Assembly (NCBI RefSeq): GCF_000423125.1
Contig: NZ_AUHJ01000012.1
Location: forward strand, 62,001-126,000
Direction of reading: 5' to 3'
Length of the DNA: 64,000 nucleotides
Source of the DNA: Haliea salexigens DSM 19537
GTDB lineage: Bacteria > Pseudomonadota > Gammaproteobacteria > Pseudomonadales > Halieaceae
The notes under the pieces were generated by a model, which saw only the letters and a list, made by a program, of their open reading frames with translations, was not told where the DNA came from and did not search any database. A program made the position numbers and the translations under genes. This document shows positions 1 to 64,000 of the stretch, in pieces (the stretch's first letter is position 1; every line of letters starts with the position of its first letter).

Positions 1-379
1 GGTCTGTGTTGGTGAAACCCGGGACGAGCGTGAGGCTGGTGAGGCCGAATATACAGTGGCGCGACAGTTACAGGGTGCGCTGCGCGGACAGGCGAGCCTG
101 CACAGCCTGGTTATCGCCTACGAGCCAGTCTGGGCGATAGGTACCGGGTTGACGGCCACGCCCGAACAGGCGCAGGCCATGCACGCGTTCATCCGCGGCC
201 AGCTGGAAGCGTTGCCGGGGCTTGACGCCGCGGCAGTCCGCGTGGTGTACGGCGGTAGCGTGAAGCCGGACAACGCAGCAGAGTTGTTTGCGCAGGACGA
301 TATCGACGGCGCGCTGGTCGGTGGTGCATCGCTCGACGCACAGGATTTTCAGGCGATTGTTGCCGCAGCACAGGGCTGA
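1..379 (+). CDS. tpiA: Triose-phosphate isomerase, C-terminal part
   Basis: Glycolytic enzyme interconverting dihydroxyacetone phosphate and glyceraldehyde 3-phosphate in the cytoplasm. The reading frame is open from base 2, so the gene starts upstream of the window and about 125 residues are visible. The CVGET segment at the very start, the catalytic-glutamate motif [11 protein letters not shown] and the phosphate-binding [10 protein letters not shown] segment are all typical of TpiA. An internal GTG at 56 is not the real start. It is followed by secG, the usual order in Pseudomonas-like gammaproteobacteria. Confidence 0.96.
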
Positions 380-423
380 CAAACGCAATACAGACGTGTA
401 GAGCCCGGGTGGGCAAGGGTGTT

Positions 424-795
424 ATGGAACAGATAATTCTGATCGTTCATTTGCTGATCGCGCTGGCTATCATCGGCCTGATCATGCTGCAGCAGGGCAA
501 GGGAGCGGACGTTGGCGCTTCATTCGGTGCCGGCGCCTCGCAGACGCTGTTTGGCAGTGCCGGCAGCAGTAATGTACTGACCAAGTCAACCGCTTGGCTG
601 GTCGTGCTGTTCTTCGCCACCAGCTTTGGCCTGGCCATGCTGGCCAGCCAGAAAACCCAGGTGGTGGACGACCTGGATCTGGTCATACCCGCCGCGGAGG
701 AAAGGATGGCGCCAGTACTGGATTCCGACCTGCCAACTGTGGATAATGCCGAGCCGGCAGCCGAGGCTGCTGCAGGCGACGTGCCGGAACTGTAA
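424..795 (+). CDS. secG: Preprotein translocase subunit SecG
   Basis: Small inner-membrane subunit of the SecYEG channel that stimulates protein export. Two hydrophobic segments (about residues 3-22 and 54-73) flank the conserved GKGADVGASFGAGASQT loop. I take the ATG at 424, because MEQIILIVHLLIA is the normal family N-terminus; an in-frame GTG at 409 would only add five residues. The acidic, Ala/Pro-rich tail after residue 75 is variable in this family. The gene lies between tpiA and tRNA-Leu. Confidence 0.95.
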   Translation: MEQIILIVHLLIALAIIGLIMLQQGKGADVGASFGAGASQTLFGSAGSSNVLTKSTAWLVVLFFATSFGLAMLASQKTQVVDDLDLVIPAAEERMAPVLDSDLPTVDNAEPAAEAAAGDVPEL

Positions 796-815
796 ACCGG
801 TCGCGCAACGTTTTT

Positions 816-901
816 GCCGAAGTGGTGGAATTGGTAGACACGCCATCTTGAGGGGGTGGTGAGCATAGCTCGTGCGGGTTCAAGTCCCGCCTTCGGCACC
901 A
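816..901 (+). tRNA. tRNA-Leu (anticodon GAG)
   Basis: Cloverleaf with GCCGAAG/CTTCGGC acceptor stem, the class II long variable arm expected of tRNA-Leu, a GGTTCAAGTCC T-arm and an encoded CCA end. The anticodon loop TTGAGGG gives GAG. It follows secG directly, as leuU does in E. coli. Confidence 0.96.
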
Positions 902-936
902 AGTTGATGTTCAGGAGTGATCCGGAATGTCCTGAG

Positions 937-962
937 AGCCTGGCACTTTGCCGGGCTTTTTT
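937..962 (+). terminator. Rho-independent terminator after tRNA-Leu
   Basis: A 9-bp stem (AGCCTGGCA/TGCCGGGCT, one G-T pair) with a CTT loop is followed directly by a T-run. It ends the tpiA-secG-tRNA-Leu transcript and isolates the accessory block downstream. Confidence 0.9.
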
Positions 963-1125
963 GTGCCTGTCGTTCCTGCGTTCGCCTTCGTTTCACACGT
1001 GTTGCGCTGTGCCGCCAGCCACGCGGTGCGGTCGAATAGGGTCATGTAAACCAGTGTGGTAGTGTATTGAGGGTTCGGCTTGCCGGGGGGTGTTGCAGTG
1101 GATGACAACGGTTTTCGACTCCGCA

Positions 1126-1177
1126 GGGTGTCGGGGCACACCCGGACCGATGGGGTCCAGGGGCGGCCGTGGTCCGC
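1126..1177 (+). promoter_or_regulatory. Three tandem hairpins in the leader of the ClC gene
   Basis: Back-to-back inverted repeats lie just before the ribosome binding site (AAGGAG, 1181-1186). They are GGGTGT/ACACCC (126-131/138-143 past 1000), GGACC/GGTCC (144-148/154-158) and GCGG/CCGC (163-166/174-177). The rest of the 963-1196 gap shows no gene. This could be a structured regulatory leader; I do not recognise it as a known riboswitch, including the fluoride class. Confidence 0.4.
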
Positions 1178-1196
1178 ACAAAGGAGAGCGTAGCCG

Positions 1197-2984
1197 ATGC
1201 TCAGGCGTAGCAGCCAAGTCAAGGACAAGCTTTCAACACATTTCGGCAGCCGCCTCTCCAACGGAGAGGGTGTGCTGCAACTGGCCCTGCTGGGCCTGTT
1301 GTCGGGCATCGGAACAGGCGGGGTCATACTCCTCTTTCGCAGCGCCATCGAATGGCCACTTGAGCACTTCTTGCCAGGTGCCGACAGCGAGGCCTTTGAG
1401 CAGCTGGGCCACGTGGCGCGCATGTTGCTGCCGCTGGCGGGTGCCGTGGGGCTTGGTCTGTTACTGCACTTCCTGTCGGTGAGCGACCGTCGGGTGGGTG
1501 TTGCGCACGTGATGCACCGGCTGAATTACCATCAGGGCTACATTCAGTTGCGTGGCGCAGTGATCCAGTTTCTGCTCGGGGTGGGTACCGTGATCACCGG
1601 GCAGTCCGCCGGGCGAGAGGGGCCGGCGGTGCACCTGGGTGCAGCATTCTCGAGCCAGCTCGGCCAGTGGCTGCGCCTGCCCAACAACAGCATTCGTACG
1701 CTGGTGGCTTGCGGCGTTGCCGCGGCTATTGCGGCGTCCTTCGACACGCCGATTGCCGGTGTGATCTTCGCCATGGAAGTGGTGATGATGGAATACACCA
1801 TCGGCGTATTTACACCGGTGATTCTGGCGGCAGTGAGTGCCGCGGTATTGACGCGGGCCGTCTACGGTGCGGAGCCGGCCTTCGAAGTACCACTGGTAAC
1901 GCTGCAATCCCTGCTGGAGCTTCCCTGGATCCTGCTTGTGGCAGCCCTGATCGGGGTCGCGGCGGCGCTTTTTATCCAGCTGATCGAGGCGGCGGGGCGC
2001 TTTGATCACCGCCCGATTCTGCTGCGCCTGCTGATGGCCGGCCTGTTCATGGTGCCGTTTGCGCTGCTGGTCCCGGAGGTGATGGGTATCGGCTACGATA
2101 CGGTAGAGCAGACCATCAACGGGCAGCTCGCACTCTGGGTGCTGCTGGGTGTCGGTTTGGCGAAACTGGTGGCGACCGGTGTCAGTGTGGGCCTCGGCAT
2201 GCCCAGCAGCATCATTGGCCCCACGCTGGTAACCGGGGCCACTCTCGGGGGCGCTTTGGGGTTGGTGGGTGCCGCACTCATGCCTGAACAGGCATCCACT
2301 GTGGGGTTCTACGCCATGCTGGGCATGGGCGCGATGATGGGCGCGGTATTGCAAGCCCCCCTTGCCGCGCTCATGGCCTTGCTGGAGTTCACGCACAACC
2401 CGCACATCATCATGCCAGGCATGCTGGCCATCACCGTGGCCAGCCTGGTGACCAGCGAGGTGTTTGGCAAGAAGGCGGTGTTCCAGAGCATGCTGAAGGC
2501 CCAGGGCCTGAGCTATGACGCCTCACCGGTGACGCAGGCGCTGCGGCGCGTGGGCGTAGGTGCCATCATGGAATGCAGTGTCAAGGTCGCGCCGCGTATG
2601 CTGGAGGGGGAGAGCATTGCCGGGTTGCTGGCGGCGGGCACGCGCTGGGTGTTGGTGGAAGGCAGCAAGGGCCCGGTATCGCTGCTGCTGACGGCGGACC
2701 TCGCGCGGTTTGTAGAGCAGCGCGAGTCGGAGGCGCGGGAGCGCGGCGAGCCGGCTGCGGTCGAGGCAGCGGTCGACCTGATGGCGATTCCGGCCAAGCG
2801 GCAGGATGTATCGGCGGTGTCCTACCAGGCCACGCTGGAGGAGGCGCTGCAGACCTTCGAACGTACGGGTGCCGAGGTGCTTTACGTGCGCCAGTATCTC
2901 TCATACGGCATTGTGCGCATTGCGGGCGTGCTGCATCGGGCGGATATCGACAGCTACTACCAGGCGGGTGTTGTACGCGTCTAA
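1197..2984 (+). CDS. ClC-family chloride channel/transporter
   Basis: Inner-membrane ClC anion protein of 595 residues. It carries the GREGP motif with the gating glutamate at residue 141, a Pro-containing helix segment SFDTPIAGVIFAME (181-194), and a GMPSSIIGP anion-site segment. The position matching the internal proton glutamate of E. coli ClC (E203) is valine here (V195 after E194), as in vertebrate ClC channels, so a channel-like rather than H+-coupled mechanism is possible. The C-terminal 150 residues resemble a degenerate CBS-type cytosolic domain. The start is ATG with AAGGAG ten bases upstream. It is transcribed alone, with a TonB receptor following at 3081. Confidence 0.9.
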   Translation: MLRRSSQVKDKLSTHFGSRLSNGEGVLQLALLGLLSGIGTGGVILLFRSAIEWPLEHFLPGADSEAFEQLGHVARMLLPLAGAVGLGLLLHFLSVSDRRVGVAHVMHRLNYHQGYIQLRGAVIQFLLGVGTVITGQSAGREGPAVHLGAAFSSQLGQWLRLPNNSIRTLVACGVAAAIAASFDTPIAGVIFAMEVVMMEYTIGVFTPVILAAVSAAVLTRAVYGAEPAFEVPLVTLQSLLELPWILLVAALIGVAAALFIQLIEAAGRFDHRPILLRLLMAGLFMVPFALLVPEVMGIGYDTVEQTINGQLALWVLLGVGLAKLVATGVSVGLGMPSSIIGPTLVTGATLGGALGLVGAALMPEQASTVGFYAMLGMGAMMGAVLQAPLAALMALLEFTHNPHIIMPGMLAITVASLVTSEVFGKKAVFQSMLKAQGLSYDASPVTQALRRVGVGAIMECSVKVAPRMLEGESIAGLLAAGTRWVLVEGSKGPVSLLLTADLARFVEQRESEARERGEPAAVEAAVDLMAIPAKRQDVSAVSYQATLEEALQTFERTGAEVLYVRQYLSYGIVRIAGVLHRADIDSYYQAGVVRV

Positions 2985-3080
2985 CGCATTTGGGGTATGC
3001 GGCGGCCGCAGCAAGCGGCTAGGGTGGTGGCGCTACGAGTGTTAGCTTTCAACATCTCGATAATAAAGGGATCGTCAGCC

Positions 3081-5378
3081 ATGAAAAAAATTGCATCTGT
3101 ACCCGCACACCATCATTTCCCGAAAATGCTGCTTGCCGCAGCCGTGCTGGCCACCAGCCAGGCGCAGGCCCAGGGGCTTGAGGAAGTGGTGGTAACCGCC
3201 CAGAAACGTGAACAGTCGCTGCAGGATGCACCGATTGCCATCACTGCGTTTGGCCAGTATGAGCTGGAGCAGCGTGGCATTCGCGACCTCGTCGATCTCG
3301 GCACCATAGCGCCCAACGTCAAGGTGGCACCGCTGCCGTCCAACACCGCCAAGGCAACAGTGGCCATTCGCGGCTCGGTGACCTCGAACCCGGGCATCTA
3401 CTGGGAACCCACGGTGGGTATCTACCTCGACGGCGCGTATGTCGGCAAATTTTCCGGCAACGTGTTCAAGCTGGCCGAAGTGGAGCGCATCGAAATACTG
3501 CGCGGCCCGCAGGGCACCCTGTTTGGCCGTAACACGTCGGGCGGTGCGGTCAACGTGGTTACGCAGAAGCCTACCGGCGAATTGGGCGGTCGCCTGCGCG
3601 CCGGGGTGGGTAACTTTGGCTACACCGAGATTGACGGCAGCCTGAACCTGCCGCAGCTCGATCTGGGTGGCGCAGGTAATCTGAAAAGCCGCGTCAGCCT
3701 GTCCTGGGATGACCGCGACGGTTTTTATGACAACGTTGCGGCCGCGCCCGGCACCACCATCACCCACCCCTTTACCGGCCAGCCGATTCCGGCCAACCCA
3801 CCCGGCGCGGAAGATGAGCAGAATGCAGCCTCGAGCACCGTGGGCCGCCTGGACCTGCTCTGGGATGTCAGCGACCGCTTTTCCGTGCGCTACTCGCTGG
3901 ATGAGGTTGACGTCGAGAACACCCCCGGCAAGCCACAGTTCACCAGCTTTGACCCCACCAGCCTTGTATTCGGCTTCCCGCTGCCGGGTGACCTCGCCCA
4001 GTTTCTTACCAGCGAGACCGATAACCTCGAGGCAAACAGCATTGATGCGGATGTCTACGAAGAATTCGATTCCACCAGCAATACGCTGACTATGGACTAT
4101 GATCTTGGCTCCGCCGGCATCCTGGGTGATGCATCGGTCAAGTATGTGTACAACCACCGCGATCTGAGCTTTGCCCAGAGCCTGGACAACGATGGCACGC
4201 CCTTCGGCCTGTTCCATTCCGCGATTGAGGAAGAGTACACGCAGCAGTCCCACGAGGTGCAGCTCACCGGGTCTCATGAACGGGTGAACTATGTCATGGG
4301 GCTTTACTATTTCGAGGAAGATGCGGACGTCTATAACCCCCTGCAGCCGCTGAATTCCTTCTTCGGGCCGCTGTTGTCGCGCAATGCCTACGGTCTGGAG
4401 TCCGAGCAGTTTGCCGTCTACGGACAGGCGGATTGGCGCCCACCGGTGCTGGATGATCGCCTCACCATCACCGCGGGCATTCGCTGGACGGAAGAAGAGA
4501 AGTCGGTCTATATCGACCATCCCAACGACAATCCGCCCTTCGCCGGCGAAAACACTGACGATTACAGCAACGTAGCGCCCACGCTGATCTTCAGCTATGA
4601 ATTCACCGATGAATTCAATGCCTACGCCAAGTACGCCAAGGGCTGGAAAGCGGGTGGCTTCAACGGTGAAGCGGGCAGCATTGAGGACTTCAACGTCGGC
4701 TTTGACCCGGAAGAAATCGACTCCTATGAGATCGGCTTCAAGAGCCGCTGGCTGGACAACACCCTGCAGCTGAACGGCGCAGCGTTCTATAACGATGAGT
4801 CTGATATCCAGCTGTCCGTGTTCATTCCCCGCGATGGCGGCGTGGCCTCGGTTATCGAGAACGCCGGTGAGTCAGTGAAGCAGGGTCTTGAGCTGGAAGT
4901 GGTGTACATGCCCAATGCGGATCTCATGCTGAGTGCAAACTACGGCTACCTGGATTCCGAGTTCACCGAGTTCCTGGAGTTCGACCCGGTTTTGGGTGAA
5001 ACCGTCGATGTGTCTGATGAGCGCTTCACGCAGTACACGCCCGAGCACACGGTAAACTTAAGCGTTGAGTACACCATGCTGCGCAGCGATTACGGCGACC
5101 TGCTGGGCCGCCTGGACTACAGCTACAACGATGAGTACACCCCGTACGTGAAGCCGGAGCAAAAGGCGGTTTCCGACATTGATGGCTACGGCACGCTGAA
5201 CGGTCGCCTCACCCTGATCAACATTCCGGTAGGCGATAATCAGCTGCAGGTGGCGCTGTGGGGCAAGAACCTGCTGGATGAGGAGTATCGGGTCAATACC
5301 GTACCCTTCGGTCCATTCACGGTGAGCTTCTTCGGCAACCCCCGCACCTATGGGTTGGAAGCGCAGTACACCTTCTGA
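3081..5378 (+). CDS. TonB-dependent outer-membrane receptor
   Basis: Ligand-gated outer-membrane beta-barrel, 765 residues. The ATG at 3081 gives a clean signal peptide (MKK start, hydrophobic core, cleavage near AQA). The TonB box region EEVVVTAQKRE and a plug domain with the LRGPQGTLFGRNTSGGAVN motif follow, and the protein ends in an aromatic residue (QYTF). The plug style is typical of the large proteobacterial family whose members take up varied organic substrates; the ligand cannot be read from sequence. The convergent LuxR-type regulator and the dioxygenase/amidohydrolase genes downstream suggest a shared catabolic role, as inference. Confidence 0.92.
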   Translation: MKKIASVPAHHHFPKMLLAAAVLATSQAQAQGLEEVVVTAQKREQSLQDAPIAITAFGQYELEQRGIRDLVDLGTIAPNVKVAPLPSNTAKATVAIRGSVTSNPGIYWEPTVGIYLDGAYVGKFSGNVFKLAEVERIEILRGPQGTLFGRNTSGGAVNVVTQKPTGELGGRLRAGVGNFGYTEIDGSLNLPQLDLGGAGNLKSRVSLSWDDRDGFYDNVAAAPGTTITHPFTGQPIPANPPGAEDEQNAASSTVGRLDLLWDVSDRFSVRYSLDEVDVENTPGKPQFTSFDPTSLVFGFPLPGDLAQFLTSETDNLEANSIDADVYEEFDSTSNTLTMDYDLGSAGILGDASVKYVYNHRDLSFAQSLDNDGTPFGLFHSAIEEEYTQQSHEVQLTGSHERVNYVMGLYYFEEDADVYNPLQPLNSFFGPLLSRNAYGLESEQFAVYGQADWRPPVLDDRLTITAGIRWTEEEKSVYIDHPNDNPPFAGENTDDYSNVAPTLIFSYEFTDEFNAYAKYAKGWKAGGFNGEAGSIEDFNVGFDPEEIDSYEIGFKSRWLDNTLQLNGAAFYNDESDIQLSVFIPRDGGVASVIENAGESVKQGLELEVVYMPNADLMLSANYGYLDSEFTEFLEFDPVLGETVDVSDERFTQYTPEHTVNLSVEYTMLRSDYGDLLGRLDYSYNDEYTPYVKPEQKAVSDIDGYGTLNGRLTLINIPVGDNQLQVALWGKNLLDEEYRVNTVPFGPFTVSFFGNPRTYGLEAQYTF

Positions 5379-5382
5379 TCCC

Positions 5383-5434
5383 TTCCGGTTCGGTTCGGCG
5401 ATGTTCGCATCGCTGGGCCGAACCGGAACGTTTT
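5383..5434. terminator. Bidirectional terminator between convergent genes
   Basis: Perfect 11-bp inverted repeat TTCCGGTTCGG/CCGAACCGGAA with a GGCGATG-type inner hairpin, followed by a TTTTC run. It sits between the stops of the TonB receptor (+) and the LuxR-type regulator (-) and is placed to serve both, though the T-run favours the + strand. Confidence 0.8.
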
Positions 5435-5436
5435 CT

Positions 5437-6549
5437 TTACTCTCCCCATATCTGCTGCGCAGTGCGCAGTACCTGAGCGACCAGTTGCGGTTGCCGGTTC
5501 ACCCCTGTTTTCGAAAAGATGGCAGTCAGTTGTGCTCGTGTCGTATGCCGTGAGCGCCCGAGGCTCGTGGATATTTCCGCAAGACTCTCGCCTGCAACCA
5601 GGCGCTTGGTCAGTACAGCTTCCGCCCTGGTCAGGGCGAACAACTCCATGAGCAGCTCCTCGGTAATGATGCGGGTGCCTGCGGGATCGCGGAACAGCAG
5701 CAACGTCGTGGCCGATGCGGTTTCTTCAATGCCCGGACGCGGCGCAATCCGCTTCAGCAGCACGCTCCACTGCTGTCCTGCCGGCCGTTTTATGTGCAAG
5801 GATTCGGGCTGTTGCGCAACATCGCCGCGAGTCAGCCGGCGCAACGCGGTGTGCAGCGCAGTATTGCTTTCAGGCGAACTGCACTGTAGGCGGTCCCCAC
5901 TGATCAGCAGCCCGTCCGCGTGTTGCAGTACCCGGTTTGCCAGCGGGTTAGTGGTGAGGACTTCTGCCCTGTCGCCAAGGACCATGGAGCCAATGGCCAG
6001 CTGGTCTTCTGTCGCATCAGAAATACTGAGCTGGTACTCACGCCTGGCAAGCCGCGCATAGATCGCGATGGCGGTGCGCAGCCAGGGTGTCAGGGCGGCC
6101 AGTTTCTGGCGGTCATCATCATTGAAGTGAGCCTGGCCCCGCACACGGGCGCAACGCAGGCGGAAGATCATGGCGGTTTCCGGTTCCTCCAGGTTGATGC
6201 CGATAAGATCATCTGTGTCGCCGTATTCCTGAATATAGGCGTAGAAGTTCGCGTGGTGACGCGTGAGTTCATGCCGGCTCATCATTTCGCTGAGTATGAC
6301 GATTTCGTCTCTGGGGATGTCAAGGAACGGTGTCTCCCGAAAGATACTGTTCTGCAGGAGCACAAGCGCGGCGGTATTGCTTTGGGTGGAAATCAGGACC
6401 CCGGGGTCTCCCTGTCTGGGCCTGCGCAGGACCATGGTGGCATGATGGCCGTCGAGGTAATGCTCCAACGCTTGCAGAAAACTCAGCCAGGGCGGCTCTT
6501 CCAGCAGGCTACTGAACAGGGTGGAAACCAGTGTGTCAGGCAAGCTCAT
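5437..6549 (-). CDS. LuxR-type HTH transcriptional regulator
   Basis: DNA-binding regulator of 370 residues. The C-terminal ~65 residues form a LuxR/GerE helix-turn-helix (FALTRAEAVLTKRLVAGES through GRSRHTTRAQLTAIFSKTGV). The N-terminal 300 residues look like a PAS-type sensory region without a receiver domain or obvious autoinducer site. It is divergent from the TauD-like dioxygenase gene and convergent with the TonB receptor, so control of these neighbours is plausible but inferred. Confidence 0.8.
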   Translation of the reverse strand: MSLPDTLVSTLFSSLLEEPPWLSFLQALEHYLDGHHATMVLRRPRQGDPGVLISTQSNTAALVLLQNSIFRETPFLDIPRDEIVILSEMMSRHELTRHHANFYAYIQEYGDTDDLIGINLEEPETAMIFRLRCARVRGQAHFNDDDRQKLAALTPWLRTAIAIYARLARREYQLSISDATEDQLAIGSMVLGDRAEVLTTNPLANRVLQHADGLLISGDRLQCSSPESNTALHTALRRLTRGDVAQQPESLHIKRPAGQQWSVLLKRIAPRPGIEETASATTLLLFRDPAGTRIITEELLMELFALTRAEAVLTKRLVAGESLAEISTSLGRSRHTTRAQLTAIFSKTGVNRQPQLVAQVLRTAQQIWGE

Positions 6550-6774
6550 TCGTGTTCTGCCCTCTGGGATTTTGTGCGCCGGTCGTTCTCGTAGCCTGGT
6601 GAGATGGTAACGCCTCGGGGCCTTGCTAGTGCATTTGTGTTATGCGGCGCGCGTCGGGCTGCGGGTATAGTGTGTTCACAGGCGTGGTCACGGCCGCGCC
6701 GATGCACATTCAATAATAGCGTTGAGCTGCGGAGATGGGTACCTCTGCCAGTGTGAACGCCAAGAGGTTGTATC
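6550..6774. promoter_or_regulatory. Divergent intergenic region, LuxR-type regulator / dioxygenase
   Basis: This 225 bp gap must hold the promoters of both divergent genes. I see TGTGTTCACA at 6671-6680 and an inverted partner TGTGAAC at 6752-6758, which could be operator half-sites, and TATAGT at 6665-6670 resembling a -10 box without a good -35 at normal spacing. AAGAGG ahead of 6775 is the likely ribosome binding site. Confidence 0.3.
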
Positions 6775-7683
6775 ATGGATTTCAGCGTTACTCCGCTATC
6801 CGGAGGAGTTGGTGTCGAGGTGCTGGGGCTTGATCCCGACAAGCATATTCCGGATGAATCTGCCCGCGCGCTGCGTGACCTCTGGTTGGATGCGGGTATT
6901 GTCCTGTTTCGCGGTATCGGTACTTCGCCGGAAGCGCTGTTGAGCATTTCACGCTGCCTGGGTGAGCTTGAACCCCATCCCATTGAACATTTTCGCCTGC
7001 AGGGCTATCCGGACCTCATTCTCCTGAGTAATGAGAAATCACTCACGGGCCCCGTGTATGAGTTTGACGGCGTGCCCACCTACGGGCGTATTCCCTGGCA
7101 CACGGACCTGGCATTTACCACCACTCCGAACGCGGGCGCCGTATTGCGCATGGTGCGCAACAGCGAGCACGGTGGGCAGACGGGCTGGATCGATACGGCG
7201 CTGGCCTACGATGCGCTGGATACCGCTACCAGGGAGCGCATCGAGGGGCTTGAGGCTCGCTATATTTTTTGCCCGGACCTGAGTGGCATGCGCTTCAACA
7301 AGCCCGGTGGAACGTTGCTGCAGGCTTCCATGAAAGACCTGCCCAGCTTCCCGCCGGTGGCGCACCCGCTGGTCTGGGTGCACCCGGAAACGGGCCGGCG
7401 CATTCTCAATATCAGCACGTTGAACATCCAGTGCATAGAAGGGCTGCCAGCAGCGGAGAGTAATGCGCTGATCGAAACCCTGGTGGCACACGCGTTGCAG
7501 CCGCGCTTCCAGTACGTTCACGCCTGGCAGAACAATGATGTGGTGGCGTGGGATAACCGCCGCACCATGCACATGGCGTTCGGGCATCCTGTGAGTGAAA
7601 CACGCATTGTGCAGCGCAGCACCCTTCGCGGTACGGTGAAAATGGGCAGAACAATCGACAGCGGTGAGGAGCAGACGGCATGA
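6775..7683 (+). CDS. TauD/TfdA-family Fe(II)/2-oxoglutarate dioxygenase
   Basis: Cytoplasmic oxygenase of 302 residues, probably hydroxylating a small acid or similar substrate with 2-oxoglutarate as cosubstrate. The iron triad is visible as H109-x-D111 (IPWHTDLAF) and H266 (DNRRTMH), with arginines at 277 and 281 suited to binding 2-oxoglutarate. Length matches the TauD/TfdA family. Its stop overlaps the start of the amidohydrolase by four bases (ATGA), so the two are translationally coupled and probably act in one catabolic route. Substrate unknown. Confidence 0.88.
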   Translation: MDFSVTPLSGGVGVEVLGLDPDKHIPDESARALRDLWLDAGIVLFRGIGTSPEALLSISRCLGELEPHPIEHFRLQGYPDLILLSNEKSLTGPVYEFDGVPTYGRIPWHTDLAFTTTPNAGAVLRMVRNSEHGGQTGWIDTALAYDALDTATRERIEGLEARYIFCPDLSGMRFNKPGGTLLQASMKDLPSFPPVAHPLVWVHPETGRRILNISTLNIQCIEGLPAAESNALIETLVAHALQPRFQYVHAWQNNDVVAWDNRRTMHMAFGHPVSETRIVQRSTLRGTVKMGRTIDSGEEQTA

Positions 7684-9407
7684 GTGACTACGACCTGGTA
7701 ATTCGCGGCGGCACCGTGCTGGATGGCAGCGGCGGCGAGCAGCGGCAGGCAGACGTTGCAGTGAACGGCGGTGTGATTGCCGCACTGGGTTCGGGCTTGG
7801 GGCCGGGTCGGGAAGAAATCGATGCGCGAGGCATGTTGGTGACGCCCGGGTTCGTCGATGTACACACGCACTATGACGGCCATGTGACCTGGGAAAACCG
7901 TCTCAAGCCCTCTTCCTGTCACGGTGTTACCACCGCCATCATGGGCAACTGCGGTGTGGGCTTCGCCCCGTGCCGGACGCAGGATCACGATACGCTCATT
8001 CGCCTGATGGACGGCGTGGAGGACATCCCCTTTCCCGTACTGGCAGAAGGTCTGCCCTGGACCTGGGAGAGCTTCCCGGAATATCTGAACGTGCTCGCGG
8101 AGCGGGATTACGACATGGATGTAGGAGGTTACCTGCCTCACGCGGCGTTGCGGGTGTACGTGATGGGAGCGCGCGGTGCGCGGCGCGAGCCCGCCACCGC
8201 CGAGGACATTAAGCGTATGTGTGCCCTGCTGGAAGAAGCGCTGGACGCGGGTGCCATGGGTATTGGCACGTCGCGCACACTGTTTCATCGCGCCAGTGAT
8301 GGCTCCCCCATACCGACCCTTGACGCCACCAACGAGGAGTTGCTGGCGCTTGCCCGCACGCTGCGCAAGGCGGGCAAGGGTGTGTTCCAGATTGTGGAAG
8401 ACGTGCACCTTCCGGGGAAGGATGTCAGCGTCTTGCGCCAGCTGGCAGAGGCCTCCGGTCGGCCGTTGACCTTTTCCATGGGCACCGGCAATAGCGGCCC
8501 GCAGATATGGCCGCAACTGCTGCAGGGGCTGGAAGAAGCCAATGCCGCGGGTGTCACCATCAAGGGCCAGGTTATGCCCCGTGCCATCGGCATGATGCTG
8601 GGGGTGGAGCTAACGCTGAATCCGTTCTACACCACTGCAGGCTACCGCGAGGTGGCCGGCCTGCCACTACCTGAGCGCCTTGCGAAACTGCGCGATCCTG
8701 CGCGCCGCGCCCGTATTCTCGGGGAACCCACGGACCCCGACCCGACTCTGGTGCTGGGCCGCATGGTGCGCGATTTCGACTACATGTTCCTGCTCGGTGA
8801 TCCGCCGGACTACGAGCAGCCCTGGGAGCAGAGCATTGCAGGTCTTGCGCAGGCGCAGGGTGTCAGCGCGGCCGAGCTGGCCTACGACCTCATGGTGGAG
8901 GGCGAGCGGGGAACGGTGCTGTACCTGGCCATGGCCAATTACGCCGACGGCAAGCTGGATGCTGTGGGTGAGATCCTGCGTCATCCGGATGTGCTGCCCG
9001 GGCTGGGCGACGGTGGCGCGCATTCCTCGACAATCTGCGACGGCAGCTATTCCACCTTCGCCTTGACGCACTGGGGCCGGGATCGCCCTGCGGGCCGTAT
9101 CCCGGTTGCGGACCTGGTGCATCGATTAAGCAGGGCGACAGCGCTCACCATGGGTCTTGAGGATCGTGGCCTGCTGGCGCCCGGTTTCAAGGCCGATATC
9201 AACGTCATCGACTTTGACCGCCTGGCCCTGCATGCGCCGGAAATCACCTATGATTTACCCGGCGGCGGGCGACGCTTGGTGCAGCGCGCCGAGGGTTATG
9301 TGGCGACACTCGTAAACGGCGTGCCAGTGTATCGCCATGGTGAAGCGACGGGCGCCTTGCCTGGTCAGTTGATCCGGGGCCAGCAGGGCGCACCGCATAG
9401 GCTTTAG
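7680..9407 (+). CDS. D-aminoacylase-like amidohydrolase
   Basis: Metal-dependent amidohydrolase of 575 residues. It has the N-terminal composite beta domain (DYDLVIRGGTVLDGSG), the metal motif HTHYDGH near residue 62, GNCGVGFAPC as in the N-acyl-D-amino-acid deacylase group, and a late GDGGAH segment carrying a candidate catalytic aspartate. Members of this group hydrolyse N-acyl amino acids or cyclic amides. It is coupled to the preceding dioxygenase, which may prepare or modify its substrate. Exact substrate not assignable. Confidence 0.85.
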   Translation: MSDYDLVIRGGTVLDGSGGEQRQADVAVNGGVIAALGSGLGPGREEIDARGMLVTPGFVDVHTHYDGHVTWENRLKPSSCHGVTTAIMGNCGVGFAPCRTQDHDTLIRLMDGVEDIPFPVLAEGLPWTWESFPEYLNVLAERDYDMDVGGYLPHAALRVYVMGARGARREPATAEDIKRMCALLEEALDAGAMGIGTSRTLFHRASDGSPIPTLDATNEELLALARTLRKAGKGVFQIVEDVHLPGKDVSVLRQLAEASGRPLTFSMGTGNSGPQIWPQLLQGLEEANAAGVTIKGQVMPRAIGMMLGVELTLNPFYTTAGYREVAGLPLPERLAKLRDPARRARILGEPTDPDPTLVLGRMVRDFDYMFLLGDPPDYEQPWEQSIAGLAQAQGVSAAELAYDLMVEGERGTVLYLAMANYADGKLDAVGEILRHPDVLPGLGDGGAHSSTICDGSYSTFALTHWGRDRPAGRIPVADLVHRLSRATALTMGLEDRGLLAPGFKADINVIDFDRLALHAPEITYDLPGGGRRLVQRAEGYVATLVNGVPVYRHGEATGALPGQLIRGQQGAPHRL

Positions 9408-9411
9408 CCGC

Positions 9412-11151
9412 TCACGCTGCCAGGTTAGCCTCTACCGCGTCGAGAAAACCGCACATATCCACCACCTTTTCAGTGTCAGGATTGGTGGTCTTGCCCTTGA
9501 GGTCGCCGGTGATGGTGCCCTGCGCGACGGTTTCTATCAGGGCCGTCTTGAGCTTCTTCGCGTAATCGGCCAGCGGCGGATTGACCTCCCGCCGGGCCAT
9601 TTCCTCCAGAGCGTTCGCGACGGCGAAAATCAGGGCAGAAGAATTGAAGTTGGCCTCTTTGCCGTCGGTCTCCAGGTAGCGCAGGTACAGGTCGTGTGCC
9701 GTGCCGTGCGGTGCTTCGTAGAGCATGGTGCCTTCTTTGCTCTCGATCACTGAGCTGGCGGTGGCCAGGCTCCCACCCAGCGCCGCGGAGATGTCGGAAA
9801 AGATGTCACCGTCCAGATTCTGCGCGGGATACAGGCCCCAGCGTGGCGGATCGCAGATCATTTTGCTCAGTTGTCGCGAAGGCCGCATGATCATGAAGGA
9901 TGGCGGCGGCGTATCGAGGGCCGCCAGCTCCTTGCGTATCTCGAGAATGATGGAGCTGTAAACCTCATCGTAATTGACGAATTCCCGTTTCAGCCCGAAG
10001 TAGATTTCCTTCTTGTTGACCACGGCATCGCGGAACACCTGTTTTACCCAGTCCTTGATAGCCTCCCGATCATTTGACATGAAAAGAATGGGGTCGCTGG
10101 CTTTTACGTCCCGGGCGTGCTTTTCCTCGCCATCGACGATGACCTTGATAATGCCATCTTCAGGTGCTGGCAGGTTGAAACTTCCGTACTGGTCGCCGCC
10201 CCCGGCGCTCATTCTGGAGATGGACACGTGCGCTTTGCGCTCGGGGAGGCCATAGTGCTTGAGCTGTTGCACCAACTTGAACAGCTTCATGCCGACGACG
10301 TTGTCTGGCACCCCCCACAGCGCCCGTTGTGGAGGATTGGAGACAATGCGCGCTGCCTGGGCATCAATGAGTTCGTAGTGATAGGACAGTCCCGCGGAGG
10401 CCACCTGGTCCTTGTAGTCGCGTTCGTAGATCTCCTCAATAGCCGCACGCATCACGCCGTCATAACCGGGAACGACGGTATCTTTCAGGCCGAGGTAGAT
10501 ATCTCGCTGCTCTTCCAGCGCTCGCTGGAAAAACCGGTGTGCCCAGGCCTGCACCTCCTCAATGCAATTGGTCGCCAGCATCCAGGGGTCGCCCTTTCTC
10601 AGGGTTCGACGGTGCATTTCCACCGGGTCGCCGCTGCTGCCGACAAAAACTACCTTGGCAACGCCCGTGGCATTGGACAGCTCGCTGTAGCTGAAATCCA
10701 GGCCGCCGCTGTGCATGGTGTCCACTTCGATGTCGCGATCTTTCCACTCTGGGCGCACGCTCCTGAGATTGCGGAACTCGATATCCTCGCGTGTGATATT
10801 GCCGCCAATGCCCTTGCGGATTGCGCCATTCGGTGATTTCGTCGCCAGCTTGTGCAAAGACGACTCGGCGATGCCGGGGTGTTTGCTGAGTAATTCGCTC
10901 AGTTGACGCCGGTTTACCGTCATGCCGGCATTCTTGACCCCGATGCCGTGTTCCCGCAGGGCTTCGATAGCATCAAGCACCACCTGACCGTTACTGGTGA
11001 GCCTTTTTTCCGCTGATAGGTCCACCTCGACCAAATCGATTTGCAGACGTGAGGTGACGAACTGCTCAAGTATTTTATCGAAGGCAACTTGTGCCATCTC
11101 ATCACCGTGAAGAATCACAAGTGGCTTTTTGACCACGATCTTGGTGCCCAC
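9412..11151 (-). CDS. Isocitrate dehydrogenase with duplicated small/clasp domain, probably NAD-dependent
   Basis: Oxidative decarboxylation of isocitrate to 2-oxoglutarate (TCA cycle) is the likely reaction. The 579 residues resemble eukaryotic-type IDH (about 410 residues) but carry about 165 extra. SPNGAIRKGIGGN (106-118) is the substrate loop. Residues ~147-300 and ~305-457 are two divergent copies of the same region; compare RDIYLGLKDTVVPGYDGV with KEIYFGLKREFVNYDEV. Copy 1 keeps K223 and D263 but lacks the metal aspartates. Copy 2 keeps R313, K388, D449 and D453 but has S425 in place of D263. D487 after HGTAH occupies the 2'-phosphate-contact position and suggests NAD. Convergent with the amidohydrolase, it may have no functional link to it. 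Confidence 0.85.
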   Translation of the reverse strand: MGTKIVVKKPLVILHGDEMAQVAFDKILEQFVTSRLQIDLVEVDLSAEKRLTSNGQVVLDAIEALREHGIGVKNAGMTVNRRQLSELLSKHPGIAESSLHKLATKSPNGAIRKGIGGNITREDIEFRNLRSVRPEWKDRDIEVDTMHSGGLDFSYSELSNATGVAKVVFVGSSGDPVEMHRRTLRKGDPWMLATNCIEEVQAWAHRFFQRALEEQRDIYLGLKDTVVPGYDGVMRAAIEEIYERDYKDQVASAGLSYHYELIDAQAARIVSNPPQRALWGVPDNVVGMKLFKLVQQLKHYGLPERKAHVSISRMSAGGGDQYGSFNLPAPEDGIIKVIVDGEEKHARDVKASDPILFMSNDREAIKDWVKQVFRDAVVNKKEIYFGLKREFVNYDEVYSSIILEIRKELAALDTPPPSFMIMRPSRQLSKMICDPPRWGLYPAQNLDGDIFSDISAALGGSLATASSVIESKEGTMLYEAPHGTAHDLYLRYLETDGKEANFNSSALIFAVANALEEMARREVNPPLADYAKKLKTALIETVAQGTITGDLKGKTTNPDTEKVVDMCGFLDAVEANLAA

Positions 11152-11227
11152 TGCGTGCGCTCCTGTTAATAACCCTGAAGCGACAATCTACCGCGCCGGG
11201 AGAAAGAAAAGAAGCACTCTGCACGCC

Positions 11228-11251
11228 GCTTGGGCGTTTTGCTTCCCAAGC
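11228..11251. repeat. Inverted repeat between DUF3604 gene and isocitrate dehydrogenase
   Basis: GCTTGGG/CCCAAGC with a 10-nt loop lies in the 150-bp gap between two minus-strand genes. On the minus strand it is followed only loosely by T-rich sequence, so it may be a weak terminator of the DUF3604 gene or part of the dehydrogenase control region. Confidence 0.35.
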
Positions 11252-11301
11252 CGGTGTGTGTGGCACACATGCGTGGCTCTCGCCGCGTGCTGCCAGTGCT
11301 G

Positions 11302-13149
11302 TCAGGGCTGATACCAGATCGGTGACGTCCAGGCGCGTTCCTGCAAAGTGGCAGGCACGTCTTCCGGTAGCGGCAGGCCGGTGCGCAGGCTGTCCCAGGT
11401 GCTCCAGCGGCAGGTGGGGTTTTCCAGCACGCGGGCGTAGTAAAACGCCGCCTGTGCGGGGTTGAAATCGGGGTCGCGCCAGCGCGCGGCGATCTGGCCA
11501 TCGCCCTTGTGGCGATCGAAGTCGCAGGTCTCCAAGGATACCGTGGCGCCGTTGTCGGGGCAGCGATGCGTTGCCGGGTCGGGGCTCAACCCGTCTGCAC
11601 AGCCCACGTCAAACACCGCCTCACGTGTGGCACCATCTTCTACCCAGCCCTTGACGATTTGCACGCGCTGGAGCCAGGCGCTGCTCGGATCCTTGGCAGC
11701 CCAGAGCAGGAATTCGGGCGCGGAATCGCCCGTGCCGTGATGCAGTTCCCCGCCCATGGGTACGCCCTGGGCATAAGCCTGTTGCGCCCAGTCGGCTTGC
11801 GTAAGCAGGTCAGCGGGCCAGTCAGTGCCGGCAAAAAAGCGCACGCTGATGCGCGGACCGCTGGTGCCGAATGTCTCCCGGCGTGCCAGTGCATCGTAGA
11901 GTGCCTCGCGCGTGTTCTCGCTGGCCCAGACACCCGCGAGGCCGGCAGAGCTGTACTTGATATGGTGCGTGTTGATGAAGCTGCCACCGCGGCGTGTCTC
12001 CGGCGTACCATCGGCACTGCCGATTTTGCCGTGGTAGTTGTCCTCCTCCACCTGGGAACCGGAGTTGTGGCTGTCACTCGCGGCGATAACCCCAAAACGG
12101 TAGGGGTTGAACCCCTGCTGCTCTTGCATCACCAGGCCCGCCAGCCAGGCATCGCGGGCATAGCTACCCTTGACCTCGCCCCGGGTGCCACGCCCGCCGA
12201 GCAAATCCTCCAGCAATTCAAAGCCCGCCCATTCGTCATTGGGAGACAGCAGCGGGTGGGTTTCCGAGGTGCCCTTGATCTGCGCAATTTCAACCAGCGG
12301 TTCATTGCGCTGGCGCAGGGCGGCATACGCGGCATCGATTTTCTCGCCGCCAAACGCCACCTCGCTGGGAAACATCAAGCCGTTGCTCAGGTTGCTGTTG
12401 TGGGCGATGGCCATGCCCTCTACGCCGTGCTTGCGCTGCTCATCCAGCCAGGCCCAGAGTGCACGCGGCTCCACGCTGTCGAAGCTGGAGAAAGGCTGTT
12501 TCGGCACATCGCTGCTGCGGAAAATCACGTTGCGGTGCAGGTTGACTTCTTCCAGGGCGCCGGAGGATGTCCACTCGTAGCCGATCAGCGTGCTGAATTC
12601 TCCCGGCCGGTAATAGCGCTCGGCACTACGTACATACTCTTGCCAGATGGACTGGCGCAGGGCCTTATCAACCAGTGCTGGCATGGGGGTATTGTCACCC
12701 ATGCTCATCAGCACCTCCAGCACGGCGGCCTGACGGCGCTCCGGATCCTTGTCGGTCAGACGGGCCGCAATCGGCAGCGCCGCCAACTCGCCCTGCGGCG
12801 CGAACAGCCGTGGCAGTATGCCCATGTATTCGGAGTGGTCGGTAATGGCGACGAAGTCGAGTGGGGCTCGCAACTGAATGGTCACGCCGCTGATATGCGG
12901 TATGGCTTCGCCCTGGGCAAAGCGGTAGGCATCATCCGGCGTGGTACGCACGTTCAGCATGAAGGCATCGGGTGAATTCATGGTGTGTACGTGGAGCTCG
13001 CCGAAGAAAGCCTGTCGCGGCGCTGCAGCGGTGTCGGCACTGCCGGTTGCGGAGGCGTGTGCAGCGCCCTGTGCCAGAGTGATGCACAGGGCAGCGCCCA
13101 GACGCAGTGGCCAGCTGAAGCGCGTGCGGACAGGGTTGTTTCGTTGCAT
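11302..13149 (-). CDS. Secreted DUF3604 protein (PHP-like fold)
   Basis: Exported protein of 615 residues. The open frame extends upstream, but the ATG at 13149 gives a classic signal peptide (MQRNNPVRTRF, hydrophobic core, cleavage near AHASA) and has GGAG ahead of it. The mature N-terminus carries FFGELHVHT and FVAITDHSEYMG, His/Asp-rich motifs shared with PHP phosphoesterase-like domains and typical of DUF3604. Some family members are found near arylsulfatases or lipid genes; no activity can be assigned here. It is divergent from the hppD cluster. Confidence 0.85.
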   Translation of the reverse strand: MQRNNPVRTRFSWPLRLGAALCITLAQGAAHASATGSADTAAAPRQAFFGELHVHTMNSPDAFMLNVRTTPDDAYRFAQGEAIPHISGVTIQLRAPLDFVAITDHSEYMGILPRLFAPQGELAALPIAARLTDKDPERRQAAVLEVLMSMGDNTPMPALVDKALRQSIWQEYVRSAERYYRPGEFSTLIGYEWTSSGALEEVNLHRNVIFRSSDVPKQPFSSFDSVEPRALWAWLDEQRKHGVEGMAIAHNSNLSNGLMFPSEVAFGGEKIDAAYAALRQRNEPLVEIAQIKGTSETHPLLSPNDEWAGFELLEDLLGGRGTRGEVKGSYARDAWLAGLVMQEQQGFNPYRFGVIAASDSHNSGSQVEEDNYHGKIGSADGTPETRRGGSFINTHHIKYSSAGLAGVWASENTREALYDALARRETFGTSGPRISVRFFAGTDWPADLLTQADWAQQAYAQGVPMGGELHHGTGDSAPEFLLWAAKDPSSAWLQRVQIVKGWVEDGATREAVFDVGCADGLSPDPATHRCPDNGATVSLETCDFDRHKGDGQIAARWRDPDFNPAQAAFYYARVLENPTCRWSTWDSLRTGLPLPEDVPATLQERAWTSPIWYQP

Positions 13150-13376
13150 GGCAGTGGTTCTCCGGTTGTGAAACCACAGAATAGGTGCTTGCGCCGGTAC
13201 AGGGCGAGCCGCAGAGCCGGGTTCTTTCGCGCTGGTTTGTATAGCCGGACCGTCTGGGGCAGGGGTGGCATGCCCGAATTGCCACGAATAAAGTTTCATT
13301 TGTAACTAAATGGGGTCGAGCCTATACTCAGCGCTCAGCAGCAAGTGTGCGGCAGCGGTCTGTAAGGAGGCTCAAA

Positions 13377-14459
13377 ATGGTCGATCTGTTCGAAAATCCG
13401 ATGGGGCTGGACGGCTTTGAATTCGTCGAATTTACGGCCCCCGCGGCCGGGGTTCTGGAGCCGGTCTTCGAATCCATGGGGTTTACCTGTGTTGCCCGCC
13501 ACCGCAGCAAGGCGGTGGCGCTGTGGCGGCAGGGTGATATCAATTTCCTGACCAACTACGAGCCCGGCAGCCACGCCTGGTACTACGCGCGCGAACACGG
13601 CCCCTCAGCCTGCGGCATGGCCTTCCGCGTGCAGGACGCCACCGGGACTTACAACCGTGCGCTGGAGAAAGGCGCGCAGCCGGTTGCCGTGGAAACCGGC
13701 CCGATGGAGCTGCGTTTGCCGGCCATTCGCGGCATCGGCGGTGCCATTCTCTACCTCATCGACCGCTATGCGGAAGGGCAGAGTATCTACGACATTGATT
13801 TCCATTGGTTGCAGGGCGTGGACAGAAAACCCGCGGGCCTCGGTTTTCATACCCTCGACCATCTGACCCACAATGTGTATCGGGGCCGCATGGGCTACTG
13901 GGCACGCTATTACGAGGAGTTGTTCAACTTCCGCGAAATCCGCTACTTCGATATCGAAGGTGAGCACACGGGACTGTTGTCGAAAGCGATGACCGCCCCC
14001 GATGGCAAGATCCGTATTCCCCTCAACGAAGAGTCGCGCGGTGGCGGCCAGATTGAGGAGTTCCTCATGGCGTACAACGGCGAGGGCATACAGCACATTG
14101 CGCTGGCCTGCGACGACATCCTGACCTGCTATGACCGCTTGCAGGCAGCGGGCATGACATTCATGCCGGCCCCTCCGGCAACCTACTATGACATGCTCGA
14201 AGGTCGCCTGCCCGGGCACGGCGAATCGGTGGCGGAATTGCAGGCGCGCGGCATTCTTCTGGATGGGAGCACCGAGGGCGGGGTGCCACGCCTGCTGTTG
14301 CAGATCTTTTCTGCCAACCTGCTCGGGCCGATGTTCTTCGAGTTCATCCAGCGCAAGGACGACGAGGGTTTTGGTGAGGGTAACTTCAAGGCGCTGTTCG
14401 AATCCATAGAGCGTGACCAGCTGGCCCGCGGTGTCATCGGCGCGGCGCGGGAGGCATGA
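13377..14459 (+). CDS. hppD: 4-Hydroxyphenylpyruvate dioxygenase
   Basis: Converts 4-hydroxyphenylpyruvate to homogentisate in tyrosine degradation. The 360-residue product has two VOC repeats, starts [18 protein letters not shown] like Pseudomonas enzymes, and carries the iron triad H162 (LDHLTHNV), H240 (GIQHIAL) and E322 (FFEFIQRK). The ATG at 13377 is preceded by AAGGAGG at 13364-13370. It heads a likely operon with a VOC protein and fumarylacetoacetase; homogentisate dioxygenase is not present in the cluster. Confidence 0.95.
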
Positions 14460-14469
14460 AGGAGGCGAC

Positions 14470-15012
14470 ATGAATATCCGCCGTATTCACCACGTGGCCT
14501 ATCGTTGCAACGATACCCGGGAAACCGTGGAGTTCTACCAGCGCGCGCTGAACATGCAGCTGGTGCTGGCAATCGCCGAGGATGAGGTGCCGTCCACGCA
14601 GGAGCCCGACCCGTACATGCATGTGTTTCTCGATGCCGGTATGGGTAATGTACTGGCCTTTTTCGAGCTGCCGAATTCGCCCCCGATGGGGCGCGACAGC
14701 AACACGCCGGAATGGGTGCAGCACATTGCGTTCGAACTGGACAGCGAGGAGGCGTTGCTCGCGGCGAAGCGGGAGCTGGAGGAGCAGGATATTGCGGTGC
14801 TGGGCCCCACACATCACGGTATTTTCCGCTCCATCTACTTCTTTGACCCGAATGGCCATCGCCTGGAGCTTGCGGTCAATATTGCACAGCCGGGCGATCT
14901 CGCTCGCCTGCATGCAGTGGCCCCGGAGATGATCGAGGAGTGGTCCCGCACGCGTCGGGCACCGCGTCATGCCGCCTGGCTACACCAACGCGATTCTGGA
15001 GAAAGTACATGA
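14470..15012 (+). CDS. VOC-family metalloprotein in the tyrosine catabolic cluster
   Basis: 180 residues. The VOC fold carries a full glyoxalase/extradiol-type metal set: H8 (RIHHVAY), E66 (FFELP), H85 (VQHIAF) and E133 (HRLELA). The start ATG at 14470 has GGAGG just upstream, 10 bp after hppD. It overlaps the fumarylacetoacetase start by four bases. It occupies the position where a homogentisate dioxygenase gene might be expected between hppD and fahA. A lyase, epimerase or dioxygenase role is possible; none is shown. Confidence 0.85.
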   Translation: MNIRRIHHVAYRCNDTRETVEFYQRALNMQLVLAIAEDEVPSTQEPDPYMHVFLDAGMGNVLAFFELPNSPPMGRDSNTPEWVQHIAFELDSEEALLAAKRELEEQDIAVLGPTHHGIFRSIYFFDPNGHRLELAVNIAQPGDLARLHAVAPEMIEEWSRTRRAPRHAAWLHQRDSGEST

Positions 15013-16010
15013 AACTGGCCTCTTTGCGCGCGGGCCGCGACGGCGCCCTCGTGGTTGTGTCGCGGGATCTGCAACGTTTCCTGACAGCAGAGATGACCCT
15101 GCAGCAGGCGCTGGATGATTGGCCGGCGCAGGAGCCTGTGCTCGCGGCGTTGTCGCAGCAGGTCAACCAGGGCGCGGGATCACCGTTTGCTCAGTCCGAT
15201 TGTGCATCGCCGCTGCCGCGTGCCTATCAATGGGCGGATGGTTCGGCCTATGTGAATCATGTGGAGCTGGTGCGCAGGGCGCGCGGTGCGGAGATGCCGG
15301 AGAGCTTCTGGAGCGACCCCCTGATGTACCAGGGCGGGTCAGACAGCTTTCTCGGCCCACGCGATCCCATTGTCATGGAAGATGTTGCCTGGGGTATCGA
15401 TTTCGAAGGCGAGGTGGCGGTTATCACGGGGGATGTGCCCATGGGTGCAAGCGCGGCGCAGGCCGCCGGGGCGATCCGCCTGCTCATGCTGGTCAACGAT
15501 GTGTCTTTGCGCAACCTGATCCCCGCGGAGCTGGGCAAGGGCTTCGGTTTCTTCCAGTCCAAGCCTTCCAGCGCGTTCAGCCCGGTGTGTGTGACGCCGG
15601 ACGAGCTGGGCCCGGCCTGGGACGGCGGTCGGCTGCACTTGCCGCTGAGCATACACTTCAATGACGCCCTGTTTGGCAAGGCGAATGCCGGGGTCGACAT
15701 GACCTTCGATTTCCCCACGCTGATCGCCCATGCGGCGAAAACCCGCCCTCTGTCTGCCGGCACAATTATCGGGTCTGGCACCGTATCCAACAAGGGTGCC
15801 GACGGATCGCCGGGGAAACCGGTAACCGCGGGCGGGCTGGGCTACAGCTGCATTGCGGAGTTGCGCATGATCGAAACCCTGCGCGATGGCCAGCCCTCCA
15901 CGGCGTTCATGCAGTTCGGTGACAGGGTCAGTATTGAAATGGCTGATGCGGGCGGGGCCTCTATTTTTGGCCGCATCGAGCAGCAGGTTGTGGCGCGTTC
16001 ACGCAGCTGA
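15009..16010 (+). CDS. Fumarylacetoacetate hydrolase
   Basis: Last step of tyrosine/homogentisate breakdown, cleaving fumarylacetoacetate to fumarate and acetoacetate. 333 residues, like the short bacterial enzymes in Shewanella-type tyrosine clusters. Family segments LPRAYQWADGSAYVNHVELV, DPLMYQGGSD, metal-binding DFEGEVAVI and IIGSGTVSNKG are present. The ATG overlaps the VOC stop (ATGA), so translation is coupled. Substrate assignment rests on cluster context plus overall similarity; related acylpyruvase-type activity is the alternative. Confidence 0.88.
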   Translation: MKLASLRAGRDGALVVVSRDLQRFLTAEMTLQQALDDWPAQEPVLAALSQQVNQGAGSPFAQSDCASPLPRAYQWADGSAYVNHVELVRRARGAEMPESFWSDPLMYQGGSDSFLGPRDPIVMEDVAWGIDFEGEVAVITGDVPMGASAAQAAGAIRLLMLVNDVSLRNLIPAELGKGFGFFQSKPSSAFSPVCVTPDELGPAWDGGRLHLPLSIHFNDALFGKANAGVDMTFDFPTLIAHAAKTRPLSAGTIIGSGTVSNKGADGSPGKPVTAGGLGYSCIAELRMIETLRDGQPSTAFMQFGDRVSIEMADAGGASIFGRIEQQVVARSRS

Positions 16011-16152
16011 TGGGGGTGCTACGGCTTCGCGCCGCGCTATCGCAGTGGCGTTGGTTCAACTATGCATAAAATAATGCGCTCGTATTAAAAGTTTGAGTCC
16101 CGCGGATGGCGGCTGCGATAGTATAGTTCCTTGCATAGTCGAGGAGCAGCGC

Positions 16153-17025
16153 ATGAAATTCTGGCAACCGTTGGTGTGGACTGAGCCGGAGCAACTGGTG
16201 CCGCTGGCACAGTTTGCCGAAGAGCTGGGCTTCCACGGTGTGTTCAATGCGGACCACGCCGTGTTTCCCGAGGAAGTGAAAGCCACCTACCCGTACGCGC
16301 AGAGCGGTGTGCCACCGATGACAGCGGATGCGCCCTATCCGGATTGTTGGGTGAGTATCGCGTTCATGGCCGCCGCCACCCGGCGCCTGCACTTCACCAC
16401 ATCGGTTTATGTGTTGCCGCTGCGCAATCCCTTTGAGGTGGCCAAGGCGACAGGCTCGCTGGATATTTTCAGCGGTGGTCGCTTTGCATTGGGGGTTGGC
16501 GCGGGCTGGATGAAGGACGAGTACGATGTCTATGACGTGCCGTTCGGCGGGCGCGGCGCGCGTATGGATGAAATGATCGATGTGATGCACAAGCTCTGGC
16601 AGGGCGGCATGGTAGACCACGAGGGCCCTCTGTTTCCGTTTCCTCGCCTGTGCATTGAGCCGGCGCCGGGGCACAACGTGCCCCTCTATGTCGGCGGTGC
16701 CAACGAGGCGGCCCTGCGCCGCGCCGCGGTGCGCGGCGACGGCTGGATTGGTGCGGGCAACCACCCGGACGAGGTGCCCGCGCTGATGACGCGGCTGCGT
16801 GCACTGCGCGAGGCGGCCGGGCGCGCGGCCGATCCCTTCGAGACCATTGTCGGGCTGACGACGCCGCTGGACGTTGCGACCTTGCAGCGTCTGGAAGAGG
16901 CCGGTATGACCTCGGCGGTGAACCTGCCTTTCAGTTTTGCATTGGGCAAGCATTCAACGCTCGACGCCAAGAAACGTTTCATGGAGGACTTCGAGCGGCG
17001 CATCATGCGTCCGCTACGGGGTTGA
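16153..17025 (+). CDS. LLM-class flavin/F420-dependent oxidoreductase
   Basis: Luciferase-like monooxygenase fold, 290 residues, of the type often annotated as F420-dependent (TIGR03619-like). Visible features are the N-terminal KFWQPLVWTEPEQL, ADHAVFP, and GRFALGVGAGWMKDEYD near residues 110-126. The ATG at 16153 has GAGGAG upstream. A 142-bp gap separates it from fumarylacetoacetase, so it may have its own promoter. Whether it uses FMN or F420 cannot be told from sequence, and the substrate is unknown. Confidence 0.82.
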   Translation: MKFWQPLVWTEPEQLVPLAQFAEELGFHGVFNADHAVFPEEVKATYPYAQSGVPPMTADAPYPDCWVSIAFMAAATRRLHFTTSVYVLPLRNPFEVAKATGSLDIFSGGRFALGVGAGWMKDEYDVYDVPFGGRGARMDEMIDVMHKLWQGGMVDHEGPLFPFPRLCIEPAPGHNVPLYVGGANEAALRRAAVRGDGWIGAGNHPDEVPALMTRLRALREAAGRAADPFETIVGLTTPLDVATLQRLEEAGMTSAVNLPFSFALGKHSTLDAKKRFMEDFERRIMRPLRG

Positions 17026-17043
17026 ACAATGGAGAGGAATGAC

Positions 17044-17520
17044 ATGCCAGAAGACCAGCGACTGCAGGCGCTCGGCCTGCCCCCGATTGACCAGATCGGT
17101 TTTGTAGTAAAAGACCTCGATGCGTGGATAGCCCGTTTCGACCCGGTATTTGGACCCTTTTCCCTGATGAATGGATCGGTAGATGGCGCCGACTTCCGTG
17201 GCCGCCGCGAAGATGTGCAGCTGCGGCTGGGCTTTGGGCGCAGCGGGGACGTTGAAATCGAGCTGATTGAGTGGCAGTCGGGCGTCAGTCCACACAGCGA
17301 ATTCATTGAGTCCGGGCGCGAGGGTATGCATCACCTGCGTTTTCGTGTCGAGGATACCGACCACTGGGTTGAGAAGCTCGCAGCCATCGGGTACACACCG
17401 TTCTGGTACAAGCGCTGGAACAGCGATACGGTATTTGCCTACCTGGAGAACCCGGATTTCCCACTCTGCCTGGAACTGTTGCAAATGCCGCAAGAGGGCG
17501 CGGGCGCGCCGCAGCCATAG
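17044..17520 (+). CDS. VOC-family protein
   Basis: 158 residues, glyoxalase/methylmalonyl-CoA-epimerase-like fold. Start chosen at the second ATG (17044), which has GGAGAGGAA in front; an ATG at 17029 is weaker. The second-half metal residues are visible (MHHLRF, LCLELL), but the first repeat begins DQIGFVV without the usual His, so metal binding may be altered. Eighteen bases after the LLM gene, so probably co-transcribed with it. Function not assignable. Confidence 0.8.
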   Translation: MPEDQRLQALGLPPIDQIGFVVKDLDAWIARFDPVFGPFSLMNGSVDGADFRGRREDVQLRLGFGRSGDVEIELIEWQSGVSPHSEFIESGREGMHHLRFRVEDTDHWVEKLAAIGYTPFWYKRWNSDTVFAYLENPDFPLCLELLQMPQEGAGAPQP

Positions 17521-17578
17521 CAATTGCCGCGGGGCGTAACGGGCGCGTTGAAACAGTGCTTTTTTCTCCGCAGGGCTG

Positions 17579-17607
17579 TTGACCGGGCGTGGCGGCGTAC
17601 CTATAAT
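17579..17607 (+). promoter_or_regulatory. Sigma-70 promoter of tRNA-fMet/rimP operon
   Basis: TTGACC (-35) and a perfect TATAAT (-10) are separated by exactly 17 bp. The predicted start lies about 75 bp upstream of tRNA-fMet. This is the closest match to consensus that I see in the window. Confidence 0.85.
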
Positions 17608-17689
17608 GCACAGCCTCGAATTTGGGCCGGTGATGTTGGTTGGGCCCAGTATGAAGTGCCAAGGGGCCTTCAGGTCGAGGAAGTTTTGA

Positions 17690-17766
<77 letters not shown>

Positions 17767-17807
17767 ACATACGTGTCGTCCGCTCCGAATTGGCGGCACG
17801 TTTCGTC

Positions 17808-17830
17808 AAAGCCCCTTCTTGGGGCTTTTT
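17808..17830 (+). terminator. Terminator/attenuator between tRNA-fMet and rimP
   Basis: AAAGCCCC/GGGGCTTT stem with TTCTT loop and trailing T-run, 41 bases after the tRNA. No obvious new promoter is seen before rimP, so partial read-through is likely. Confidence 0.8.
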
Positions 17831-17894
17831 CGTATCTGCGAATAATGCAGGCGTTTTTGCAAGCGTAACCGCCAGTGGCGGAAATGGAGTCGGA

Positions 17895-18389
17895 TTGACG
17901 GCCAGGCAACAGGAACTGCAGGCACTGCTGGAACCCACAGTGGTCGCCCTCGGCTTTGACCTCTGGGGCATCGAGTATGCTGCTCAGGGCAAGCACAGTG
18001 TGCTGCGCATCTTCATTGACGCCCAGTCGGGCGTGACTGTGGACGATTGCGCCGCGGTGAGTGCGCAGGTCAGTGCCGTGCTGGATGTCGAGGACCCTAT
18101 CACCGGTGAATATACCCTCGAGGTGTCTTCGCCCGGCGTCGACCGCCTGCTGTTTCGCCTGGAACAGTTTCCACCGTTCTTTGGCGAATGGATTGAGGTG
18201 CGTTTGCGCAGGCCCTTCGAGGGGCGACGCAACTTCAAAGGCATTTTGCAAAGTATCGAAGGCGATGAGGTCGTGGTGCGTGTTGACGACCATGAGTACC
18301 TGCTGCCCTATGGCGCCGTGGACAAGGCGCGTGTTCATCCCCGCATCGAGGGTGCGGCCAGCGTAACTGACGAGGCTACGAATGACTAA
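17895..18389 (+). CDS. rimP: Ribosome maturation factor RimP
   Basis: Assists 30S subunit assembly. The TTG at 17895, with GGAG five bases upstream, gives a 164-residue protein beginning [14 protein letters not shown] that aligns well with E. coli RimP; the open frame to 17790 runs through the terminator and is not used. Conserved [21 protein letters not shown] and [10 protein letters not shown] segments are present. It overlaps nusA by eight bases, indicating translational coupling. Confidence 0.95.
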
Positions 18390-19875
18390 AGAGATCCTGA
18401 TGGTGGCTGAGGCCGTCTCGAATGAAAAAGGCGTGTCCGAGGACATCATTTTCGAGGCGATCGAGCTGGCGCTGGCAACAGCGACCAAGAAGCGCTACGA
18501 CGAGGATGCCGATATCGAGGTGACGATCGACCGCAAGACGGGCGACTACGTCACTGTGCGTCGCTGGCTGGTGGTTCCCGATGATGAAATGGCGCTGCTG
18601 GGCACCCAGTTCACCACCGAGGAAGCGATAGAAAAGGAGCCGAGCCTCAAGCCCGGCGACATCTATGAGGAATCGGTGGAGAACGTAGGCTTCGGGCGCA
18701 TTGCCGCTCAGACCGCCAAGCAGGTGATCGTGCAGCGTGTGCGCGACGCCGAGCGTGCGCAAGTCGTTGAGCTTTATCTTGAGCGCGTGGGCGAGCTGGT
18801 TGCCGGCACCGTGAAGAAAGTCACGCGCGACAATGTGATTGTTGACCTCGGCAGTAATGCCGAGGGCCTGCTGCCCCGCGATCAGCTGGTGGGTCGCGAG
18901 ACGTTCCGTGTCAACGATCGTGTGCGTGCCATTTTGCGCGAGATCAGCGCGGAGACGCGCGGCCCGCAGTTGATGCTGAGCCGCTCCTGTCCGGAAATGC
19001 TCATCGAGCTGTTCAAGATTGAAGTGCCGGAGATTGCCGAAGAGGTTATCCAGATCAAGGCTGCCGCCCGCGACCCGGGTTCGCGTGCCAAGATTGCGGT
19101 GAAAACCAACGACCAGCGTATCGACCCGGTCGGGGCGTGTGTTGGTATGCGCGGCTCGCGTGTACAGGCGGTGTCCAATGAGCTGGACAACGAGCGTGTG
19201 GACATCATTCTCTGGGACGATAACCCGGCGCAACTGGTGATCAACGCCATGTCGCCGGCCGAGGTCGAATCCATCGTGGTCGATGAAGACAGCGGCACCA
19301 TGGATGTAGCGGTTGCGGAAGACAACCTGGCGCAGGCCATCGGCCGCTCGGGGCAGAACGTGCGACTGGCCAGCGAGCTGACCGGCTGGACCATTAACGT
19401 CATGAGCAATGAGGAAGCCGCCGAGAAGCACGAGGCGGAGGCCGGCGAAGTGATCCAGATGTTTGTTGAGCAGCTGGATATCGACGAGGAAGTGGCCGAG
19501 ATCCTGGTCGAGGAAGGCTTTACCACGCTGGAAGAGGTGGCCTACGTGCCACTGGAAGAAATGACCGCCGTGGACGGTTTCGATGAAGATATCGCCGAGG
19601 AATTGCGGGCGCGTGCCAAGGATGCGCTGCTGACCCAGGCGATTGCCTCGGAAGAGCAACTCGGCGCCAACGAGCCCGCTCAGGACCTGCTGGAGATGGA
19701 CGGTATGGACCGTCACCTGGCCTTTGTGTTGGCCAGCCGTGGTGTGGTCACCATGGAGGATCTCGCGGAACAGGGTGTCGATGAATTGATGGACATTCCG
19801 GAAATGACCGAGGAGCGCGCAGGAGAGCTGATCATGACAGCGCGCGCACCCTGGTTTGCCGAGGAGAGTGAATAA
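18382..19875 (+). CDS. nusA: Transcription termination/antitermination factor NusA
   Basis: RNA polymerase-associated factor controlling pausing, termination and antitermination. 497 residues: N-terminal polymerase-binding domain, S1 domain ([20 protein letters not shown]), two KH domains (including [14 protein letters not shown] and [16 protein letters not shown]), and two acidic C-terminal helix-hairpin repeats typical of gammaproteobacterial NusA. Overlaps the end of rimP. Confidence 0.98.
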
Positions 19876-19935
19876 GCCAGTACAGGCGTTTTTACTCTAG
19901 GCATCAGGGTTTCACGGGATTAAGGAGAATTTTGC

Positions 19936-22617
19936 ATGGCGCAAGTGACAGTACAGCAGCTCGCGGAAACAGTGGGAGCGCCCGTTGACCGTCTGCTGAC
20001 GCAGATGAAGGAAGCGGGTCTGCCTCACTCGGCTGCCGGTGAGGCCGTGTCGGAAGAAGACAAGCAGACGCTGCTCACCTTCCTGAAGCGCAGCCATGGT
20101 GAATCCACCGCGGCGCCCAAGCGCATCACCCTGAAACGCAAGACGATCAGCACGTTGAGAACGTCAGGTTCACAGGGCAAGAAAACGGTGAACGTGGAAG
20201 TGCGCAAGAAACGCACCTACGTGAAGCGCGACGCCTCGGACGCCGATTCGGAAATGCAGGACGCGGCCAAGCTGGAAGCCGCTGCACTTGCAGAGGCCGA
20301 GCGACAGGCGGCGGAAGCGCGTGCTGCGGAAGAAGCGGAGGCGGCAGAAAAAGCAGCCCGCGAAGCGGCCGAGGCCGAGGAAGAGGCAGCGGTTGCTGCC
20401 GCCGCGGCATCGGTGCCCGAGCCCGAGCCGGAAGACGAAAAAGACCTGGACCCGGAAATTCTGCGGCAGCGTGCAGCCGAGCGGCGTATGGCGCGCGAGG
20501 CGGCGGAGGCCGAGGCGCGCAAAGCGGCCATGGAGGCACGCAAGGCCGAGGAAGAGCGGGTCAAGGCGGAAGCTGCGGCAAAAGTGGAACGGGAAAAGGA
20601 AGCCGCAGCCAAGCGGCCCAAGCGCCTGCACGACGCGCCCGCGCCGCAAACCGAAGAGCAGCGCAAGAAGGCGGCCCGTGGCCGGCTCGATCGCAGCTCT
20701 CCCGGTGGTCGCGGTAAACAGCGTGGCCATAACCTGTCATTGTCCGACCTGGAAGCAGCGGAATCCGGCATGATGCGCCGCCGCGGCGGGCGCAAGAAGA
20801 TGCGTGGTGGTTCCCATGCGGAGCACGGTAAACACGGATTCGAGATGCCTACAGAGAAAAGAGCCCACGAAGTCGAACTGGCCGATATGACCTCGGTCGG
20901 CGGCCTGGCGCAGCAGATGTCGGTGAAGGCCGGCGAAGTGATCAAGGAGCTGATGAAGCTCGGCGTCATGGCCACCATCAACCAGATGATCGACCAGGAT
21001 ACGGCGATTCTCGTGGTTGAGGAGATGGGGCATAAACCGAAGTTGATCAGCGCCGATGCGCTGGAAGAAAAACTGGAAGAGACCCTGGCACAGCACGAGG
21101 GTACGCTGGAGCCGCGCGCCCCGGTGGTGACAGTGATGGGCCACGTAGACCACGGCAAGACTTCATTGCTCGACTACATTCGCAAGGCGAAGGTGGCTTC
21201 CGGTGAGGCGGGTGGTATCACCCAGCACATCGGTGCCTACCACGTGGAAACTGGCCACGGCATGATCTCCTTCCTCGACACCCCCGGGCACGCGGCCTTT
21301 ACCGCCATGCGCGCCCGCGGTGCGAAGAGCACGGATATCGTCATTCTGGTGGTGGCCGCCGATGACGGCGTCATGCCCCAGACCGAAGAAGCCGTGCAGC
21401 ACGCCAAGGCTGCCAAGGTGCCCCTGATTGTCGCCATCAACAAGATGGACAAGGAGGGCGCCGACCCCGACCGCGTCAAGAGTGAACTGGCGGCCCGCGA
21501 GGTCATTCCCGAGGACTGGGGCGGTGATACCCAGTTTATCGAAGTGTCTGCACACACCGGCGACGGCGTTGATAACCTGCTGGACGCCGTCCTGCTGCAG
21601 GCCGAAGTGCTTGAGCTGCAGGCGCCGCGCGACGTACCCGCACAGGGTATCGTGATTGAGTCGCGCCTGGATAAAGGCCGTGGCCCGGTGGCTTCGCTGC
21701 TGATCCAGAGCGGCACCCTGCGCCAGGGCGACATTGTGCTGGCCGGGCTACAGTATGGCCGCGTGCGCGCCATGCTGGATGAAAACGGCAAGAACATCAC
21801 CGAAGCTGGCCCCAGTATTCCGGTGGAGATCCTGGGTCTCGATGGCACGCCGGATGCCGGTGATCTGTTTGCGGTGGTCGAGAGCGAGAAGCGGGCGCGC
21901 GAAGTTGCCCAGTACCGCCAGGACAAGACACGCGACAGCAAGCTGCAGCGGCAGCAGGCGGCGAAGCTCGACAACATGTTCGAGAGCATGACGGCGGGCG
22001 AGAAGAAAACGCTCAACGTCGTGGTCAAGGCAGACGTGCGCGGCTCTCTGGAGGCCATCCAGACGGCGTTGCTGGACCTCGGCAACGAGGAAGTGCAAGT
22101 GAACATTGTCTCCGGTGGCGTTGGCGGCCTGGCGGAAACCGATATCACTCTGGCGATCACCTCGAGTGCCGTGGTGTTTGGTTTCAACGTGCGCGCCGAT
22201 GCCTCTGCGCGCCGTCTGGTGGAAAACGAGGGCGTGGATCTGCGTTACTACAACGTGATCTACGATCTCATAGATGACGTGAAGCAGGCCCTGACCGGCA
22301 TGCTGGCGCCGGAGATGCGCGAGGAAATTCTCGGCATCGCCGAGGTACGCGACGTATTCCGCTCACCCAAATTCGGCGCCATTGCCGGTTGCATGGTGAT
22401 CGAGGGCACGGTGTACCGTTCACGTCCCATCCGCGTGCTGCGCGACAACGTGGTGATTTACCAGGGTGAACTCGAATCCCTGCGCCGCTTCAAGGACGAT
22501 GCCAGCGAGGTGCGCAACGGCATGGAGTGCGGTATCGGCGTCAAGAACTACAATGACGTCAAGCCGGGCGACCTGATTGAAGTATACGAAGTCAAGGAGT
22601 TTGCCCGCACCCTGTAG
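19936..22617 (+). CDS. infB: Translation initiation factor IF-2
   Basis: GTPase that places initiator tRNA on the ribosome. 893 residues: IF2-N domain, a long Ala/Glu/Lys-rich charged linker (about residues 95-250), a second IF2-N type domain, then the G domain with GHVDHGKT near residue 402, DTPGH and NKMD, followed by domains II-IV. A good ribosome binding site (AAGGAG) precedes the ATG. Second long gene of the nus operon. Confidence 0.98.
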
Positions 22618-22628
22618 GCGGCCCTGCT

Positions 22629-23030
22629 ATGGCAAAGGAATACAGTCGTACCCAACGCGTTGCGGACTACCTGCAACGCGAACTGGCGCAACAGATCCAA
22701 CTCGAGTTGCGTGACCCGCGGATCGGCATGGTCAGCATCACGGGCGTGGATGTCAGCCGCGACCTGGGGCATGCCAAGGTCTACTTTACGCGTCTCGGCA
22801 GCGATTGCGCCGACGAGGCGCGTGAGGCCGCGGAGGTGCTCAACAAGGCCGCAGGTTTCCTGCGCAGCCGGCTGTCCCGCGACAGCAATATGCGTAGCGT
22901 GCCGCAACTGCGTTTCTATTTTGACAGCAGCGTGGGCCGCGGACGGGATATGGAAGCGCTGATCCGGCGGGCTGGCGAAGCGGACCGGGAACTGGGCCTG
23001 CGCGATGACGAGCCGGGCGAAGAGTCCTAG
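22629..23030 (+). CDS. rbfA: Ribosome-binding factor A
   Basis: 30S maturation and cold-adaptation factor, 133 residues with the KH-like RbfA fold ([31 protein letters not shown]). Sits 11 bp after infB, and its stop overlaps the truB start by one base. Confidence 0.97.
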
Positions 23031-23959
23031 TGGCTCGGCAACGCAAGGGGCGGCCGCTGGATGGCATATTGCTGTTGGACAAGCCCGTCGGGTTGAGCTC
23101 CAACCAGGCGCTGCAGCGGGCCAAGCGGCTCTTTTTTGCCGCCAAGGCAGGCCATACGGGTAGCCTTGACCCGCTGGCGACAGGGGTGCTGCCACTGTGC
23201 TTCGGCGAGGCGACCAAGTTTTCCCAGTACCTGCTGGATGCCGATAAAGCCTACGCCAGCACCTTTGTGTTGGGTGAGCGACGCAGTACGGGGGACGCCG
23301 AAGGTGAGGTGCTGGCCACGGCAGGTGCCGGCGCCATCAACCGTGAGCAGGTCGAGCAGGCACTGGAGGCGTTCCGCGGTGCAATCGAGCAGGTGCCGTC
23401 AATGTACTCGGCACTGAAGCACGCCGGTCAGCCCTTGTACAAGCTGGCGCGCAAAGGACAGGAAGTGGAGCGTGCAGCGAGGCCTGTGGTAGTGCACCGG
23501 CTCGAGTTGCTGGCGTTTCGGCCCGGCGAACGGGCGGAAGTGGACGTACAGCTCGAGTGCAGCAAAGGCACGTACGTGCGTTCGATTGCCGAGGATCTCG
23601 GTGCAGCTCTGGGCTGCGGCGGCTACGTGAGTGCGCTGCGGCGCACCCGCGCCGGGCCTTTTGCGCTCGACCAGTGCGTTACGCTCGCGGCGTTGGAGGC
23701 TCTGAAAGATGCCGAGCGGCTGGCGGATATGGACGCGCTGCTGCTGCCCGCGGATACGGCGCTGGACGCACTGCCCACCGTGCGACTGACCGAGTCCGGC
23801 GGTTATTACCTGCGCCAGGGCCAGCCGGTCCAGGTGCCAAATGCGCCCCACAATGGTATGGTGCGCGTCGCTCTGGAAACTGGTGAGTTTCTGGGCGTAG
23901 GCGAAATATTGGACGATGGGCGCGTTGCGCCGCGTCGCCTGATAGTCACCGGGAGGTGA
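23030..23959 (+). CDS. truB: tRNA pseudouridine-55 synthase
   Basis: Makes pseudouridine 55 in the tRNA T-loop. 309 residues with the catalytic motif GHTGSLDPLATGVLP (Asp near residue 46), YSALKHAGQPLYKLAR, and a C-terminal PUA-like region. The start is GTG at 23030, overlapping the rbfA stop. Normal length for the family. Confidence 0.97.
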   Translation: MARQRKGRPLDGILLLDKPVGLSSNQALQRAKRLFFAAKAGHTGSLDPLATGVLPLCFGEATKFSQYLLDADKAYASTFVLGERRSTGDAEGEVLATAGAGAINREQVEQALEAFRGAIEQVPSMYSALKHAGQPLYKLARKGQEVERAARPVVVHRLELLAFRPGERAEVDVQLECSKGTYVRSIAEDLGAALGCGGYVSALRRTRAGPFALDQCVTLAALEALKDAERLADMDALLLPADTALDALPTVRLTESGGYYLRQGQPVQVPNAPHNGMVRVALETGEFLGVGEILDDGRVAPRRLIVTGR

Positions 23960-23965
23960 CGTGAA

Positions 23966-23997
23966 CCTGTCTGTAAATCTGCACGGACAGGCTTTTT
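23966..23997 (+). terminator. Terminator/attenuator between truB and rpsO
   Basis: CCTGTC/GACAGG stem (extended by one T-G pair) with a ~13-nt loop, followed by C and five Ts. Moderate strength; probably dampens read-through from the nus operon into rpsO. Confidence 0.6.
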
Positions 23998-24063
23998 CTA
24001 TCGATCTCCACTGCGCTCTGTTAAAGCGGGTGGAACATGCAGATTAATTGAGAGGAAATTGAC

Positions 24064-24333
24064 ATGGCTTTAGAAGCTGCGAAGAAAGCAGAAATCGTTA
24101 AAGAGTACCAGACCAGCGAGAGTGACACCGGGTCGCCGGAAGTCCAGGTTGCGCTGCTGACAGCAAACATCATTCAGCTGCAGGACCACTTCCAGGCTCA
24201 CAAGCACGACCACCACTCACGCCGCGGCCTGATCCGCATGGTGAACCAGCGCCGCAAGCTGCTCGACTACCTGAAGCGCAAGGATGTGACGCGCTACGCC
24301 GAGCTGATCAAGCGACTGGGTCTGCGTCGATAA
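24064..24333 (+). CDS. rpsO: 30S ribosomal protein S15
   Basis: Primary 16S rRNA binding protein, 89 residues with the conserved [13 protein letters not shown] and [20 protein letters not shown] segments. Ribosome binding site GAGAGG. In E. coli this gene is autoregulated by a pseudoknot over its start; I could not identify an equivalent here. Confidence 0.98.
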
Positions 24334-24345
24334 GCGGTACCACAT

Positions 24346-24366
24346 ACCGGGGCCTTGTGCCCCGGT
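24346..24366 (+). promoter_or_regulatory. Stable hairpin in the rpsO-pnp intergenic region
   Basis: ACCGGGGC/GCCCCGGT, an 8-bp stem with a 5-nt loop and no proper T-run. By position it could correspond to the RNase III-processed stem that governs pnp autoregulation in E. coli; this is inference. Confidence 0.5.
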
Positions 24367-24393
24367 TGTCATATTCAGCATTGGAGAAATAAT

Positions 24394-26520
24394 GTGAATC
24401 CAGTTAGAAAGACCTTCCAGTACGGTGGCCAGACAGTCACCCTGGAAACGGGTCGGATTGCCAGGCAGGCAACCGGCGCGGTTCTGGTTACCGTCGAAAA
24501 CACCTCAGTTCTGGTTACCGTTGTGGCGGAAAAGAGCGCCAAGCCGGGCCAGCCATTTTTCCCCCTGGCCGTGCATTACACGGAAAAGACCTACTCGGTA
24601 GGCAAGATCCCCGGCGGCTTTTTCAAGCGTGAAGCCCGCCCCAGCGAAAAAGAGACCCTCACCTCGCGCCTGATCGACCGGCCGATCCGCCCCCTGTTCC
24701 CCAACGGCTTCATGAACGAAGTACAGGTTATCTGTACCGTGATGTCGGCGGACAAGCACATTGACCCGGATATCCCGGCAATGATCGGCACCTCGGCTGC
24801 CCTGGCGATTTCCGGTTGCCCGTTCAATGGCCCCATCGGTGGCGCGCGCGTCGGCTTCAATGACAGCACCGGTTACATGCTCAACCCCACCTACGATCAG
24901 CTCAAGGACAGCAAGCTGGATATGGTCGTGGCAGGCACGGAGCACGCCGTACTGATGGTGGAGTCTGAAGCCAAGGAACTGTCGGAAGACCAGATGCTGG
25001 GTGCGGTGTTGTTTGCCCACCAGGAAATGCAGGTTGTGATCCAGGCCATTCGCGATCTGGCCGCAGAAGCTGGCAAGCCGCGTTGGGACTGGCAGCCGCC
25101 GGCCGTGAACGAAGAGCTCACCGCCGCCGTTGAAACTCAGGTCAAGGCTGACCTGGGCGAGGCTTATCGCATCACGGAAAAAGCGCTGCGCTACGACCGC
25201 GTGTCTGAAGTGCGCAAGGCCTGTGTGGCTGCGCTGGCGGTTGAAGGTGGCCCCTCCGAAGACGAAATCAAGGACGTGTTCAAGGCCGTTGAGAAGAACC
25301 TGGTGCGCAAGCGTATTCTTGCCGGTGAGCCGCGCATTGATGGCCGCGACACGCGCACTGTTCGGGCCATTGCCTGCGAAACCGATATTCTGCCCAAGGT
25401 ACACGGCTCAGCGCTGTTCACCCGTGGCGAGACCCAGGCCATCGGTGCGGTCACCCTGGGCTCCACCCGGGACTCGCAGATCATTGATGCGCTCGAAGGC
25501 GAGCGCCGCGACCCCTTCATGCTGCACTACAACTTCCCCCCCTACTCGGTGGGTGAAGCGGGCCGCGTTGGCTTTACCAGCCGTCGCGAAGTGGGTCACG
25601 GGCGTCTGGCGCGTCGCGGCCTGGCCGCCGTGCTGCCGAGCGCTGAAGCGTTTCCCTACACCATTCGTGTGGTCTCGGAGATCACCGAGTCCAACGGCTC
25701 CAGCTCCATGGCCTCCGTGTGTGTGGGCTCCATGGCGATGATGGCTGCAGGCGTGCCGTTGAGCGCACCGGTTGCCGGTATCGCAATGGGCCTGGTGAAG
25801 GAGGGCAACCAGTTTGCCGTGCTGACCGACATCCTGGGTGACGAAGATCATCTGGGCGACATGGACTTCAAGGTTGCCGGTACGGCGGCGGGCGTTACTG
25901 CGCTGCAAATGGATATCAAGATCGAAGGTATCAATGAGCAGATCATGGAAATCGCCCTGCAACAGGCGCAACAGGCCCGTCTGCACATTCTGGGGCAGAT
26001 GAATGCTGTGCTGGCTGAGCCGCGCCAGGTGCTGTCTGACAACGCGCCGAGCATGCTCACGCTGAAGGTCGATTCCGACAAGATCCGCGACATCATCGGC
26101 AAAGGCGGTGCGACCATCCGCGCCATCACCGAGGCGTCCGGCGCTACTGTAGACATCGACGATGACGGCACGGTGCGTGTGTTTGGCCAGGACAAGGCCG
26201 CTCGCGACAAGGCTGTGGCGATGATCGAAGAGATCACCGCTGAAGCGGAAGTGGGTGCCGTGTACAAGGGTACTGTTGCCCGCATCGTTGATTTCGGCGC
26301 TTTCGTCAACATCCTGCCGGGCAAGGACGGTTTGGTACACATCTCCCAGATTGCGCACCAGCGCGTGGAGAATGTGTCCGACTACCTCAAGGAAGGCCAG
26401 GAAGTCGAGGTGAAGGTGCTGGACGTGGACCAGCGTGGCCGTATCAAGCTGTCCATCAAGGAACTGCTTGAAGACGACGCCGGCTCCGACGCCGAGAGCG
26501 GAAGCTCAGACGAGGGTTAA
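24394..26520 (+). CDS. pnp: Polyribonucleotide nucleotidyltransferase (PNPase)
   Basis: 3'-to-5' phosphorolytic exoribonuclease and degradosome component. 708 residues: two RNase PH domains ([34 protein letters not shown]), KH domain ([17 protein letters not shown]) and S1 domain ([17 protein letters not shown]). Start is GTG at 24394 with GGAG seven bases upstream; the ATG two bases earlier is followed at once by a stop. Acidic Ser-rich tail. Confidence 0.98.
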
Positions 26521-26533
26521 ACCCGAGACACAC

Positions 26534-26561
26534 AAAAAAGGGCGCTTCGGCGCCCTTTTTT
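26534..26561. terminator. Strong terminator after pnp
   Basis: A-run, GGGCGC/GCGCCC stem with TTCG tetraloop, then a T-run. Symmetric, so it could also terminate transcription arriving on the minus strand. Confidence 0.93.
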
Positions 26562-26574
26562 GTGGCTGCGGTTT

Positions 26575-26670
26575 CTACGGGCTGGCGACCGCCATGCAGA
26601 TGAGCGTTGCCAGTACCGGTATCACCACGGTCACCACGCCGACGGGGCCGAAAAGGACGCCGAGAGACAT
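26575..26670 (-). CDS. Possible 31-residue single-pass membrane peptide
   Basis: A short minus-strand frame encodes a very hydrophobic peptide beginning MSLGVLFGPVGVVTVVIP and ending VASP, consistent with one membrane helix. It starts in the pnp/ThDP-enzyme gap and runs toward the symmetric pnp terminator. There is no convincing ribosome binding site, so chance is a real alternative. Confidence 0.3.
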   Translation of the reverse strand: MSLGVLFGPVGVVTVVIPVLATLICMAVASP

Positions 26671-26698
26671 TCGAGTAGATCCGTTTTATCGTTATACG

Positions 26699-26720
26699 GT
26701 GGCCAGTATACTGTGGCCAC
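26699..26720. promoter_or_regulatory. Inverted repeat GTGGCCA-N8-TGGCCAC
   Basis: Perfect 7-bp arms around GTATACTG, 40 bp upstream of the ThDP-enzyme start. Candidate operator for that gene. Confidence 0.45.
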
Positions 26721-26730
26721 GTCTCAGCGA

Positions 26731-26748
26731 TATGCCAATGCTGGCATA
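26731..26748. promoter_or_regulatory. Inverted repeat TATGCCA-N4-TGGCATA
   Basis: Perfect 7-bp arms with ATGC loop, 12 bp before the start codon and directly before the GGGAAG ribosome-binding region. Either a second operator half or a leader hairpin that could mask initiation. Confidence 0.45.
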
Positions 26749-26760
26749 AGGGAAGCAATC

Positions 26761-28326
26761 ATGAACGGTGCAGAAAGCCTGATTACAACGCTGGTGAACA
26801 ACGGTGTCACGATGTGTTTTACCAACCCCGGAACGTCGGAGATGCATTTTGTCGCCGCGCTGGATGAGGTCGAGGGCATGCGCTGCGTGTTGTGCCTGTT
26901 CGAGGGGGTGGTTACCGGAGCCGCGGATGGCTTTGCGCGCATCGCCGAGCGCCCCGCCGCCACGCTCCTGCACCTTGGCCCCGGCCTCGGCAACGGCCTC
27001 GCCAATGTCCACAATGCGAAGAAAGGGCATGTGCCCATGATCAATGTGGTGGGCGACCACGCCACCTATCACCTGCAGTACGATGCGCCCCTCACCTCGG
27101 ATATCGAGGGCATTGCGCGCCCGGTTTCCCATTGGGTGCTGACCTCCAGCGAGCCTGCCGATATTGCGCGGGATGCAGCGGAAGCCGTGCGCCAGGCGGG
27201 GCATGACCAGGTGGCGACACTGGTGCTGCCTGCGGATGTCTCCTGGGGTGACAACCCGAATGGCGCGGCGCCGGCGGTGGCCATCCCGGGGCCGGCACCG
27301 GTGCCCGCAGAGCGCCTGCAACGTGCTGTCACCCTGCTGGGCAACGGCAAACGCACGGGTATCCTGTTGGGAGGACGGCACATCAGCGATACGCAGACCC
27401 TGTTGCTGAGCCGGATAGGCCGGGCCAGTGGCGCGCGCGTGCTCACCGAAACCTTTCCGGCCCGCGTGCGGCGTGGCGCCGGTACAGGTGTACTGGAGCG
27501 GCTTCCCTACCTTGCGGAACTGGCCATTGACTCGCTGAAGGATCTTGAGCAGTTGATACTGGTCGGCGCAGACAGCCCGGTATCCTTCTTTGCCTACCCG
27601 GATGTCGCCAGCGTCATACCGCCGGCGGGCTGCGACGAACTGCTACTGGCGGCCCCCGGTGAGGATATCGAGCAGGCACTGGAATTTTTGCTGGAAGCGC
27701 TGGACGCGGTGGATGTGAGCCCGGATACGTACCCATTGCAGGTGCCCGACCTGCCCAGCGGCGCACTGGATGCCAACAGCGTGGCGCAGGCGTTGGCCCA
27801 CTACCTGCCCGAGAACGCGGTCGTGGTGGACGAAGGGATTACCTCAGGTCTGGCCTGCTTCCCGCTCACGGCGAATGCCAGGCCGCACGACTGGCTTAAC
27901 CAGACGGGCGGCGCTATCGGCTGGGGGTTGCCGGCCGCCGTGGGTGCGGCGCTGGCCGCGCCCGAGCGCAAGGTGATTTGCCTGGAGGGCGATGGCAGTG
28001 CCATGTATACGGTACAGGCCCTGTGGACCATGGCCCGCGAGCAACTCGATGTGACGGTGGTGATTTTCAACAACCGCAAATACAGCATTCTCGAACTCGA
28101 GTTTGCGCGCACCGGGGCACGCGGTGGCAAGCCCGGCCCCAAAGCCGCCAGTTCGCTGGATATTGGCAGCCCGGACATGGACTTTGTCGCGATGGCCCGG
28201 GGCATGGGGGTTGCGGCAAGCTGTGCGACCACGGCGGAGGAGTTCAATACCCAGTTGGAGGCGGCCCTCGCCAGCGGCGGCCCGAGCCTGATCGACGCCC
28301 GTGTGCCGCCATTGCAGCTGGGGTGA
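26761..28326 (+). CDS. Thiamine-diphosphate enzyme, acetolactate synthase large-subunit type
   Basis: ThDP-dependent decarboxylase/carboligase of 521 residues. The activating glutamate lies in LCLFEGV (E48), and the ThDP/Mg motif is GDGSAMYTVQALWTMA starting near 410. It is shorter than IlvB/IlvI (about 560-580), has no adjacent small regulatory subunit, and is not in a branched-chain amino acid operon, so a catabolic decarboxylase or lyase role (benzoylformate- or sulfopyruvate-decarboxylase-like) is as likely as acetolactate synthesis. The open frame continues upstream of 26761 across the pnp terminator and is not used. Confidence 0.85.
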   Translation: MNGAESLITTLVNNGVTMCFTNPGTSEMHFVAALDEVEGMRCVLCLFEGVVTGAADGFARIAERPAATLLHLGPGLGNGLANVHNAKKGHVPMINVVGDHATYHLQYDAPLTSDIEGIARPVSHWVLTSSEPADIARDAAEAVRQAGHDQVATLVLPADVSWGDNPNGAAPAVAIPGPAPVPAERLQRAVTLLGNGKRTGILLGGRHISDTQTLLLSRIGRASGARVLTETFPARVRRGAGTGVLERLPYLAELAIDSLKDLEQLILVGADSPVSFFAYPDVASVIPPAGCDELLLAAPGEDIEQALEFLLEALDAVDVSPDTYPLQVPDLPSGALDANSVAQALAHYLPENAVVVDEGITSGLACFPLTANARPHDWLNQTGGAIGWGLPAAVGAALAAPERKVICLEGDGSAMYTVQALWTMAREQLDVTVVIFNNRKYSILELEFARTGARGGKPGPKAASSLDIGSPDMDFVAMARGMGVAASCATTAEEFNTQLEAALASGGPSLIDARVPPLQLG

Positions 28327-28340
28327 GGGCGTGGGCGCGA

Positions 28341-29225
28341 TCAGGGTGAGGCGAGCATGCCCCAGTCGGAAACCGGGTTGAGCGTCAGCCGGACATTGTC
28401 TATCAGGCGTGTGGAGCCCAGGCGCGCCGCGGCCAGTATGGCAATTTCCTCGGTGTCCTCATTCACCGCGCGCAGGGTACGAGCGTCCCGAATCGCAAAG
28501 TAGTCGGGTTCAAAACCGGCCTGCAGCAGCTGCATGCGGGCATGGGACTCGAGTTGCAGGAAATTGTCGAAACCGCAGGCAACCGCATCGCGGCAGCTCA
28601 CCAGGGTAGCGTGAATCAGGGGGGCGAGCTTGCGTTGGTCGTTCGAGAGATAGCCGTTGCGCGAGCTCTTTGCCAGGCCGTCAGTGTCGCGTGCTGTCGC
28701 CACGCCCTCGATCTGTACCGGTATGCACAGGTCCGCGACCATCTTGCGGATGATGGTGAGCTGCTGAAAGTCCTTCTCACCGAACACCGCGACATCGGGC
28801 TGCACGATATTGAACAGCTTGCTGACCACGGTGGTCACACCGGTAAAGTGGCCGGGCCGGCTGCTGCCACACAGGGTTTCTGACAGGTCTGGCACCTGTA
28901 CCTGGGTTTGCAGTGCCATGCCCTCCGGGTAAATATCCTCGGCCTCCGGCAGGAACAGGTGCTGTACCCCTTCGCTGAAAAGTTTTTCCTTGTCCGCCGC
29001 GAGTGTGCGCGGGTAGGCATCCAGGTCTTCGTTGGGGCCAAACTGCAGCGGGTTGACGAAGATACTGACCACAACGATATCGGCCAGCGTGCGCGCCCTG
29101 CGTACCAGTTCGAGGTGGCCCTCGTGCAGGTTGCCCATCGTCGGTACGAAGGCAATGCGCTGGCCCTGTTGGCGGCAGTTGCGCAGAGCGGACTGCAGTG
29201 GTGCTATGGCGGTATACGTTCGCAT
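28341..29225 (-). CDS. panC: Pantoate-beta-alanine ligase
   Basis: Makes pantothenate from pantoate and beta-alanine with ATP. The ATG at 29225 gives 294 residues starting MRTYTAIAPLQ; the open frame upstream is not used. Family motifs PTMGNLHEGHLELVRRA (HIGH-like), FVNPLQFGPNEDLDAYPRT, GEKDFQQLTIIRKMV and KSSRNGYLS are present. Same strand as panB, 228 bp apart. Confidence 0.97.
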   Translation of the reverse strand: MRTYTAIAPLQSALRNCRQQGQRIAFVPTMGNLHEGHLELVRRARTLADIVVVSIFVNPLQFGPNEDLDAYPRTLAADKEKLFSEGVQHLFLPEAEDIYPEGMALQTQVQVPDLSETLCGSSRPGHFTGVTTVVSKLFNIVQPDVAVFGEKDFQQLTIIRKMVADLCIPVQIEGVATARDTDGLAKSSRNGYLSNDQRKLAPLIHATLVSCRDAVACGFDNFLQLESHARMQLLQAGFEPDYFAIRDARTLRAVNEDTEEIAILAAARLGSTRLIDNVRLTLNPVSDWGMLASP

Positions 29226-29453
29226 ATCTACATGCCCCCCGAAACACGGAAAAGGGTGACGCAAGACCGGAACAAGCTGGTCGTCATGTGCCCGGGATGG
29301 GTGCCCATCGGCGAGCGGACGGGCAGTATGCCCCAAGCGCAGACACCCGGCAATGGATGCAAATCAAAAGTCTGGATGATTTTGTTACCGTAAGAAGCAG
29401 TGACCAACGAAGGTAACAGTGGTGTTGCAAATTGGGTGGTGCGCCTGCGTCGC

Positions 29454-30245
29454 CTAGCTGTAGCTGTGTTCCTCGCGCGGGTAGGCACCCGATTTAACCG
29501 CCTGCACAAATGCGGCAAGGGCTTCCTGAATACTGTTGCTGCCGGTCATGAAGTTTTGCACAAAGCGCGCGCTGTGGCTGGAGAGCCCCAGCATATCGTG
29601 CATCACCAGTACCTGGGCATCAGTGCCGGCGCCCGCGCCGATGCCGATGACCGGGATATCAAGCTTGTCGCTGATGTCCGTGGCGAGGTGAGACGGCACG
29701 CACTCCAGCACCAGCAGGCTGGCGCCCGCATCCTGGATTTCCACCGCATCCGCAAGAATCGACTTCGCTTCCTTGGGCGTGCGTCCCTGGACGCGGAAGC
29801 CGCCCAGCGCGTTTACGGACTGCGGCGTGAGACCCAGGTGCGCACACACCGGGATACCGCGCTCCACCAGCATTGAAATGGTCTCTGACAGCCAGGTGCC
29901 GCCCTCGAGCTTGACCATCTGTGCCCCGGCCTGCATCAGCCGTGTGGCGTTGGTCATTGCCTGTTCCGGCGTGCTGTAGCTCATGAATGGCATGTCGGCG
30001 ATGACCAGCGATGCGGGTGCACCGCGGCACACGCATTCGGTGTGGTAGGCCATGTGCTCCAGCGACACCGGAATCGTGCTGTCGTGGCCCTGCAGCACCA
30101 TGCCCAGAGAATCGCCGACCAGGATGGTTTCCGCGCCCGCTTCGGACACGAGACGCGAAAACGTGGCGTCATAGGCGGTGATGCAGACGAATTTTTCTCC
30201 CGCGGCCTTCATTTTGTCGAGGGTGCTGATGGTGATCTTGCCCAT
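29454..30245 (-). CDS. panB: 3-Methyl-2-oxobutanoate hydroxymethyltransferase
   Basis: First committed step of pantothenate synthesis, forming ketopantoate. 263 residues with [34 protein letters not shown] and [15 protein letters not shown] take ATG 30245 as start (MGKITIST); a GTG at 30254, overlapping the kinase stop, would add three residues. Neither start has a strong ribosome binding site, which fits coupling to the gene upstream. Confidence 0.96.
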
Positions 30246-30253
30246 GCGCTGCA

Positions 30254-30937
30254 CTATCCAAAGAACGTGGGATTGAAGTAATGGCGGCCGCTGCGAATAT
30301 CCAGCAGGTAATCGACCAGATGCCGGTAATCGTCCTCACCCCGTGCGAGGTCAATTTCGCTGGCGTTGACGATCAGTAAAGGGGCTTCATCGTAATACAG
30401 AAAAAACTCACTGTACACTTCGTTCAGACGCTCCAGGTAGTCGCGCTCGATGGCTCTTTCGTGGTCTATGCCGCGCTGGTGAATGCGGTCCAGCAGGATG
30501 TCTGTCGGCGCCTGCAGGTAGATCACCAGGTCCGGTGTGGGCGGCTCGATGAGCAGTTGTTCGTAGACGCGCTGGTAGAGCTGGAACTCGTCGCTGTCGA
30601 GGTTCACGCGTGCGAACAGGGGGTCTTTCTCGATCAGGAAATCCGCTACCCGCGACGCCGCGAAGATATCCCCCTGGCGCAGGTCGTTGATCTTCTGTGC
30701 CCGCTGGAACAGGAAGAACAGCTGGGTGGCCAGTGCGGCCTGGCGCTGGTTGCCATAGAAGCGTTCCAGAAACGGGTTCTGGTGGGCGTCTTCCAGCAGC
30801 ATGGGGTAGCCGAAGGTGGCTGCCAGACGGCGTGCCAGCGTGGTTTTGCCCACGCCGATTGGCCCCTCTACCGCGATATAGCCCGGTGGTGTGCGGCCCT
30901 TGAGGTCGACGCCAGTGGTCGGGATGTCTGTGGTCAC
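30254..30937 (-). CDS. Deoxynucleoside kinase family protein
   Basis: Phosphorylates deoxynucleosides for salvage, by family. 227 residues: P-loop [39 protein letters not shown] and a LID-like arginine segment ([17 protein letters not shown]). The start is GTG at 30937, overlapping the folK stop by four bases; a longer open frame to 31789 runs over folK and pcnB and is an artefact. It sits inside the folate/pantothenate operon. Confidence 0.9.
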
Positions 30938-31461
30938 GTTCCGGGCTCCCGTGAGTCCTGCAAATGATAGTCGAGACTGATTGTACTGCGTGCAAGCCCG
31001 GTGGCCGGGCACCGGGCCAGCAAGTCGGCCAGGGGGCCAAACCCGGGAACCAGCAGCCCGTGCGGGTAAAGGTCGAGCAGAGGATAAAGGACGAAGTGCC
31101 GTTGTGCCATGGCCGGGTGCGGAACCTGTAGCCTTGGCAAGCGGATCTCCTCGCGGCCGAAGAGCAGAATGTCCAGGTCCAGGGTGCGGGCACCCCAGCG
31201 CACGCTGCGTTCGCGGCCCTGAGCCTGCTCGATACCCTGCAGGGCATCGAGCAGTGCCAGTGGGTCCAGCCCGGTGGTAATGCGCACCACCGCGTTCAGG
31301 TAATCCGGTTGCTGCCCCGGACCCACGGCGGCGCTGGCAACCAACCCGGAGCCCGCGACAATACGCGTGTCGGGCAACCGGTTGATGGCATTGACGGCGA
31401 GTTGCAACTGCAGCGCTGGATGGCCGAGGTTGCTGCCCAGCGCGATGCAGGCGTCGGTCAT
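30934..31461 (-). CDS. folK: HPPK, 6-hydroxymethyl-dihydropterin pyrophosphokinase
   Basis: Folate pathway enzyme transferring pyrophosphate from ATP to the pterin. 175 residues with IALGSNLGHP, the RWGARTLDLDILLFG signature carrying the metal aspartates, and VPHPAMAQRHFVLYPL. The start overlaps the pcnB stop (TGATG), and the stop overlaps the kinase start. Confidence 0.96.
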   Translation of the reverse strand: MTDACIALGSNLGHPALQLQLAVNAINRLPDTRIVAGSGLVASAAVGPGQQPDYLNAVVRITTGLDPLALLDALQGIEQAQGRERSVRWGARTLDLDILLFGREEIRLPRLQVPHPAMAQRHFVLYPLLDLYPHGLLVPGFGPLADLLARCPATGLARSTISLDYHLQDSREPGT

Positions 31462-32774
31462 CAGGGGGCGGGCGGTCGCCGTTTGCGCGGCCGGCGTCGG
31501 CGTCCGCGCCCGGCGGCTTCCTCGCCGCCTTCGCTGGCGGTGTCGAGCATCGGCAGGTTCTGGTTTTCCGGAAGCTCCTGGAATTCAGTCCAGAAAGCGC
31601 CGACATTGCCGGTGTCCTCGCCCGCCTCTTCGCGCAGCAACAGGAAATCGTAGGCCGCTCGGAAGCGTCGGTTCTGCAGAAGCTCGCGTGCCTTGCGGCT
31701 GTTGCCGCGCTGCAGCCGCAGCTGGAACTCCCAGATCTCACGCATGGGCTGGCTGAAGCGGCGCGGGATGGCAATGCTGGACACGGCACTGGCGATCACC
31801 TGCTGCGCGGCGCTGTGCATGGCGGGTACGGGTGGATCGCCGCGCTCCTGCAGCTGTTCAGCGAGCTGCCTGGTCACAGGCCACAACAGAGCGGCTAGCA
31901 GGAACGCGGGAGTGACAGGTTTGTCCGCCTTGATGCGTGTGTCAGTGCTGCGCATGGCGGCCCTCACCAGCGCCATGGCGGCGGGGTCGCGGTGCAGTTC
32001 CTCTGTGCCGTCGGGGAACAGGTAGCCGAGCAACTCGTGTGTCAGCAGTGCGTCGAAGGTGCGCTCCGCATAGCCTGAAAGGAACAGCTTGAGGAACTCG
32101 TCAAACAACCGGGCCGAAGGGATTTCACGCAGCAGCGGTGCACAGCGCGGAATGGCGGCCGCGGTGTCGCTGTCAATGCCGAACTCGAGCTTGGCGGCAA
32201 ACCTCACCACCCGCAGCATGCGCACCGGGTCTTCGCGGAAGCGCTGCTCGGGGTCGCCGATAATGCAGACGCTGCGCCGCTGGAGATCCTGCATGCCGTG
32301 TACGTGGTCGTAGACTTCGAAACTGGCGGAGTCGTAGTACAGGGCGTTTACCGTCAGGTCGCGACGTACCGCGTCTTCTTCCAGCGTACCGAACACGTTG
32401 TCGCGCAGCAACAGGCCCTGTTCAGAGCGGTGTGAAGGACCCTTGACCTTGCCCGGACGGGGTGCAGGTTCGCCGTCGTGATGGCCGCGGAACGTGGTGA
32501 CCTCAATGATTTCCCGGCCCATGCGCACGTGCACGATGCGAAAGCGGCGGCCGATAATGCGCGAGCCGCGGAACAGGGCGTGGACTTCCTCGGGCGTGGC
32601 GTCGGTCGCCACATCAAAGTCCTTGGGGTGGCCACCGAGCAGCAGGTCGCGCACAGCGCCGCCGACGAGATAGGCCTCATGGTCTGCATTGCGCAACCTC
32701 GCCATGACCTTCAGGGCGCCGTCGCTGATGTTCTTGCGGGATATGCAGTGTTGGTCCCTGGGAATGACCTTCAA
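31461..32774 (-). CDS. pcnB: Poly(A) polymerase I
   Basis: Adds 3' poly(A) tails to RNA and promotes decay. 437 residues: nucleotidyltransferase motif LVGGAVRDLLLGGHPKDFDV (DxD), RRFRIVHVRMG, RRDLTVNALYYD, and an Arg/Lys-rich C-terminus (GRGRRRRPRKRRPP). The frame is closed upstream by a TAA near 32816, and the first standard start is TTG at 32774. No ATG fits the family N-terminus, echoing E. coli pcnB, which starts with AUU. The upstream gap carries the CrcZ-like RNA. Confidence 0.94.
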   Translation of the reverse strand: MKVIPRDQHCISRKNISDGALKVMARLRNADHEAYLVGGAVRDLLLGGHPKDFDVATDATPEEVHALFRGSRIIGRRFRIVHVRMGREIIEVTTFRGHHDGEPAPRPGKVKGPSHRSEQGLLLRDNVFGTLEEDAVRRDLTVNALYYDSASFEVYDHVHGMQDLQRRSVCIIGDPEQRFREDPVRMLRVVRFAAKLEFGIDSDTAAAIPRCAPLLREIPSARLFDEFLKLFLSGYAERTFDALLTHELLGYLFPDGTEELHRDPAAMALVRAAMRSTDTRIKADKPVTPAFLLAALLWPVTRQLAEQLQERGDPPVPAMHSAAQQVIASAVSSIAIPRRFSQPMREIWEFQLRLQRGNSRKARELLQNRRFRAAYDFLLLREEAGEDTGNVGAFWTEFQELPENQNLPMLDTASEGGEEAAGRGRRRRPRKRRPPAP

Positions 32775-32863
32775 GCGCGCGTTGCCTTTTGCGATGGGTA
32801 ACCAGACGCGAGTTTAGCACAGGCTAAAAGCCGTGGTCTGCAGGAGGTTGCTGGAGTATGCAA

Positions 32864-32901
32864 GTGACGGGGAAGACAGTCATCTTCCCCATCCAGATCA
32901 C
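32864..32901 (-). repeat. Second hairpin of the CrcZ-like RNA
   Basis: GTGA/TCAC outer arms and a GGGGAAGA/TCTTCCCC inner stem with a six-base loop. Each hairpin is preceded (in RNA direction) by a CA motif, so the RNA looks like a duplicated module. Confidence 0.85.
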
Positions 32902-32954
32902 AAGCGAATCATTATTGTTATGCGGGCGCCGTTGTTCTTATTGCGGCATCTGAG

Positions 32955-32992
32955 CCTGGAAATCGAAGGGGAAGAATTCTTCCCCATCCAGG
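32955..32992 (-). repeat. First hairpin of the CrcZ-like RNA
   Basis: CCTGGA/TCCAGG outer arms and a perfect GGGGAAG/CTTCCCC inner stem with AATT loop. It shares the 13-base string CTTCCCCATCCAG with the second hairpin. Confidence 0.85.
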
Positions 32993-33061
32993 TCCACAGT
33001 GTCTCTGTTATTGTTATTGGGGCTAGCGTGTTATTGTTATCGTTGCTGCCGCGATAAGTAA

Positions 33062-33077
33062 TGCAGGCGGTGTGCCA
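33062..33077 (-). promoter_or_regulatory. Sigma-54 promoter of the CrcZ-like RNA
   Basis: Minus-strand TGGCAC-N5-CTGCA, the -24/-12 layout with the GG and GC doublets correctly spaced and only one mismatch to TGGCAC-N5-TTGCA. It lies just downstream of the gene for a sigma-54 activator (CbrB). Predicted start near 33051. Confidence 0.8.
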
Positions 33078-33105
33078 GAAAATAAAATGTGCATAAAAAA
33101 CAGAG

Positions 33106-33201
33106 TGTTACAATATTTCGACTGAGTTCCCTAGCGCGCAAAATTTTACGTTTGTTACGCATCTACTCCCTCGAACGTTACAGCAGGGCCTGCCGGTAAC
33201 G
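33106..33201 (-). promoter_or_regulatory. Candidate CbrB activator sites
   Basis: Palindrome CGTTAC-N14-GTAACG at 33176-33201, directly after the cbrB stop, plus two TGTTAC half-sites at 33153-33158 and 33106-33111. These resemble the TGTTAC/GTAACA-type operator I recall for Pseudomonas CbrB. The palindrome is about 100 bp upstream of the sigma-54 promoter, a normal enhancer distance. It has no T-run, so it is a poor terminator candidate. Confidence 0.65.
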
Positions 33202-33202
33202 C

Positions 33203-34630
33203 TCAGGAAGCTGTTTTTCTGCGCCGGGCGCTGGTTCCGCCACTTTTCTTGCGCGGAATTTCGAAGCGTTGACGCCGCTCCCACAGGCACTTGCGGCTGA
33301 TACCCAGTTTCTGCGCGAGTTCGGTCTCGCTCATGGAGTCCTGATGCTCGAGCACAAAGCGCTGGAAGTAGTCCTCCAGTGACAGATCCTCGGCGGGATC
33401 CGAGGTGATGTGACGTGGCGCCTGATAGGCGGTCTGCAGGGCCGGGCCGGCGTGGCCGCGAATCCGGTTTACATTGACCAGTTCCAGGTCGATGCCCAGG
33501 GCCTCGTTGTCGATTTCCGTGTCTTCGGACAGCACGACCGCGCGCTCGATGGCGTGCTCGAGTTCGCGCACGTTGCCGGGCCACTGGTAGGTGGTAATAG
33601 CCTGAATAGCGCGCGGTGACAGTGTCATGCTGCCTTTGCCCAGGCGTTCGGACTGCACTTCCAGCATGCGTTCCGCCAGCTGCAGAATGTCCTTGCCTCG
33701 TTCGCGCAATGCGGGTAACTGCAGCCGCAGCACATTGATGCGGTAGTAGAGGTCCTGCCGGAACAGGCCTTCTGCGGACAGCGCGTGCAGGTTGCGGTGG
33801 GTGGCACAGATCAAGCGTACGTTGACCTTGCGCGAGTGTACCGAGCCTATCCGGCGAATTTCCCCTTCCTGAATGAAGCGCAGCAATCGGGCTTGCGCTT
33901 CCATCGGCAGTTCTCCGATTTCGTCCAGGAACAGCGTGCCGCCATCAGCAGCCTCAATCAGGCCCATGCGGCTGGCGTTGGCGCCGGTAAACGCGCCTTT
34001 CTCGTAACCGAACAGCTCGGACTCGATAAGGGTATCGGGAATGGCTGCACAGTTGACGCAGATGAGGGTCTTGTCCGCGCGTTGGCTGTGCTGGTGCACA
34101 CTGCGCGCCACCAGTTCCTTGCCGGTACCAGTTTCGCCCTGCACCAGCACGGTGGAGTCAGTGGGGGCGACTTTGCGGATATGCTCGGACAGGGTGACCA
34201 TCGCTGGGCAGTTGCCGATGATGCCGGTCACCGGCGAGCCATTGGCCGGGGCCTGTGGAGCGGCATCGCCGCGGCGCGTCGGGTGGTCGGCAATGATACG
34301 TTGGACAGCGGCGACCATGTCACCGTGGTCAAAGGGTTTGGCAATATAGTCCACCGCCCCCATGCGCATGGAATCCACCGCCGAGCGCAGGCTGGCGTAG
34401 CTGGTCATGATCAGCACCGGCACGTCGCCCGCTTTCTTGATCAGGTCGGTCCCGGGAGCGCCGGGCAGGCGCAGGTCCGAGATGATCAGGTCAAAATCGG
34501 TGAGCGTGTGCTTGGACTCCGCCTCCTGTACGGAGGCGGCTTCGGCAATACCATAACCGTTGCGCTCCAGCAGGCGCCGCAGCGCGGTGCGGATAACCGA
34601 TTCGTCTTCTACCACCAGTATCTGTTGCAT
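33203..34630 (-). CDS. cbrB: Sigma-54-dependent response regulator CbrB
   Basis: Activator of carbon/nitrogen-utilisation genes and of CrcZ-type RNA. 475 residues: receiver domain with phospho-acceptor D52 ([10 protein letters not shown]), AAA+ domain with GETGTGKE, the sigma-54 contact loop GAFTGANA and Walker [12 protein letters not shown], and a Fis-type helix-turn-helix ([20 protein letters not shown]). Assignment as CbrB rests on the neighbouring SSS-domain kinase and the pcnB-folK-panB-panC / gluQRS-dksA synteny with Pseudomonas. Confidence 0.92.
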
Positions 34631-34725
34631 GCGTTGTTACCTCTTGCCGCAGGCTACACAACATACCCTTGCCGTTCCGGTTTTTCCAGTCGGTTCAGGT
34701 GCTTGCGTTGTCACTTGCGGTTACA

Positions 34726-37695
34726 TCAGGGCCCCGTGAGGTAGTGCCCGCGGGGCAATTGCAGGGTGAAGCGTGTTCCCGGTTGCTCGGCCGGGCCCAC
34801 CGGGCTCTGTATGTGCACGGAGCCCTGCATGTCATCCATGATGCTGTAAACCAGGGCCAGGCCCAGGCCCGTGCCTTCACCGGGTTCCTTGGTAGTGAAG
34901 AAGGGCTCGAAAACCTGGGTTTGCAGTGCGGGCGGGATACCGCTGCCCTGGTCTTCAACCTCAATGGACACGCGCTGCTGTTGCACCGAGGCGCTCACCG
35001 TAACCCGCGCGTTCGCGGGGCTCGCGTCACGCGCATTGCCCAACAGGTTGACGAACACCTGTAACAGCCGCTGGGCGTCGGCGTGCACCAGCAGCTCGCG
35101 GTCGCAGTGGTTCTCAAAGTGCAGCGGGCGCGCCTGGTGGTCCAGTTGCAGCAGGTGAATGGCTTCATCAACGCAATCGGCCAGGTTGCACGGTTCCAGG
35201 TGCACGTCACCGGCGCCTGAGCCCACGTGCGAGAAGTTCACCAGGGAGTCGACGATGCGGCTGATCCGGTCGGTCTGCCTGAGGATATCCTGCGCTGCGC
35301 TGCGCACCTCTGCGGGGTCGTCTTCGTAAGCGAGATTCTGCGCCAGGCAGGCGATGCCGGTTACGGGGTTGCCGATTTCATGCGCCACCCCGGCAGCGAG
35401 ACGACCGATTGAGGCTAGACGCTCACTGTGCAGCAGCTCCTGCTCCAGGCGTTCGTAGTCGGAAATATCCTCGATCAACACCAGTTGGTCACCGCCGGGG
35501 GTGCCCCCGGCGCTGGCTTTGTGTAGGCTTACCCAGCGGGTGGTGTCGTCGTCCAGCACCACCTCCCGTTTCAGCACGGTGTCCTCACCCTCGCTGAGGA
35601 ACTGGGCGATTACCCCTCCCCAGGGTGCCGGCAGGGAGTCCAGCAGCGAGCCGAGTACGGCGCTTGAAGGAATACCTGTGATGCTCTGCATACTGCGGTT
35701 CCACAGCAGCAGTTCGCGGTCGGGTGCCAGGGAACAGACACCAATGGGCAGGTTGTCCAGGGTTTGCCGGTAGTGCAGGCGCAGGTTGTCCAGCTCCGCG
35801 GCCAGCCCTGTGAACTGTCCGCCCGCGCGGTCCAGCCGGCGCTCGATCAGGAACAGGTCTTCACTGCTGCCGCCGGGGTTGTTGTCGAACGGGATACAGC
35901 GGCTGACAATCGAGTGGGCAACCGCCGGTCCCAGCAAGCCGGACAGGTTGGCCTCAAGGCGGCTGCGCAGCCGACGCAGGGCGTAGGGCCTGGATTCGTT
36001 GTGGTCGAATTGCAGCTCGCGCAGCGCGCGCGAGACCTCGAGTTGCGCGGTGGCCTCGCCCAGCGCAAGTGCGAGCTGTTCGGTGAATGCCTGCGCGCTG
36101 CGCAGGGTCAGGGTGCGCCTTGGCGATCGACTCAGCACATCCATGGAACAGATCTCCGCTGCCACGCGCTCTTCTTCCGAGGGCTCACTCAGCAGTGACA
36201 CAACAATGAACAGCGCAAGGTTCACCGCCAGTGCAGCGAGGCTGGCCGCTGCCCAGGCGGTGTCGTTGCCCGCGAACCAGCGTCCGGCCAGATCGGCCAT
36301 CCAGGTGGGCTGGTCGATGCCGAGCACGGGTAGCAGCAGCAGGATGCACCAGATCAGCAGGCCGCCGGTGAGGCCGCTGACCAGGCCCTTGCGGTTGGCC
36401 CGCGCCCAGTACGGCGTGGCCACAATACCCGGCAGGAAGTGCAGCGTACCGGAAAATGCCACCAGCCCCAGTTGCGCCAGGCTGTGCTTGCCGTTGACGG
36501 CCACGAAGAATCCGTAGCCGGCGAGAATCAGCAGGGCAATCAGCGAGCGCCGCAGCCATTTGAGCTGGTCGTAGAGTGATTGGTCAGTGCGCAGCTGCAG
36601 TAGCTGTCGCGGCAGGATAAGGTGATTCAGGCACATGTTCGCCAGCGCCAGCGTGGCCACGATGATGGCGGTACTCGCGGCAGACAGCCCCGCGACAAAG
36701 GCGAGCGCGGCGAAACCGGGGGATTGCAGGCCGATGCCGATGGCGAGCCCGGTGTACGCCGCGGGCAGGTCGTGCGACAGCCGCATGCCGGCCCAGGCCA
36801 GCGGCAGCACTGGCAGGGCCAATAACAGTAAATACAGTGGCAGGCCCCAGCTGGCGGCGCGCAGGTCCTGCGATTCCTTGTTCTCGGCAAACGCCATGTG
36901 GAACAGGTGTGGCATGCACACCGCTCCGGCGAAGAACACCAGCAGCAAGACCCGCGCGGCATCACCCGCAACGGGCTGTTCAATCACGGCCTGGGCCGCC
37001 GGGGTTGCCGCAAGCCAGGCATCAAGGCCGGCAAAGCCTCCAAAAACCTCGCTGACCGCAATACCCATCATGAGTAGCAGGGCTGCCAGTTTGACCAGCG
37101 ATTCAAAGGCCACCGCGGTGACCAGACCGATATTGCGGCGCTGCGAATTCAGGTTCCGGGTGCCGAACAGGATGGCGAAGATAATGATGATCACGCAGAA
37201 CAACAGCGCCAGTATGTCCTGGCGTTGCGCTGCGGGCATCACCCTGTCAGGGGCCCCCGCGAGTATATGGATGCTGTCTGCAACCGCCTGGATCTGGAGT
37301 GCCAGCAGGGGCATGAGCGTCAGGCACATGGCCAGGGTGACGGCACCGCCGACGCGGTGACTGCGAAAACGAAAGGTCAACACATCGGCGAGTGAAGCCA
37401 GCTGGTACACCCGACACAGGCGCAGCAGCGGCAGCAGGAGCAGGGTGGCCATGAGGAACATGAGAACCACGCCGGTGTAGTAGAGCAGGAAGCCGTAGCC
37501 AAAGCGGTAGGCGAGTTCGAAAATGGCGTTGCTGGCAATGGCGCAGGCGATGACCGCCAGCGACAGGACGTAGGTCGCCGGGTGGTGGGTAATGGCGCGC
37601 GGCAGGGTGCCGCGGTCGGCCAGGTGCGCCACCAGGAACAGCACCATCAGGTAGCCGACAATCGCCAGCAGGATTTCCGGCAGGCTAAAGCTCAT
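34726..37695 (-). CDS. cbrA: Sensor histidine kinase CbrA with sodium/solute symporter domain
   Basis: Inner-membrane sensor of 989 residues (P. aeruginosa CbrA is about 983). About 13 membrane helices of the Na+/solute symporter (SSS) type make up the first ~510 residues. A linker, a PAS domain ([17 protein letters not shown]), a HisKA domain with phospho-His 772 ([17 protein letters not shown]) and an ATPase domain ([18 protein letters not shown]) follow. Start at ATG 37695, overlapping the end of the small cbrX-like gene by 11 bases. Partner of CbrB. Confidence 0.93.
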
Positions 37696-37915
37696 CGGTG
37701 TGACGACGGAACTGGTTGGACCATGCAGCAAAAATCGCTGCGATCCAGAGGACAAAGGGGCGATACCAGCCGGCGTCCGCTGCCCACAGCCACTGGTCTA
37801 TGGCGGGCAGAAAAATGAAGGCCAACCCCATGAGCAGGAGCAGCGCGCGGTTGATGTACATGTTCTTGGGCCTGTCGTCGCCGTGGTCATGGATACTACG
37901 CAAGCCCCGGCGCAC
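37685..37915 (-). CDS. Small membrane protein upstream of cbrA (CbrX-like)
   Basis: 76 residues with two hydrophobic segments (INRALLLLMGLAFIFLPAI and WYRPFVLWIAAIFAAW). It overlaps the cbrA start by 11 bases, the same arrangement as the small cbrX gene reported upstream of cbrA in pseudomonads. The start is uncertain: GTG at 37915 lacks a clear ribosome binding site, and ATG at 37861 would give 58 residues starting MYINRALL. A role in controlling CbrA is inferred from position only. Confidence 0.75.
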   Translation of the reverse strand: MRRGLRSIHDHGDDRPKNMYINRALLLLMGLAFIFLPAIDQWLWAADAGWYRPFVLWIAAIFAAWSNQFRRHTDEL

Positions 37916-37954
37916 GGTAAAGCGCGCGCGACATTGCGCTGGCGCCAGCGGCAG

Positions 37955-38890
37955 CTAGAAGGAGGCCGGCCCCGCCACGGCGGGCTGTGCGGGTACTGCG
38001 GCGGGTGTCCAGTGGGCCAGGGCGAAGGCCAGTATCGCGTTTGCGGTGTTCGCGGTTGCAGGCGGTGGCGTTTGCCCGAGGGCGGTGAGCGCAGCGCGCA
38101 GGTTGCGCTCGGGCGTGTCCGGGTCGATTGCAGGCGCCAGGTTCTGTTTACTCAACTTCTGGCCACCGGCATCCGTCAGTACGGGCAGATGTGCGTAGCG
38201 CGGGGTAAGGTGACCGAGCAGCTGCTGCAGCAGGTGTTGTCGGGGTGTGGAGTCCAGCAGATCTGCACCGCGCACCACGTCGGTGATTGCCTGCGCTGCA
38301 TCATCCACCACCACGGCGAGCTGATAGGCGTAGAGCCCGTCTTTGCGCCGGACCACGAAGTTGTCCAGCGTTGCGCCCAACGGCCAGTGCTGTGGCCCCT
38401 GCCAGGTATCGTGCCAGCGGGTGCTGAAGGACGGTGGTACCGAGACCCGCAGCGCGCGGGGCCGATGGGGTGTCGTGTCACGCCAATCTTCCTCACCGCA
38501 GCCCCGCTGATGGCAGCCCCGCTGATGGCAGCCCCGCACACATTCACCCAGCGGGCCCTGCTGCTGCCGGCTGCAGGCACAGGCGAACAGGTGGCCCCGG
38601 GCGTTGAGCTCGGAGAGCGCGCTATCGTAGGCCGCGTCGCGCTGGCTTTGCCAAAGCACCGCTTCATCCCAGTGCAGCCCGTGTTGCTGCAGGCAGTGCA
38701 GAATGGCGTCAGCGGCGCCGGCCTGCTCTCGCGGTGGATCGATGTCTTCCATGCGCAGTAGCCAGCAGCCCCCGGCATGGCGCGCTTCCAGCCAGCTGGC
38801 CAGGGCGGCGAGCAGTGATCCAAGGTGCAGTGGGCCGGTTGGGGAGGGGGCAAAGCGGCCGCGGTAGGCGCTGTGGCCTGCGGTGGTCAT
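37955..38890 (-). CDS. gluQ: Glutamyl-Q tRNA(Asp) synthetase
   Basis: Paralogue of the glutamyl-tRNA synthetase catalytic core that glutamylates queuosine in tRNA-Asp. 311 residues with SPTGPLHLGSLLAAL (HIGH) and GGQKLSKQN (KMSKS-like), and no anticodon-binding domain. The zinc loop (CACSRQQQG...ECVRGC) contains an in-frame 15-base tandem duplication near 38510-38540 that yields CHQRGCHQRGC. Downstream of dksA, as in Pseudomonas and E. coli. Confidence 0.95.
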   Translation of the reverse strand: MTTAGHSAYRGRFAPSPTGPLHLGSLLAALASWLEARHAGGCWLLRMEDIDPPREQAGAADAILHCLQQHGLHWDEAVLWQSQRDAAYDSALSELNARGHLFACACSRQQQGPLGECVRGCHQRGCHQRGCGEEDWRDTTPHRPRALRVSVPPSFSTRWHDTWQGPQHWPLGATLDNFVVRRKDGLYAYQLAVVVDDAAQAITDVVRGADLLDSTPRQHLLQQLLGHLTPRYAHLPVLTDAGGQKLSKQNLAPAIDPDTPERNLRAALTALGQTPPPATANTANAILAFALAHWTPAAVPAQPAVAGPASF

Positions 38891-38968
38891 ACTATCCGGT
38901 GTAGCTCAGTGCAGCCGACCGCTGCTGACCCGCGTGCAGCAGGCCAGCGGCAATGGTCGCACCCGGTA

Positions 38969-39442
38969 TCAGCCCTTTTCCTGCTTTTCCTTGATTTCAT
39001 CAAGGGTCTTGCAGTCGATGCACAGGGTAGCGGTGGGGCGGGCTTCAAGTCGCTTGATGCCAATGTCCACGCCGCAGGCATCACAGAAACCGTAGTCGTC
39101 CTGGTTGATGCGCTCAATTGTGCTGTCTATCTTCTTGATCAGTTTGCGCTCGCGGTCCCGTGTGCGCAGTTCCAGGCTGAATTCTTCTTCCTGCGTGGCG
39201 CGGTCGGCGGGGTCGGGGAAATTGGCCGCCTCGTCTTTCATGTGGGTAACGGTGCGATCAACTCCCTGCATCAGTTCTGATTTCCAGTTGAGCAGAATGG
39301 CGCGAAAGTGCTCCCGCTGGTTGTCGCTCATGTACTCTTCGCCGCGCTTCGGCTTGTAGGGCTCGAAGTTCTTGAACTCAGTGCTCGCTGAGGTACTCGC
39401 GCTGGCTGCTTTTGCCGGCGCTTTCTTTGCTGCTTTGGGCAT
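38969..39442 (-). CDS. dksA: RNA polymerase-binding transcription factor DksA
   Basis: Stringent-response cofactor that works with ppGpp in the polymerase secondary channel. 157 residues from ATG 39442 (MPKAAKKAPAK), with a coiled coil carrying the DPADRATQEEEF tip aspartates and a four-cysteine zinc finger (CDACGVDIG...CIDCK). The N-terminal Ala/Lys/Ser tail is longer than in E. coli. The 220-bp gap to the divergent aminotransferase holds its promoter region and a GC-rich GGCGCC repeat but nothing else I can name. Confidence 0.97.
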   Translation of the reverse strand: MPKAAKKAPAKAASASTSASTEFKNFEPYKPKRGEEYMSDNQREHFRAILLNWKSELMQGVDRTVTHMKDEAANFPDPADRATQEEEFSLELRTRDRERKLIKKIDSTIERINQDDYGFCDACGVDIGIKRLEARPTATLCIDCKTLDEIKEKQEKG

Positions 39443-39662
39443 GGCTGGGTCCCCATACGGATCGGGTGGTTCGAAAACCCACCGGAGTGGGTGCGTCGGC
39501 GCCGGGCGCCGGCGATTGAGCGCCGAGAAACTACCAGATATCACCCGGCTTCGCCACAAAATTCGCAGCTGTGGTGCACGTCAGCGTGCGCGGGCTATGG
39601 GGAGCTAACACCGTGTGCCCGGCGTTGATAGAATGCGGGTCTTTGCCCGTTCAGGGGGAACC

Positions 39663-40838
39663 ATGACAACGCACGCAGGGGAATTCCGCTTTGCGGACCG
39701 CATCGCTGATATCGAGCCATTTCGCGTAGTTGAAGTGCTTACGCGGGCGACTGAGCTCGCGGCGGCGGGGCGCGATATTGTGCACCTGTCTGCCGGGGCA
39801 CCGGACTTTGTCACGGCGGCGCCCATTGTGGAAGCCGGTCGCCAGGCGCTTGCCGATGGGCACACCCATTACTCGCCGGCGTGTGGCTTGCCGGCCCTGC
39901 GTGAAGCCCTGTCTGCGCATTACGCGCAGGTCTATGGCCTGGATATTGCGCCGCGCCGGATTATTGTGACACCCGGCGCCTCGGGTGCACTGTTACTGCT
40001 CAGCGCGCTGCTGCTCAACCCGGGCGAAGGCATGTTGCTGACCGACCCCGGTTATCCGTGCAACCGGCATTTCATGCGCCTGGTTGAGGGGCGCGGGCAC
40101 CTGGTGCCCGTGGATGCGAGTACCCGCTATCAACTCACGGGCGCACTGGCGACCGCGCACTGGCGTGAGAACACCGTCGGCGCGATGGTTGCCTCGCCCG
40201 CCAACCCAACCGGGACCTCGCTCTCCCTGCCTGAGTTGGCCGACCTGTCAGCGGCCGTGCGCGCCCGCCGCGGCCACCTGATTGTGGACGAGATCTACCA
40301 CGGTCTCGGTTACGACGGCCCCACTCGCTCTGTGTTGGAAGTGGACCCGGAGGCCTTCGTGGTCAACAGTTTTTCCAAATACTTCGGCATGACCGGTTGG
40401 CGGCTCGGGTGGTTGGTGGCGCCAGAGGCTGCCGTGCCCGGCCTGGAGAAGCTGGCCCAGAACCTGTTCATCTCCATGTCCACCATGGGCCAGCACGCTG
40501 CCCTGGCCTGCTTCAAGCCCGGTACCCGTGACATTCTCGAAGAGCGGCGCGATATTTTTCGCCAGCGGCGCGACTTCCTGCTGCCGGCGCTGGAAAGCCT
40601 GGGCCTGACAATTCCCTGCAGACCGGACGGTGCCTTCTATATCTATGCCGATACGGCCCGCTTTACCGACGATAGCGAGGCCTTTTGCTGGCGCCTGCTG
40701 GAAGAACACGGCGTTGCCCTCACGCCGGGCGTCGACTTTGGCCACGTGCGGGCCCGCGAGCATATCCGTTTTTCCTACGCCACCAGTATGGAGCGTCTGG
40801 AAGAAGCGGTGAGCCGGCTGTCGCGGGTACTGGCGTAG
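39663..40838 (+). CDS. PLP-dependent class I/II aminotransferase
   Basis: 391 residues from ATG 39663, which has a GGGGGA ribosome binding site. Visible are PANPTGTSLS, the VDEIYHGL aspartate, the PLP lysine in SFSKYFGMTGWRLGW, and a C-terminal RFSYA arginine for carboxylate binding. Aspartate/alanine-type family; substrate not determined. It overlaps sfsA by one base, and an aminotransferase-sfsA pair also occurs next to dksA in Pseudomonas. Confidence 0.9.
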   Translation: MTTHAGEFRFADRIADIEPFRVVEVLTRATELAAAGRDIVHLSAGAPDFVTAAPIVEAGRQALADGHTHYSPACGLPALREALSAHYAQVYGLDIAPRRIIVTPGASGALLLLSALLLNPGEGMLLTDPGYPCNRHFMRLVEGRGHLVPVDASTRYQLTGALATAHWRENTVGAMVASPANPTGTSLSLPELADLSAAVRARRGHLIVDEIYHGLGYDGPTRSVLEVDPEAFVVNSFSKYFGMTGWRLGWLVAPEAAVPGLEKLAQNLFISMSTMGQHAALACFKPGTRDILEERRDIFRQRRDFLLPALESLGLTIPCRPDGAFYIYADTARFTDDSEAFCWRLLEEHGVALTPGVDFGHVRAREHIRFSYATSMERLEEAVSRLSRVLA

Positions 40839-41557
40839 TGGAGTTTGCTCCGCTGCTGGAGGGTCGCCTGATACGCCGCTACAAGCGCTTCCTGGCGGAT
40901 GTGGCAATGCCGTCGGGCGAAACACTGACTGTGCACTGCCCCAACACCGGCGCCATGACGGGCTGTGCCGAGCCGGGCGCACGTGTATGGCTGTCGCAAT
41001 CGGCCAACAGCAAACGCAAGTACCCGCATACCTGGGAGCTGGTGGAGACCTCCCGTGGTCTTGCCTGTATTCACTCGGCGCTGGCCAACCGGGTGGTGAA
41101 GGAAGCCGTGCAGGCGCAACGTATACCCGGGTTGGAAGGCTACCCCGAAATCGCCACGGAGGTGGCCTACGCTGGCGGCAGCCGGGCGGACCTGCTGCTC
41201 AGCGGGCCCGCGGGGCGGGTGTACATCGAAGTGAAGTCGGTGACACTGTGTGTGGATGGCGGTCAGGGCCTGTTCCCCGATGCGGTGAGCGAGCGGGGCC
41301 GCAAACACCTGGCAGCGCTACGTGAGGTGCTCGATGCGGGCACGCGCAGCGTGCTGCTGTTCTGCGTATTCCACCGCGGCATTGCGCGGGTCAGCAGCGC
41401 CGGTGGCATCGACCCGGCGTACCGCGAGGCATTGCGCGAAGCGCAGGCGGCGGGTGTAGAGGTGCTGGCCTGGGGCGCAGAGATCACGCCCCAGGGTCTC
41501 ACGTTGGCGCACCCGCTGCCGTTTTCACTCGATCCGCAGGCGCAACCATCATGCTGA
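40838..41557 (+). CDS. sfsA: SfsA family protein
   Basis: 239 residues starting at GTG 40838, which overlaps the aminotransferase stop. Conserved segments are RRYKRFLADV, HCPNTGAMTG, SKRKYPHTWELVE, RADLLL, YIEVKSVTL and FPDAVSERGRKHL. The family has been called sugar-fermentation stimulation protein and contains a PD-(D/E)XK-like nuclease pattern; its true role is unclear. Confidence 0.93.
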   Translation: MEFAPLLEGRLIRRYKRFLADVAMPSGETLTVHCPNTGAMTGCAEPGARVWLSQSANSKRKYPHTWELVETSRGLACIHSALANRVVKEAVQAQRIPGLEGYPEIATEVAYAGGSRADLLLSGPAGRVYIEVKSVTLCVDGGQGLFPDAVSERGRKHLAALREVLDAGTRSVLLFCVFHRGIARVSSAGGIDPAYREALREAQAAGVEVLAWGAEITPQGLTLAHPLPFSLDPQAQPSC

Positions 41558-42246
41558 CCATTGCCCAGCTTACCGGCCGCGACGACAGTCACCTCGTGCC
41601 CTGCGCCGGTCCCCACCGCCTGCAGGCGGATGCGGCGGCCGCGTTCGAACGGCTGCAGTCCGATGCCCGCGAGGCGGGCTTTGAGCTCGCGATTGCCAGC
41701 AGCCACCGTTCCTACGAGCGCCAGCGCATTATCTGGAATGGCAAGGCGGGCGGCGAGCGCGCCGTGCACGATGATGCCGGAGCGCCGGTGGATGTGCTGG
41801 CGCTGCCGCCTGCCGCCCGTCTGCACGCCATTCTGCGTTTCTCCGCGCTGCCGGGCACCTCGCGTCATCACTGGGGTACAGACCTCGATATCTATGATGC
41901 GGCGGCAGTTCCGGCGGACTACGCGGTGGAATTAACCCCTGCGGAAGTGGCGCCGGGTGGGCCTTTTGACGCGTTGCATCGCTGGCTGGACGAGCGGATG
42001 GCAGCGTACGCCTCGCAGGGTTTTTTTCGTCCTTATGCGCGCGATTGTGGCGGTGTGGCGCCGGAGCGTTGGCACCTGAGTTATGCGCCTCTCTCGCGTG
42101 AGCTGGCTGGACGAGTAACCGCTCAGGCGCTGAAGGAATGCTGGGATTGCGATCGCGAGCCATTGGCATTGCGCGCGGAGGTTGAAGCCGAGCTGCCGGC
42201 ACTGCTGGCGCGCTACGTGGCTGTTGCGGAGAACTGGTGCGGGTGA
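41551..42246 (+). CDS. M15-family D-alanyl-D-alanine carboxypeptidase-like protein
   Basis: 231 residues. Zinc motifs SRHHWGTDLD and PERWHLSY match the VanY/DacB-type M15 peptidases that trim peptidoglycan stem peptides. There is no evident signal peptide, so either it acts in the cytoplasm on recycled muropeptides or an upstream start is missed; the seven-base overlap with sfsA argues against a longer form. Confidence 0.88.
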   Translation: MLTIAQLTGRDDSHLVPCAGPHRLQADAAAAFERLQSDAREAGFELAIASSHRSYERQRIIWNGKAGGERAVHDDAGAPVDVLALPPAARLHAILRFSALPGTSRHHWGTDLDIYDAAAVPADYAVELTPAEVAPGGPFDALHRWLDERMAAYASQGFFRPYARDCGGVAPERWHLSYAPLSRELAGRVTAQALKECWDCDREPLALRAEVEAELPALLARYVAVAENWCG

Positions 42247-42265
42247 TTGCGGTGCTGCGGTAGGG

Positions 42266-42298
42266 AAAAAACCGGGGCACGGCAGTGGCCGGCCCCGG
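42266..42298 (-). terminator. Rho-independent terminator after ppa
   Basis: Minus-strand CCGGGGC/GCCCCGG arms continue into a CGGC/GCCG inner stem (about 11 bp with one bulge), followed by six Ts. Ends the phosphofructokinase-ppa transcript. Confidence 0.88.
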
Positions 42299-42313
42299 GA
42301 TCGTGCAGCGGAC

Positions 42314-42859
42314 TCAGCGGTCGATCTGGCTGGTTTCGTCGAAGTTGCGTACGGCGTCCACAATGGCTTTGCGCGCCTCATCGGAGGTGCCCCAGCCGTC
42401 GATTTTCACCCATTTGCCCTGTTCCAGATCCTTGTAGTGTTCGAAGAAATGCTGGATTTGCTGGATCAGCAGCGGCGGCAGATCGGTAGCCTCCTTGATA
42501 TCCTTGTAGGCCTTGCTCAGTTTGTCGGTCGGCACCGCGATCAGCTTGGCGTCACCGCCGGCTTCATCCGACATGTGCAGAATGCCTACCGGGCGGCAGG
42601 GTATGACACAACCGCTGATGACCGTGTGCGGCGTGTGCACCAGCACGTCCAGCGGGTCGCCGTCGTCGGCCAGCGTGTTGGGAATATAGCCGTAGTTGCA
42701 GGGGTAGAACATTGCCGCCGTCATGAAGCGGTCGACCATGATCGCGCCGCTGTCGTGATCGACCTCGTACTTGACCGGGTCTGAATGGGCGGGAACTTCG
42801 ATAATGACATTGATTTCATCGGGAATGTTCTTCCCGGCGGGCACGAGGTGCAGGCTCAT
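42314..42859 (-). CDS. ppa: Inorganic pyrophosphatase (family I)
   Basis: Hydrolyses pyrophosphate in the cytoplasm. 181 residues with the metal-binding signature [25 protein letters not shown] and YGYIPNTL. It follows a phosphofructokinase that, by motif, uses pyrophosphate, at 56 bp on the same strand, so the pair probably sets pyrophosphate supply together. Confidence 0.97.
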
Positions 42860-42915
42860 GGGCTTTCCTGTTGCGAGTGGTTGTTAAATGGGCAGCGGAG
42901 TATAGCAGGCTGCGG

Positions 42916-44178
42916 CTAAACCTTGAACGCTGTGTTCAGTTTGCGCGGCACCGGGGTCAGGCGCAGGCGCACGTAGCGCGGCAACCCCCTGCGATACTCG
43001 GGGTAGGCCTCGCCGGTAATCAGGGGTTCCAGGTAGGCGCGCGCGTCATCGGTAATGCCGAAACCATCGCGGCTGATATAGCTGCGGGGCATTTTCTTTT
43101 CCTGATTGGCGACCGCCTCGAGGGGCGCCTCGCCGATGTGCCAGCTGTATTTTTTGCTCTTGCCGCGCACGATTGAGGGCATGATGGCGTTGCGGCCCTG
43201 CAGGGCAAATTCAACGGCGGCGCGGCCCACGGCGTAGGCCTGCTCGAGGTCGGTTTGCGAGGCAATGTGGCGGGCGGAGCGCTGCAGGTAGTCGGCAACG
43301 GCCCAGTGGTACTTGTAGCCCAGTTCCTGCTTGATCATGTCGGCCAGTGTGGGGGCCAGGCCGCCCAGCTGACTGTGGCCAAAGGCGTCCGTGAGGCCCG
43401 ACTCGGCCAGGAAGCGTCCCTCGCGGTCCTGCGTGCCCTCCGAGGCAACGATGACGCAGTGACCCCAGCGCTTCACTGTGTGCTTCACCCGGGCCAGGAA
43501 CTTCTTGCGGTCAAACGCCACTTCCGGAAACAGGATGATATGGGGGGCATCGCCCTCCTGTTCCGCTGCGAGCCCGGCAGCGGCGGCGATCCACCCCGCG
43601 TGGCGGCCCATGACCTCAAGAATGAAAACCTTGGTGGAGGTTTCGCACATCGAGGCCACGTCCAGCGCCGCCTCCCGTGTGGAAATGGCCACATACTTTG
43701 CGACCGAACCAAAGCCCGGGCAGGTATCCGTCAGGGGCAGGTCGTTGTCGATGGTCTTGGGAATGTGAATGGCCTGCAGCGGGTAGCCCATGGCCTGGCT
43801 GAGCTGGGAAACCTTCAGGCAGGTGTCCGCCGAGTCGCCGCCACCGTTATAGAAGAAGTAGCCAATATTATGGGCGCGAAACACCTCGATGAGGCGTTCG
43901 TACTCGGCGCGGTTTTCCTCCAGGCTTTTCAGCTTGTGCCGACAGGAGCCGAAGGCGCCCGCGGGCGTGCTCAGCAGGCCGCGAATTGCCGCGGGTGTTT
44001 CCTTGCTGGTGTCTATCAGATCCTCGCGCAGGGCGCCGATTATGCCGTTGCGGCCCGCGTACACTTTGCCGATCTGTTTGCGATTTTCCCGTGCGGTTTC
44101 AATAACACCACAAGCCGAGGCATTGATGACGGCGGTGACGCCGCCCGACTGGGCATAGAAGGCATTCTTTACAGGCAT
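42916..44178 (-). CDS. Pyrophosphate-dependent 6-phosphofructokinase
   Basis: Phosphorylates fructose 6-phosphate, probably with PPi and reversibly. 420 residues, very similar in layout to the PPi enzyme of Xanthomonas as I recall it (YAQSGGVTAVINASACGV; GGGDSADT; PKTIDNDLPLTDTCPGFGS). The lysine in PKTIDND, where ATP enzymes have glycine (PGTIDND), marks PPi use. MGRHAGWIAAAAGLA is the substrate region. It is upstream of ppa. An ATP-dependent enzyme is the less likely alternative. Confidence 0.9.
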   Translation of the reverse strand: MPVKNAFYAQSGGVTAVINASACGVIETARENRKQIGKVYAGRNGIIGALREDLIDTSKETPAAIRGLLSTPAGAFGSCRHKLKSLEENRAEYERLIEVFRAHNIGYFFYNGGGDSADTCLKVSQLSQAMGYPLQAIHIPKTIDNDLPLTDTCPGFGSVAKYVAISTREAALDVASMCETSTKVFILEVMGRHAGWIAAAAGLAAEQEGDAPHIILFPEVAFDRKKFLARVKHTVKRWGHCVIVASEGTQDREGRFLAESGLTDAFGHSQLGGLAPTLADMIKQELGYKYHWAVADYLQRSARHIASQTDLEQAYAVGRAAVEFALQGRNAIMPSIVRGKSKKYSWHIGEAPLEAVANQEKKMPRSYISRDGFGITDDARAYLEPLITGEAYPEYRRGLPRYVRLRLTPVPRKLNTAFKV

Positions 44179-44354
44179 AGTCAGTCCGTAGTGGGCCGGG
44201 CCTTGCGGCGCCGGGGAGAGCGTTTTTTAGTCAAGTGGCGATGATACGGGAAACTGAGGCGCTTGTAGACCGTGCGCGGGCCGCTTGTTGTGGATTACTG
44301 CTGTGGTTGCCTGCTGCGTGCTAAACTGCGCGGCTTCACTGGAGGGAGCGGCGC

Positions 44355-45725
44355 TTGAGCGGACACATTCATATTCTGGGTATCTGCGGTACATTTATGG
44401 GCGGAATTGCGCTGTTGGCGCGCGAGCTCGGCTACCGCGTGACCGGCTCCGATGCCAACGTCTATCCCCCCATGAGTACGCAGCTGCAAGCCGCGGGCAT
44501 CGAGTTGATGGAGGGCTACGCGCCGGAGCATTTGCAGCCAGCGCCGGATACGGTGGTGGTGGGCAACGCGATGCGCCGCGGCAATCCCGCGGTCGAGTAC
44601 CTGTTGAACGCGGGGCTGCCCTACACCTCCGGGCCGCAATGGCTCGCCGAACACGTGCTGCAGGGCAAATGGGTGCTGGCGGTAGCGGGGACGCACGGCA
44701 AGACCACCACCAGCAGCCTGCTGGCCTGGATTCTGGACTATGCCGGACTGGCACCGGGTTTCCTGATTGGCGGTGTACCGGCAAACTTCGGTCAGTCCGC
44801 ACGCGGCACCAGCGGCAATTTCTTTGTGGTGGAAGCCGACGAATACGACACGGCCTTTTTTGACAAGCGCTCGAAGTTTGTTCACTACCGGCCGCGCACC
44901 GTGACCATCAACAATCTCGAGTTTGACCATGCGGACATCTTTCCGGACCTCGCGGCCATTCAGCGCCAGTTCCACCATCTCGTGCGCTGTGTGCCGGGGG
45001 AAGGGATGGTGATCCATCCGCAGGGGCAGGCAGCGGTTGATGATGTGCTGGCCATGGGGTGCTGGACGCCGGCGCAGTCGTTTACTCTGGACGGCGAGGC
45101 CGACTGGAGTGCCACCTTGCTGGCCCCGGATGCGTCGCGTTTTGCCGTGCGCGACCCTGCAGGGTCCACGGCGGAAGTTGCCTGGGGGTTCCTGGGGCAC
45201 CACAATGTGGAGAACGCACTGGCTGCGCTGGCAGCGGCGCGGCATGTGGGTGTGCCGTTGCAGCAGGGTGCGGCAGCGCTGGCCGGGTTCCGGGGGGTCA
45301 AGCGCCGGCTGGAATGGTTGGGTGAGGTGGGTGGTGTGACCGTCTATGACGACTTTGCGCATCACCCCACTGCCATTGCGACAACCCTGCAGGGTTTGCG
45401 CGCCAGCGCCGTCGGCCGCGTGATTGCCGTAGTTGAACCGCGCTCCAACACCATGCGTATCGGTCAACACCGACTTGCGCTGCAGGAATGTACGCGCGAC
45501 GCTGACGCCGTGTACTGGTTCCAGCCGCCGGGCATGGACTGGTCGCTCGATGCGGTCGCGGAGGCGAGTACTGTACCGGCCACCGTGGCCCACGACATCG
45601 ACCAGCTGGCGCGGCGTGTCGCGCAAGAGTCGCGACCCGGAGACCGGGTGGTCATAATGAGCAATGGCGGCTTTGGTGGCATTCACCAGCGTCTGCTGGA
45701 TGAATTGAAGGCGGTAAACTCCTGA
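44355..45725 (+). CDS. mpl: UDP-MurNAc:L-Ala-gamma-D-Glu-meso-DAP ligase
   Basis: Peptidoglycan recycling enzyme that joins salvaged tripeptide to UDP-MurNAc. 456 residues: HILGICGTFMGGIALLA, the P-loop AVAGTHGKTTTSSLLAWIL, EADEYDTAFFDKRSKFVHY (typical of Mpl rather than MurC) and SNTMRIG. The start is TTG at 44355 with GGAGG upstream; no ATG fits. The stop overlaps the exporter start (TGATG). Confidence 0.95.
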   Translation: MSGHIHILGICGTFMGGIALLARELGYRVTGSDANVYPPMSTQLQAAGIELMEGYAPEHLQPAPDTVVVGNAMRRGNPAVEYLLNAGLPYTSGPQWLAEHVLQGKWVLAVAGTHGKTTTSSLLAWILDYAGLAPGFLIGGVPANFGQSARGTSGNFFVVEADEYDTAFFDKRSKFVHYRPRTVTINNLEFDHADIFPDLAAIQRQFHHLVRCVPGEGMVIHPQGQAAVDDVLAMGCWTPAQSFTLDGEADWSATLLAPDASRFAVRDPAGSTAEVAWGFLGHHNVENALAALAAARHVGVPLQQGAAALAGFRGVKRRLEWLGEVGGVTVYDDFAHHPTAIATTLQGLRASAVGRVIAVVEPRSNTMRIGQHRLALQECTRDADAVYWFQPPGMDWSLDAVAEASTVPATVAHDIDQLARRVAQESRPGDRVVIMSNGGFGGIHQRLLDELKAVNS

Positions 45726-48346
45726 TGCGTAATCACCCTCTGCTCCACGCCTATGACACCCTGATACTGCGTCGCCCCTGGATCTCGCTGGCCCTCGTCG
45801 CCCTGGTGCTGGCACTCAGTGCCTCGCAACTGGGCAAAATCAAGCTCGATGCGTCGGCCGACTCCCTGATGTTGCAGGGTGACCCCGCGCTGGACTTCTT
45901 TCGCGAGGTGTCCGCTGAATACGGTGCCGAGGACTTCCTGCTGCTGACCTGGCAGCCCGAAGCGCCGCTGCTCAGTGACGCGTCGCTCGATCCGCTCAAG
46001 CGCATGGCGGACGAGCTGCGCACACTGCCGCGGGTGTCCTCCGTGGTTACCGTGTGGGATGTGCCGCTGCTGGAGAGCCCGCCGGTCAGCCTGTCGGATA
46101 TCACCTCCGGCGATCCGCTGCCCAGCCTGAACGACCCGCAGGTGGATCGCGCCATGGCGTTGGAAGAGTTCACCACCAGCCCCATTTACGCGGAATTGCT
46201 GGCCAGCCGCGACGGCGATCTGACCGCTGTGCAGGTCAACCTGCAACGAGACACGCGCTACTTCGACCTGTTGCAGCAGCGTGACGCGCTGCGCGCCAAG
46301 GCGGAGGCGGGTACCTTGAGCGCCGCGGAAGAGGCGGCCCTCGAGGCGGTCGAGGTGGAGTTCAAGGCCCACACGGCACAAGCGCTGGAGCAGCAGAGCC
46401 AGCTGGTGCGATCGGTGCGCACCATCGCCGATGGTTATCGCCAGCACGCACGTATTTTTGTCGGCGGTGTGCCAATGATCACGGCGGATATGGTCAGTTT
46501 CGTGCGCAGCGATCTGGTGCTGTTCGGCACGGCCATACTCGGCGTCATGCTGGTTGTGCTCGCTCTCATTTTCCGCCGCGTGCGTTGGACGGTGATTCCT
46601 CTGGCTACGTGCATGGCCTCTGTTACGGTGATGCTGGGCCTGCTGGGTTGGCTGGACTGGCGCATGACCGTGATCTCGTCGAACTTTGTTGCCGTGTTGT
46701 TGATCATCAGCCTCGCCATTGCCATCCATCTGGTGGTGCGCTACCGGGAACTGCATGCGGAGGCCCCGGAGGGTGACCTGCATGACCGTGTGTTGCAGAC
46801 GGTGGCGTTGATGGCGGTACCCTGCGTCTATACCGGCATTACCACCATCGTCGCGTTCATGTCGCTGGTGGTGTCCGGCATTCAGCCGGTGATCGATTTC
46901 GGCTGGATGATGACGGTGGGTATCCTGGTGGCACTGGTGTTGGCGTTCATTATGGTGCCATGCCTGATTGAAGTGTGGCCCAAAGGCCGCCCTTTCCGCT
47001 TCCGTCAGGAAGGCGAGCCGTTGACGCTGCATTTTGCGCGGGCGACCGAGCACTTCGGCAAAACCATCCTGGTGGCGACCGCGGTTGTTGTGGGGCTCAC
47101 GGTGCTGGGTATTTCGCGCCTGCAGGTGGAAAACCGCTTTATCGACTACTTCAAGGAGACCACGGAAATCTACCAGGGTATGGAGCTGCTGGATTCCCGT
47201 CTCGGCGGCACCATTCCACTGGACATCATTTTCTCCGGCCCCGATGCCGCAGCGCCGTTGCCGGGTCTGGAAGGCATGCAACCGGCGGCGGACGCGCCCG
47301 CGGACGACGATCCGTTCCTCGACGGTGACACAGCGGAATTCGCCGCCGCCGATGAGCCTGCTGCGGATGACTGGGGCGATGACTTCGATGGCGGATTCGA
47401 CGACTTCGCTGGCAGCGAAGACAGCTTCACCCCGAGCTACTGGTTCAGCCTGGAAGGCATGCGCCTGCTGGATGCGGCCCACGAGCACGTGGCCAGCCAG
47501 GAAGAAACCGGCAAGGTACTGTCGCTGTCGACCACGTTTTCGGTGGTGAAGGATCTGCTGGGCGACGACATCGGCAGCGTCGAGCTGGCGCTGGTGCAGA
47601 AGAGCCTCCCGGCGGACGTTGCCGAGCTGATGGTAGATCCCTATTTTTCCGAGGACAAAGAGCAGGCGCGCATTACCGTGCGGGTCAAAGAAACCAGTGA
47701 GCAATTGCGCCGCGATGCATTCCTGTCCCGCCTGCACAACGAGCTTGTTGAGGTGACCGGGCTGGCACCGGAGCGGATTCGTTTCACCGGCATGCTGGTG
47801 CTGTACAACAACGTCCTGCAAAGCCTGTTCCAGTCGCAGATTCTCACTCTGGGCGCTGTGTTCATCGCCATCATGCTCATGTTCCTGCTGCTGTTTCGCT
47901 CCCTGTCGCTGGCATTCATAGCGCTGGCGCCGAATATTGTGGCCGCCGGTATGGTGCTCGGCGTTATGGGTCTGGCGGGTATTCCGCTGGATATCATGAC
48001 CATTACCATTGCCGCCATTGTGGTGGGCATCGGTGTGGATGACTGTATTCACTACGTACACCGGTTTCAGCGGGAGTTCCCGCGCGACCGCAATTACGTG
48101 GCGGCCATGTACCGTTGTCACGGGAGTATTGGCCGGGCCATGTACTACACAACAGTGACGGTAGTGATCGGCTTTTCGATGCTGACCCTGTCCAATTTCA
48201 ATCCGAGTATTTATTTCGGCCTGCTCACGGTGCTGGCGATGGCGGTGGCAGTGATTGGTGCGCTGCTGCTGTTGCCCAGATTGATTCTGCTGATGCGCCC
48301 CCTCGGCCCCGAGGCCGATGTTTCCACCGGGGCGGAGGTGGGTTGA
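45725..48346 (+). CDS. RND-superfamily (MMPL-type) exporter
   Basis: Inner-membrane protein of 873 residues with the twelve-helix, two-loop RND layout. One helix lies at the N-terminus, with groups near residues 255-420 and after 700 (GVMGLAGIPLDIMTITIAAI, GIGVDDCIHYVHRF). The relatives are lipid/hopanoid-type exporters. An acidic Asp/Ala-rich stretch (about residues 510-570, AADDDPFLDGDTAEF then DDWGDDFDGGFDDF) interrupts the second periplasmic loop. Substrate unknown. It is coupled to mpl upstream and YkgJ downstream. Confidence 0.88.
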   Translation: MRNHPLLHAYDTLILRRPWISLALVALVLALSASQLGKIKLDASADSLMLQGDPALDFFREVSAEYGAEDFLLLTWQPEAPLLSDASLDPLKRMADELRTLPRVSSVVTVWDVPLLESPPVSLSDITSGDPLPSLNDPQVDRAMALEEFTTSPIYAELLASRDGDLTAVQVNLQRDTRYFDLLQQRDALRAKAEAGTLSAAEEAALEAVEVEFKAHTAQALEQQSQLVRSVRTIADGYRQHARIFVGGVPMITADMVSFVRSDLVLFGTAILGVMLVVLALIFRRVRWTVIPLATCMASVTVMLGLLGWLDWRMTVISSNFVAVLLIISLAIAIHLVVRYRELHAEAPEGDLHDRVLQTVALMAVPCVYTGITTIVAFMSLVVSGIQPVIDFGWMMTVGILVALVLAFIMVPCLIEVWPKGRPFRFRQEGEPLTLHFARATEHFGKTILVATAVVVGLTVLGISRLQVENRFIDYFKETTEIYQGMELLDSRLGGTIPLDIIFSGPDAAAPLPGLEGMQPAADAPADDDPFLDGDTAEFAAADEPAADDWGDDFDGGFDDFAGSEDSFTPSYWFSLEGMRLLDAAHEHVASQEETGKVLSLSTTFSVVKDLLGDDIGSVELALVQKSLPADVAELMVDPYFSEDKEQARITVRVKETSEQLRRDAFLSRLHNELVEVTGLAPERIRFTGMLVLYNNVLQSLFQSQILTLGAVFIAIMLMFLLLFRSLSLAFIALAPNIVAAGMVLGVMGLAGIPLDIMTITIAAIVVGIGVDDCIHYVHRFQREFPRDRNYVAAMYRCHGSIGRAMYYTTVTVVIGFSMLTLSNFNPSIYFGLLTVLAMAVAVIGALLLLPRLILLMRPLGPEADVSTGAEVG

Positions 48347-48603
48347 TGCAGTGTCGCGCCGGGTGTGGTGCCTGCTGTGTGGCACCTTCCATCTCTACAC
48401 GCTTTTACGGCATGCCCGAGGGCAAGCCGGCGGGGGTGCGCTGTGTTCACCTGACGCCGGAGCGCCTCTGCGGGTTGTTTGGCGACCCCAGACGTCCCGC
48501 GGTGTGCAGTGCTTTTCAGGCGGATGCCGACGTGTGCGGTGACAACCGCAGGGTGGCATTGGCCAATCTGGAGCAGCTGGAAGTTCTCAGCCGCCCTGAC
48601 TGA
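48346..48603 (+). CDS. YkgJ-family cysteine-cluster protein
   Basis: 85 residues with an N-terminal CRAGCGACC cluster and later RCVHLTPERLCGLF and VCSAF cysteines, the pattern of the YkgJ zinc/iron-binding family. The ATG overlaps the exporter stop. Function unknown. Confidence 0.88.
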   Translation: MQCRAGCGACCVAPSISTRFYGMPEGKPAGVRCVHLTPERLCGLFGDPRRPAVCSAFQADADVCGDNRRVALANLEQLEVLSRPD

Positions 48604-48616
48604 ACGGGAGTACCCG

Positions 48617-49216
48617 ATGTCGACAACCGAATTGCCCCTGTTTCCCCTGTCTGCGGTGCTCTTGCCCTACGGCAAGATGCCCCTGCAGATTTTTGAACAG
48701 CGTTACCTGGACCTGGTGCGTGACTGCATGAAGAGCGGCACCGACTTCGGTGTAGTCTGGATACGTCGCGGTGAGGAAGTGGCGGTGAAGGGCTCGCGGC
48801 AACAACTTGGCGACCTCGGAACGCTCGCACGCATTGTGGACTTCGACCAGCTGCCGAACGGTTTGCTGGGCGTGACAATCGAAGGCCGGGAACGGTTTCA
48901 CCTCAGCGATACGCGGGTGGCGTCGAATGGGCTGGTATTGGGTAATGTCGTATTCGAGTCGATGCCCGAACAGGCCGAATTTGATGATGCGTGGCTATCG
49001 TTGCGGGAAATTCTGGAAAACCTGAAACAGCATCCCCATGTCAGGCGCATGGGGCTGGAGATCGACTTTGATGACGCCTGGCAAGTGGGGTACACGCTGG
49101 CGCAGCTGTTGCCACTGGAGGAGTCACTGAAGTACTCCCTCCTCAACGCCGGCGACGTTGAGGAGTTGATGGATCAACTGGATCTCATCCTGAGCGATAT
49201 CAGCGGTGAGGGCTAG
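48617..49216 (+). CDS. LON substrate-binding-domain protein
   Basis: 199 residues matching the N-terminal substrate-binding domain of Lon (LPLFPLSAVLLPYGKMPLQI, FEQRYLDLVRDC) without ATPase or protease domains. Such stand-alone proteins are common in gammaproteobacteria and may act as adaptors. ATG 48617 with GGGAG upstream, 13 bp after YkgJ. Confidence 0.9.
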   Translation: MSTTELPLFPLSAVLLPYGKMPLQIFEQRYLDLVRDCMKSGTDFGVVWIRRGEEVAVKGSRQQLGDLGTLARIVDFDQLPNGLLGVTIEGRERFHLSDTRVASNGLVLGNVVFESMPEQAEFDDAWLSLREILENLKQHPHVRRMGLEIDFDDAWQVGYTLAQLLPLEESLKYSLLNAGDVEELMDQLDLILSDISGEG

Positions 49217-49232
49217 CTCGCGTCAGAATCTG

Positions 49233-49883
49233 TCAGCTCTCTGAAAGCTCTGCCAGCAGTGCTTCCGCTTCGGCCTTGCGGGCTGCGTCGGCAGCGCTAC
49301 GTCCGGGTCGAGGTGCTGCCCTGAGGGCACGTCGTAAATGCTCTTTTGCCTTTGCAGTCTCGCCTTCGCTCGCCAGAAATTCAGCGAGGAAAAAGTTACT
49401 GTCTATACCCTCGGGGTTTGCCTGCAGGCCCGCTTCAAGGTACTTGAGCGCTTTCTTGCTATTCCCAAAGCCCACCGGCCAGCCGGGTACGCGCGCATAC
49501 AGCGTGCCGAGACTGGTGAGAGCTGCGCCGTCGCTGACGGTTGCATCAATGGCCACGGCTCGCTCGAAATCGTCGCGAGCGGCTTTGGCGTAACCCAGTG
49601 CGTCAAGGCCACCGACAACGCCCGCGAACGACGAGCGGATGATGCCGCACCAGGTGAGTGCCTGGGCGTCATCCGGCTGCTCATCGAGCAGTTTGTCACA
49701 GCGCGCGAGCAAACCGCCATAGGCCCCTTCCTGCTCCTGCGCCGCCAGTTCGAAGTTGACGTGTTCCCACTGTTTACGAAGCGCGCTCACCTCGGCGTCT
49801 ACTGAAGCGAGTGCGGGTGTGATGGCGGCAAGGCCTGCAAGTACACCAAAAAGTGTGGAGCACAGTCGAGGGTATGTTCGCAT
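49233..49883 (-). CDS. Exported TPR-like protein
   Basis: 216 residues with a signal peptide (MRTYPRLCSTLFGVLAGLAAITPALA) and two or three tetratricopeptide-like helical repeats (AKAARDDFERAVAID, KKALKYLEAGLQANPEG, KEHLRRALRAAP). Probably a periplasmic scaffold. It lies 68 bp downstream of phoD on the same strand. Function unknown. Confidence 0.8.
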   Translation of the reverse strand: MRTYPRLCSTLFGVLAGLAAITPALASVDAEVSALRKQWEHVNFELAAQEQEGAYGGLLARCDKLLDEQPDDAQALTWCGIIRSSFAGVVGGLDALGYAKAARDDFERAVAIDATVSDGAALTSLGTLYARVPGWPVGFGNSKKALKYLEAGLQANPEGIDSNFFLAEFLASEGETAKAKEHLRRALRAAPRPGRSAADAARKAEAEALLAELSES

Positions 49884-49951
49884 GGTGCAGTCTCTCCAGG
49901 AGCGTTCAGGGCACTATACGAGGAAAACCTTAACGTGGCCTTATGCGCATC

Positions 49952-51643
49952 TCAGCCAGCACTTTGGCCTGCAACCTCGTAGCGCAGCCCCGAGTCGCTG
50001 TGACTCATTACCACACTGCGAAGCATGCCGGTGTGGTACTCACGGCTGAGGATATTACTGACCTTGACAAAATCAGCCTGCAGTCGCTCCGGGGTGACCC
50101 GTAAACGCAGGTAACCGTTGCTGATGCCGTTGGTCCAAAGCACCTCGGGGTTGCTGGAGACCAGCCGCTCGTCCATCCTCCGCGCACCCTCAGTGCCGAA
50201 TTCAAGGAAATCGCCGGGTGAGGTGATGCCTGTGGTACCCAGCTCAACTCCCATCGCACGGCCTCCGTTGTCGTACAGTGCATTCTGCCAGAAGCTGTGG
50301 CTATCGCCAGTCAGCACCACGAGGTCGTTGGCGCCGGCATCCTGGCAGCTCTGGTAGAACGCCTGCCGTGCCTTCGGGTAGCCGTCCCAGGGGTCGAGGT
50401 AGAGCGGAAGGCCCAGCTCCCCGAGGCGCTGGAAGTACTGCGCGCGTTGCAGATTTTCACTACTCACCCGGCTCTTGAGGTAGCTCATGTCCGCAGCATC
50501 AAGCCTGGGGGCAGACATTCTCGCCATGGGTATCTGATTGCCCAGCAGGCGCCAGGGCCGCGCAGCCGAAACTGATTCGGCCAGTGCGGTCGCCGCGAAG
50601 GCCTGCATATCAGCCGACAGCATTTCCCGCCCGGGCGCGCCCACAACGTCGCGCAGGAAGGCAACGGCCGAGGCCGGTGTCATCTCCAGCAGCGCTGGTA
50701 TGTCATAGTCAATTTGCTGTGCACGACCGGTGTGACGTGTTTCCAGTGTTACCAGTGAGGCCAGGTCACCGAAGCGGAAATGTCGCCAGTAGGCCGCCGG
50801 GTCTTCGCCACGGCCCGGTTCACGCACCGGCATCCATTCATACCAGGCCTGCAGGGAAGCGCTGCGCCGCGTGCGCCAGCTGCCCTCCGTTGCGGGTTGG
50901 TGGTTCTCCGCGCCTTCCTGCCAGGGGTTGTTGGTGGATTCGTGATCGTCCCACAGGGGAATCAGCGGGTGCGCGGCATGCATTTCTCGCGATTGCGCGT
51001 CCGCCTTGTACTGGGCGTGTCGCAGCCGACAGTCGGCGAGCGATACCATTTCCCGCGGCGGGTTGTGCTGCCGCCCCAGCTGCGCACCAATCCCGCCGCC
51101 ATAGCCATCGGGGCCGTACTCGTAGAGGTAGTCCCCGAGGTGCAACACGAATTCGACCGACTCATCCCGGGCAATGGCCTCGTAGGCATTGAAGTAACCA
51201 AAAGGGAAGTTGGAGCACGACGCCACTGCCAGGCCGAGGTAATCCAGGGCTCCATTGGGGAGGGTGCGAGTACGGCCCACGGGCGATGTCTGCGCACCGG
51301 CACGAAAGCGGTAGTAGTAGGTGGCACCCGGTTTCAGGCCGTCGACCACAACCTTTACGGTGTGGTCGCGTTGTTGCCCGGTTGCGCTACGTCCGCGCTG
51401 CAGGGTGTGATCAAAGGTCGGGTTCTCAGCGATTTCCCACTCGCACTCGGCGACGCTGGCTGTGGTGGTCAACCGCGTCCACAGTACAACAGAGCTGTGG
51501 TCCGGGTCTCCGCTTGCTACGCCGTGTTGGAAGACGCTATCCGGGTTCGCGGTAGCGCCCGGCACACGCAGCCCGACCGGTAGCAACAGGCTTGCAGACA
51601 ACCCGGAGAGAATCTGGCGGCGGGTCAGTGGAAGGCGTTTCAT
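49952..51643 (-). CDS. phoD: PhoD-family alkaline phosphatase/phosphodiesterase
   Basis: Exported calcium/iron-dependent phosphatase that releases phosphate from mono- or diesters. ATG 51643 with AGGAAA upstream gives 563 residues with a twin-arginine-like signal (LTRRQILSGLSASLLL). Family motifs are HGVASGDPDHSSVVLWTR, LHLGDYLYEYG, WDDHESTNN and VLTGDSHSFW. It follows a TonB receptor gene, and a terminator lies between them. Confidence 0.92.
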   Translation of the reverse strand: MKRLPLTRRQILSGLSASLLLPVGLRVPGATANPDSVFQHGVASGDPDHSSVVLWTRLTTTASVAECEWEIAENPTFDHTLQRGRSATGQQRDHTVKVVVDGLKPGATYYYRFRAGAQTSPVGRTRTLPNGALDYLGLAVASCSNFPFGYFNAYEAIARDESVEFVLHLGDYLYEYGPDGYGGGIGAQLGRQHNPPREMVSLADCRLRHAQYKADAQSREMHAAHPLIPLWDDHESTNNPWQEGAENHQPATEGSWRTRRSASLQAWYEWMPVREPGRGEDPAAYWRHFRFGDLASLVTLETRHTGRAQQIDYDIPALLEMTPASAVAFLRDVVGAPGREMLSADMQAFAATALAESVSAARPWRLLGNQIPMARMSAPRLDAADMSYLKSRVSSENLQRAQYFQRLGELGLPLYLDPWDGYPKARQAFYQSCQDAGANDLVVLTGDSHSFWQNALYDNGGRAMGVELGTTGITSPGDFLEFGTEGARRMDERLVSSNPEVLWTNGISNGYLRLRVTPERLQADFVKVSNILSREYHTGMLRSVVMSHSDSGLRYEVAGQSAG

Positions 51644-51658
51644 GTCATTTCCTCGCAT

Positions 51659-51682
51659 AAAAAAGCCGGCCCGTGGGCCGGC
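51659..51682 (-). terminator. Terminator between TonB receptor and phoD
   Basis: Minus-strand GCCGGCC/GGCCGGC stem and T-run, ending 16 bp upstream of the phoD start codon. phoD must use read-through or a promoter inside the receptor gene; I see no promoter in the short gap. Confidence 0.88.
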
Positions 51683-51700
51683 AAGCACGCTTACAGGGTT

Positions 51701-54073
51701 CTAGAGATCCACTGTCAGTGACGCGGAGACGGTGCGCGGCGCGCCGATCCAGGCGCCTTCCCCTGCGATACCGCCCAGATAGTCTTCGTCGAAGGCGTTG
51801 TTCAGCAGCAGGGTGATGCTCCAGTTGCCAGCGCCGTTGGACACTCCGCCACCGTTGAGTGTGATGTAGGCATCCACCGTGGTGTAGCTGTCCGCTACCC
51901 AGCTGTTGTCGAGCCGTATGGGCCGCTCACCGGTATATTTGCCGCTGATTCCCGTCGCCAGTCGGTCGCCGGTCCAATCCAGTGACAGAACCAGTTGCTG
52001 GTCGGGAATACCCACCACATCGTTGCCTGGTGCAATACCCAGGCCGGTGTCTACCGCGGGGTCACCCGTGCCCACGTAGCTGGCGTCGTTCAGAGTGAAT
52101 GCACTGTAGAGCGAGAGCTTGTCGCTGAGACGGTAGTCCGCTGTAAGCTCGACACCATCCGATTCGATGCCGCCGGCGTTGAAGTAGGTGCCGTTGGTGC
52201 CGATCAGGTAGTCGGGTCCCGCGGCGCTTTCGGGGCTGAGGAAAATGATGCGATTCTCAAAGTCGGTCTGGAACGCGGTTGCGGTAAGGAACAGGTCGCC
52301 GTTGCGATAACGCAGGCCCGCCTCCAGGTTCTCGGCTGTTTCCGGCTCAAGGGCGTCCAGGTCTGACTCGGGCCGTTCCAGAATCTCGTCGTAGATGGCT
52401 TTGAAATTCTCTGCGTAGCCGGCGAAGAATTCGAGTCCTTCAATCGGGGTCTCCCACAGCAGCCCACCGGAGAACAGAACGTCCGAGTCAGAATTGACCT
52501 TCACATCTGTGGTCTCGGCAAAGTTGTCCTGGCGCTCCAGGTCGACCAGGAATTGCTTGATGCCCAGCGTCAATTGCACAGAGGCAAGCTGCAGACTGTC
52601 TTCCGCATACCATTTGAAAACTTCCTGCGGGTAGCTGCGATCGTACTGTGTCCAGTACGGTATGTTGTCGAACTCGATGCCCACGCGAGCGTCGGTAAGC
52701 TTCTGCCAGGTGCGCGTCTCGTCGCGCTGCTGGTCTTCATACCAGAGCCCTGCGCGCAGCGTGTTGGCAAGGCCACCCAGGTCAGCGCTCCAATCGCCAT
52801 CGACCATGAAGCCATAGCGCTCCTTTTGGTAGTTGGTGTGGCGGTAGGATTGCACCGGTATCGCCCCGGCCGCGTAGCAGGCAGGGTCGTAGTTGGCACC
52901 GGCACCACCGTAGGGAAAGGTGATGGAGGAGGTGCAGCCCGCGCGTGGGCTCAGCGCATTACCGGCGCCATCGACGAAATAGATTTGGCCCAGTGCGCCG
53001 CCACCGTTAACGCTGGCTGCGCCCAGTGCTTCTGACTCGGGTCCAGAACCATCGTTCACGACGTCAACCAGGTAGGGCGGAATCCAGTCTCCGCGGCCTT
53101 CGTTGTCGTGATAGTAGCCACCCACGGACAGGCGCACGTCACTGCTGAGCTCCATGCTGGCCTTCACGTACGCCAGCAGGTTTTCGCGCAGGGTGGACCA
53201 GCCGCGGCGATAAACCTGGTCCACATAGGGAATGCCGGTCCAGATGTCCGTTAGTCGGTCCCACTCCGGGTTGCTGCGAAATTCCTCGGGGCTGAACAGG
53301 CGCTGGTAGTTGTCTTCGTGTGTGTCGTCGTAGGAAATGTACGCGGTGATATCCGTGTTGCCGATTTCAGAGATCATCTTGGCGGCCAGGTGGTCGCGCT
53401 CGTTTTCCGCCGCACCGTTAACCCAGTCGCTGGCACTCTGGTGCGAGGCTGAAAACCATGCGCGCGTGCCACTGGCAAGCCGACCGGTATCCAACCGTAC
53501 GTAGTAGCGTTCGGCATCGTACTCGCCGGCTGAGCCCTGAAAGCGAATGCGCGCTTCTTCCTCGGGATCATCGGAGACGAAGTCTATGGTGCCGCCGAGT
53601 GCGTCGAGAGCACGTGAGGCAATGTCAGCCGTGCCCTGGGAGACCGTGACCGTGCGCAGGTTGGCGGTGTCCAGGTAGCGGTTTGCCTTGGCACCGCCGC
53701 CGTAGCCGCTGCCGCCGTTGGGTATGCCGTCCAGTGTGGTGCCAATCTGTTGCTCATCGAGACTGTTCTGGAAGCCGCGCACCGCAATGGTCGTGGACCA
53801 GTCATCGAATCCGTAGGCATCGCCTTCCTGAATCGAAACGCCGGGCAGGTTGTCGATCAGGGCATTCACACTGGTCATCGGCGACTGCTGCATTTTCATA
53901 CTGTCGGTAACCACGTTGTTGCCATAGTACTGGCTGCGCGCCACCACGGTGATTTCTTCCAGCGCGGGGTCGCTATTCTGTGCACCCGCGGCAGCAGAAA
54001 GCGAGAGACCGCTGGCAATAGCCAGACGCACAAGGCGCGCGCACGGACAACGAGCGAAATTCGGTTGATACAT
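51701..54073 (-). CDS. TonB-dependent outer-membrane receptor next to phoD
   Basis: 790 residues from ATG 54073, which has GGGGA five bases upstream (an ATG at 54085 lacks a site). Signal peptide ending near AAAGA, TonB box EEITVVARSQ, plug domain, and a barrel ending SASLTVDL. The plug has the unusual GIPNGGSGYGGGAKANRYLDT stretch. Genetic linkage to PhoD suggests uptake of a phosphorylated organic compound, as inference. The 149-bp gap upstream shows no convincing Pho box. Confidence 0.9.
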   Translation of the reverse strand: MYQPNFARCPCARLVRLAIASGLSLSAAAGAQNSDPALEEITVVARSQYYGNNVVTDSMKMQQSPMTSVNALIDNLPGVSIQEGDAYGFDDWSTTIAVRGFQNSLDEQQIGTTLDGIPNGGSGYGGGAKANRYLDTANLRTVTVSQGTADIASRALDALGGTIDFVSDDPEEEARIRFQGSAGEYDAERYYVRLDTGRLASGTRAWFSASHQSASDWVNGAAENERDHLAAKMISEIGNTDITAYISYDDTHEDNYQRLFSPEEFRSNPEWDRLTDIWTGIPYVDQVYRRGWSTLRENLLAYVKASMELSSDVRLSVGGYYHDNEGRGDWIPPYLVDVVNDGSGPESEALGAASVNGGGALGQIYFVDGAGNALSPRAGCTSSITFPYGGAGANYDPACYAAGAIPVQSYRHTNYQKERYGFMVDGDWSADLGGLANTLRAGLWYEDQQRDETRTWQKLTDARVGIEFDNIPYWTQYDRSYPQEVFKWYAEDSLQLASVQLTLGIKQFLVDLERQDNFAETTDVKVNSDSDVLFSGGLLWETPIEGLEFFAGYAENFKAIYDEILERPESDLDALEPETAENLEAGLRYRNGDLFLTATAFQTDFENRIIFLSPESAAGPDYLIGTNGTYFNAGGIESDGVELTADYRLSDKLSLYSAFTLNDASYVGTGDPAVDTGLGIAPGNDVVGIPDQQLVLSLDWTGDRLATGISGKYTGERPIRLDNSWVADSYTTVDAYITLNGGGVSNGAGNWSITLLLNNAFDEDYLGGIAGEGAWIGAPRTVSASLTVDL

Positions 54074-54222
54074 ACCCTTCCCCATTCGAACAAAGCGTTG
54101 GTGTGAGGCTCGGCACCAGGTCGACGTGAATCGCAGCTGACCTGATTGCCGGCGAGCGCTACTTTAGGCAGCGCTTATGAACGCGCCGTGAAGAAGGGAT
54201 GATGATTTTGTGAAATTGACGG

Positions 54223-55176
54223 CTAGTGCAGCAACTCAATGCCAGCATGTGCGAGCGCGGCGCTGACGCACACTTGCAGGACCCAGATGACCGCAATCGC
54301 AGCCAGCAGGATTGACAACTGTCGGGTGTTCTGGCCGCTTTCTCTGAGGGCCGCGATGCGCTGTTGCGCGCTGTTGCTGCTGGCCTGTGTGTGGATGCGT
54401 TGTGGCTGGCTTGACGCGTTTTGGTCGAGGTGGGCAATAACTCTGGCCACCCGCTCGGCACTGCCGGTCACTTTGAGGGCGGCTCGGTCGCAGGCTATTT
54501 CGGTGGCCGTGTTGAAGTCGCTGCGCAGGTGTCGTCGGCGGGTGCGTGGCCAGAGACAGGTGGCAACAGCCAACAAGGCCCTGCGCAGGTTATCCCGGCG
54601 CCGAAGATGCTCATATTCGTGTTCCAGCACAATCTGAAGCTCGGCCGCAGGCAGTGTTTCAAGCATGCTGCGCGACACATACACCTCCGGACGCAACCAG
54701 CCAATACACCACGCCGCCGGGGCTGGCCCGTCAATCACGTGGTAGTGATGGTTCCGGGTGCTGCGCGACAGCGCAAACAGCGTTCTGAGTTGTCCTTGCA
54801 GGCGCATGGCGAGCAGGACCATTGCGCCTAGCAACGCGAGGCCAATCCCACCGGCTGCTGCCGCCACGCCAATACGCAGTGCCGCGTAGGTATTGGAGAC
54901 CGGCACATGCGGCGCACAGTTCAGCCCATGACAGTGACCTGGAATAAGCGGGGCGGAAAGCGCAGGGGTCATCACCAACAGTGTTGCCACGCTTGCAGCA
55001 AGAGGTGGAATGAGCCCCCACAGGAAGAGCAGGCTGGCTTTGCGTGCAGCACCGGCACGGTCACAACTGCGTTGCAGCAGCGGGTAGAGCAGCGCATGGA
55101 GCCGTGACGAGCACAGAAACACGGCACACCAGATCAGCACCGCATCCGCTACCCGCGACGCCAGCTCAGGATTCAT
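54223..55176 (-). CDS. M56-family (BlaR1-like) membrane metallopeptidase
   Basis: 317 residues from ATG 55176, overlapping the BlaI stop by 11 bases. Several membrane helices, a zinc-peptidase motif HEYEH (LEHEYEHLRRRDN) and a downstream EIACDRAAL glutamate; one further helix at the C-terminus and no penicillin-binding sensor domain. In BlaR1/MecR1 systems such a protease inactivates the partner repressor on signal. Here it probably controls the neighbouring TonB receptor. Confidence 0.88.
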   Translation of the reverse strand: MNPELASRVADAVLIWCAVFLCSSRLHALLYPLLQRSCDRAGAARKASLLFLWGLIPPLAASVATLLVMTPALSAPLIPGHCHGLNCAPHVPVSNTYAALRIGVAAAAGGIGLALLGAMVLLAMRLQGQLRTLFALSRSTRNHHYHVIDGPAPAAWCIGWLRPEVYVSRSMLETLPAAELQIVLEHEYEHLRRRDNLRRALLAVATCLWPRTRRRHLRSDFNTATEIACDRAALKVTGSAERVARVIAHLDQNASSQPQRIHTQASSNSAQQRIAALRESGQNTRQLSILLAAIAVIWVLQVCVSAALAHAGIELLH

Positions 55177-55600
55177 CCGGTGCCTTGGACTTTGCGCCGC
55201 GCAGCGCTTCGATCGCAGCGGCTGTTGCCTCGTCGTCCTCCGCCATATAATGCGCAAAGCCGGAAATCACCGGCAGCAGGTCGCCGTCGGCGATATCCCG
55301 CGTAATGTCGCGCAGCAGTATCTTGATGAGCTCTTCCCTGGGAACGCGATGGCGGTAGACGAAGGCTCGAGCCTCCTTGCTCCGACTCGCCATGCCTTTG
55401 CGGTAGAGTCGTTCGAGAGTGCTTTGTACCGTGCTGAGCTGAATACCCGCATGTGGCATGGCTTCAAGCACTTGTGCCGCAGACCGGGGTTGCCCGCGCC
55501 ACAGTATGCCCATCACTGCCAGCTCACGTTCACCCAGCCGGGGCGCTCGGCGTGAGCGCAGGCCGAGGCGGTGCAGCAGGCTGCGTTTCTGTTCGAGCAT
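55166..55600 (-). CDS. BlaI/MecI-family repressor
   Basis: Winged-helix repressor, 144 residues: LGERELAVMGILWRGQPRSA, then the recognition region QLSTVQSTLERLYRKGMASR and a dimerisation tail. It is cleaved or inactivated through an M56 protease in known systems, and that partner gene overlaps its end. It is divergent from a TonB receptor gene with a candidate operator between them. Confidence 0.92.
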   Translation of the reverse strand: MLEQKRSLLHRLGLRSRRAPRLGERELAVMGILWRGQPRSAAQVLEAMPHAGIQLSTVQSTLERLYRKGMASRSKEARAFVYRHRVPREELIKILLRDITRDIADGDLLPVISGFAHYMAEDDEATAAAIEALRGAKSKAPDES

Positions 55601-55603
55601 AAA

Positions 55604-55667
55604 ACCGACCTGTTATCGGTGTTGGCGGGTCGTGCTACAAGGTCTGTATTCAACAGAGGGAGTGTAG
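55604..55667. promoter_or_regulatory. Divergent BlaI/TonB-receptor control region with operator-like repeats
   Basis: The 68-bp gap holds TACA-N5-TGTA (55636-55648), matching the TACA/TGTA half-site style of BlaI/MecI operators, a further TGTAG just before the receptor start, and ACCGA-N7-TCGGT (55604-55620) next to the repressor start. Both genes could be repressed from here. Confidence 0.5.
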
Positions 55668-55668
55668 C

Positions 55669-57786
55669 GTGATCAGGGGCAAGACGAAATCGGTAGTGCA
55701 ACGGTCGACAGGAACGCCACCCAGGCTTTTCGCTCTGTGCGGACGGAGTGTGCCCGTTGGGTTACTCGTGAGTGTCAGCCTTGTTGCACAGGCGCAGACA
55801 CTGGAGACCGTCACCGTGGAAGGGCGTCGAGCCAGCCTGCTGGGCGATGCGATAACAGCTTCGGAAGGTGTCATCGGTCGCCAGGAGATCGCCCTCAGAC
55901 CATTGCTGCGCAGCGGCGAGGTGCTGGAGCTGGTGCCGGGCATGGTGGTGACCCAGCACAGTGGCACAGGCAAGGCCAATCAGTATTTTCTGCGCGGCTT
56001 CAACCTGGACCACGGTACGGATTTCGCCACTTTTATAGACGGTATGCCGCTGAACATGCGTACCCACGGCCACGGCCAGGGTTATACCGATTTGAACCCG
56101 GTCATTCCCGAAACGCTTGCCACCATCGCCTACAAAAAGGGACCGTATTACGCTGATGTGGGCGACTTCAGCGGCGCAGGCAGCGCGGAAATGCGCACCG
56201 TGGACCGGGTTGATGAGGGCTTGGCCGAGATTACCTGGGGTGAAGACGGCTACCAGCGTCTGGTTGTGGTTGATAGCCAGAATACCGCCGGCGGTGACTG
56301 GCTCTATGCTCTGGAGGGCAATCGCTACGACGGGCCCTGGCGCGGTATCGAAGAAGACCTGTCGCGCATCAACCTGTTGCTGAAGCACACCCGCGACGTG
56401 GCCGCGGGCAGTCTCAGCCTGACCGCGATGGCCTACGACAACAGCTGGAACAGCGCCGACCAGATACCGGCCCGAGCCGTAACCCAGGGTATCATCGACG
56501 ATCTGGGTGTGATCGACGACACCGTGGGGGGCGAGTCTAGCCGTTACAGCCTGAGCGCCGCGTGGCGCGGCGGTGCGTGGGAGGTGGATGCATGGCTGGC
56601 GCGCTACGACCTGAACCTGTGGTCCAATTTCACGTATTTCCTCGATGACCCTGAGGGCGGCGACCAGTTCGAGCAGGTAGACGAGCGGCTCCTCTACGGC
56701 GGGCGATTGCGCTACACCCATGCCGGCACCCTCGCCGGCCTGCCGGTGACGCAGGCCTTCGGCGCCGATCTGCGAGTCGATGACATCGAGGAAGTGGGCC
56801 TGTATCGCAGTCGTGCGCGTCAACGCACTGGTCCGGTACGCAGCGATGCGGTGGATGAGTCCAGTATTGGCCTGTTCTGGGAGCAGAAGCTGCAGTGGTC
56901 GCCACGGTTGCGCTCGGTGTTGGGCGTGCGATATGACTATTTCGACTTCGATGTCGACAGTGCCATTGAGCGTAATGTCAACGGCATCGACCTCGTGCCC
57001 AATGGTGGCACGGCTGATGATGATTTGTGGTCCCTCAAGGGCAGCCTGGTTTACACCCTGGGCAGCGACTGGGAAGCCTATGCATCCGCTGGGCAGGGGT
57101 ATCATTCCAACGATGCCCGCGGCACAACCACCCGCGTCGACCCTGCCGATGGCACGGCCATCAATGCGGTAGATCCACTGGTGCGCTCGCTGGGTTACGA
57201 GGCTGGCGTGCGCGGTTACTGGCGGGAACGCCTGAACACTTCGCTCGCGGTCTGGTACCTGGAGCTGGATAGCGAACTGCTGTTTGTGGGTGACGCCGGC
57301 AACACCGAAGCGAGCGGCCGCTCTGAACGCGAAGGCGTCGAACTGACCGCCTATTACGCGCTCACGGAGGCGTGGACGCTGGATCTGGAATACGCATGGA
57401 CTGACGCCCGCTTCAGTGACGCGCCTGCAGGGGAACGCGAGATTCCCGGAGCCGTTGAGCATGTGGTACAGGCGGGCATCAGCCTGGATGACGGGCAGGA
57501 CTGGTTTGGCAGCCTGCGCCTGCGCTACTTCGGCGAGCGTCCGCTGGTCGAGGATGCCAGCGTGCAGTCAGATGCCACGTTCTCGGTCAATCTGGGCCTG
57601 GGTCGCCGACTGGGCCCCTGGACGCTGCGCGCAGATATCCTGAATCTGCTCGATAGCGATGACCACGACATCGATTACTTCTATGCGTCGCGCCTTCCCG
57701 GTGAAGCGGAGGCCGGTGTCGAGGACCTGCACTATCACGTACTTGAGCCACGTACCGTGCGCCTGACGGCGGGCTATCGCTTCTAA
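55669..57786 (+). CDS. TonB-dependent receptor divergent from BlaI/M56
   Basis: 705 residues from GTG 55669. Signal peptide ending near AQAQ, TonB box ETVTVEGRR, plug with FLRGFNLDHGTDFATFIDG and a His-rich RTHGHGQGY motif, and a barrel ending AGYRF. The sub-family with this plug is widespread in proteobacteria; the ligand is unknown, and the histidines hint at a metal or metal complex. Probably under control of the adjacent BlaI repressor. Confidence 0.9.
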   Translation: MIRGKTKSVVQRSTGTPPRLFALCGRSVPVGLLVSVSLVAQAQTLETVTVEGRRASLLGDAITASEGVIGRQEIALRPLLRSGEVLELVPGMVVTQHSGTGKANQYFLRGFNLDHGTDFATFIDGMPLNMRTHGHGQGYTDLNPVIPETLATIAYKKGPYYADVGDFSGAGSAEMRTVDRVDEGLAEITWGEDGYQRLVVVDSQNTAGGDWLYALEGNRYDGPWRGIEEDLSRINLLLKHTRDVAAGSLSLTAMAYDNSWNSADQIPARAVTQGIIDDLGVIDDTVGGESSRYSLSAAWRGGAWEVDAWLARYDLNLWSNFTYFLDDPEGGDQFEQVDERLLYGGRLRYTHAGTLAGLPVTQAFGADLRVDDIEEVGLYRSRARQRTGPVRSDAVDESSIGLFWEQKLQWSPRLRSVLGVRYDYFDFDVDSAIERNVNGIDLVPNGGTADDDLWSLKGSLVYTLGSDWEAYASAGQGYHSNDARGTTTRVDPADGTAINAVDPLVRSLGYEAGVRGYWRERLNTSLAVWYLELDSELLFVGDAGNTEASGRSEREGVELTAYYALTEAWTLDLEYAWTDARFSDAPAGEREIPGAVEHVVQAGISLDDGQDWFGSLRLRYFGERPLVEDASVQSDATFSVNLGLGRRLGPWTLRADILNLLDSDDHDIDYFYASRLPGEAEAGVEDLHYHVLEPRTVRLTAGYRF

Positions 57787-57805
57787 CGGTTCGACGGTTC
57801 GACGC

Positions 57806-59776
57806 TTAGTCTCTGGATACTGACGGGTCGCTCGCGAGTGCCAGGCGCAGCGGCTCCAGCCACTGCGCATAGTGCTTCCAGCGCGCCTGTGCCGTGCGAA
57901 ACAGGGGTTGCCGCACCTGCTCCGAGCTGGGTGTGCGCACCGCGCGTTCGGTGTCGTAGTAGTGCAGGCAGCCTGCCTCGAACGGCAGGCCCAGGAAGTC
58001 GAGCATGCGCCGCACCTGGCCTTCGAGGTCATCGAGCACGTCTTCGTGCTGCACACGCAGCACTTTCCCCGGTAACACGCTGTCCCAGTGGTCCATGAGT
58101 GCAACATAGTCCCGATAGTAACGGCCCAGATCAGCGAGGTCGTAGGTGAACTCCTGGCCTGAGGCGAAGAGCTGACGGTAGTTGCCGAAGCAGCAGTCCA
58201 TCGCGTCGCGCCGGGCGTCGATGATGCGTGCGTTGGGCAGGATCAGGTGAATAAGGCCGATGTGGCGGAAATTGTTCGGCATTTTGTCGATGAAGAATGG
58301 CGCGCCCTGCCGGTGAACACGGGTGGCATCGAGGAATTGCTCGCCGTAGGCACGCAGTGTGTCAGCATCCAGCGTGGCAAGGCGCTCCGGGTATCCTTCG
58401 CCCTCCGCTCGTGTGCCGTGCCCGTCGAGGCGCTGGGCCAGCGCGGGGATATGGTTCAGCTCCATGGTGCCGTCAATCGCCGAGTGCGATGACAGTATCT
58501 GCTCCAATAGTGTGGAACCGGCGCGCGGCATGCCGACAATGAAAATGGGGTCGGCGGCGGGGTGACCGCTGTTTGCGTGGCTGCCGAGTAGACCGGGAGT
58601 AAAAAACGATTGCTGACGCTGCAGGCGCTGGCTCATCCGTTGCGGCTGGTAGCCGAGAGTCCTGTGCCGAAGGCGATTGCCGCGTTCGTAATAGTCCCAG
58701 GAGGCGCTGTAGTCGCTGTTATCCTCGCAGGCTTTGCCGAGGGCAAAGCAAAGGTGAATGCGGTCCTCCAGCGCCGTGTTCTCCGCCGCCTCCTGCGTCA
58801 CCATGGTGGCGATATCCGCCGCATCGAAACGGAAGGTCTTCAGGTTTGCGAGGCTCCACCAGGCGTCTCCGAAATCGAGCCTCGTGCGGTTTGCCGCACG
58901 GTAGGCTGTCACCGCCTGCCCAGTGTCGCCAATCGTCTTGAGCGCATGGCCCAGGGTCAGTTGTAGTGACGGTTGCTCAGGATTTGCCTCCAGCAGACCC
59001 CGCAACAGCGCGATGCCCTCCTCGAAACGGCCCACAGCAATGTATTGGTTAGCCAGAGTGGCTTCTATCGACAGGTTTCCCGGAAGCTTCTGCTGCAGTG
59101 CTTCTGCCGTGGCGAGGGCCTCGGTGAACCGTTGTTGCCGGTACAGCACATTCACGTGGTCCAGCCGCACCAGCAGGTTATCGGGGCTGAATTCTGCTGC
59201 ACTTTCCAGCAGAAAGCCGGCTTCGTCCAGCTGGCCGTGTTGCACGGCGATAGCGGCGAGCAGGCGCATGCCCTCGATGTGTTGCGGGTTGCCGCGCAGG
59301 TAGTGCCGGCAGAGTGCCTCCGCGCGCTCCAGTCGACCCTCGTGCAACATGCTCTGGCCGCTGAGGATCTCTGCCGGCAGCTGGGCCAGTGCCTGCACCT
59401 GAATCACCGCCTCGCGTGCCAGCTCCCGCCAGGTCGGGTTGTCAGCTGTCAGCCGCGCGATGGCCTTCCAGCTGGCCAGCAGGGCGGGGTTGCGCGCTAC
59501 CGCATTGCGATAGGCCGACAGGGCCGGCGCGGGTTGTTGCAATGCGAGCAAATTGTGGCCGCGCTCCTGATACAGACGAGCATGGCCGGCATCGAGGCGC
59601 TCGAGTTCCTCGAGCGTTGCCAGTGCCTGCGCATGTTTGCCGAGATAGCGGCGCGACGTAGCCAGCAGGTAAAGCGCCTCACTCGAGGCGCCATCGGTAA
59701 CAGCCGCGGCGGCCGCCTGTTCTGCAGCCTGGAAATCGCCGCGCTGCAGGCAGGCTTTTGCCGCCTCAATGCTCAC
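57806..59776 (-). CDS. TPR-containing sulfotransferase
   Basis: 656 residues. The first ~400 are TPR-like helical repeats (for example ALYLLATSRRYLGKHAQALAT). The rest is a sulfotransferase domain with the PAPS 5'-phosphosulfate loop FIVGMPRAGSTLLEQILSSH and a 3'-phosphate site ARRDAMDCCFGNY. It starts two bases after the stop of a TonB receptor gene, so the two are surely co-expressed. Target unknown; it may sulfate a peptide or glycan, or have drifted in function. Confidence 0.9.
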   Translation of the reverse strand: MSIEAAKACLQRGDFQAAEQAAAAAVTDGASSEALYLLATSRRYLGKHAQALATLEELERLDAGHARLYQERGHNLLALQQPAPALSAYRNAVARNPALLASWKAIARLTADNPTWRELAREAVIQVQALAQLPAEILSGQSMLHEGRLERAEALCRHYLRGNPQHIEGMRLLAAIAVQHGQLDEAGFLLESAAEFSPDNLLVRLDHVNVLYRQQRFTEALATAEALQQKLPGNLSIEATLANQYIAVGRFEEGIALLRGLLEANPEQPSLQLTLGHALKTIGDTGQAVTAYRAANRTRLDFGDAWWSLANLKTFRFDAADIATMVTQEAAENTALEDRIHLCFALGKACEDNSDYSASWDYYERGNRLRHRTLGYQPQRMSQRLQRQQSFFTPGLLGSHANSGHPAADPIFIVGMPRAGSTLLEQILSSHSAIDGTMELNHIPALAQRLDGHGTRAEGEGYPERLATLDADTLRAYGEQFLDATRVHRQGAPFFIDKMPNNFRHIGLIHLILPNARIIDARRDAMDCCFGNYRQLFASGQEFTYDLADLGRYYRDYVALMDHWDSVLPGKVLRVQHEDVLDDLEGQVRRMLDFLGLPFEAGCLHYYDTERAVRTPSSEQVRQPLFRTAQARWKHYAQWLEPLRLALASDPSVSRD

Positions 59777-59778
59777 CC

Positions 59779-62466
59779 TTAGAACAGGTCGTAGGTGAAG
59801 CGCATGCCAAACTCCAGCGGACGATTGGTCAGGATCTTGCGTGAACCGTCCTGTGTGTTGATGTGCAGTTGCGCGCGCTCATCGGTCAGGTTGTTCACGA
59901 ACAGCTCGGCCGTCCAGGTGTCCTGCCGGTAGCCCAGCGTGGCATCGGTGATCACGTAGGAATCCTGCAGCTCGCGGCGCTGCGGCACATCAATGATTGA
60001 GCTGTAGGCCTCGTCCGAATAGCGTGACGCCAGCTGCGCATGTGCGGTGCCCTCGAATACATCCCACTCATAACGGCCGCGCAGGCTGAACTGGAACTCC
60101 GGTGCCAGCGGCAGCTGGGAGCCCACATCGGTGACCGCAAAGGCGAAGGCCGGGTTCAGGTCGACGATTTCCGTGTCGTTCCAGGAAAACGCGCCGAACA
60201 GGCTGAGGTTGGCGGTGGCGAGCCAGGAGAAATCACCCTCGATACCGCGGATCTCCGCGTCGCCGGCATTGTCGACGATGGTGAGGAAGTCGATATTCTG
60301 CGAGTCGATATGGCCCACCTGCATGCCGTCCCACTCGATGTAGTAAGCGGCGCCATTGAAGCGCAGGCGACGGTCCATGAATTCGCCCTTCCAGCCCATC
60401 TCGTAGTTCACCAGTTCATCCGACTCGTAGATCAGCGGAATGCAGTACTCAGGCGTGCGTGAAACCTTGCAGGGTGCGCTGCCGTCGGCCTGGGGAGTAA
60501 CCTCACTGCCGGCCACGGCGCGGTTGAACCCCTGTGGACGGAAGCCTTCAGACCAGGTGGCGTAGAACATCAGGTCGTCTGACTGGCGCCAGCTCAGGGT
60601 CAGGCGGTGAATCGTATCGTCAACCGATGCCGGCTGGAAGTCGCCGATATTGACGACGTAATCTCGTCCGCCGGTCACATCGGGCTGTGTTACCACGTCC
60701 GGATTGTTGGCCGCATTGCCATTGGCGAGATTCGGCACCGGGCGGTTGCCATACTTGAGGATGGAGAAACCCTCAAAGCCCGCTTCCAGGTCGTAGTAGC
60801 GGAAGCCGTAAGCAAAGGTGAAATCCTGCAGGAAGTCGAAGGCCAGCTCACCGAACACCGCAATCTGCTCTTCCGGGCGCGTGATGTCGTTGGAAAACTG
60901 GGTGGTTGCGCCGCGTTCGTTTGGGTCATTGGCGACCAGTGGCCCGCTGCCGCCGTTCAGCTGGCCGGGATCTGGTGCGTTCCAGTCCGGGTCGCCGTAG
61001 TTGAAGTCACCGACGTGTTGCAGCTCGACGTCCTCATAGAAAACACCGCCCTGGAAGCGAATCCAGCGCGCGGGGTCGGTGTTGAAGCGCAACTCGTGGG
61101 TGGTGCGCTCCATTTCGTTGCTGATGGCGGCAAAACCCGCGCCACTGTTGGAGCACTCGATCACGTCCGGATCGCCGGAAAGCGTGGGGTCGAAGGTGTA
61201 GCCCACGCCGCCACCGCCGTGGTAGCCCGGTGTGTTGTACTCACACATGTAGCCGGCGATGTAGAAGCCCGTGTTGGCGTAGTTGGAGTAATCGATGATC
61301 TGGTCTGTTTCCCGCTTGAGGTAGGCGCCGGTATAGAGCAATTCCAGCTCGCCCAGGCGACCCTGCAGGGTCCAGGCGGTTTGCGAGAAGTCTTCGGTGA
61401 GGCGGTCAGGATGGTAGCGCTCCACCTCAAGGTCGCCCACTTCAGGGTCGTAGTCGAACACGCCGTCTGCATCCAGCTGCTGCTGGTGATGAGTAAGCAG
61501 CAGGTCCCAGTCGTCGTTGATCAGGTATTTGACCCCGGCGCGGAAGCCCTGATACGTGGCGTCGTTGAAGTCTTCCTCTGCCAGCGCATCGTTGTTACGC
61601 GACTCATATTGCACGCCGTAGGCGCGCCCGGGTTCGGCGTAGCTGCCATCGGCGAACTGGTGTCCGGTCGGGTCACCCCCGCTGGGGGTGAACACCACGC
61701 CATCAGCCGAGGGCAGGGCGGGGTTGCGCGAGGGGTCGGGTGTGAAGGTGCCTCGTACATTGTCAATATAACCGCCCTGACGATCATTGAAGATCAGTAC
61801 GCGGGCCGCCAGACGGTTTTCGATCAGCGGAAAGTTGAAGACGGCGCTGGCGTTGGCGCTGGGGTCGCCCTCCGGCATGAAGGAAGTGCCGGCCTTGAAC
61901 GAGGCTGAAAACTCGTCAATGACCGGCTTGTTGGTGATCAGACGCACGGTGCCCGCCTGTGAGCTGGAGCCGAAGACGGTGCCCTGCGGCCCCGGTAACA
62001 CTTCGATGCGTTCCATGTCAGCGATATACACGTCCAGATTGCGACCGCCGGCGGTAACCGGTTGCTCGTCGAGGTACAGGGCTACGTTAGGTGCGCTGCC
62101 ATTGGCCTCCTGAATGGTGGTGTTCATGGCCTGGATGGCGGCGCCGCGAATGTAGATCTCGTTCTGGCCCGGACCGCGACCGCCTGCGGTGACGTTGGGC
62201 AGGGAGGCGATGTAGTCGGCAAAGTCAGTAATGCCCTGCTCGGTCATGGATTGCTCGGTGATCGCAGACACCGCAACGGGCACGTCCTGCATGCTGGCGG
62301 TGCGCTTGGTGGCCGTGACCACGACCTCCTCGAGTTGTTGCGCCTGTACCGCGCTGGCTGCGAAAGCGCCACCGGCCACCGCCGTCATGACAGCGCGCGC
62401 CAGTAGGCGCACAGGCGTGCCGGGTGAGGTCTTGGCGCTTAGCTGTTGAGGCATGCTGTTCTTCAT
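59779..62466 (-). CDS. TonB-dependent receptor paired with a sulfotransferase
   Basis: 895 residues from ATG 62466 (AAGGGGAAA upstream). Signal peptide ending AVQAQ, TonB box EEVVVTATKRT, plug with LPGPQGTVFGSSSQAGTVRL, and a barrel ending FGMRFTYDLF. This is the large family commonly expanded in marine oligotrophs and sphingomonads. The ligand is unknown. Translationally linked to the TPR-sulfotransferase downstream. Confidence 0.92.
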   Translation of the reverse strand: MKNSMPQQLSAKTSPGTPVRLLARAVMTAVAGGAFAASAVQAQQLEEVVVTATKRTASMQDVPVAVSAITEQSMTEQGITDFADYIASLPNVTAGGRGPGQNEIYIRGAAIQAMNTTIQEANGSAPNVALYLDEQPVTAGGRNLDVYIADMERIEVLPGPQGTVFGSSSQAGTVRLITNKPVIDEFSASFKAGTSFMPEGDPSANASAVFNFPLIENRLAARVLIFNDRQGGYIDNVRGTFTPDPSRNPALPSADGVVFTPSGGDPTGHQFADGSYAEPGRAYGVQYESRNNDALAEEDFNDATYQGFRAGVKYLINDDWDLLLTHHQQQLDADGVFDYDPEVGDLEVERYHPDRLTEDFSQTAWTLQGRLGELELLYTGAYLKRETDQIIDYSNYANTGFYIAGYMCEYNTPGYHGGGGVGYTFDPTLSGDPDVIECSNSGAGFAAISNEMERTTHELRFNTDPARWIRFQGGVFYEDVELQHVGDFNYGDPDWNAPDPGQLNGGSGPLVANDPNERGATTQFSNDITRPEEQIAVFGELAFDFLQDFTFAYGFRYYDLEAGFEGFSILKYGNRPVPNLANGNAANNPDVVTQPDVTGGRDYVVNIGDFQPASVDDTIHRLTLSWRQSDDLMFYATWSEGFRPQGFNRAVAGSEVTPQADGSAPCKVSRTPEYCIPLIYESDELVNYEMGWKGEFMDRRLRFNGAAYYIEWDGMQVGHIDSQNIDFLTIVDNAGDAEIRGIEGDFSWLATANLSLFGAFSWNDTEIVDLNPAFAFAVTDVGSQLPLAPEFQFSLRGRYEWDVFEGTAHAQLASRYSDEAYSSIIDVPQRRELQDSYVITDATLGYRQDTWTAELFVNNLTDERAQLHINTQDGSRKILTNRPLEFGMRFTYDLF

Positions 62467-62501
62467 TGCGAGTGATTTCCCCTTGAGAATGGTGTCAATA
62501 A

Positions 62502-62520
62502 TTTCGTTTAGATAACGAAA
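62502..62520. promoter_or_regulatory. Palindrome TTTCGTT-N5-AACGAAA
   Basis: Perfect 7-bp arms, 36 bp upstream of the TonB receptor start, in the 233-bp divergent gap to the BCCT transporter. Size and symmetry suit a TetR-like operator. The rest of the gap is AT-rich near 62570-62640 and shows two ATCGAT sites but no clear consensus promoter. Confidence 0.5.
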
Positions 62521-62699
62521 CATAATACCCGGTTTGGCAACTGGCTTTGAAGTGGGCATTGTTCACATTTACAGAAAAAATCGATAGAATTGCGGCGTTC
62601 TGCATCGATAAATCGCCATTCAATGAGTTTTGGTTTTATCTGGCTCTTTCCCCCCGCCCCGCCGCATAGGTGATAGTTAGTTACAATGCAAAGTAAAAA

Positions 62700-64000
62700 A
62701 TGACGCGATCCGGCTGGTCTCTTGACGTGGATGGTGCGGTGTTCTGGCCGTCCCTGGGCCTGCTTGCCGCTCTGGTCGGCGTCGCGGCTTTTCTGCCACA
62801 GGCGAGCAGTTCACTCTTCCAGCACCTGCAGGACGGCATTATTCGCTACGCGAGCTGGTACTACGTGGTGGTGGTGGCGGTTATCCTGATCAGCATCGTG
62901 GTGCTGAGCGTGACTCGTCTCGGCGACATCAAGCTGGGCCCGGACCATTCGGTGCCCGATTACACGCTGGTCTCCTGGTTCGCCATGCTGTTTGCGGCGG
63001 GCATGGGTATCGGGCTCATGTTCTTCGGTGTTGCCGAACCCGTGATGCACTTCCTGCAACCGCCGCTGGGTGAGGGGGGCACGGTGGAGGCTGCGCGGCA
63101 GGCCATGCAGCTCACGTTTTTTCACTGGGGCCTGCATGCCTGGGGCATCTATGCCATTGTGGCTCTGGTGCTGGCCTACTTTGCTTTCCGCCATTCCTTG
63201 CCGCTGACGCTGCGCTCGGCGTTCTATCCCCTGGTGGGTGAGCGGATACACGGGCCGTTCGGGGCGGCGGTTGATGTGTTTGCGATCATCTGCACCAGCT
63301 GCGGCATCGCCACCAGCCTCGGCTATGGGGTGTTGCAGATAAACGGTGGGCTGGCCTACCTGGTCGGTATTGAAATCAGCAGCGGTGTTCAGGTGGGGCT
63401 GATTTGCGGGATTATGGTGCTGGCGGGTATTTCTGTCGCGCTGGGTTTGGATGCGGGTATTCGCAGGCTGTCTGAGCTCAATTTGCTGTTGGCGCTGCTG
63501 TTGCTCGGTGGCGTGTTGTTCGCGGGGCCAACGGTCACCCTGTTGCAGTCGACAATCCAGAGTCTCGGTGTGTACGCCGGTGATCTTGTTGCCAAGACGT
63601 TCAACCTCTATGCCTATGAACCCACCGACTGGCTGGGCGGGTGGACTATTTTCTATTGGGGGTGGTGGTTGAGTTGGTCGCCTTTCGTGGGGCTGTTCAT
63701 TGCGCGCATTTCCCGTGGCCGCACGATTCGCGAATTCGTGCTGGGTGCCATGATTGTGCCTTGCGGTTTCACGCTGTTGTGGATGGGGGTGTTCGGCAAC
63801 AGCGCCATCGAACTGATTCTGCATGAGGGGCAGGTAGCGCTGGGTGAGAGTGTGCTGGCGAACCAGGCTCAGGCGCTGTTCCAGTTTCTCGAATACCTCC
63901 CCGGCTCCACGCTGTTGTCGATCACATCCCTGTTGATGGTGGTGGTGTTCTTCGTGACGTCGGCAGACAGTGGCGCCCTGGTCCTGAATATGCTCAGTGC
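62700..64000 (+). CDS. BCCT-family betaine/choline/carnitine transporter, N-terminal part
   Basis: Na+- or H+-coupled uptake of quaternary ammonium solutes. The frame is open from ATG 62700 to the window end (433 codons), so the 3' end is missing. Signature regions are GMGIGLMFFGVAEPVMHF near residue 100, HWGLHAWGIYAIVAL, and FVTSADSGALVLNMLS at the edge. The last of these favours the BetT/choline-betaine group. No strong ribosome binding site is seen. It is divergent from the TonB receptor. Confidence 0.93.
   Translation, partial: MTRSGWSLDVDGAVFWPSLGLLAALVGVAAFLPQASSSLFQHLQDGIIRYASWYYVVVVAVILISIVVLSVTRLGDIKLGPDHSVPDYTLVSWFAMLFAAGMGIGLMFFGVAEPVMHFLQPPLGEGGTVEAARQAMQLTFFHWGLHAWGIYAIVALVLAYFAFRHSLPLTLRSAFYPLVGERIHGPFGAAVDVFAIICTSCGIATSLGYGVLQINGGLAYLVGIEISSGVQVGLICGIMVLAGISVALGLDAGIRRLSELNLLLALLLLGGVLFAGPTVTLLQSTIQSLGVYAGDLVAKTFNLYAYEPTDWLGGWTIFYWGWWLSWSPFVGLFIARISRGRTIREFVLGAMIVPCGFTLLWMGVFGNSAIELILHEGQVALGESVLANQAQALFQFLEYLPGSTLLSITSLLMVVVFFVTSADSGALVLNMLS

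Follow-up and report, generated by a model that had tools for sequence, protein, structure and literature searches.

A predicted compact CrcZ-type RNA between cbrB and pcnB in Haliea salexigens, with a similar locus layout across the Pseudomonadales

Genomic setting of the cbrB-pcnB gap

In Pseudomonas a free RNA is encoded between cbrB and pcnB. The question raised by the locus described here is whether the corresponding gap in Haliea salexigens DSM 19537, which lies in a 64,000-nucleotide stretch of contig NZ_AUHJ01000012.1 (the window, with the gap as locus L001), encodes an RNA of the same kind. A sequence-only reading had proposed a CrcZ-like catabolite-repression RNA outside Pseudomonas, a proposal that gains support from synteny, from the F and R subsites for CbrB, from a sigma-54 box and from ARN repeats kept in relatives, all of them features of sequence. 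Very probably, the product of the gap is a CrcZ-type RNA that is compact, at about 190 nt, and composed of two modules; it would serve as a sponge for Hfq, possibly together with Crc, and would be driven by CbrB and sigma-54. The sequence-level support consists of the locus, the promoter parts, the motifs, the fold, their conservation and the presence of cbrA, cbrB, crc and hfq; transcription, the RNA ends, Hfq/Crc binding and the regulated genes are what we infer.

The gap is 428 nt long and is read on the minus strand, from the end of cbrB at 33203 to the start of pcnB near 32774. On this strand are also found cbrA (34726..37755), encoding an SLC5-STAC-PAS-histidine kinase that matches PDB entry 10ED and contains HisKA, HATPase_c and PAS domains, with its likely start at the ATG at 37698, cbrB (33203..34630), encoding an NtrC-type response regulator and sigma-54 activator (Response_reg, Sigma54_activat), and pcnB (31461..32774), encoding poly(A) polymerase (TIGR01942, 508 bits). 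Family models support gluQ, cbrA, cbrB, pcnB and folK as neighbours; dksA, panB and panC, named by recall from the letters of their ORFs, are presumably further neighbours, and we take the gene order around the gap to be that of Pseudomonas. The order cbrB-gap-pcnB is present in the Pseudomonadaceae loci L079-L081. As expected for CrcZ as a kind, the predicted gene lies between cbrB and pcnB and on their strand. The flanking genes had been described as not of Pseudomonas type, in agreement with a host that belongs to the Halieaceae (family label f1) and not to Pseudomonas.

Ten ORFs of at least 20 aa overlap positions 32810-33060, the longest (74 aa) on the plus strand and those on the minus strand 23-47 aa in length. 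A protein-coding reading of the gap was rejected, since these ORFs are short and an extra G in hairpin H1 (see below) of several relatives would shift any reading frame; the earlier statement that no protein frame accounts for the gap thus holds.

Promoter and upstream control sites

A sigma-54 promoter of the form GG-N10-GC, TGGCACACCGCCTGCA, is located at 33062..33077 on the minus strand. This box would place +1 near 33051, in line with the minus-strand sigma-54 promoter and the transcript start at about 33050 that had been predicted earlier. When the 428-nt gap was shuffled 5000 times with its dinucleotides preserved, 69 of the shuffled sequences had a sigma-54 box, and in none did a motif lie within 60 nt after such a box.

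For crcZ of P. putida, the relevant passages of PMC6296734 describe three non-palindromic CbrB subsites, F1 (TGTTAC) and R1/R2 (GTAACA), as well as IHF. The promoter in the window is likewise preceded on the minus strand by predicted subsites F1 (CGTTAC, 33196..33201; consensus TGTTAC), R1 (GTAACG, 33176..33181) and R2 (GTAACA, 33153..33158), so that the sigma-54 promoter with its three CbrB subsites is another feature of CrcZ as a kind found here. In a 41-locus Halieaceae alignment GTTACC and GTAACA are present in nearly all rows, with the middle arm being more variable, and the F-R-R order with similar spacing was also observed in L079-L081 (Pseudomonadaceae; F1-R1-R2) and in L046 (family f24). 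Between these subsites and the promoter, TAACACTCTGTTT (33098..33110, minus strand) differs by one mismatch, judged by eye, from what we take to be the IHF consensus.

The Rfam model of the Pseudomonas sRNA P36 matched L079:318-378 and L080:346-406, between cbrB and the crcZ promoter, where it overlaps a terminator-like hairpin as well as CbrB subsites. Instead of being an sRNA of its own, P36 may therefore represent the terminator/enhancer region of cbrB.

On the pcnB side of the gap a -10-like element, TGTGCTAAACT (32811..32821, minus strand), is present, and similar boxes occur near the same place in some other families. It is probably the pcnB promoter; a sigma-70 scan listed no promoter at this site (32821-32811).

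Motifs, hairpins and predicted ends of the RNA

The predicted RNA covers 32860..33051 on the minus strand. Of the extent proposed earlier, 32825..33051, the start near 33051 was retained and the end was not: the 3' end probably lies just after hairpin H2, near 32860, and the remainder contains the -10-like box. Four clusters of the A-rich motif AANAANAA are found on the minus strand at 33031..33038 (motif 1), 33008..33018 (motif 2), 32932..32942 (motif 3) and 32912..32919 (motif 4), corresponding to the several ARN runs of CrcZ as a kind; none of 5000 dinucleotide shuffles of the gap had four. They are accompanied on this strand by hairpins H1 (CCUGGAUGGGGAAG...CUUCCCC...UCCAGG, 32955..32992) and H2 (GAUCUGGAUGGGGAAGAUGACUGUCUUCCCCGUC, 32864..32900), which are similar and have the 5' arm GGAUGGGGAAG in common. 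The four motifs and two strong hairpins reported downstream of the promoter are therefore all present in the sequence. For the 246-nt stretch 32815-33060 the folding energy is -75 kcal/mol compared to a shuffled mean of -59.1 (z -3.40), with 0 of 200 shuffles as good.

In the family consensus a module consists of a 5' stem with motif 1 in its loop, an unpaired motif 2, and then GGACCUGGAUGGGGAAG-loop-CUUCCCC. The motif 1 stem was paired in 55.6% of 401 cells, compared to 26.5-41.6% with the partner slid. Three of five covariation measures for this stem exceeded all 500 shuffles, while neither double-change pairs (8 vs 7.4) nor further pair types (23 vs 23.9) exceeded the shuffles. Flank swaps, which like the shuffles ignore species kinship and thus overstate the strength of support, reached the native energy for motif 1 in 0 of 2000 cases among 52 loci, for motif 3, which lies within a GCCG...CGGC loop, in 18 of 2000 (42 loci), and for motif 4 in 31 of 2000, so that support for motifs 3 and 4 is similar and weaker than for motif 1. 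No stem was supported for motif 2, where 1806 of 2000 swaps reached the native energy (z +1.27). Four of the 11 predicted pairs of H2 were changed on both sides among 39 sequences; none of the five pairs of H1 covaried. In the minimum-energy fold of the window itself, the 5' GCGGC pairs with GCCGC ahead of motif 3 instead of forming the local stem. Judged by eye, the window has only three of the eight consensus pairs of the motif 1 stem.

No U-run terminator follows H2. An intrinsic terminator at H2 was considered and rejected, as the scan marked H1 (in two registers) and not H2, with shuffles giving a mean of 1.0 such sites.

The second module could be aligned in 39 loci. Our hairpin pattern found one hairpin only in L040, L041 and L096-L099 and no second in L108, L110 and L119. 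The 5' alignment (A2) was drawn from 53 references, of which the near-duplicates L004 and L005 were left out; L100, which has no clean box, was never among the 53. Alignment A3 was drawn from 44, of which the near-duplicate L005 as well as L019, L028, L029 and L099, in which the pattern took the wrong hairpin, were left out.

Conservation in the Halieaceae and across the order

All 120 Halieaceae genomes searched with CbrB (the own genome included) gave some match, 113 of them at E<=1e-115; only NtrC-level matches were obtained in G004, G022, G030, G045, G068, G072 and G088. The C-terminal region of CbrB is conserved over 28 aligned sequences. Downstream of cbrB, 42 of 43 Halieaceae loci (30 best matches, eight from the order search and five chosen from distant genera) have a sigma-54 box with a motif within 60 nt, and 39 of the 43 have F/R sites as well. 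The exceptions are L100, whose box deviates, and L096-L098, which fall short in their F/R sites. Comparison of the same gap in relatives, proposed earlier as a check, hence bears out the conservation of promoter and A-rich motifs.

In the order as defined by GTDB, a CbrB-like match at E<=1e-100 was detected in 247 of 293 genomes; the weakest of these (about 1e-102 to 1e-119, for example in family f27) may be paralogues. We read 54 loci from 31 other families, 53 of which (30 families) were long enough, with L085 uncounted as it runs into a contig end. The box and motif were present in 47 of the 53 and accompanied by F/R sites in 43, and at least one positive locus was found in 26 of the 30 families sampled, one of them the Pseudomonadaceae. 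The sequence-only reading had thus understated the breadth of this layout, which is spread across the GTDB order. Box plus motif was not found in L061 (contig end), L066, L067, L068, L070 and L074. L067 and L068 (f8) and L070 (f10) have a CbrB match with neither pcnB nor a CrcZ-type layout in the following 900 nt, and the RNA may have been lost or moved in these two families.

Among 80 named loci, a set that overlaps with the Halieaceae and other-family sets such that some genomes occur in more than one, box and motif were present in 76, together with F/R sites in 73, and cbrB, box, motif and pcnB were found together in 74; at least two motif clusters were present in 78, and pcnB follows in 75. 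A search of the class gave a CbrB match at E<=1e-115 in 23 of 229 genomes, the own genome included. As a control with real genomes, up to 1000 nt after the stop codon (736 nt in L239) were read at 18 CbrB-like loci, 17 of them outside the order, and neither pcnB nor box plus motif was present at any. The CbrB-like regulators of L229-L233 and L235-L246, from other gammaproteobacterial orders and with no crcZ layout or pcnB downstream, mostly have a similar C-terminal helix-turn-helix.

Tandem sigma-54 boxes, each followed by A-rich motifs, were observed within single gaps of L043, L044, L045, L047, L053, L058, L059, L060 and L092. These units look like in-place duplications of crcZ, and the Halieaceae model R1 described below finds two units in all except L092.

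Relation to Pseudomonas CrcZ

A covariance-model search with Rfam CrcZ, suggested earlier as a check, did not bear out the proposal: the model (RF01675) had no match at E<=10 in the window, and none in L001 or in the genome. None of 14 control genomes matched in this genome search either, the positive control being the locus search of L079-L081, where the model scored above threshold, which identifies f21 as the Pseudomonadaceae. The sole Rfam match of any kind at E<=10 in 32700-33250 was mir-124 on the opposite strand, which was taken as chance. Below threshold, the CrcZ model matched the syntenic gap in 12 of the 17 other loci (20 were searched) with 19.5-66.9 bits (E 4e-15 to 0.29). The best of these were L090 (66.9 bits), L078 (48) and L077 (47.1), followed at 19.5-26.3 bits (E 0.003-0.29) by L093, L086, L026, L044, L064, L087, L082, L046 and L095. 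The Halieaceae locus among them, L026, scored 23.7 bits (E 0.017), and the Rfam membership threshold of at least 95 bits was thus reached neither by L026 nor by the window. Since the Rfam model fails on the window, the predicted RNA is best described as CrcZ-type rather than as a formal member of RF01675.

Model R1 was built from 51 Halieaceae 5' units and matched the window at 33061-32948 with 95.4 bits, L001 being among its training sequences. Over 1.26 Mb of the own genome the window alone was matched at E<=10. R1 also matched loci in eight other families (f4, f11, f24, f30, f31, f32, f45 and f47) with best scores of 37.6-56.6 bits, including 46.1-56.6 bits for named Spongiibacter and Zhongshania loci, and the matches listed included no control locus out of the 18. 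At the 3' part of CrcZ, R1 matched seven of eight Pseudomonas-like loci (one of them the MAG L138) with 18.8-29.5 bits, at E-values (0.004-0.25) that come from a small search; in L146 it matched at the 5' part only (16.9 bits). In the aligned 3' part of Pseudomonas CrcZ one ARN run is enclosed by a stem, and another run, ACCU and a G-rich hairpin are present as well. These cross-model scores are weak and no proof when taken alone, although whichever model is used the matches lie at the expected place.

The predicted RNA resembles CrcZ of Pseudomonas and Azotobacter (RF01675) in its place between cbrB and pcnB, its strand, its F1-R1-R2 subsites for CbrB and its sigma-54 box. It also has many ARN runs, the first starting 28-38 nt from the start of the box in Halieaceae and 29-30 nt in named Pseudomonas loci, and a 3' part in which one ARN run is displayed by a stem and accompanied by another run and by an ACCU..GGGG hairpin. 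In contrast to Rfam CrcZ with its 398 model positions, the predicted RNA would be about 190 nt long and composed of two modules that resemble each other, each about 95 nt in length; it has no central UUUUGGAG region and stays below the Rfam threshold. CsrB/RsmZ-type sponges likewise titrate a repressor by repeated motifs, but bind CsrA/RsmA through GGA motifs in hairpin loops. CrcX is grouped with CrcY, and both are encoded elsewhere in the Pseudomonas genome; the predicted RNA would belong to the same class of sponge RNAs. CrcY is under CbrB control according to the relevant part of PMC6296734.

CbrA, Hfq and Crc

The search of the genome for crc and hfq, which had been proposed as a check, found relatives of both, and cbrA as well. 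Residues 20-625 of CbrA align with PDB 10ED at 6.4e-161, and the protein combines an SLC5-STAC transporter part with a fused histidine kinase. 10ED is CbrXA SLC5-STAC according to its authors, a part of Pseudomonas CbrA in the description available from PMC13022988. In window positions 34726-37755 Pfam gave no sodium symporter model at E<=0.001, yet the transporter part aligns well with the solved CbrA. Hfq has the Sm fold with a conserved core, and 78 of its residues align almost letter for letter with the Hfq chain in solved entries that include an Hfq/Crc structure, a chain we take to be that of P. aeruginosa.

The best PDB matches of the Crc-like protein encoded at L032 are Crc. It has the ExoIII fold with a dead active site, with D, N, H and S at the catalytic positions compared to E, D, N and D in the ExoIII paralogue L031, and it is encoded between rph and pyrE. 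This position between rph and pyrE is shared by 28 of 29 further Halieaceae loci, L197 having no rph in the stretch; pyrE is thus a neighbour in all 30 Crc loci (L032, L181-L209) and rph in 29 of them. Over the whole protein L031 is closer to P. aeruginosa Crc than L032 (50% vs 43% identity), and the assignment of L032 as Crc therefore rests on its place and its dead active site. A FastTree tree placed the ExoIII proteins in one clade (0.982) apart from all pyrE-linked proteins, with the remainder weakly resolved.

Our pattern yielded the protein from 27 of 29 fetched loci for comparison of Crc residues. All 28 Halieaceae Crc proteins compared keep K139, R140, R141, E142 and E193 and all lack R138, K155, R196, R230 and R233 of P. 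aeruginosa Crc, residues that make RNA, Hfq/Crc or Crc-Crc contacts there according to the relevant passages of PMC6422490. Crc is thus present in the Halieaceae, with contacts that, judged by these residues, would be remodelled.

A Crc search of 61 Halieaceae genomes gave a match at 1e-40 in 60, with G004, G009 and G045 at the ExoIII level only; Crc-level matches, with at least 47% identity to the Crc of the window's genome, were in our reading present in 57, one of them (G049) partial. In other families, a pyrE-linked copy with a dead active site was found in 13 of 15 genomes, 11 of these with rph in the stretch. Co-occurrence of Crc and the RNA is not strict. In G335 (f44) only ExoIII-like matches were found, while CbrB and the RNA locus L095 are present. 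In the f29 genomes G307, G184, G215, G266 and G326 a strong Crc match was found in none of the five (best 2.2e-11 vs 1.9e-165 for the control; G307 had none at 1e-25), although all five have CbrB and the RNA layout is present where it was read (L086 and L087). It is possible that f29 and f44 are natural Crc-free systems. In the Halieaceae genus g5, all three genomes (G004, G030 and G045; incomplete, at 60-88%) gave no match at the CbrB level and none at the Crc level, so that the circuit may have been lost as a whole there.

Alternative explanations

The motifs and hairpins could instead belong to the pcnB mRNA as a long 5' leader, in which Hfq would act in cis to tune poly(A) polymerase, with no free RNA being made. 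This would fit the strand shared with pcnB, the lack of a U-rich terminator after H2 and the position of pcnB as the next gene in 75 of 80 named loci. It is very unlikely, given a -10-like box between H2 and pcnB both here and in some other families, motifs located about 140-265 nt ahead of the pcnB start, tandem promoter-RNA units in some families that a leader would not need, and the free RNA that is established at this place in Pseudomonas. We consider it more improbable still that the gene encodes a base-pairing sRNA, in which the conserved GACCUGGAUGGGG would be the seed that recognizes mRNAs and the A-rich runs would do no more than load Hfq. The columns of GACCUGG..GGGG do rank with the best conserved, more so than pairing alone would require, but part of this block is itself paired in H1 and H2, at least two motif clusters are retained in 78 of 80 named loci, and Pseudomonas CrcZ is described as a sponge in the relevant part of PMC6422490.

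The remaining alternative concerns the partner: the RNA might titrate Hfq alone, with the Crc-like protein no longer part of the complex. The five contact residues R138, K155, R196, R230 and R233 absent from 28 of 28 Halieaceae Crc proteins would agree with this, as would f29, in which RNA loci (L086 and L087) coexist with a strong Crc match in 0 of 5 genomes, and G335 (f44, RNA locus L095), where both matches are ExoIII-like. Against it stand K139, R140, R141, E142 and E193, kept in all 28 (the first four also in the ExoIII paralogue), and the Crc-level match in 57 of 61 Halieaceae genomes, and on balance such a complete departure of Crc seems rather unlikely.

Proposed mechanism and candidate targets

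For the Hfq(/Crc) sponge preferred here, the sequence of events would be as follows. When the preferred carbon source is low, CbrA would activate CbrB, which would bind F1-R1-R2 just past its own stop codon and, with the help of IHF, open sigma-54 polymerase at 33062-33077. Through its four A-rich (ARN) runs, one or more of which lie in a hairpin loop, the resulting RNA would engage the distal face of Hfq and titrate Hfq, together with Crc, off the A-rich ribosome-binding sites of catabolic mRNAs, whose repression would thereby be lifted.

Both scans for such targets used gene calls from a crude script of our own. In 1.26 Mb, AANAANAA occurred within -40..+8 of the start in 22 of 1104 genes, ranking second of 15 patterns of the same composition (6-23 for the other 14); in a smaller first sample it had ranked first of 15 (9 of 405 genes). 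A penicillin acylase-like gene (L299:1630-1690) carries CAATAACAAAAGAGG before its start. Among 20 loci for this gene, four (L309, L311, L312 and L313) have the motif directly ahead of the presumed ribosome-binding site; of the remaining loci two or three have it elsewhere near the start and the others have none. The gene is a candidate Hfq/Crc target for which these motif positions are only suggestive. For a second candidate, an acyl-CoA dehydrogenase, the comparison of orthologues was uninformative, as only 2 of 41 genomes, including the one it came from, gave a match.

Significance

In the relevant parts of a 2022 review (PMC8871633), CbrAB is stated to be exclusive to Pseudomonas and Azotobacter and the cbrA-cbrB-crcZ arrangement to be described only there; CbrAB is called unique to pseudomonads in the abstracts of PMC6296734 and PMC8871633, and CbrA/B is placed in Pseudomonas and Azotobacter in those of PMC5715377 and PMC9100948. 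Transcripts of cbrA/cbrB from mesopelagic seawater are mentioned in PMC5073097, with no lineage given in the relevant passages. Among the matches listed for open-licence PMC, subscription papers being outside the scope, there was no report of crcZ from outside the family.

Contrary to this limit, the promoter, the motif and CbrB-like genes were found across the order, which suggests a greater age and a wider distribution of this nutrient-choice circuit than published accounts allow for. As a tentative extension, CrcZ might be an order-wide and perhaps ancestral Hfq sponge of the Pseudomonadales (in the GTDB sense), made up of a duplicable module of about 95 nt, in which a 5' stem with an ARN run in the loop would be followed by another ARN run and a ACCUGGAUGGGG hairpin. 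Lineages would have lengthened, shortened or tandem-duplicated this module, and the RNA would have stayed where Crc was remodelled (Halieaceae) or lost (f29 and f44, as sampled). Provided that the RNA functions as predicted, marine heterotrophs would rank their carbon sources by the Pseudomonas circuit. Structural work could make use of the compact forms as minimal sponges, the smallest of them, in some Halieaceae, having a single module, and f29 and f44 would permit a direct look at the Crc-free case.
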